A DNA stretch of 25,203 nt from a virus: positions 1 to 25,203 of IMG/VR virus record IMGVR_UViG_3300046777_002412, one strand, 5' to 3'. Positions 1 through 25,203 of the stretch are shown in pieces. The notes beneath the pieces were generated by a model. It searched no databases and had not been told where the DNA came from. It saw nothing but the letters and a program-made list of their open reading frames with translations. The translations under genes and the position numbers were made by a program. Position 1 is the stretch's first letter. Each line of letters opens with the position of its first letter.

Positions 1-1496
1 AGATTCATCATTGGTCTACCTCTCCATGAGAAGAGTATAGTATAAACATTACCAGTAGATTGTATCCGTTGATAGTCCTCGTTTGTTAATTGTCCAGGTT
101 GAATTACAGAATCCGCAAGAGGTAAAGAGGGTCCAGAAAGTTTCTTAAGTGCAGCATTCTTTTCATTGGGATTAGTATTACCAGTTGCAAGATTTCTGAT
201 CTTTGCCTGTCTTTGTGCTTGTCTATGTCCAGAACCAATTTCAAAACTTACATTCTCATTTGCTGGATGAATATCATTGGGATCATAAGGATCTGGAGCT
301 AATGAAGCTGGAAGTGAAAACATTCTCCAATAACCTTCACCATATCTGCACTCTTTCATTGTCTCGTTTTTTTGGCACTTGGGGCAATATCTTTGAACTT
401 CACCCATTTCTTGAAGTTCAAAAGATTCTTTCTTAGTTTTATTGCCCCAATTCTTTGCACCAACTTTACGACACTTGACTAAAGCTCCAGATGCATATGC
501 AGATGGCCAAACTTTATAACGAGATTTTACTTTTGAATAACATGCGTCTTTTTCTTCAGTCGCAACCATCTTAGCCTTACCCTTTCTATCGGGATTTGGA
601 TCTTCTTGGTTCTTACGACGGAATGCACTCTCCTCTTCCTTATCGGAGAGATCTGCTTTCATTTTACTTGAACCACATTTTGGTTTTGTGGTTTGTCCTT
701 CTTGTTTTGCACAGGGTTTTCCTGCGTATTTACCACCCAATTGAACCCAGCCAGGGGTGCCATCAGAAGCGCGACTCTTAGTAAACCAGTCATGCAGAGA
801 ACTATCACCACTCTTGTTTTCATCAATAGAATCCTCCTTCACGCAATTAGGAACTACTTTCTTTCCCTTCTTTTTCATTCCAAGTTGTTTGTATCCATCC
901 CAGCACTTTTCATCAATTGGTTGAGTAAATGATTTAAACTTATAATCACTACCTTTAATTATGTCAACAACATGTGCAAAAGTATTACCATTTGCGTCAT
1001 GAAGTTCTGTCCATTCTTCCTTTACTTTCTCCATCTTTTTGAGTTTGGAGTAGTAATTTGGAATTTCATCTAGATGTTGCAAAGCAATGTCCATTGCCTC
1101 ATCATTGTCAGTTGTATGTTCATGTTCAACTTTCATCCCCATCTCAAGTTGTTTTTGGATAGATGACGGAGATACTTTATGCTTTTTTGCGATTTCTTCT
1201 ACAGACTTATGTCCTTTAAATCCTTCTTTAACTTCTTTTTTTCTTTCGGTATCATCTTCTCCATGAGATAGATGATCAGCTACTGTATCAAGATACTCTG
1301 CAGCTTTAGTAATCTTTGATTGTACCCATGCTTCTAAATCACCTTCACCTTTTAGTTTAGTCATTAATCTGGTGATCGCAGCCTGTGCAGTTTTAAGTTC
1401 TCCACGAGCCATGGAAAACTCAAAGTCTTCTCCGAGAGGTGCAATTGTTTGTAGGTCTGAAAGAATAGACCACTCTTTAAAGGTGAGTTTTTCCAT
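1..1496 (-). CDS. Multidomain cyanophage protein (DUF5661/DUF5872-like), 3' part missing
   Basis: I read one continuous open frame of 498 codons from the ATG at 1496 to the left edge of the window, where it stays open. It starts 1 base after the stop of the upstream gene. Segments in order: a helical N-terminus (1-90); a helix-turn-helix-like stretch with VEEIAKKHKVSPSSIQKQ (about 99-116) running into a DUF5661-like segment with EMGMKVEHEH and ALQHLDEIPNYYSKLKKME (about 118-150); a DUF5872-like segment starting LHDWFTKSRASDG (about 235-305) and rich in Cys, Lys and Gly; a VWPSAYASGALVKCRKVGAKN motif (about 325-345) that I associate with cyanophage proteins; a CPKC pair with a third Cys 10 residues later (about 368-380), possibly metal-binding; and, near the edge, VYTILFSWRGRP. 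The function is unknown. The Cys/Lys-rich modules suggest nucleic-acid or metal binding, but that is inference. It lies after gene 16, where gene 17 (large terminase) would be expected soon. Confidence 0.8.
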   Translation of the reverse strand, partial: MEKLTFKEWSILSDLQTIAPLGEDFEFSMARGELKTAQAAITRLMTKLKGEGDLEAWVQSKITKAAEYLDTVADHLSHGEDDTERKKEVKEGFKGHKSVEEIAKKHKVSPSSIQKQLEMGMKVEHEHTTDNDEAMDIALQHLDEIPNYYSKLKKMEKVKEEWTELHDANGNTFAHVVDIIKGSDYKFKSFTQPIDEKCWDGYKQLGMKKKGKKVVPNCVKEDSIDENKSGDSSLHDWFTKSRASDGTPGWVQLGGKYAGKPCAKQEGQTTKPKCGSSKMKADLSDKEEESAFRRKNQEDPNPDRKGKAKMVATEEKDACYSKVKSRYKVWPSAYASGALVKCRKVGAKNWGNKTKKESFELQEMGEVQRYCPKCQKNETMKECRYGEGYWRMFSLPASLAPDPYDPNDIHPANENVSFEIGSGHRQAQRQAKIRNLATGNTNPNEKNAALKKLSGPSLPLADSVIQPGQLTNEDYQRIQSTGNVYTILFSWRGRPMMN

Positions 1497-1497
1497 T

Positions 1498-1884
1498 TTA
1501 CTTTTGATTGGCTAGATTTTTCTTTCCAAGTGCGATCACTTGATCACGAGTCATACCAGGATTTGCTTTCATTTTTGCAGCTCCACCACCAGCTGCAAAG
1601 TCATCTTTTGGTTTTGCTGCAGGTTCTCTTCTCAATTTTTCTGCCTGAGCATTCATTAAATTTGTTTTGGCTTGTGTTTCTGGTGAGATGTAGGGGCCTT
1701 CTTTCTTTTGAAGAGCTCTTTTTCCTGCATGAAGAGCATCCTCAACACTACTTCCCGATCTTAATGCTGCTTTACCACCACCAGCTTTGAGTGCAGCATG
1801 ACCACCTAGATCGGAAAACCTTTGCGATCCTGGTTTTATACCTTTGGTATACATCTCAGCACAAAATTCTTGGAATGTCTTCAT
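1498..1884 (-). CDS. Small basic protein with capsid-targeting-like N-terminus; putative internal head protein
   Basis: The product has 128 residues. It begins MKTFQEFCAEMYTKG, close to the T4 capsid-targeting sequence MKTYQEFIAE of internal proteins such as IPIII, which the gp21 protease cuts after the final Glu. Here 8 of those 10 positions match (Phe for Tyr at 4, Cys for Ile at 8). The remaining 118 residues hold about 22 Lys/Arg against 10 Asp/Glu and are rich in Gly and Ala (GGHAALKAGGGKAALRSGSS, FAAGGGAAKMK), as expected of a basic protein packed with DNA. There is no transmembrane segment or Cys pair. It lies 22 bases after gene 16 and ends 1 base before the next gene. No strong Shine-Dalgarno is visible (AAAGAA just before ATG). 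Packaging into the capsid is inferred from the N-terminus; the rest resembles nothing I recognise. Confidence 0.75.
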   Translation of the reverse strand: MKTFQEFCAEMYTKGIKPGSQRFSDLGGHAALKAGGGKAALRSGSSVEDALHAGKRALQKKEGPYISPETQAKTNLMNAQAEKLRREPAAKPKDDFAAGGGAAKMKANPGMTRDQVIALGKKNLANQK

Positions 1885-1906
1885 TTCTTTATTCGTTGTC
1901 TATCTA

Positions 1907-2335
1907 TTATTTAGATGGATCTTGATTCATTGAACTCTTTAAGAACTTTTGAAGTTCTGCAGTGGATCCCAAAAACACTGCATTGTTGGTAACATTCGTT
2001 GGTACGGATCCTTTTTGTTCTTGATTAATATCTTTCATCTTCTTCTGAAGATCGAGAAGTTTATCTGTAACATCTCCAACATTTTTAATGAGTTGCCCAG
2101 CAACTTCATATGCTCTTGGAGAATCGGATTCTTGTGCGAGTTCTAGGATACCATTAATTGCCTCTTGACCCTTTTCAATAATTGAATAGAGTTGACCTCT
2201 AGAATACTCATAATCTTTTTGAAGTTGATCCAGAGATTCTACAGGTTTAATTGCGGTGGGTTCTGATTTAACTATTTCCGATTTAATTGGAGTTGTTTCA
2301 ATATTCAAAGCCTTATCAATATCTTCAAAACTCAT
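1907..2335 (-). CDS. 16: Terminase small subunit gp16
   Basis: The product has 142 residues (T4 gp16 has 164) and should be the DNA-recognition and regulatory subunit of the packaging motor. It would form a ring that helps the large terminase gp17 start packaging at the portal. The central helical pair is characteristic of cyanophage gp16: DYEYSRGQLYSIIEKGQEAI, then ILELAQESDSPRAYEVAGQL and DVTDKLLDLQKKMKDI (about 41-105), a likely coiled-coil oligomerisation core. The tail with VTNNAVFLGSTAELQKFL also fits. The N-terminus (MSFEDIDKALNIE) is acidic and probably flexible. The start overlaps the gp15 stop as ATGA, with AAAGGA 9 bases upstream, so the two are translationally coupled. The frame ends with a double stop, TAA TAG. 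Confidence 0.88.
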   Translation of the reverse strand: MSFEDIDKALNIETTPIKSEIVKSEPTAIKPVESLDQLQKDYEYSRGQLYSIIEKGQEAINGILELAQESDSPRAYEVAGQLIKNVGDVTDKLLDLQKKMKDINQEQKGSVPTNVTNNAVFLGSTAELQKFLKSSMNQDPSK

Positions 2336-3381
2336 ACATCAGTTCCTTTAGTAGTACTATAAACTTTACCATCACCGTAATCATATCTAGATTCACTGAA
2401 TCCAAAGTCATCATCTAAATCAATCAATTCGTCATCAGCATTATCGATTACATTAAGTGCAGTTCCTGCTGCATGTGTTGTGATAGGAGTATTATCTTGA
2501 CCTCTATTTACGGTCAAAGTATTTCCAGAAATCTTACGAATAAACATGGATTCGGAACCAATCATAATATATGTTTTTTCAAGTAGAACTGATCCATCTA
2601 CAACATCAAATTGAGTTATATCTTCAGAGATATCTTCAGTAATTTGAGTAGTTTCATCGTTATTATAATCTTGTAATGCTCTAGCTTCTGCAACATATCT
2701 CAACTGTCTAGATGCATTAACTCTATTTGTATTGGTATAATAATCAACTTGGACCTGTTTAATCAATGCATCATTCGGTGTTCCAACTGGACCAAACAGA
2801 TAAGTCTTAGCAACGAAATCTAATGTGTATACTAAAACTCTTCTTGTAGTAAAATCTCCCTCATATTGATCGTCCATTGCGATTCTTTCAAGAATCATTG
2901 GAATATCTCTTTTTTCCCCAATACTCGATACCAAATCTACAGTTAGATTAAAATGTGGTTGAAAGTATGGAAGTATTTGTTCTACAACTTGTAATGCATC
3001 TTCATTTAATTTAGACATTATTGAAAGTCTAAAATTTACATTATATGGAACAGGCATAAAAACTTTTGTTAGTTCATTGTTTGCCTGGTCTAAGGCCTTA
3101 AAAGTTTGCATAGTAGAAGATTTTCTACTAGAATCATATGAAATCCCAGTCATTTCAAACGACATTCTTGGAAGAGTAATCGCAACTCTTTTCTTTAAAT
3201 CGGGAACTTGTTCGATTCTGGCTAAAAATTTTTGAACAGGACCATAAGCAATAGGAACTGTAATAATACTGAAATCATCTCCAGCATTATCTTTATGTTT
3301 AATCTGAATATTATTAAAAAGTGTACCGAAAGCCACTATGGTCTTTCTCAATATTTCGTGGTAAAAATAATTTGAGATCAT
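2332..3381 (-). CDS. 15: Tail sheath stabiliser and completion protein gp15
   Basis: The product has 349 residues. gp15 forms a hexameric ring that caps the finished tail tube and sheath and joins it to the gp13/gp14 neck. Recognition rests on the N-terminal YFYHEILRKTIVAFGTLFNNIQIKH, the PRMSFEMTGISYDSSRK region (71-87) and QVVEQILPYFQPHFN (131-145), which nearly matches T4 gp15. T4 gp15 is 272 residues, so this protein has extra C-terminal sequence. From about 262 to 312 there is a small beta module with FIRKISGNTLTVNRGQDNTP and HAAGTALNVI, a type found in many phage structural proteins. It is followed by an acidic linker (DDELIDLDDDFG) and a Tyr-rich end. The start ATG is 27 bases after the gp14 stop with only a weak ribosome site. 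A CTAAATAA box lies at the gp14 stop. Confidence 0.92.
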   Translation of the reverse strand: MISNYFYHEILRKTIVAFGTLFNNIQIKHKDNAGDDFSIITVPIAYGPVQKFLARIEQVPDLKKRVAITLPRMSFEMTGISYDSSRKSSTMQTFKALDQANNELTKVFMPVPYNVNFRLSIMSKLNEDALQVVEQILPYFQPHFNLTVDLVSSIGEKRDIPMILERIAMDDQYEGDFTTRRVLVYTLDFVAKTYLFGPVGTPNDALIKQVQVDYYTNTNRVNASRQLRYVAEARALQDYNNDETTQITEDISEDITQFDVVDGSVLLEKTYIMIGSESMFIRKISGNTLTVNRGQDNTPITTHAAGTALNVIDNADDELIDLDDDFGFSESRYDYGDGKVYSTTKGTDV

Positions 3382-3408
3382 TACAAGTAACCGTAGAGTA
3401 ATAATTAT

Positions 3409-4839
3409 TTAGTATTCGCCAAATGGGTTCTTTTGACTAAAGTCTAGAATATCATCAGCAGCTAATTCAATTTCAATGTTTTCCGCATATAGATCTAGAA
3501 ATTCATTTGTTTGAACTGTAGATACTTTATAACTTGCTCCGATACCAATAATAGACTCACCTCTAGCAAAATTACCGTCAACAATTGCAACCTTAAGAAT
3601 TCTATTAGTTGCATCCCAACTCTTAACATATCCTGTTGTACCAGTTCTTGATCCAGTAACAACTTCATTATAGTCATAATCTCCGAATGTAGTTGCGGTA
3701 GGATCTGTGAAGGATATTGTTGGAGTAAATGTATATCCTGCACCAGCATTAGAATAACGGATTGCAACCACTACTCCATTAGAATTGAGAACTGCTTCTG
3801 CTTGTGCATTTCTGATATTAGAAGAAATGCCCGTGCTGGTAGGAATGAAGGTTCTTTGTATTGTAACTTGAGGAGTTGTGGTGTATCCAACACCACCGGA
3901 AGAAATTCCAATGACTCCTAGAACTCTTGTATTAATTACTGCAGTTGCAATTCCACCACTTCCACCACCACCAGAAATAGTAACCGTTGGTGGTTCAGTG
4001 TATCCGAATCCAGGATTTGTGATGAGAATTCTATCAATTGCAAGTTTTTGATTTGTAGATCTACTTGTCATGATTGCAACAGCAGTTGCAGTCAATCCAC
4101 CTGCCGGTGCAGTAGATATAGAAACTATAGGTGGGAAAGAATATCCAAATCCATCATTAATAAGATCAACATATTGGACTGACTTGGAATTAGGATCAGT
4201 CGTTGCAAATCCAACTGTAGCTACTGCAGTTGTTGCACCCGTTCCAACCATTTGAATAGTATAAACATTTCCAAGATCTTTAATAGATTCATTGATCTCT
4301 ATTCCAGTAGAATCAACTTCAGGAACATCAATAATTTCATCTTCATATTCAAATCTCTCACATCTCAGTTCATAAACATAAAGATTGTTGAGTTGGTAAA
4401 AGGGTTTCTTACCCTCAACATATTTTATTTCAAATAAAGACTCATCAAGAGGAAACCAAATCAAATCTCCTTCTTGTGGTCTATAAGCAACTTTTCTCTC
4501 ATCCTCTGGCCATAATTTTAATAAAGGTGAAATGAAATCGTCATATCTTTCCTTTGAAATTACAAGATTGATTTCATCATTACTTCTGACACCAAACTTT
4601 GTAAGAAGATCTCCATTACCACTAAATCCCTCAAAGTTCATTAAATAGGCTTCAATACGAAAACTATCATCAAATTTTGATGCAGTAACCTCTTTGATAA
4701 CTGTATTTTCTCCAATAATTCTTCTAGGCATGTATAGAACATCTTGTCCATACATTTTGAGTTGTTCGTTAATTAGATCTTGAATAAGTCTCTGCTCACT
4801 CGGAGATCCTTGAAGAAAATAAGAATTGAGTGGTGACAT
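3409..4839 (-). CDS. 14: Neck protein gp14 with a large beta-repeat insertion
   Basis: The product has 476 residues, much longer than T4 gp14 (256). gp14 with gp13 seals the filled head and forms the surface the tail binds. Residues 1-190 look like the conserved body: SPLNSYFLQGSPSEQRLIQD, LYMPRRIIGENTVIKEVTAS, and PQEGDLIWFPLDESLFEIKYVEG. The extreme C-terminus (LAADDILDFSQKNPFGEY) also looks canonical. Between about 191 and 445 sits extra sequence with four related motifs: DGFGYSFPPIVSIS (229), PGFGYTEPPTVTIS (276), GGVGYTTTPQVTIQ (315) and AGAGYTFTPTISFT (365). A TGSRTGTTGYVKSWD segment follows (396-410). These look like beta-solenoid or immunoglobulin-like decoration projecting from the neck; that placement is inference. 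The start follows the gp13 stop by 1 base. Confidence 0.92.
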   Translation of the reverse strand: MSPLNSYFLQGSPSEQRLIQDLINEQLKMYGQDVLYMPRRIIGENTVIKEVTASKFDDSFRIEAYLMNFEGFSGNGDLLTKFGVRSNDEINLVISKERYDDFISPLLKLWPEDERKVAYRPQEGDLIWFPLDESLFEIKYVEGKKPFYQLNNLYVYELRCERFEYEDEIIDVPEVDSTGIEINESIKDLGNVYTIQMVGTGATTAVATVGFATTDPNSKSVQYVDLINDGFGYSFPPIVSISTAPAGGLTATAVAIMTSRSTNQKLAIDRILITNPGFGYTEPPTVTISGGGGSGGIATAVINTRVLGVIGISSGGVGYTTTPQVTIQRTFIPTSTGISSNIRNAQAEAVLNSNGVVVAIRYSNAGAGYTFTPTISFTDPTATTFGDYDYNEVVTGSRTGTTGYVKSWDATNRILKVAIVDGNFARGESIIGIGASYKVSTVQTNEFLDLYAENIEIELAADDILDFSQKNPFGEY

Positions 4840-4840
4840 A

Positions 4841-5671
4841 TTAACCTATGAGATCAAGTGGTGGTAATTCGTATTCATCCTTAAGTTGTTGTTCCAATTT
4901 TTCTACTTCCGCAACACCATCGTCATAAATCTGTCTTCCATTCAACTGAACTCCACCTGGAAGTAAGACCCCATTGAATTTAATCATATTCTGTCCCCAC
5001 TGTTTTTTAATTAATGCAGTGAGGTATTTCTTCAACCACCAATCGTTGTAGAGTTTTGGGGCATCTGATGGATCTACAATTCTGTAACAATCGATGATTA
5101 CATATTCATTTTCACCAACCTGAGACCAATCAATATCAAGATATAGTTTATGATTCTTCTTGTTGAATCTAATTTGTGCGTGTGGATTTAAAAGAAAATC
5201 CAAATCTTCAAGGTATCTCTTGACCATTGCATAGTTTAGAAGATCTAATGCACCATAATAGTAAACATCATTCAAGAATAACTGATATTTAATATTAAAA
5301 AGACCGTCTGAAATTGTACTAGAATTTATTTTAAGAATATTATTTACGCCAATAATACTATCTGGAAGAGGTAAATAGTTGACTCCTTCAACATAAGTAA
5401 GAGAAGTTAAACCAGCTCCAACGACACTACCTGAAGTGGATGCAGAACCTACTGGACCTGGTTGAGCCAGGGTTGTTTTAGTTGCAGGAGTAAGTTTATG
5501 TTTTAAAAATACACGATCAATACCATCAAAATGACGCTCATGGTAATATTGAATTGCATCATCAATTAAATTATCAATCTGATCGTCATCTACATTTATT
5601 TCTAAAACTGGCTTTCCTAGTTGTTTGAGGCAATAGTCTTTCAACTCCGCTCTACTAGATGGTTGCGCCAT
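4841..5671 (-). CDS. 13: Neck protein gp13 (head completion)
   Basis: The product has 276 residues (T4 gp13 has 309) and should be the head-completion adaptor that binds the portal after packaging. The N-terminus is diagnostic: SSRAELKDYCLKQLGKPVLE, then an acidic stretch (NVDDDQIDNLIDDAIQYYHE) and HFDGIDRVFLKHKLT. A low-complexity loop follows (PGPVGSASTSGSVVGAG, about 71-88), then conserved gp13-like segments YLPLPDSIIGVNNILKIN and MVKRYLEDLDFLLNPHAQIR. The C-terminal half (NDWWLKKYLTALIKKQWGQN, LPGGVQLNGRQIYDDG) is also typical. It is the first gene of the 13-14-15-16 cluster. The ribosome site AGGGG (5684-5680) lies 8 bases before the ATG, inside the 3' arm of a hairpin, so start-site access should depend on which promoter made the message. 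Confidence 0.93.
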   Translation of the reverse strand: MAQPSSRAELKDYCLKQLGKPVLEINVDDDQIDNLIDDAIQYYHERHFDGIDRVFLKHKLTPATKTTLAQPGPVGSASTSGSVVGAGLTSLTYVEGVNYLPLPDSIIGVNNILKINSSTISDGLFNIKYQLFLNDVYYYGALDLLNYAMVKRYLEDLDFLLNPHAQIRFNKKNHKLYLDIDWSQVGENEYVIIDCYRIVDPSDAPKLYNDWWLKKYLTALIKKQWGQNMIKFNGVLLPGGVQLNGRQIYDDGVAEVEKLEQQLKDEYELPPLDLIG

Positions 5672-5700
5672 AAAAAATACCCCTAGTTTCCTAGAGGTAT
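5672..5700 (-). terminator. Intrinsic-terminator-like hairpin that contains the gp13 ribosome binding site
   Basis: Read on the minus strand, positions 5700-5691 pair with 5686-5677. This gives a 10-base-pair stem with one G-U wobble at 5682/5695, and a GAAA tetraloop at 5690-5687. Five unpaired T residues follow (5676-5672) and run directly into the gp13 ATG. The 3' arm contains AGGGG (5684-5680), the only good Shine-Dalgarno for gene 13. RNA reading through from the dioxygenase gene would form this hairpin, which should favour termination and hide the ribosome site. Confidence 0.75.
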
Positions 5701-5705
5701 TTATG
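5698..5705 (-). promoter_or_regulatory. T4-like late promoter box CATAAATA upstream of gene 13
   Basis: CATAAATA on the minus strand fits the NATAAATA late motif used in T4-like cyanophages. By analogy with T4 spacing, transcription would begin near 5692. That lies inside the 5' arm of the hairpin at 5700-5677, so the late message would lack most of the 5' arm. The T4-like sigma and coactivator system that would read it is outside this window. Confidence 0.7.
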
Positions 5706-5745
5706 TTTAGTAAAGATAATTATCAATTTATGGACAATCGCAAAA

Positions 5746-6507
5746 TCACCTAAGCCTCATAACAGCATTATTTACTTGAAAATTATTATTACTAATAGAA
5801 TTTATTTTTGACTTTTTATTAAAAAAGAATACTTGAAATAATCTAGAATTTTCTGGAGTTATTCCAAAATATTTTGTTGCAGAATGAAATCTTTTTGCAT
5901 TAAAAATAACACACCTATTATAAACATTTTCAACATAATCTACCATATCCCAATTATCAAAATTAGTACATTCTTCCTTTGGTATAACAACTTCGGAATT
6001 ATTTTGAAATTCTTCATTTGTTTTTTTGTATCTAAAAAATCCTGTTCCGGAACCTTCTGGTGGGTTTGGAGTTAAATATACTACTGCAGCATATGTGTTT
6101 CCGTGATCGGAATGTATCCACAATTCGGAGTTTTCATCACAATATTGAAAACATCCATTAGACAAAGACTCAAACATATTTAAAGTAATATTGGAGTCCT
6201 TTGTCCTCATGGATAGAGTATTAATATCGAATTCCAACATGTCCAAATTAGATTGAAAATCGCAAGTACTTGCAAAAATCCAACGACTTGGATCAATGTC
6301 AATATTATAATGTTTTTCCAATTTTAACTTATTTTCTATTAAATTTTTAATATCAGATTTACATCTATATCCTGGATATGTCGAATATCCATTTTCTTTT
6401 ATTTTTGATTCACCAAAACTTTTATCTAATTGTAATCTTTCTAATGCAAAGTTTCTTATTTTATCTGGATCTTCATACCAATTATCAACTATTACATAAT
6501 TTAACAT
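5746..6507 (-). CDS. Predicted 2-oxoglutarate/Fe(II)-dependent dioxygenase
   Basis: The product has 253 residues with a double-stranded beta-helix signature. The pair IHSDHG (His132, Asp134) and the distal His208 in CVIFNAKRFHSATKYFG form a plausible HxD...H iron triad. Arg222 in NSRLFQVFFFN is the likely 2-oxoglutarate anchor. The strand AAVVYLTPNPPEGSGTGFFRY (140-160) fits the post-triad region of this superfamily. The N-terminal half (YVIVDNWYEDPDKIRNFAL, YPGYRCKSDIKNL) resembles oxygenases of the DUF6445 kind; that family name is tentative. It starts 5 bases after the putative fibre-assembly gene and ends 74 bases before gene 13. There is no clear Shine-Dalgarno, and it looks more AT-rich than its neighbours, which hints at recent acquisition. 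The substrate is unknown: a virion fibre residue, a host protein or a small molecule are all possible. Confidence 0.75.
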   Translation of the reverse strand: MLNYVIVDNWYEDPDKIRNFALERLQLDKSFGESKIKENGYSTYPGYRCKSDIKNLIENKLKLEKHYNIDIDPSRWIFASTCDFQSNLDMLEFDINTLSMRTKDSNITLNMFESLSNGCFQYCDENSELWIHSDHGNTYAAVVYLTPNPPEGSGTGFFRYKKTNEEFQNNSEVVIPKEECTNFDNWDMVDYVENVYNRCVIFNAKRFHSATKYFGITPENSRLFQVFFFNKKSKINSISNNNFQVNNAVMRLR

Positions 6508-6512
6508 AATTA

Positions 6513-6875
6513 TTATGGTTTTGGATACTTTTCTTTGATTTCTTTAATATGTGCATACCAAAGTGATGTAGTCTTTCCTGGAATTCTTTCTGCATCCATG
6601 TCATCCCAGAGTAAAGCTAATTGTTCTTCAACCGGAGCATATTCGAGATATCTATATCTTCTATACTCTTCAATTTCCCATTCTGCAATTAATTCGTTTA
6701 ATTTTGTTTTAATTTCCTCTTCAGTTGGTGGTTGAACCTTATTATCTTCTTGCCAGTATAGTGAACTATAGTCATTCATAGATATACCAAAAGATACATC
6801 AGGCATTAAAGCCGCTATAGCATCTGCATACTCTGGAAATTTTTTAAAATTCTCTCTAAATCTAAGAACGGTCAT
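6513..6875 (-). CDS. Putative tail-fibre assembly protein (XkdW-like)
   Basis: The product has 120 residues. The pattern is that of small proteins found next to phage tail-fibre genes: an N-terminal domain (MTVLRFRENFKKFPEYADAI), then VQPPTEEEIKTKLNELIAEW, a charged helix, and the C-terminal signature YAPVEEQLALLWDDMD with IKEIKEKYPKP. XkdW-like and related fibre-assembly families share the last two features. Its position directly after three paralogous fibre-type genes supports a chaperone or assembly role. An AATAAATA box lies 24-31 bases before the ATG. The ribosome site is weak (CAGAG). The role is inferred from pattern and context; catalysis is not indicated. Confidence 0.6.
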   Translation of the reverse strand: MTVLRFRENFKKFPEYADAIAALMPDVSFGISMNDYSSLYWQEDNKVQPPTEEEIKTKLNELIAEWEIEEYRRYRYLEYAPVEEQLALLWDDMDAERIPGKTTSLWYAHIKEIKEKYPKP

Positions 6876-6898
6876 GACTTTAATAACTCTGATATTTT

Positions 6899-6906
6899 TA
6901 TTTATT
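6899..6906 (-). promoter_or_regulatory. Late-promoter-like box AATAAATA
   Basis: AATAAATA fits NATAAATA and sits just after the TAA of the 186-residue fibre-type gene (stop at 6919-6917), upstream of the assembly gene at 6875. It overlaps a CTAAATAA motif at 6909-6902 that recurs at other gene ends in the window. Confidence 0.5.
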
Positions 6907-6916
6907 TAGATTGAAA

Positions 6917-7477
6917 TTAGGTTCCAATTTCAAACAAGTATCCCATGGAACAAGTTCTTTCATAGTTACCTTGACCATTACTTGACCACGATCTATTTAA
7001 TCTCCACCAATCTTCATTTCCTTGGGATGATCTAACAGCTGGAGAAAAGTATAATCTACTTGTAGTGTTCGCTACACAATGATAAGTCAATTTAAAACTT
7101 GCAGGGGTAGAATCATTATTATTATCATACCAACCACCAATTAGACCAGACCATCTATTATTCCCGACTTCATTATTGAATCCTTGTTGTCCACCATCTG
7201 TAACTAGATCATCATTTCTATGAATAAGTAATACCTCATTCCAACTTACTTCTGCACTTATTACCCATTGCATTACTAAAATATTAGTGGATTTTTTAGG
7301 AACAACAGTCAAAGATAAAGCATTAAGTCTAGTACCATTGCCGGAATTTTGAGTATAAACTAAATATGGTTCACACGATTGATTAAAATCTGAAGAAACG
7401 ACATTTCCAACGCCCGAGGCGGATAATCTTTTCCCAGCAAGATTGTATATGTCGTTAACTCTAATTTCTGAACTCAT
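6917..7477 (-). CDS. Fibre/tip-type structural protein, paralogue A
   Basis: The product has 186 residues, probably beta-rich. Shared family landmarks are ALSLTVVPKKSTNILVMQW (about 53-71), a 'hydrophobic-RNDDLVTDGG' hairpin, GFNNEVGNNRWSGLIGGWYD (about 99-118), STPASFKLTYHC, and a C-terminal block with WWRLNRSWSSNGQGNYER ending MGYLFEIGT. The same landmarks occur in the next two upstream genes. Paralogue C is closest: GGQQGFNNEVGNNRWSG here aligns with GGEQGYNSEVGNNRWSG there. Related C-termini (LNRT.GSTGQD.HE...STGV..EI) occur, to my knowledge, in other cyanophage virion proteins. A receptor-binding or tip role is inferred from the position between the giant fibre and a fibre-assembly protein. 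The ATG is preceded by GGGA at 10 bases and by an AATAAATA box. Confidence 0.75.
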   Translation of the reverse strand: MSSEIRVNDIYNLAGKRLSASGVGNVVSSDFNQSCEPYLVYTQNSGNGTRLNALSLTVVPKKSTNILVMQWVISAEVSWNEVLLIHRNDDLVTDGGQQGFNNEVGNNRWSGLIGGWYDNNNDSTPASFKLTYHCVANTTSRLYFSPAVRSSQGNEDWWRLNRSWSSNGQGNYERTCSMGYLFEIGT

Positions 7478-7491
7478 AGTAGAAAATCCCG

Positions 7492-7499
7492 TATTTATT
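7492..7499 (-). promoter_or_regulatory. Late-promoter-like box AATAAATA, proximal
   Basis: AATAAATA lies 14 bases before the ATG at 7477. Transcription at T4 spacing would begin near 7486, leaving a very short leader of about 9 bases and removing most of the GGGA site. The distal box at 7550-7543 is therefore the better candidate for a translatable message. Confidence 0.4.
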
Positions 7500-7542
7500 A
7501 GTGCATTACTAAAAATTTAAAATATTAAATCATTCTTACCAT

Positions 7543-7550
7543 TATTTATT
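7543..7550 (-). promoter_or_regulatory. Late-promoter-like box AATAAATA, distal
   Basis: AATAAATA follows the TAA (7557-7555) of the 197-residue fibre-type gene and overlaps a CTAAATAA motif (7553-7546). It would give a leader of about 60 bases for the gene starting at 7477. It has the same arrangement after a stop codon as the box at 6906-6899. Confidence 0.5.
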
Positions 7551-7554
7551 TAGA

Positions 7555-8148
7555 TTAAGCTGTTGCTCCCTCTCCATTTTCGTGAGCTATTTCAAAAACA
7601 ACTCCTGTACAAACACAAATTTCATGGGCATCTTGTCCAGCAGAACCATAAGTTCTGTTAATAAAAACACTTCTACCACCATCATCAGCAGCTTGAGCAA
7701 CTACATCTAAGTTTACATTTCCAACAGCTCCAGCTCTACACATAAACATAAGTCTATAATTTGATGGAGTTGAACTATTATCTGCATCATGATATGCACA
7801 TACAAGACCTTTCCAATACCATTCATCACTTGGAGCTGAGGCGTTAGAAGTACCGAAACTATTATCTTGCCAATCTCCGTTTTTTAATACTTTAAAGGTA
7901 GTATTATTATCAGTTTCAATTTGCAACTGCCATGATGCTATCAAAATGTTATTTGGATGTTGTACATTATTTGCTGTCAATCTTAGTGCAAATAATGTAC
8001 TAGCGTTACTGCCAGCTACCCAACCCCTAGCATAGTATCCAGGTCGTCCATCATATCGCATTGTGCTGGTATTAATTACTGATCCATATGAAGGAATAAT
8101 AATGTTTCCACTCGTATCTCGTACATTATCTGCGTAAAGGAAACTCAT
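7555..8148 (-). CDS. Fibre/tip-type structural protein, paralogue B
   Basis: The product has 197 residues and is the most diverged of three adjacent paralogues. Family landmarks are LFALRLTANNVQHPNNILIA with SWQLQIE (about 52-77), FKVLKNGDWQD, WKGLVCAYHDADNSSTPSNY, and FINRTYGSAGQDAHEICVCT followed by GVVFEIA. It has a C-terminal extension (HENGEGATA) that the other two lack. The N-terminus (MSFLYADNVRDTSGNIIIPS) resembles the attachment segments of cyanophage fibre-associated proteins. The start at 8148 has a strong AGGAGAA about 9 bases upstream, placed in the 17-base gap after paralogue C. Likely virion protein; function inferred only from context. Confidence 0.75.
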   Translation of the reverse strand: MSFLYADNVRDTSGNIIIPSYGSVINTSTMRYDGRPGYYARGWVAGSNASTLFALRLTANNVQHPNNILIASWQLQIETDNNTTFKVLKNGDWQDNSFGTSNASAPSDEWYWKGLVCAYHDADNSSTPSNYRLMFMCRAGAVGNVNLDVVAQAADDGGRSVFINRTYGSAGQDAHEICVCTGVVFEIAHENGEGATA

Positions 8149-8165
8149 TTTACTTTTCTCCTAAG

Positions 8166-8732
8166 TTAACGAACGATTTCATAAATTACACCAGTACTCA
8201 CAGTCATTTCATGTCCATCCTGGCCAGTCGAACTACCCGTTCGATTTAAAAATAATGTATAGTTGCTACCACTAGAACTTCTAACGGCCGGTCCGTAAAC
8301 CCTACTCGATGTAGAATCTGCATTGCAAAAATACTGAATAAACCAGTGGTGGGGTGTTGATCCAGTATCAGAACTAGCAGCATCATATGTTGAACTGGCA
8401 AATCCGGACCATCTATTATTCCCTACTTCGCTATTGTATCCTTGTTCTCCACCAGTAGTAATTAATCCACCATCTCTAAAAATTGTAAAAACATTATCGT
8501 GATGAAAGTCTCCAGATAGTACCCATTGACATAATATTAAATTACCAGAATTTCTTGGTGCAATGGTTAACCTAAGAGGAGTAATTTCTGTTCCATTTCC
8601 TCCATTATTTGAAGACCAAGTAGTTCTTGAATCATATCTAACTCTACTACACTGAACAATATTTCCTGTAGATTGAAGAATAGGAGTTTGTGTAGATGTA
8701 CTAATGATATTATTTAAATTTAAAGTACTCAT
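8166..8732 (-). CDS. Fibre/tip-type structural protein, paralogue C
   Basis: The product has 188 residues with the same fold signature as its two downstream neighbours: PLRLTIAPRNSGNLILCQW (about 52-70), a FTIFRDGGLITTGG hairpin, GYNSEVGNNRWSGFASSTYD (about 98-117), VYGPAVRSSSGSNYTLFLNR with TGSSTGQDGHEM, and a TVSTGVIYEIVR end. Similarity to paralogue A extends to the DNA: both contain the 17 bases encoding NNRWSG and its flank, near 8406 and 7148. The N-terminus, MSTLNLNNIISTSTQTPILQ, resembles the start of many cyanophage short fibre proteins. GAGGGA 7 bases before the ATG overlaps the stop of the 57-residue gene, suggesting coupled translation. Confidence 0.75.
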   Translation of the reverse strand: MSTLNLNNIISTSTQTPILQSTGNIVQCSRVRYDSRTTWSSNNGGNGTEITPLRLTIAPRNSGNLILCQWVLSGDFHHDNVFTIFRDGGLITTGGEQGYNSEVGNNRWSGFASSTYDAASSDTGSTPHHWFIQYFCNADSTSSRVYGPAVRSSSGSNYTLFLNRTGSSTGQDGHEMTVSTGVIYEIVR

Positions 8733-8742
8733 TGGTAATCCC

Positions 8743-8916
8743 TCAAATTATTGTCCAATAAGCACCAGAGTTAATCGTTACAGTAACTCCACTACTAATA
8801 GTGATTGGTCCAATACTAGCCCAATTTTGACTGGTGGTTAAAGTTGTATTACTACTAACGGTGGTATCACTTGACAGAATATTTCCGCCTCCACCTTGAC
8901 CAATAGTGATTGCCAT
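8743..8916 (-). CDS. 57-residue beta-strand protein, unknown
   Basis: This is a short gene with good expression signals. GGAGG (8928-8924) lies 7 bases before the ATG, and a perfect TATAAATA box lies at 8947-8940. The product starts MAITIGQGGGGNILSSDTTV, continues with SSNTTLTTSQNW and IGPITISSGVTVTINSGAYW, and ends in TII. It is rich in Thr, Ser, Ile and Gly with no Lys or Arg, and reads as alternating beta strands. The 'ITI..GVTVTI.SGA.W' ending resembles short beta-roll caps found in other phage fibre proteins. The stop TGA (8745-8743) overlaps the ribosome site of the next gene. It may be a fibre-associated or trimerisation cap protein; that is inference. Confidence 0.72.
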   Translation of the reverse strand: MAITIGQGGGGNILSSDTTVSSNTTLTTSQNWASIGPITISSGVTVTINSGAYWTII

Positions 8917-8939
8917 ATTTTAACCTCCTATCTATTAGT

Positions 8940-8947
8940 TATTTATA
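8940..8947 (-). promoter_or_regulatory. Perfect T4-type late promoter box TATAAATA
   Basis: TATAAATA is identical to the T4 late consensus. It begins directly after the TAA (8950-8948) of the 92-residue gene. Predicted start is near 8934, giving a leader of about 18 bases that retains the GGAGG at 8928-8924. It would drive the 57-residue gene and the three fibre paralogues after it. Confidence 0.75.
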
Positions 8948-9226
8948 TTATTCTTCCGAAGAAGTGGGTTCTTCCCACATCGGAGGAACATAAGTACTTT
9001 CTGGTTCTGGTTCACCAAACTCAAGTGCTCCAACACTTACTTTATATTCGACACTTCTGAGTTGACCCTCAAGAATTTCTTGAAAGTAACTTTCATTTAA
9101 AGAACCATCAGAATTATAAGGAATATTTACAACTTTAGTAAGTTCAAGACCATCATCATTTACAAATTTAACTGTAACTATTTTTTGACCTTCAGTAAGT
9201 TCTGGATGTGAATATGTAATCGCCAT
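8948..9226 (-). CDS. Hypothetical small acidic protein
   Basis: The product has 92 residues and is not a family I recognise. I chose the ATG at 9226 (MAITYSHPELTEG) because GGAGG (9238-9234) sits 7 bases before it. A TTG two codons upstream (9232) is in frame but too close to that ribosome site. The first part looks like a small beta sheet (IVTVKFVNDDGLELTKVVNI, then a YFQEILEGQLRSVEYKVSVG segment). The end is an acidic, Pro-rich tail (EFGEPEPESTYVPPMWEEPT). The gene starts 2 bases after the stop of its upstream neighbour and is followed by a late promoter. Likely a tail or fibre accessory protein by position only. Confidence 0.72.
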   Translation of the reverse strand: MAITYSHPELTEGQKIVTVKFVNDDGLELTKVVNIPYNSDGSLNESYFQEILEGQLRSVEYKVSVGALEFGEPEPESTYVPPMWEEPTSSEE

Positions 9227-9228
9227 CT

Positions 9229-9663
9229 TCAAACCTCCTCAGCATCCTTATAATATTCGGTGGTCTTTAAGTGATTGTATGCTTGTGTTAACAAACTATC
9301 AGAACTTTCTGGATCAACAAAGAACATTACTTTAAAGTCTTTACCTGGAGTAGTTACTGTTTTTAAATCGGGATGCATAACATCAGTTGGATTTACTCCA
9401 ATTGCACCAATTGGAGTTTTTCCTTCATCTCTGGCTTCTTTAGAAGCATAAACTTCTAAAGATATTCTAGCAACATATCCAGCCTTCCAATATACAGGAT
9501 CTCCCAAATTTCCACCAGAAGTTAACCCAGAAGGGTGACTTGAATCCGGTGGTGCTTGTATATCTACAAGTCTTTTTTCAGTAGTTACATTTACAATTAA
9601 GTGATAAGCATTATTAACTGTAACTCCTGTATTTGGAATTTCAAAATCTCTGACTAGTGCCAT
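9229..9663 (-). CDS. Hypothetical structural-region protein
   Basis: The product has 144 residues: MALVRDFEIPNTGVTVNNAY, HLIVNVTTEKRLVDIQ, a Gly/Pro loop, VARISLEVYASKEARDEGKT, and a C-terminal helical part ending LLTQAYNHLKTTEYYKDAEE. The 'ISLEVYASKEARD.GK.P' stretch and the VTV-NAYH start are, as I recall, shared with small proteins in other phage tail or fibre operons; no enzymatic motif is seen. AGGAGA, embedded in the last codons of the giant fibre gene, lies 6 bases before the ATG at 9663. There is a 1-base gap between the two genes, so they are almost certainly co-transcribed and coupled. Confidence 0.72.
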   Translation of the reverse strand: MALVRDFEIPNTGVTVNNAYHLIVNVTTEKRLVDIQAPPDSSHPSGLTSGGNLGDPVYWKAGYVARISLEVYASKEARDEGKTPIGAIGVNPTDVMHPDLKTVTTPGKDFKVMFFVDPESSDSLLTQAYNHLKTTEYYKDAEEV

Positions 9664-9664
9664 C

Positions 9665-12600
9665 TTATTCTCCTAATTTATTCTTAAGTTGTTCAATTTC
9701 TGTCTTCAAACTATTTATAATCTGGGTCTGTTCCTTGATAGCCTCAATAAACAATCCAGCAAAGTTTCCATAGGCAACCGAATATTCATCAACATCTGGT
9801 GCGTAATTAACAACTTCTGGAAGAATTGGTTCAACTTCTTGAGCAATTACACCAAGTTCAACTTTATCGTAACGAGGAGAATCTTCCTTAAGATCAATTC
9901 TCTTGTATGTTACACCGCGAAGTTGATTGACCTTATCAAGTGCATTAGTGACGGTTTCAATTTCAGTCTTCTTCCTTGCGTCAGATGCAGCCGTGATTGT
10001 TCCAGTCGCATAAGCATTACCAGAAACATATAATTGATAAGAAGAAGAAGTTGTGGAACCACAAATACCAAGAGAATTATTACTATGATCATAGAATAAT
10101 GCCCATCTACCACCATCTTCCCAATAAAGACCGCCTCTACCATTACCAGCGTTATCAAACATCAAGTGTGGTCTATTTGTAGCATTATATGATGTACCAA
10201 ACCAACCATTTCTAGATCCATCTTGTCTCCAAGAACCATAAGAGGAAGCATTGTTTGGATAGAAGTGAGCACTATTGGTATCTGAATAGAAACCGTTAGT
10301 ATTGGTATACATCCAGGTGTACTTAAAGATGTAGTTACTTCCACCATTAATCTGCATTACAACGGTATCATCATTATAGTCTCTCTTGAATCTGATTCCT
10401 TCATAACCGTTATTAGCAGCAAGAGTTACACCGGTGTGATACTGGAGAACCAGGTCAGGGAATGGGTTAGACCATCCGCCACTTTCTTGGAAACCAAAGT
10501 CATAAGGTCTACTACTTCTGGCAATGCTACTGTTAGATCCAGAATATGGGCTTTCATACCAAGTAGCTTGAATTTGTCCACTTGTATTTCTGACGGTAAC
10601 CGTTGAAGCAGTTGGACCCACAGCCGCATTATAACCATCCAAGAGGTCAGCATCAAGACCAGATCCAGAACCATCATTGGTATCATGCCAGATCTTTCTC
10701 CATCCACTGAAAGTACCACCATTATTTCTTCTCCAGAATGGGCCGGCATCACTGTCATATTGTGTTGCTAACTGCCAACCATATGCAGTTCCACCAGTAC
10801 TACCAAGACTATTGGTAGTGTAGTGAAGCATGTTAATGCCATGAATATGACTGAATGAACCTGGGAAGTTTGTTCCACTCCAAATATCAAAGAATCCAGA
10901 ACCACCATGGAATACTTCATTTGCGCCAGCCGCAACAGTATTTGACCATCCCATAGAACCAACCCAATAGTTGGAATCTGTAGTATTTTGTCTTCTATGA
11001 TAAGAGTTTTTAGCACTTAATCCAATTTGTTGTTTAAAGTTTGTGAGTGAAAGATATCTGATGTATCCATCATTTGAACAATATACACGATCTAATAAGT
11101 TTCCAACATCAAGATCACCAGAAGTTGTATTAATCCAACCCGCCTGAATGTAACCATTACCATCAGTTCTTACAACTTCATTCGCATTATCTGCACGACC
11201 ATCAGTATTGAGTGGAAGTCCTTGGAGATATTGGACATTCAAGTTATTAACTTGAGTTGTTGAAGTGACTGTAAGTGGTGCTGTACCTTGTGCAATTGTA
11301 GAAATTAATCTAGTTCCCTGAAGAGTTCCGATAACTGAAGCATTACCAGAAGCATCAATAGTAAATGTATTACTTCCCGAAGAGTTTCTCCAAATTCCGT
11401 TACCTGTATATTGTAGATATAAATTGGTGGAATGATATTGAATTTTAGCAGCCTTTTCTCCAGACCATGTACCACTAGTGAATGAAATATCACTATTTGC
11501 AGGCATTATAATTGCATTACTAATTGCCGCAAAAGTAACTGATCCAGTAAATGTTGGAGTTGCTGTTAAGTTATACGCAGATCCGTTACCAATTAGAATT
11601 GCACCATTTCCAGGTAAAGCCTGTAATCCAGTACCACCTCTGGTGATAGGAATATTACCTATGATGTTATTGATATCGAGGTAGTATGAAGCAGCATTTC
11701 CGTTAAAGGTTGCCGCGTCAACATCACCGCCCTGAGAGGTTGTCTTAATGAATACTTGACCGCTGCCTGTTGTAGAAATACCAAATGTAGAATTCTTAAA
11801 TGCAGCAATACCAAGTGTAGAGTATACATCTAAAGAAGGATAAACTCTATTCAAAGTAAACTGGACATTTCCATAATAAGTATTAACGCCTACACCTGCA
11901 GGAGCAAAATCAACACTGGTTGCAGTTACTCCAATTGGTTGCGTTGTACCAATACCAACAGACATTACAACTTTCTGATAAGAAGAATCTCCTCTTAAGA
12001 ATGTCTGACTGTTTGCAGACCCACTACCCAATCTGGATGGAGAAACAGTTCCACTTACAATATTAGCTGCATCTACTGTACTTGTTGCAAGTAGTGCCCA
12101 GTTGTTAACATCTGTAGATGAAGTATTGACAGTATCTGTATAGGTAATATTTTGTTTTGTGAATGATACGATTCCTGCTGTTCCTACACCAATTATATCA
12201 ACAGTATTGTAGAGTAGACCATTTGCAGAAAGCAACGCATCAGATCTTGTTAGGTGTAAAGTAAATGTGTTTGTTGTTCTAGATCCGATAAAGTAGAATC
12301 CATTTGTAGTAATTCCAATTGGAGTTACATTTCCGTTTCCAACAGTAATCTTAACTGGATCGCCTTGAGTAAATCCGTGATTTACAAAACAAATTTGATT
12401 TGTAGTTGTATTAATACCAAGTCTAGTTAAAGTATGTGTTCCAGTACCACTATCCGTAAGATTGACCTTACTTGACAATGCATAAGTATCATAAAGTTCA
12501 ACGGAGGTAACACCAACTCTCTTGACATAATAAGTATCAAGTAAAATGAGAGGTTCAACAACATTACCTGTACTATAGTATCTTACTGCATCTCCATCAC

Positions 12601-15600
12601 TAAACATGGTATTTGACGCACCAACGACAATTCTGTCATTTATGAAATCGACATTACCCCCAACATCAATTCCAGTTCCAGTAAATGACGCTGTTGTTGC
12701 GATACCAACATTAGTAGAAATAGCAACCGCATTTCTATCTGAAATATAATCTGGTAAAGAAAGTGAACCTAAGAATTTCTGATTATTTGTAAGAGTTAAG
12801 TAAAGTCTAGTTTCAACCGTTCCAATTCTGATTGTAAAGTCGGAACCTCCAGAACGACCTCCAACATTTGCAGGGGCAACAGTCACATAATCACCAACAG
12901 CATATCCCTTACCACCAGTCTCAATAGCAACTGCAGAGACTGTACCAGCAGCGCTAACAGTAACATTGAGGGACATTCCAGTACCAATACCGGTAGTTCT
13001 TAGAGCTTGTACTCCACTGTAAATACCAGCCGAAGTATAACCAGAACCACCAGCAAGAGTGTTTAGAGTAAGTCCAACACCCTTAACAAGGCCGGTTGTT
13101 CCATATCCAATAGCGCCGCCTGTGGTGTATGGCGGAGCAGTTACTAAACCTATAGCGCCGCCCTGAGAAACTGTACCTGTTACGGTGTCTCCATTTTGGA
13201 AATTATATGTTGATGTATCGGGAAGTATGATATATTGACTTAAAACATCACTTACAAGAACATATGCATTGATTGGTTCAACTACCGTATCTCCACTATT
13301 AATATCTGCTGCTGGAATTCTATTTGCAAGACTTGTTCTACCGCCAGCATAAATTGTTCTGAAATAGTTTACAACTTTAGGTGGAATCAAGTCTGCATTG
13401 ATTTGTCCAATTGAGTTTAACTGAACAACTGCAGATGGAACAGCATTTGTAGAAACTGTTTTATCAATAAAGGAACCAAGTCTGTTGCTTAAGAATGTTC
13501 TGATAGCTAACTGAGTGGAAACTCTCTTGTTTTGTGGGCCTCCAATTTCATTATCACCCAATCCAGTATCTGTGGAGAATTCTTCAATTTGAACACCTCC
13601 AGATAGGGACAATCGGATAGAATCAAGAGTACCAATGGTTACGGTGTTATTGAAGATAATGTTACCAGTTCTGTTGTATGCAGTAATAAAGTCACCGATC
13701 AAGAAGTCGCCAAGTTCGTTTGTACCTGATGTATAAACGCGGCCACCAAGTTCAGAAACCTGTTGAGAACTTGTTACCGTTTTACCACCGTTTTGCGGTA
13801 AAGCATTATAGTCAATACCAGATCCTGAATATTCCCATGTATGAGAAGAAGAGTTAACAATCGATGGTCTGTGGAAGTGAATTCTGTAAGTTTCAGGTAA
13901 AGAAGAAATACCAATAACTTGTGTTCCTGCAACTGTAGATTCGATCTTGAAGTTAATAGTCCAATAAGTTGAGATTCCAGTTACAGAAGTTGCAGCAATA
14001 GAAACTGGTACTGGACTATGATCGGAAATATTTCCATTAGCGCCGCCAGTTACAGCAAAGTTTCTTCTTACTCCAGATACAGCTTCAACAGAAAGTATTA
14101 CTACTCTTGTAGAAGAATTATAAGTTAGAGCGAATCCAACCGCAGTACCACCAGTAACAGTTTGAGTGACTTGTCTACCAGAAACAAATCTTATAGTTGA
14201 TGAAGTGGAAGCGAGTCCAACTGCTTGGTATTGGTTGTGTGTTCCTGAAGGAATAATTTCTTTTACAAAGAATTCTTGATTATTCTTTGTAAATGTGTTA
14301 ATACCAGTAGTTGTTGAGGTTAAATCTACTAGTCTAGTGAAACTATTGTCCTCATATACCTTAAAGGAATTACTGTCAATAACCTGTATATAATATTGGT
14401 TTTGGTTTACAAGACCGCCAATGATTCTTGGTGGAATTGTACCTTCATCACCAAGATAAACAACCGAATCTGCATTATTAAATCCATGAGCTGTAATGTT
14501 GAATATATTGTTGTTAATATCAACATCTGTTGCCGCATTGAATTCTTTTGTTACTACGAGTGGTTTGAAGTTTGCTGTTTGGTCTGAGAATGCATTATTA
14601 AAGAATCTTGTAACATAAAGATCTTGTTCACTTCTACCAACACCAATTGCTACAAGTGTCTGGAATCCACCAGCAGTACCTGTCGCAGCAATTCTACCAC
14701 GATCAAATAAGAAGGAATTTGCGCTAAATCCTGTTGATCTTAGTGCATAATATCCAAAGTTAGTCGCAGAGTTTGTAATGGATAAGTATCCACCAGACTG
14801 TGCAAGAGATCCATAACGACAGAAGATTTGGAAACAAGAAACAACCTGAGAGTAACCGTCGTTGATAACACGCCAACCGATACCACCGAAGGATACCATG
14901 GTAAAGGCCGCAGCAACCATGGACTTACCTTGTTCTGGTTGAACTAGGTCTGGAGCTAATTCTGCTTCTTCTGGAATAATTGGAATGTTTGGAGATAGTA
15001 CCTTAGAACCATCAACTAACATTCCGTTCGCACCTAAGAAAGATAGAATGGAACAGTTTTGAATATATGGAGATCTTGTAATTACTGATTTACCAGTCTT
15101 TACAGCATAACCGGCTCTAGATACAAAAGGATCATCTGGATCATCAAATGCAACTGCGTTATCAAATGTAAACTGAGGAACGCCTGCAGCATCTGCATAG
15201 TCCTTCATAGCAAAGCCAGTTAGGTAACAACCATTTCTAACTCTGAGAAGGTCTTTACCTGCGTTTAGAGGACGAATAATAGTGTTTCTTAAGTTATCTC
15301 CAAGTACTGCAACATCTTCATAAAGAATAATAGGGTTATCTTCTTCATATTCTCCAGCCTCTACAATAATTGCAACTGGTTGAGACTTACTTGTTGGTGT
15401 AGTTATTGCTGGAGCAGCAGTGGTTCCCAATCCTACAATTGAGGTAATAATTCCAACTAAGTTTGCAATCGTAGATTGGACATCAGCGCAAGCTGTTGAT
15501 GTGTAGAATAGTCCGACCGATTCATCATAAGCAATAGTTAGGTCATAAGACTGGAATGATGCTGTCTGATATAAACCTACTGGTCTACTGATTGATGGAG

Positions 15601-18600
15601 CAAAACTGACACCCTGACCGACAATCGTAGTAATAATACCAACAAGGTTATTGATGTTTGAACGAACATTTGCACAGCATAGGAATCCATAAGAATTTCC
15701 TGCTCCACAAGTCGCATCATAAAGAATTGATAGATCTTTAACTTGTGCAGTAGAACCTACACCAACCTGATAGGATACTGGAACAGTTACATTATTAATA
15801 ATATAACTAGAAATACCTGCAACATATCTAAATGCTGCAACTGTCTCCACCTGTTCGCCTTGTACATAACTCGTACCAAGACCACTCCAATACGAAACAC
15901 CAGCGCCAACAGATTTATAGTTGCCACCATACTTAACATCATAAGCAAGAGAATCAACAATATGTCTAACATCTCTCAGACACTTGGTTCTATCATAAGT
16001 TGGATTTGATAAAAGTCCCGGATAAATTGCAGTTACATATCCTACAGCTTCTGCAGCGATATAATTTTTGTTTAGAATGAGTAATCTAGAAGCATCATCA
16101 TATCTATTACCTGGGTCTGCAATTGCTACATTATTGATGATATACTTAGAAATATCTACAATATGTGTGAAAGCATCTGCAGTTTCAATTCTCTCTCCTT
16201 CCACATAACTTGTTCCACCAACACCCAACCAGTAGGATACGCCAGCACCAACGGACTTAGAGTTACCACCATAGGTTAGGTCATATGCAAGAGCGTCAAC
16301 AATATATCCAACATCTCTTCTGCATGTACTGGTAGCATAACCAGCGGAAGTAGTGATTCCTGGATATGTTGCGGTTACAAATCCAACAACCTCATCTTGA
16401 ATGAATGATTTATTAAGTGTTAATAGATTAGCCGCATCAAGATATCTTCCTCCAGGAAGTACAAAGGATTCAAATGATGCTAATTGAGCAGCCTTTTTAA
16501 TAGTTTTAACAGGCCTTGTCTTACCGTCATAAGTATCACTACCATTTGCTGCAGAAACATAGATTCTATTCTCGTATAAACCTGCAGTAGCAAATCCAAG
16601 ATTACCAAAGGTATCAACGGTAAGAACCATACCGTCCCTACCACGATCGGGTGGAAGAGTTAAAGTATAGTTGGTAGCGACTCCAACAGGAGATAACCTA
16701 AATGTAACATCATTTGGAAGTAATGTTTGTGTATTAACTCCAACAAATGTTAAAGTTGAAAGTCCTACTTTGTTGAGAGTGGAAATACCCGTGTAATTTA
16801 AATTAGATCCTTGTAAGAAAGTTACAATACCTGATCTGGAATTTAAATTACTTGCTCCAACGATTTCATTATTGTTACCACTGATTGTTACACTACCTTG
16901 ACCTACGGTAAGAACGCCAGTAATTCTTGCATTACCAGTGACAAGAAAATCAGTATTTCCATATCCAATCTTAACATTTCCAATAGATCCTAAACCAGTG
17001 TAACTAATATTAACACCACTTATATCAGTAACAACTCCAACTGAGGATTTAAGTACGCCAATTGTACCAACTCCAGGAACATTGATATTTTCTACAATCA
17101 AACCAGAAGTAATAATAGTAGTATCAGCAATAACAGTGTCAAAACTACCAATTCCACTATAAAATAGATTTCTACCTCTTAAGTTTGGAATTGTACTGAT
17201 TCCAGAGAATGCATCTTCAAAATAGAAGGTATCTGTTACAACAGCTCCGGCAGCATAAACAAATTGATAAGTATCAATTTTTCTAAACGCAAATGTTTGA
17301 GTAACTACACCAACTTGTGAAGGTGGTTGTGATAGAGTTATTGAACTAGAACCTACAGAAACAACAGTTGTGCCTGGTAATACGAAATCAGATGCGTAAA
17401 CATTAGATCCAACAACTACTCCAGATGTAGCAATACCAGTAATAGTACTTACACCCGTCGCCGATAAAGTACCCTGATATACTTTTTCTCCAACTGGTGA
17501 TGTTGTATTTGCGGAAAGAATTACAGATCCAAATCCAACACTTGTAACTGTAGTTCCACCTCCAATATAAGTTCCAGTAACTGCAGAGCCTACAAATATA
17601 TTAGAAGTATTGATGCCAGAGATCTTATTTCCATTTACACTTTCAATATAACCCGATGTTGTTTGGGTTGGAGCAACATTCTGTGCAAAACCAGTTATAG
17701 TAATAGAACTATTTCCAATTGCAGCAACAGATGTTCCTGGTAATAAATAATCATTTGTTACAGCATAACCGACTTGAATATTTGCGGTTGCAATTCCTGT
17801 AATTCTGGTCGTACTTGCATAAGCAAGAGTACCAGTGTAAGTTGTAACAATAGGATAGTCTACAACAACTCTTTGAGATGCACTGAATTCTCTTGATCTT
17901 AGATGGTCTACCCCAGTAATATTTGATGTAGTACCATCAAGAGTGATTGAAGAAACTCCAACTGTTAAAATACCAGTAACTCTTGCATTTCCAGTTACAT
18001 CAAGATTGATGGTGCTTGCAGGACCACTTTCAAAGGAATTGTTAGAAATAACCGTTGTATTTGTTGTATTTTGTGATAGTAATACGACCCCCGTTTCTAT
18101 TCCAGAAATTGTAGTGTTATATTGGAGATAAGTGCCAGAAATAACATTACCTGCGGCTAATGTAGAAATTCCAGTAACTGTTATAACTTTAGTAGGACTT
18201 GATCCAAGGGTTGGTGGAGTTAACCCAATTCCAGTGGCTGATCCATTTAAGTAGATTCTATCTCCAATTAGGTATCCAGAACCACCTCTTTCTACACTAA
18301 TACTTGTAATATCTCCCTCAGAGACAGTCAGATTAAATCTTGCACCAGCACCAGATCCATTCGTAGTTGAAGCAACGCTTACATAGGTTCCAGTACTATA
18401 CTCAGTAGCAACTCCAGTTGCTTGAATAGATCTTACAATTCTATTAGTAGAAATACCTGTAATTCTATCTGTTCCAACTCCCGCTACGAAATTTGTTCCA
18501 ACTCCACTATACGATGTGCCCAATGTACCTACAATAGTTGCAACATCGTATGGTTTTCCTACACCAAGAGTAACATTACTATTTGGATCATAAACTCCAT

Positions 18601-19993
18601 TAATATAATTACCTACCGTTGCAAGACCAGTTACATTGAAGTATGTAGCTAAACCAACAGAAGTGTAAGCATTATCCAATCTTGCACTTTGAATACCTAC
18701 GGTTGTTCCAATGCCAACAGAAATATAAGCATTATCCAATCTTGCGCTTTGGATACCTACAGTTGTTCCAATACCTACATTAACATATGCTAAATCTATA
18801 TTTGCTGCAGTTACAACCATTGTAGTTGCAATACCTACATTCATATAATTATTGTTGACGATCATTGTCGTCGCAATACCTACATTGATATTACCTGCGT
18901 CAATATAAGCAGTAGTAATAATGCCACTATTGATTTTAGCTACATTTGTATTTGTGGAATTAAGATTTAAATCTCCTCCGTTTAATTGAGTTAGATTTAA
19001 TTGTTGGATGGTGGCATTATTTACATTTAAAACATCAATATTTGCTTGTCCCATATATGGGTCAACAAAAGCAAAATCAGTTGTAAATCCAAGATTAATG
19101 AATGCAAAATTTACAACTCTTGAGAAAGTGAATGATGTACTTCCTGATGTACCCAAACCAACAGAAACATTGATTTGGTTAGCACCAATTGAAGTAATTG
19201 TTGTAACACCAAGAGCTCCTGGGTAGTCAACATAATCTCCAAGTGCAAGAGAGGTTGTTACTACACTAGTAATCAAGTCTGTACCAAATCCTGATGCAGT
19301 ACCAGTTCTTGTCGTAATGCCAAGAGTTCCAGTAGAAGACTGGGAAATGGTTACTGTACCATTATTAAGACTAGAAATACCAGTTACAGTTGTGTTAGAT
19401 AAAACTCCAGTTGCGCTTACACCATAACCAACTGAAACTAAATTAGTATTAACACCAATAATCGTGGTTCCATTATTTGTTAAAAAATTACCAGTGGATA
19501 ATCCGGTAAAATCTTGAGTTACATTTGTAGTATTTGTACCGACACCCAAAAATACAGTACCAATTCCTATAGAGGCTACGGATACTCCAATTCCAATATA
19601 TGTACCGCTTACTGCATAACCTACTCTAATATTATTAGTACCTACTCCAGTAATTTTATTTGAAGAAGTTGCAGAAAGAATACCAGATCTTTGGATCGGA
19701 TCTTCATATCTTACAGTAAGACTTCTAGCATTAACATCACCTTTTACTCGTACATCACCTATGACTCTAAGTTCATTTTCGGCTTGGATTGCACTGGTTC
19801 CAATACCTACTCCAGTCTTATTTGTTATTACTTGTGTCGCCGCTGCTCCAACTAAAGGGCGTCCCCCAACAGTAGTTCCATCATGAACTACCGCAATATC
19901 TAAAGTGGTATCAATAGTTAATTCGCCTTCTGCCCCTGTAAATATTGCATGTTCTGCAGTTGTTCCCCTTCTTAGTTGTACCTGCTTAGTCAT
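9665..19993 (-). CDS. Giant 3442-residue tail fibre with Mtd-like N-terminus and S74 chaperone
   Basis: This one uninterrupted frame covers 41% of the window. Residues 1-50 (QVQLRRGTTAEHAIFTGAEG, then VVHDGTTVGGRPL) match the N-terminal domain of major-tropism-determinant-type tip proteins. About 50-1130 are Thr/Ser/Gly/Val beta repeats, including 20-residue tandem units near 385-445 (NVGIGTTVGIQSARLDNAY). About 1145-1600 look like a pectate-lyase-type beta helix: YVSAANGSDTYDGKTRPVKT, two copies of a C-RDV-IVD-LAYD-YGGN unit near 1225 and 1338, and two NLVGIIT units near 1440 and 1500. Around 1970-2120 are further fibre motifs such as SSSHTWEYSGSGIDYNALPQ. About 2900-3300 resemble distal fibre sequence (GWQLATQYDSDAGPFWRRNN, DGSGSGLDADLLDGYNAA). 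The end is a peptidase S74 endosialidase-type chaperone beginning SDARKKTEIETV, with GVIAQEVEPILPEVV. Self-cleavage is expected before Ser3337, releasing about 106 residues that end in a coiled coil. It probably forms a trimeric receptor-binding fibre. Confidence 0.9.
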   Translation of the reverse strand: MTKQVQLRRGTTAEHAIFTGAEGELTIDTTLDIAVVHDGTTVGGRPLVGAAATQVITNKTGVGIGTSAIQAENELRVIGDVRVKGDVNARSLTVRYEDPIQRSGILSATSSNKITGVGTNNIRVGYAVSGTYIGIGVSVASIGIGTVFLGVGTNTTNVTQDFTGLSTGNFLTNNGTTIIGVNTNLVSVGYGVSATGVLSNTTVTGISSLNNGTVTISQSSTGTLGITTRTGTASGFGTDLITSVVTTSLALGDYVDYPGALGVTTITSIGANQINVSVGLGTSGSTSFTFSRVVNFAFINLGFTTDFAFVDPYMGQANIDVLNVNNATIQQLNLTQLNGGDLNLNSTNTNVAKINSGIITTAYIDAGNINVGIATTMIVNNNYMNVGIATTMVVTAANIDLAYVNVGIGTTVGIQSARLDNAYISVGIGTTVGIQSARLDNAYTSVGLATYFNVTGLATVGNYINGVYDPNSNVTLGVGKPYDVATIVGTLGTSYSGVGTNFVAGVGTDRITGISTNRIVRSIQATGVATEYSTGTYVSVASTTNGSGAGARFNLTVSEGDITSISVERGGSGYLIGDRIYLNGSATGIGLTPPTLGSSPTKVITVTGISTLAAGNVISGTYLQYNTTISGIETGVVLLSQNTTNTTVISNNSFESGPASTINLDVTGNARVTGILTVGVSSITLDGTTSNITGVDHLRSREFSASQRVVVDYPIVTTYTGTLAYASTTRITGIATANIQVGYAVTNDYLLPGTSVAAIGNSSITITGFAQNVAPTQTTSGYIESVNGNKISGINTSNIFVGSAVTGTYIGGGTTVTSVGFGSVILSANTTSPVGEKVYQGTLSATGVSTITGIATSGVVVGSNVYASDFVLPGTTVVSVGSSSITLSQPPSQVGVVTQTFAFRKIDTYQFVYAAGAVVTDTFYFEDAFSGISTIPNLRGRNLFYSGIGSFDTVIADTTIITSGLIVENINVPGVGTIGVLKSSVGVVTDISGVNISYTGLGSIGNVKIGYGNTDFLVTGNARITGVLTVGQGSVTISGNNNEIVGASNLNSRSGIVTFLQGSNLNYTGISTLNKVGLSTLTFVGVNTQTLLPNDVTFRLSPVGVATNYTLTLPPDRGRDGMVLTVDTFGNLGFATAGLYENRIYVSAANGSDTYDGKTRPVKTIKKAAQLASFESFVLPGGRYLDAANLLTLNKSFIQDEVVGFVTATYPGITTSAGYATSTCRRDVGYIVDALAYDLTYGGNSKSVGAGVSYWLGVGGTSYVEGERIETADAFTHIVDISKYIINNVAIADPGNRYDDASRLLILNKNYIAAEAVGYVTAIYPGLLSNPTYDRTKCLRDVRHIVDSLAYDVKYGGNYKSVGAGVSYWSGLGTSYVQGEQVETVAAFRYVAGISSYIINNVTVPVSYQVGVGSTAQVKDLSILYDATCGAGNSYGFLCCANVRSNINNLVGIITTIVGQGVSFAPSISRPVGLYQTASFQSYDLTIAYDESVGLFYTSTACADVQSTIANLVGIITSIVGLGTTAAPAITTPTSKSQPVAIIVEAGEYEEDNPIILYEDVAVLGDNLRNTIIRPLNAGKDLLRVRNGCYLTGFAMKDYADAAGVPQFTFDNAVAFDDPDDPFVSRAGYAVKTGKSVITRSPYIQNCSILSFLGANGMLVDGSKVLSPNIPIIPEEAELAPDLVQPEQGKSMVAAAFTMVSFGGIGWRVINDGYSQVVSCFQIFCRYGSLAQSGGYLSITNSATNFGYYALRSTGFSANSFLFDRGRIAATGTAGGFQTLVAIGVGRSEQDLYVTRFFNNAFSDQTANFKPLVVTKEFNAATDVDINNNIFNITAHGFNNADSVVYLGDEGTIPPRIIGGLVNQNQYYIQVIDSNSFKVYEDNSFTRLVDLTSTTTGINTFTKNNQEFFVKEIIPSGTHNQYQAVGLASTSSTIRFVSGRQVTQTVTGGTAVGFALTYNSSTRVVILSVEAVSGVRRNFAVTGGANGNISDHSPVPVSIAATSVTGISTYWTINFKIESTVAGTQVIGISSLPETYRIHFHRPSIVNSSSHTWEYSGSGIDYNALPQNGGKTVTSSQQVSELGGRVYTSGTNELGDFLIGDFITAYNRTGNIIFNNTVTIGTLDSIRLSLSGGVQIEEFSTDTGLGDNEIGGPQNKRVSTQLAIRTFLSNRLGSFIDKTVSTNAVPSAVVQLNSIGQINADLIPPKVVNYFRTIYAGGRTSLANRIPAADINSGDTVVEPINAYVLVSDVLSQYIILPDTSTYNFQNGDTVTGTVSQGGAIGLVTAPPYTTGGAIGYGTTGLVKGVGLTLNTLAGGSGYTSAGIYSGVQALRTTGIGTGMSLNVTVSAAGTVSAVAIETGGKGYAVGDYVTVAPANVGGRSGGSDFTIRIGTVETRLYLTLTNNQKFLGSLSLPDYISDRNAVAISTNVGIATTASFTGTGIDVGGNVDFINDRIVVGASNTMFSDGDAVRYYSTGNVVEPLILLDTYYVKRVGVTSVELYDTYALSSKVNLTDSGTGTHTLTRLGINTTTNQICFVNHGFTQGDPVKITVGNGNVTPIGITTNGFYFIGSRTTNTFTLHLTRSDALLSANGLLYNTVDIIGVGTAGIVSFTKQNITYTDTVNTSSTDVNNWALLATSTVDAANIVSGTVSPSRLGSGSANSQTFLRGDSSYQKVVMSVGIGTTQPIGVTATSVDFAPAGVGVNTYYGNVQFTLNRVYPSLDVYSTLGIAAFKNSTFGISTTGSGQVFIKTTSQGGDVDAATFNGNAASYYLDINNIIGNIPITRGGTGLQALPGNGAILIGNGSAYNLTATPTFTGSVTFAAISNAIIMPANSDISFTSGTWSGEKAAKIQYHSTNLYLQYTGNGIWRNSSGSNTFTIDASGNASVIGTLQGTRLISTIAQGTAPLTVTSTTQVNNLNVQYLQGLPLNTDGRADNANEVVRTDGNGYIQAGWINTTSGDLDVGNLLDRVYCSNDGYIRYLSLTNFKQQIGLSAKNSYHRRQNTTDSNYWVGSMGWSNTVAAGANEVFHGGSGFFDIWSGTNFPGSFSHIHGINMLHYTTNSLGSTGGTAYGWQLATQYDSDAGPFWRRNNGGTFSGWRKIWHDTNDGSGSGLDADLLDGYNAAVGPTASTVTVRNTSGQIQATWYESPYSGSNSSIARSSRPYDFGFQESGGWSNPFPDLVLQYHTGVTLAANNGYEGIRFKRDYNDDTVVMQINGGSNYIFKYTWMYTNTNGFYSDTNSAHFYPNNASSYGSWRQDGSRNGWFGTSYNATNRPHLMFDNAGNGRGGLYWEDGGRWALFYDHSNNSLGICGSTTSSSYQLYVSGNAYATGTITAASDARKKTEIETVTNALDKVNQLRGVTYKRIDLKEDSPRYDKVELGVIAQEVEPILPEVVNYAPDVDEYSVAYGNFAGLFIEAIKEQTQIINSLKTEIEQLKNKLGE
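15899..16320 (-). repeat. Internal duplication of about 340 bases in the fibre beta-helix region
   Basis: The segment encoding CRRDVGYIVDALAYDLTYGG and SVGAGVSYW (about 16320-16230) recurs about 340 bases later as CLRDVRHIVDSLAYDVKYGG and SVGAGVSYW (about 15985-15890). Each is followed by a YVEGE/YVQGE and FTHIVDISKYIINN-like segment. Two copies of a roughly 113-residue unit are therefore present in tandem. Confidence 0.75.
18661..18840 (-). repeat. 60-base tandem repeats within the giant fibre gene
   Basis: Positions 18661-18720 and 18721-18780 match at 52 of 60 bases, and 18781-18840 is a more diverged third unit. A fourth, shortened unit follows toward 18885. They encode repeats of 20 residues beginning N/S-VGI-TT (for example SVGIGTTVGIQSARLDNAY), in frame, consistent with duplication of one fibre rung. 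Confidence 0.85.
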
Positions 19994-20023
19994 AGTACTA
20001 TACGACTCAAATTACTATTTCTT

Positions 20024-20039
20024 CTGATATATTTATCAG
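20024..20039 (-). repeat. Inverted repeat enclosing a late-promoter box
   Basis: On the minus strand CTGATA (20039-20034) pairs with TATCAG (20029-20024) around an AATA loop. The 5' arm and loop together contain the GATAAATA box. No T run follows, so this is not a convincing terminator. Confidence 0.5.
20030..20037 (-). promoter_or_regulatory. Late promoter box GATAAATA upstream of the giant fibre gene
   Basis: GATAAATA fits NATAAATA and is the only good match in the 54 bases between the 1338-residue gene and the giant fibre ATG (19993). The predicted start is near 20024, giving a leader of about 30 bases. No strong Shine-Dalgarno is visible in that leader. Confidence 0.6.
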
Positions 20040-20047
20040 ATAATAAA

Positions 20048-23000
20048 TCAAATGATTATGACATAAGTTCTTGGGATTTGGAATGGGTTATTAGTACATC
20101 CAGCAGAAATTTGTTGTGCATAAATTGTACCAAATCCAATATAATTTGATCTTGAGAATGATTCAAATCCAGAAGAGAATCCAAATAGACTTCCTGAAGT
20201 ATCTTTGTATATTTTAGTGAGGGAATCATTCGCAGATCCAAGAATATTAATTGTACCAAAACCATCTGGTGATGGAATAAAGATAATGTCGGGATAAACA
20301 AGTTGACCAGATAGAGTTATAGATCCAGATCCAATTTGAGTATATGTTGCTATCTCCGAAGTAATTGCAGATCCACTTAATGCAAATAGTCCAATACCAA
20401 CTACTGAATATTCAGATTCTATGGATGTTATTGCGGATCCAGAAATTTGGAAAATAATTGTAGACTCTGGAGTTTGTGCAGAATAAGATTCGGATCTACC
20501 AGATAATGCAAACAGACTTCCAGATCCAATATATACTTCTCCTTCACTTTGAGGGGAAGTCTGTGTAATGAATACCGTACCAATTCCAGATTCAGAATGA
20601 ATAATCTTGATATTTTGATAATATCCAGAAATTACATGAGTTCCAATTCCACTATACGCATATGTTGCAATCTCTCTTGTAGATGCAATTCCACTAATAT
20701 TGAATAGGATAGTATTTTCAACAGGATTTGCAACAAATCTTACATTTGCAGAATCTTGATTATCGCAGGTTAATTCTTGACTATCACAAGTATCATAGTC
20801 ATTGTCTACCGTATGTCTTACAAATCTAAATAATCCTCTTGCAGGATAGTTTGGAACTACTCTGGTTGTTGCAGAGCCAGTCGCAACTACTGATCCAGAA
20901 CCATTGTAAGAATTTGTCTTTCTTTCGACGAGAGATCCATTAATAATATAAAGAACTTCAGTCTCTGGAGTCTGTGCAGAATAAACTTCCAGAGATGTTC
21001 CAGAGAAACTAAAGAGTTGAGTATCTTCTGGAGTTTGTGCTGAATAAGACTCTAGAGCTGTTCCAGAAAGTGTAATTGAACCAAAACCTTGATAAGATCT
21101 TCTTCTGTCGATTACAGAAGTTCCACTTAAGGTGAAAGTTCCAACACCAACATAAGACTCAGTGTTCTTCTCAATAATTGGTTCAGTCTGTTGAGAAATA
21201 GTAATCTGACCAGATGTTCCCGGATCACGATCGTCTCCATAATAACCATAAACAGCAATTTCTCTTGTGGAAGCAATTCCAGAAAGAGAAATGTCTCCAG
21301 ATGCAATATAAGTTGTTCGTGTAAAGCTCCAAGATTTGCCAACACCAGGGCCTGGTAACCATGGATAAGACTCTTGTGGACTAAATCCTGTAACTATATC
21401 AAATAGGCCACTTCCCTTATATGGAGTTAGAGGACTATATCTTGCAAGATCCCTCGTCTGATCAAAGGTAATAGTACCAATTCCTGTTCCAGGAACCTTA
21501 TCATTAATTGGATATCTATTTGAATATGTTCTTGCGTCACGAGGATTTCCTTCGCTGTCTGGAGTATATCCAACTCCTCTTAAGAATTGAATGCCAGTTG
21601 TACCAATACCAATGTTCTGTTCAATGCCATAATGAGGTGTGAAATCAATATTTGGATGTACAAGTTCTCCAGAGAATGTGAATGCTGTTGCTGGAACTGG
21701 AGTTGTATATCTTTGACCTCTCGCCGAAATAGCTTGGGATGATATAGTGAAGAGTTGTGTATCTTCTGGGGTTTGTGCTGAATAAGCCTCTAGAGCTGTT
21801 CCAGATATTGTTAATGTACCTAGTCCTACATAAGAATCAACATCCTTCTCTACTAAAGATCCACTAATAGTAAAGAGTTGAGTATTTTCTGGAGTATTAG
21901 CACTAAACTTAAGATTACTATATCCAGAAGAGAAACTAAAGAGTTGGATATTCTCTGGTGGATTGACTATTAACCTTTCTCTAGCTGTTGAAATTCCACT
22001 GATTTGAATACCAGTAGTTCCAATACCAATATTTTCCTCAATACCATAATGAGGTGTATAATCAATATTTGGATGTACAAGATTTCCAGATAGAGTAATA
22101 ACCCCAGAAGTTCCCGGATTATTCTGGTCACCATAATATCCATAAACAGCGATTTCTCTTGTCGAAGCAATTCCACTCAGAGTATAGATTGGTCTATCAG
22201 CTGTATATGGACCTTTGTTGAAAGATTGGGTAATCGCACCACTAATTGTAAATAATCCGAATGGGATTGTAGTACTAGAACCATATCCTGTGATTGGACC
22301 CCAAACTTCAGTACCATCATATAGAATACTGAGTAATCCCCAATCATCAAATCCGTTATATGGAGGTAACTGAGTGATTGATCCCCAATCTTGAAGATCA
22401 ACGATTATTGAGTCATAAAGATCATATACTTTAGTGATAGACTCTGCGGCGCCATTAAGTGCGCTGAAAGTACCAACACCAACATAAGATTCTACATCTT
22501 TATAAGTAGCGTTTCCACTAATCTTAACACCAGTAGTTCCAATACCAATATTCTTCTCAATACCATAATGAGGCGTATAGTCTACAAATGGATGAACTAT
22601 TGAGGTATTTCTTACAGTGATAATTCCACTACTTACATCTAGTGGGCGAGGATACAAGTGGTTTCCTGGGTTGATGCCATATACTTGGATTTCCTTAGTG
22701 GAGGAAATGCCAGATACAGTGAATAGTTGAGTATTTTCTGACGGATTTGCACCAAATGCCTCTGCGACCCCAGATAGACCAAATAGTGTTCCATTTCCAA
22801 GGTATGATGTTCTAGAGAAACTCCAAGATCTACCAACTCCAGGCTCAGGTAACCATGGATAAGACTCTTGTGGACTAAATCCATTTACAACATAGACGGT
22901 TCCAAGGCCGGTAAGTCCTGGGAAGAATCTAAGATTTGGTGATCTTAAAGTAATTTCTTGGAACTTATATGGTGTTACATTAAGATTAATATTTCCTAAA

Positions 23001-24064
23001 TCGCCATTTGTAGATGCTCCAACATAATCTGGTAATTTAAATACTAATCCTAATTGACCACCAATATTAAATGTTGCGTATGTATATTGTTCTGTTAATT
23101 GAGTGAATGAAGTTAATACTGAAGAATTCTTCAGAACATACTTAGAAGACCACTTGGATGCAACACCAGTATCAAAGTTTACATAATGATGGGATCCATC
23201 AGGCAATGATTGTAAATAAGTTACAAATGAATTACCAGTAGAATTTGCAGAGTAAACTACCAGATAATCATCAATTGTTTGATATTTTCCTGTTACACTA
23301 CTTCCAAATCCGACTGCATTGCAATAATTTTTAAACTGTACTGTAGTGGAAACGCCTACACCACTATCTCTAGTACCAGTTACAAAATCTTGTCCGTAAA
23401 TATTTCTTCCAACATTTGAAGATTGGTTTCCAAATGTTAATGCTACTCCATAAGAAAGTGGATATGTAGTCTGTGTTGTAAGACCGGCTACAGGGTCTAC
23501 AACATATCCATAATCTTCTTGCCCGTCTCCCACTGGAGCATATGTATATCCATAATCTACAGATATTGTTGTTATTCCTAGATTTCCACCAGAACCAAAA
23601 TCTTCAGAATTGAATATTACTATAGCACTTTCATTATAATCTAAAGCCCTGCTTATATCAGCGGCACTATAATCCCCACCATTCCATCCAACTCGTACTG
23701 TACCAGAAGTAAGATATGAACATATTGTTCTTTCTAATCCACTTCCTATTTCAAATAATGTACCATTTCCGTCCCAGGCAAATACTACTTTTGAAATAAT
23801 TGTGGACGAAAGAGTAATATTTGTTGAAGCTGCAACGAAAGAATTGGTTATATTTTCAGTTAATCCAGAACTTATAGTTCCAATAGATCCAAATGGTACT
23901 TGAGAAGAACTTACAGATACTGCATACCAATCTTCAGAATTATTTGCAACTGCACTTATTTGTTGATAATCTTCGCTAACACTCGGCGAAGATGTAATAG
24001 ATCCAAAATCTTCTTCCGAGTAAATGTCTGTTACTGTTGAGTCGTAGACATAGACATTACTCAT
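20048..24064 (-). CDS. 1338-residue repeat-rich fibre or tail structural protein
   Basis: The protein is built almost wholly from short beta-strand repeats. The N-terminus has acidic-aromatic units (YSEEDFGSITSS, SEDYQQIS, NSEDWYAVS), a style I associate with cyanophage virion proteins. From about 390 onward recurrent units appear: GFSPQESYPWLP-PGVG (near 394 and 891), HPNIDYTPHYGIEENIGIGT (near 491, 662 and 802), GIASTREIAVYGYYGD (near 635, 932 and, shortened, 1129), and YSAQTPEDTQLFTIS (near 759, 1007, 1027, 1192). Many units end in a short 'GSLFALSG' or 'GTFTLSG' strand. A YDTCDSQELTCDNQDSA segment near 1085 has two close Cys. There is no catalytic motif or S74 domain. Likely a long flexible fibre or whisker subunit. 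The start at 24064 lacks a strong ribosome site; only a weak CATAAAAT box (24094-24087) precedes it. Confidence 0.82.
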   Translation of the reverse strand: MSNVYVYDSTVTDIYSEEDFGSITSSPSVSEDYQQISAVANNSEDWYAVSVSSSQVPFGSIGTISSGLTENITNSFVAASTNITLSSTIISKVVFAWDGNGTLFEIGSGLERTICSYLTSGTVRVGWNGGDYSAADISRALDYNESAIVIFNSEDFGSGGNLGITTISVDYGYTYAPVGDGQEDYGYVVDPVAGLTTQTTYPLSYGVALTFGNQSSNVGRNIYGQDFVTGTRDSGVGVSTTVQFKNYCNAVGFGSSVTGKYQTIDDYLVVYSANSTGNSFVTYLQSLPDGSHHYVNFDTGVASKWSSKYVLKNSSVLTSFTQLTEQYTYATFNIGGQLGLVFKLPDYVGASTNGDLGNINLNVTPYKFQEITLRSPNLRFFPGLTGLGTVYVVNGFSPQESYPWLPEPGVGRSWSFSRTSYLGNGTLFGLSGVAEAFGANPSENTQLFTVSGISSTKEIQVYGINPGNHLYPRPLDVSSGIITVRNTSIVHPFVDYTPHYGIEKNIGIGTTGVKISGNATYKDVESYVGVGTFSALNGAAESITKVYDLYDSIIVDLQDWGSITQLPPYNGFDDWGLLSILYDGTEVWGPITGYGSSTTIPFGLFTISGAITQSFNKGPYTADRPIYTLSGIASTREIAVYGYYGDQNNPGTSGVITLSGNLVHPNIDYTPHYGIEENIGIGTTGIQISGISTARERLIVNPPENIQLFSFSSGYSNLKFSANTPENTQLFTISGSLVEKDVDSYVGLGTLTISGTALEAYSAQTPEDTQLFTISSQAISARGQRYTTPVPATAFTFSGELVHPNIDFTPHYGIEQNIGIGTTGIQFLRGVGYTPDSEGNPRDARTYSNRYPINDKVPGTGIGTITFDQTRDLARYSPLTPYKGSGLFDIVTGFSPQESYPWLPGPGVGKSWSFTRTTYIASGDISLSGIASTREIAVYGYYGDDRDPGTSGQITISQQTEPIIEKNTESYVGVGTFTLSGTSVIDRRRSYQGFGSITLSGTALESYSAQTPEDTQLFSFSGTSLEVYSAQTPETEVLYIINGSLVERKTNSYNGSGSVVATGSATTRVVPNYPARGLFRFVRHTVDNDYDTCDSQELTCDNQDSANVRFVANPVENTILFNISGIASTREIATYAYSGIGTHVISGYYQNIKIIHSESGIGTVFITQTSPQSEGEVYIGSGSLFALSGRSESYSAQTPESTIIFQISGSAITSIESEYSVVGIGLFALSGSAITSEIATYTQIGSGSITLSGQLVYPDIIFIPSPDGFGTINILGSANDSLTKIYKDTSGSLFGFSSGFESFSRSNYIGFGTIYAQQISAGCTNNPFQIPRTYVIII
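21210..22882 (-). repeat. Dispersed high-identity repeats inside the 1338-residue gene
   Basis: Several blocks recur in frame. 21210-21280 matches 22104-22174 (both 71 bases, encoding the REIAVYGYYGD unit). 21327-21388 matches 22821-22882 (both 62 bases, encoding GFSPQESYPWLP). 21594-21664, 22011-22081 and 22530-22596 share the TPHYGIE unit. The near-identical DNA suggests recent duplication or gene conversion, since protein constraint alone would allow more synonymous change. Confidence 0.8.
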
Positions 24065-24104
24065 TTTTTATAATTCTACCAAATAATTTTATGGATTCAT
24101 TATG

Positions 24105-24136
24105 AAAAAGGGGATCGCCATAAAAAAGCAATCCCC
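24105..24136 (-). terminator. Intrinsic terminator after the 335-residue gene
   Basis: On the minus strand 24136-24128 pairs with 24118-24110. The stem is nine pairs, GGGGATTGC with GCGATCCCC, including one wobble. The 9-base loop is T-rich and five T residues follow (24109-24105). It separates the upstream gene from the repeat-fibre gene and probably ends a transcription unit. A weaker AT-only hairpin (24171-24152) overlaps the stop codon before it. Confidence 0.8.
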
Positions 24137-24170
24137 ACACACATAACAAATATTCTATTTTTAGATAGAA

Positions 24171-25178
24171 TCAGTCAAGAGCAACATTCAATGTAATTTT
24201 GATTTGGTCACCGTTGTTTTGAATAGTGTAAGGACCATTTGTAAATCTCTCAGCATACATAACAGAACTATAAAGAGTAGCTGTATTTAATCCAACTATA
24301 GTGTTTAATGTAGGATTAATTGATGGCGTAGTATAGAATTCATTAGCGTTTGGAACTGCAAATACTGTATATGTATTTGAATCTAGTCTTGTATTTCCAG
24401 CACCTGCAGCAATGTAAAGAACATCTCCTGCAACTAATTGGTGACCGGATCTTACAATCTTACCATAACTAAAAGTTACGGATGGGTCAGTTGCAACCTG
24501 AATGTTATCGATGAGAGGTTTATCCAAATAAACAACCTTTAGAGCTCTATCAATACCAATTACAATTGTTCCGGTCTGAATTCCAGCATTACCACCAACA
24601 ACCATTCCTAGAGTTAAATCATCGACGCTCTGATCTGGGTCAATTGTGATGTATTGATTTCCAACAACTCCGATTACTGGATCGGTATTATCTCCTTTAG
24701 ATACGGTAGTTCCGATACCTACAGTTGCAGCATGTACAACACCTTGTACTGCGATTGGCATGTTATTTGCTCTGGTTACATAGTAACCATAAACATCACC
24801 AGCATCTCCAGTAAATGTGAAGGTTTGTTCTGGATATGTTGCTGTTGTTCCAGAACCTACTTGATTAATTCTCCATCTGGACCCATTTAGGAGAATTCCA
24901 GTTTGAGAAGTATATGTTTGATCAGTTCTATTGTTTACACAATATGGATAACCTGTATAAGGAGCAAATCCATAAGCATTGGTATTTCCAATTCCATATG
25001 GTTCAAAATATCTCGTAGCTGAAGGAACATCGGACTCAGCTGGAGTGGTATTACTTGTAAAAAGTTTTAAAACTAGGTTTCTGGGAGACTGGTCAGCAAG
25101 ACTTGCAGTGTGGTTGTTCTGTGCAACCAAGTATCTGAGTGACTCAAGTTCTCCAATATTTGGAACTAATAGTGCCAT
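24171..25178 (-). CDS. Virion structural protein of a cyanophage family, 335 residues
   Basis: The N-terminus (MALLVPNIGELESLRYLVAQ, then SPRNLVLKLFTSNTTPAESD) and the C-terminus (YAERFTNGPYTIQNNGDQIK, ITLNVALD) are of a type I recall in structural regions of T4-like cyanophages, without a firm T4 counterpart. Residues 1-140 contain Tyr/Gly-rich strands (FEPYGIGNTNAYGFAPYTGY) and a beta core with TFTFTGDAGDVYGYYV. About 150-300 look like an added beta-rich module (DQSVDDLTLGMVVGGNAGIQ, then RSGHQLVAGDVLYIAAGAGN). No enzyme motif is seen. GGGGAG lies about 9 bases before the ATG. By position, ahead of the fibres and gene 13, it could be a baseplate-periphery or fibre-attachment protein; that is inference. 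A terminator follows it. Confidence 0.8.
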   Translation of the reverse strand: MALLVPNIGELESLRYLVAQNNHTASLADQSPRNLVLKLFTSNTTPAESDVPSATRYFEPYGIGNTNAYGFAPYTGYPYCVNNRTDQTYTSQTGILLNGSRWRINQVGSGTTATYPEQTFTFTGDAGDVYGYYVTRANNMPIAVQGVVHAATVGIGTTVSKGDNTDPVIGVVGNQYITIDPDQSVDDLTLGMVVGGNAGIQTGTIVIGIDRALKVVYLDKPLIDNIQVATDPSVTFSYGKIVRSGHQLVAGDVLYIAAGAGNTRLDSNTYTVFAVPNANEFYTTPSINPTLNTIVGLNTATLYSSVMYAERFTNGPYTIQNNGDQIKITLNVALD

Positions 25179-25203
25179 TTAAACAACTCCCCTACAGGTT
25201 ATG

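Follow-up and report, generated by a model that had tools for sequence, protein, structure and literature searches.

A late promoter box nested in a terminator-like hairpin over the gp13 ribosome site of marine T4-like phages

Immediately before gp13, the first gene of the neck operon of a T4-like phage, 34 nt of the minus strand combine a late promoter box, a hairpin, a Shine-Dalgarno (SD) sequence and a run of T. We conclude that this element is probably a self-bypassing terminator that also acts as a translation lock on the gp13 ribosome site. The window, by which we mean the whole stretch of DNA analysed, is a 25,203-base IMG/VR fragment, and its closest relative among the searched records is Synechococcus phage S-SCSM2R (gp13 78% identical). 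Along the minus strand it carries genes of fibre/baseplate-like character, three tail-fibre paralogues and two small genes, and these are followed by the neck operon, which comprises gp13 (neck/head-tail adaptor Ad2, 276 aa, 4841-5671; phrog_211 head-tail adaptor, 1.1e-46, and matches to relatives), gp14 (neck protein, second in the operon, 3409-4839; PF11649, phrog_460), gp15 (tail sheath stabiliser, 2332-3381; PF16724) and the small terminase subunit gp16 (1907-2335; PF11053, phrog_445). The last gene upstream of gp13, identified by its open reading frame and profile matches (DUF6445/phrog_1644, 5746-6507), runs in the same direction. From its stop (5746) to the late box there are 40 nt, and the element occupies the space between this stop and the gp13 ATG at 5671. 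Upstream of gp13 the genes are of fibre/structural type and have late boxes of their own. The gp55 gene is absent from this 25-kb fragment and is annotated in the relatives S-SSM7 and S-PM2; the box before gp13 is present.

The late box CATAAATA (5698-5705, minus strand, as are all parts of the element) overlaps the 12-nt 5' arm of the hairpin (5691-5702), which is followed by a GAAA loop (5687-5690) and a 3' arm (5675-5686) containing the SD, AGGGG (5680-5684), 8 nt before the ATG. An earlier note on this DNA had described a 10-bp stem, in which ATACCTCTAG (5700-5691) pairs with CTAGGGGTAT (5686-5677), one of the ten pairs being T-G, with five T beyond it. That anatomy proved correct base for base, every coordinate of the 34 nt having been checked, and the RNAfold structure has a longer stem of 12 pairs (5702-5691 with 5686-5675), four of them G-C, at -15.7 kcal/mol. 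As in an intrinsic terminator, a G+C-containing stem is followed by six T (5672-5677), a candidate terminator tail; a stock terminator scan of the window did not pick up this hairpin, probably because the A-T pairs of the box lengthen the stem into the T run. In T4 the late box covers -13 to -6 (PMC1524935). With CATAAATA at these positions transcription is predicted to start at the A at 5692, in agreement with the start proposed earlier, and would leave 2 of the 12 pairs.

The gp13 fold has a z-score of -5.74 and none of 200 shuffled sequences was equally stable. It is unique among the seven leaders folded, the six other ATAAATA leaders in the window giving 0 to -2.9 kcal/mol and z near 0. 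CATAAATA alone is no rarer in the window than chance (1 found, 2.6 expected), so significance rests on the combination of elements and not on the box. A chance origin was rejected on the fold z-score, the flat folds of the other leaders, the enrichment of box-hairpin overlap and the pair-shuffle tests, the last two given below. A search of Rfam gave no meaningful match for the module, its two sub-threshold snoRNA hits both lying inside coding sequence.

The module is also conserved. In 13 relatives its 27 nt are 85-100% identical to those of the window, compared with 18-35% for the 60 nt before the box and 65-95% for the first 300 nt of gp13, so that conservation is often higher in the module than in the gene. 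In L007, L010, L012 and S-SCSM2R the core is identical, against only 67-70% identity over the first 300 nt of gp13. What has been preserved is pairing: across 12 distinct gp13 modules 97.9% of stem cells are paired and four pairs have changed on both sides (for example C-G to A-U and G-U, or C-G to U-A), a level that shuffles reached once in 500 and to which slid structures came nowhere near. These are the compensatory changes that the earlier note had proposed to look for upstream of gene 13. A conserved recombination joint, in which a palindromic module marks the border where fibre blocks are swapped and expression control is secondary, would account for the finding that similarity among relatives begins exactly at the box with unrelated DNA upstream, but it is highly improbable given that differing stems with compensatory changes preserve pairing rather than sequence and that the same design also occurs inside other operons.

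Close relatives that keep the box and lose the hairpin had been named as a finding that would tell against the proposal; at 80% protein identity or more, both are kept in the relatives with upstream DNA, one of which (L013) has a weakened stem. At 62-69% identity L014, L016 and L021 have a box without a hairpin, and distant gp13 genes have either a box without a hairpin or no box at all, which counts against our explanation. So does L003, where the module is retained although the upstream gene is divergent and little read-through is expected. We do not claim that the hairpin occurs only where the upstream gene is co-directional, since L003 is an exception and the box-bearing divergent cases, mostly without a hairpin, are essentially one clade. 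A BLAST search of phage records with the 61-nt module returned only S-SCSM2R as a convincing match, because the stem sequence drifts.

Modules of this kind occur in two topologies. In the foot class (the window, G001, S-SCSM2R and L392) the 5' arm has the box at its base, and transcription is predicted to begin where that arm ends. The loop class (L253, L263, L266, L365, L390 and gp13 of S-PM2) consists of classical terminators whose loop holds the box, which places the predicted start within the 3' arm, as in the S-PM2 gp13 sequence ATCCCTATCTG-ATAAATA-CAGGTAGGGAT-TTTTT. In RNA from the predicted start 0-4 of 8-12 pairs remain across modules and, as modelled, both topologies give an RNA unable to rebuild the hairpin.

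We propose that a polymerase arriving from the fibre genes would transcribe both arms, whereupon the hairpin would form and the U run would favour release. Any RNA that reads past the T run would keep the SD paired and be silenced. At the box the late sigma factor would load polymerase for a start near 5692, inside the hairpin, and the RNA begun there, having no 5' arm, would pass the U run and expose the SD. The anatomy of the element, its conservation, covariation, enrichment and recurrence are observed here; its start site, the termination and the repression of translation are inferred. In read-through RNA of the window the AGGGG of the 3' arm has a predicted openness near 0, and over 35 foot-class gp13 leaders the predicted openness of the SD rises from 0.04 in read-through RNA to 0.43 in RNA from +1. 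The suggestion that the late RNA stays open is thus borne out in direction and falls short in degree, as the value remains below 1 and the SD of the window can pair with codons 4-7. This alternative fold (-7.1 kcal/mol) counts against our explanation; at z -0.52 it is no stronger than in shuffled sequence. The open state of the late RNA is, in these models, a relative one.

Late-promoter/ribosome-site hairpins are documented for T4 genes e, soc, 49 and I-TevI in PMC3014915 and PMC2988022, and by its sequence features the gp13 element belongs with this group. In both, the late box lies at or in the 5' arm, the SD in the 3' arm and the ATG a few nt further on, and the late start, predicted for gp13, removes the 5' arm. 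Read from the T4 genome, e (TATAAATACCTTC...AGGAGGTATTATG) and 49 (ATAAATACCCTTA...TAAGGGTTTATTATG) have the same ATAAATACC...GG layout as here. The T4-like principle put forward in the earlier note is supported by this shared foot layout, by the covarying stem and by predicted starts that remove the 5' arm here and in other modules. The two differ in that e and 49 have no T run, whereas the T run of the gp13 module makes it terminator-like and box-in-loop versions exist. In addition, T4 hairpins of this type serve late genes within early/middle transcripts, while gp13 lies in a late block. The hairpins of homing endonuclease genes (I-TevII, I-TevIII, segB and Aeh1 mobE) are alike in that the late promoter is so placed that late RNA loses part of the inhibitory hairpin; they differ in that the genes are inserted in early/middle operons and that the passages of PMC2988022 consulted describe no terminator tail.

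Given the absence of a long T run from the foot layout of T4 e and 49, the gp13 element could be a translation lock only, as in e, soc and 49, in which the hairpin hides the SD of read-through RNA and the T run is A/T-rich leader that causes no termination. The position of the SD, in the 3' arm and at good spacing, fits this reading, as do six foot-class relatives (L238-240, L252, L281 and L383) that retain the hairpin without a T run. In these, termination has evidently not always been kept, which also counts against our explanation. We nevertheless consider a lock alone unlikely, since most other foot-class gp13 modules keep the T run and the box-in-loop versions are canonical terminators. 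Moreover, in L262, L265 and L255 a separate classical terminator lies about 60 nt upstream of gp13, its T run abutting the late box, and the nested hairpin is either weak or gone. Together, the hairpins that lack a T run and the relatives with a separate terminator suggest that termination can be separated from SD burial, one stem usually serving both.

The converse reading is that of an ordinary fibre-operon terminator, overlapping the next promoter where intergenic space is short, with SD burial as a by-product. In its favour, the 3' arm lacks an SD in some modules (S-SCSM2R 190788), L256 has an extra SD downstream, and at the T4 wac-13 junction the SD stands apart from a strong hairpin. Against it, the other terminators of these genomes need no box. 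In a scan of eight genomes run without the ATAAATACC/GGTATTTTT pattern, [AC]TAAATA boxes overlap terminator hairpins at 18 of 616 sites, against 151 of 63,467 for permuted 7-mers (12.6-fold, p 8e-14), a slightly inflated value given that S-SCSM2R, G001 and G002 had been chosen for gp13 or a pattern match (15 of 613 without those three sites). Nearly all of the box-in-terminator sites in the eight genomes lead straight to a start codon. This enrichment, the repeated placing of the predicted start at or beyond the end of the 5' arm, and the versions that keep the hairpin without a T run make a terminator alone quite doubtful. In T4, with 96 boxes and 43 terminators, the same scan placed none of the boxes within a terminator hairpin. 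The T4 hairpin between wac and gene 13 (GGGGCC-GCAA-GGCCCC, 93,592-93,624; L559:43592-43624) has no late box inside and leaves the SD outside.

The nested design is not confined to gp13. A pattern with only ATAAATACC and GGTATTTTT fixed occurs in at least 119 stretches of viral contigs, and for 103 of 120 pattern matches read by script the start codon of an open reading frame follows within 22 nt, nearly always at 0-6 nt. Among 50 distinct box-hairpin-ATG modules that precede various genes, the count of inner pairs fitting their own partner is 188, compared with 126 +/- 5 when shuffled, and none of 20,000 shuffles reached 188. The genes behind these modules include gp13 of several clades, a distant gp13 family (phrog_211), RusA-like and RuvC-like Holliday junction resolvases, a tail-fibre assembly family and families of unknown function.

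A nested late-box/terminator module stands directly before the ATG of RusA-like resolvase genes in S-PM2 (L548:1471-1500; S-PM2 record 115,170), in L468, L513, L520, L539 and L544 (upstream of position 1501 in each), and in G001 (105854) and G010 (150033), and the same module precedes the RuvC-like resolvase gene of L141. In S-PM2 there are exactly two box-in-terminator sites, gp13, at position 66,798 of the record, and the RusA-like resolvase. A resolvase set gathered without reference to the hairpin contains 62 distinct upstream regions. A true late box occurs in about 12, and in 11 of these it lies within a terminator hairpin; the remaining regions have no box or a chance box inside coding sequence. 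The module is missing at this gene in the isolates P-RSM6, Syn1, S-WAM1, S-SZBM1 and DSL-LC02, where the gene lies inside or overlaps an operon, and on these five we rejected the idea that all isolates carry it.

The resolvase also bears on what the element is for. The earlier note regarded it as a time-of-expression switch that would at the same time insulate the neck operon from the fibre block. For gp13 the timing part is weakened by the late boxes of the upstream fibre genes: this block appears to be late too, read-through RNA would be mostly late, and insulation therefore fits better than timing. The gp13 element seems to be an operon insulator and not an early/late clock, and it would mainly keep the neck/packaging operon independent of the variable fibre block. 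Timing fits the resolvase better. In S-PM2 this gene follows nrdA-nrdB, which we take, from the T4 scheme, to be early/middle genes; an early/middle-transcript context suits it more than gp13, and by this analogy a late-only switch makes sense there. Before such genes the same device would enforce late-only expression.

More tentatively, as something possible rather than probable, marine T4-like phages may carry a portable element, a promoter set within its own terminator, which occurs in two or more topologies, ends the upstream operon and restricts reading of the next gene to that gene's own late promoter. Its placement at operon borders, as at the neck operon, and before RusA- and RuvC-like resolvases would parallel the T4 hairpin on the unrelated gene 49, as convergent selection for late-only resolvase expression. 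Gene 49, one of the known T4 hairpin genes (PMC3014915), encodes a junction resolvase unrelated to those of the marine phages. Intrinsic terminators and NATAAATA late promoters of cyanomyoviruses are known singly and have been predicted genome-wide, and the passages of PMC2984593 and PMC3037559 consulted make no mention of their nesting; nor did we find a nested late promoter/terminator in cyanophages in the open literature searched. To the known T4 device are thus added a terminator tail, the loop topology and a spread over operon borders in marine T4-like phages. If correct, this would unite an operon end, a promoter and a ribosome-site lock within 34 bases in one of the most abundant virus groups of the sea, provide a sequence rule for predicting such switches, explain how the variable fibre block can be swapped without disturbing the neck operon, and connect T4 with marine phages in how their unrelated junction resolvases are controlled. 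An RNA-seq study exists for S-PM2 (PMC5931967).

Several further features were observed. S-SCSM2R carries nested modules at 148,611, in the replication region and ahead of an unknown gene of 385 aa, at 190,788, before a carbamoyltransferase-like gene (annotated as a 2OG-Fe(II) oxygenase), and at 207,406, before a carbohydrate phosphorylase gene. At 6917-8732 of the window three consecutive genes (186, 197 and 188 aa) each match the C-terminal part of the tail-fibre family phrog_6942 and are, by these matches, tandem fibre-tip paralogues. A single 3442-aa open reading frame (9665-19993) probably encodes a giant baseplate or fibre protein. The gp14 of the window (3409-4839) is 476 aa long, compared with about 292 aa in S-PM2 and 762 aa in S-SSM7, and its extra C-terminal part (approximately residues 183-447) matches repeats of baseplate and other virion proteins.
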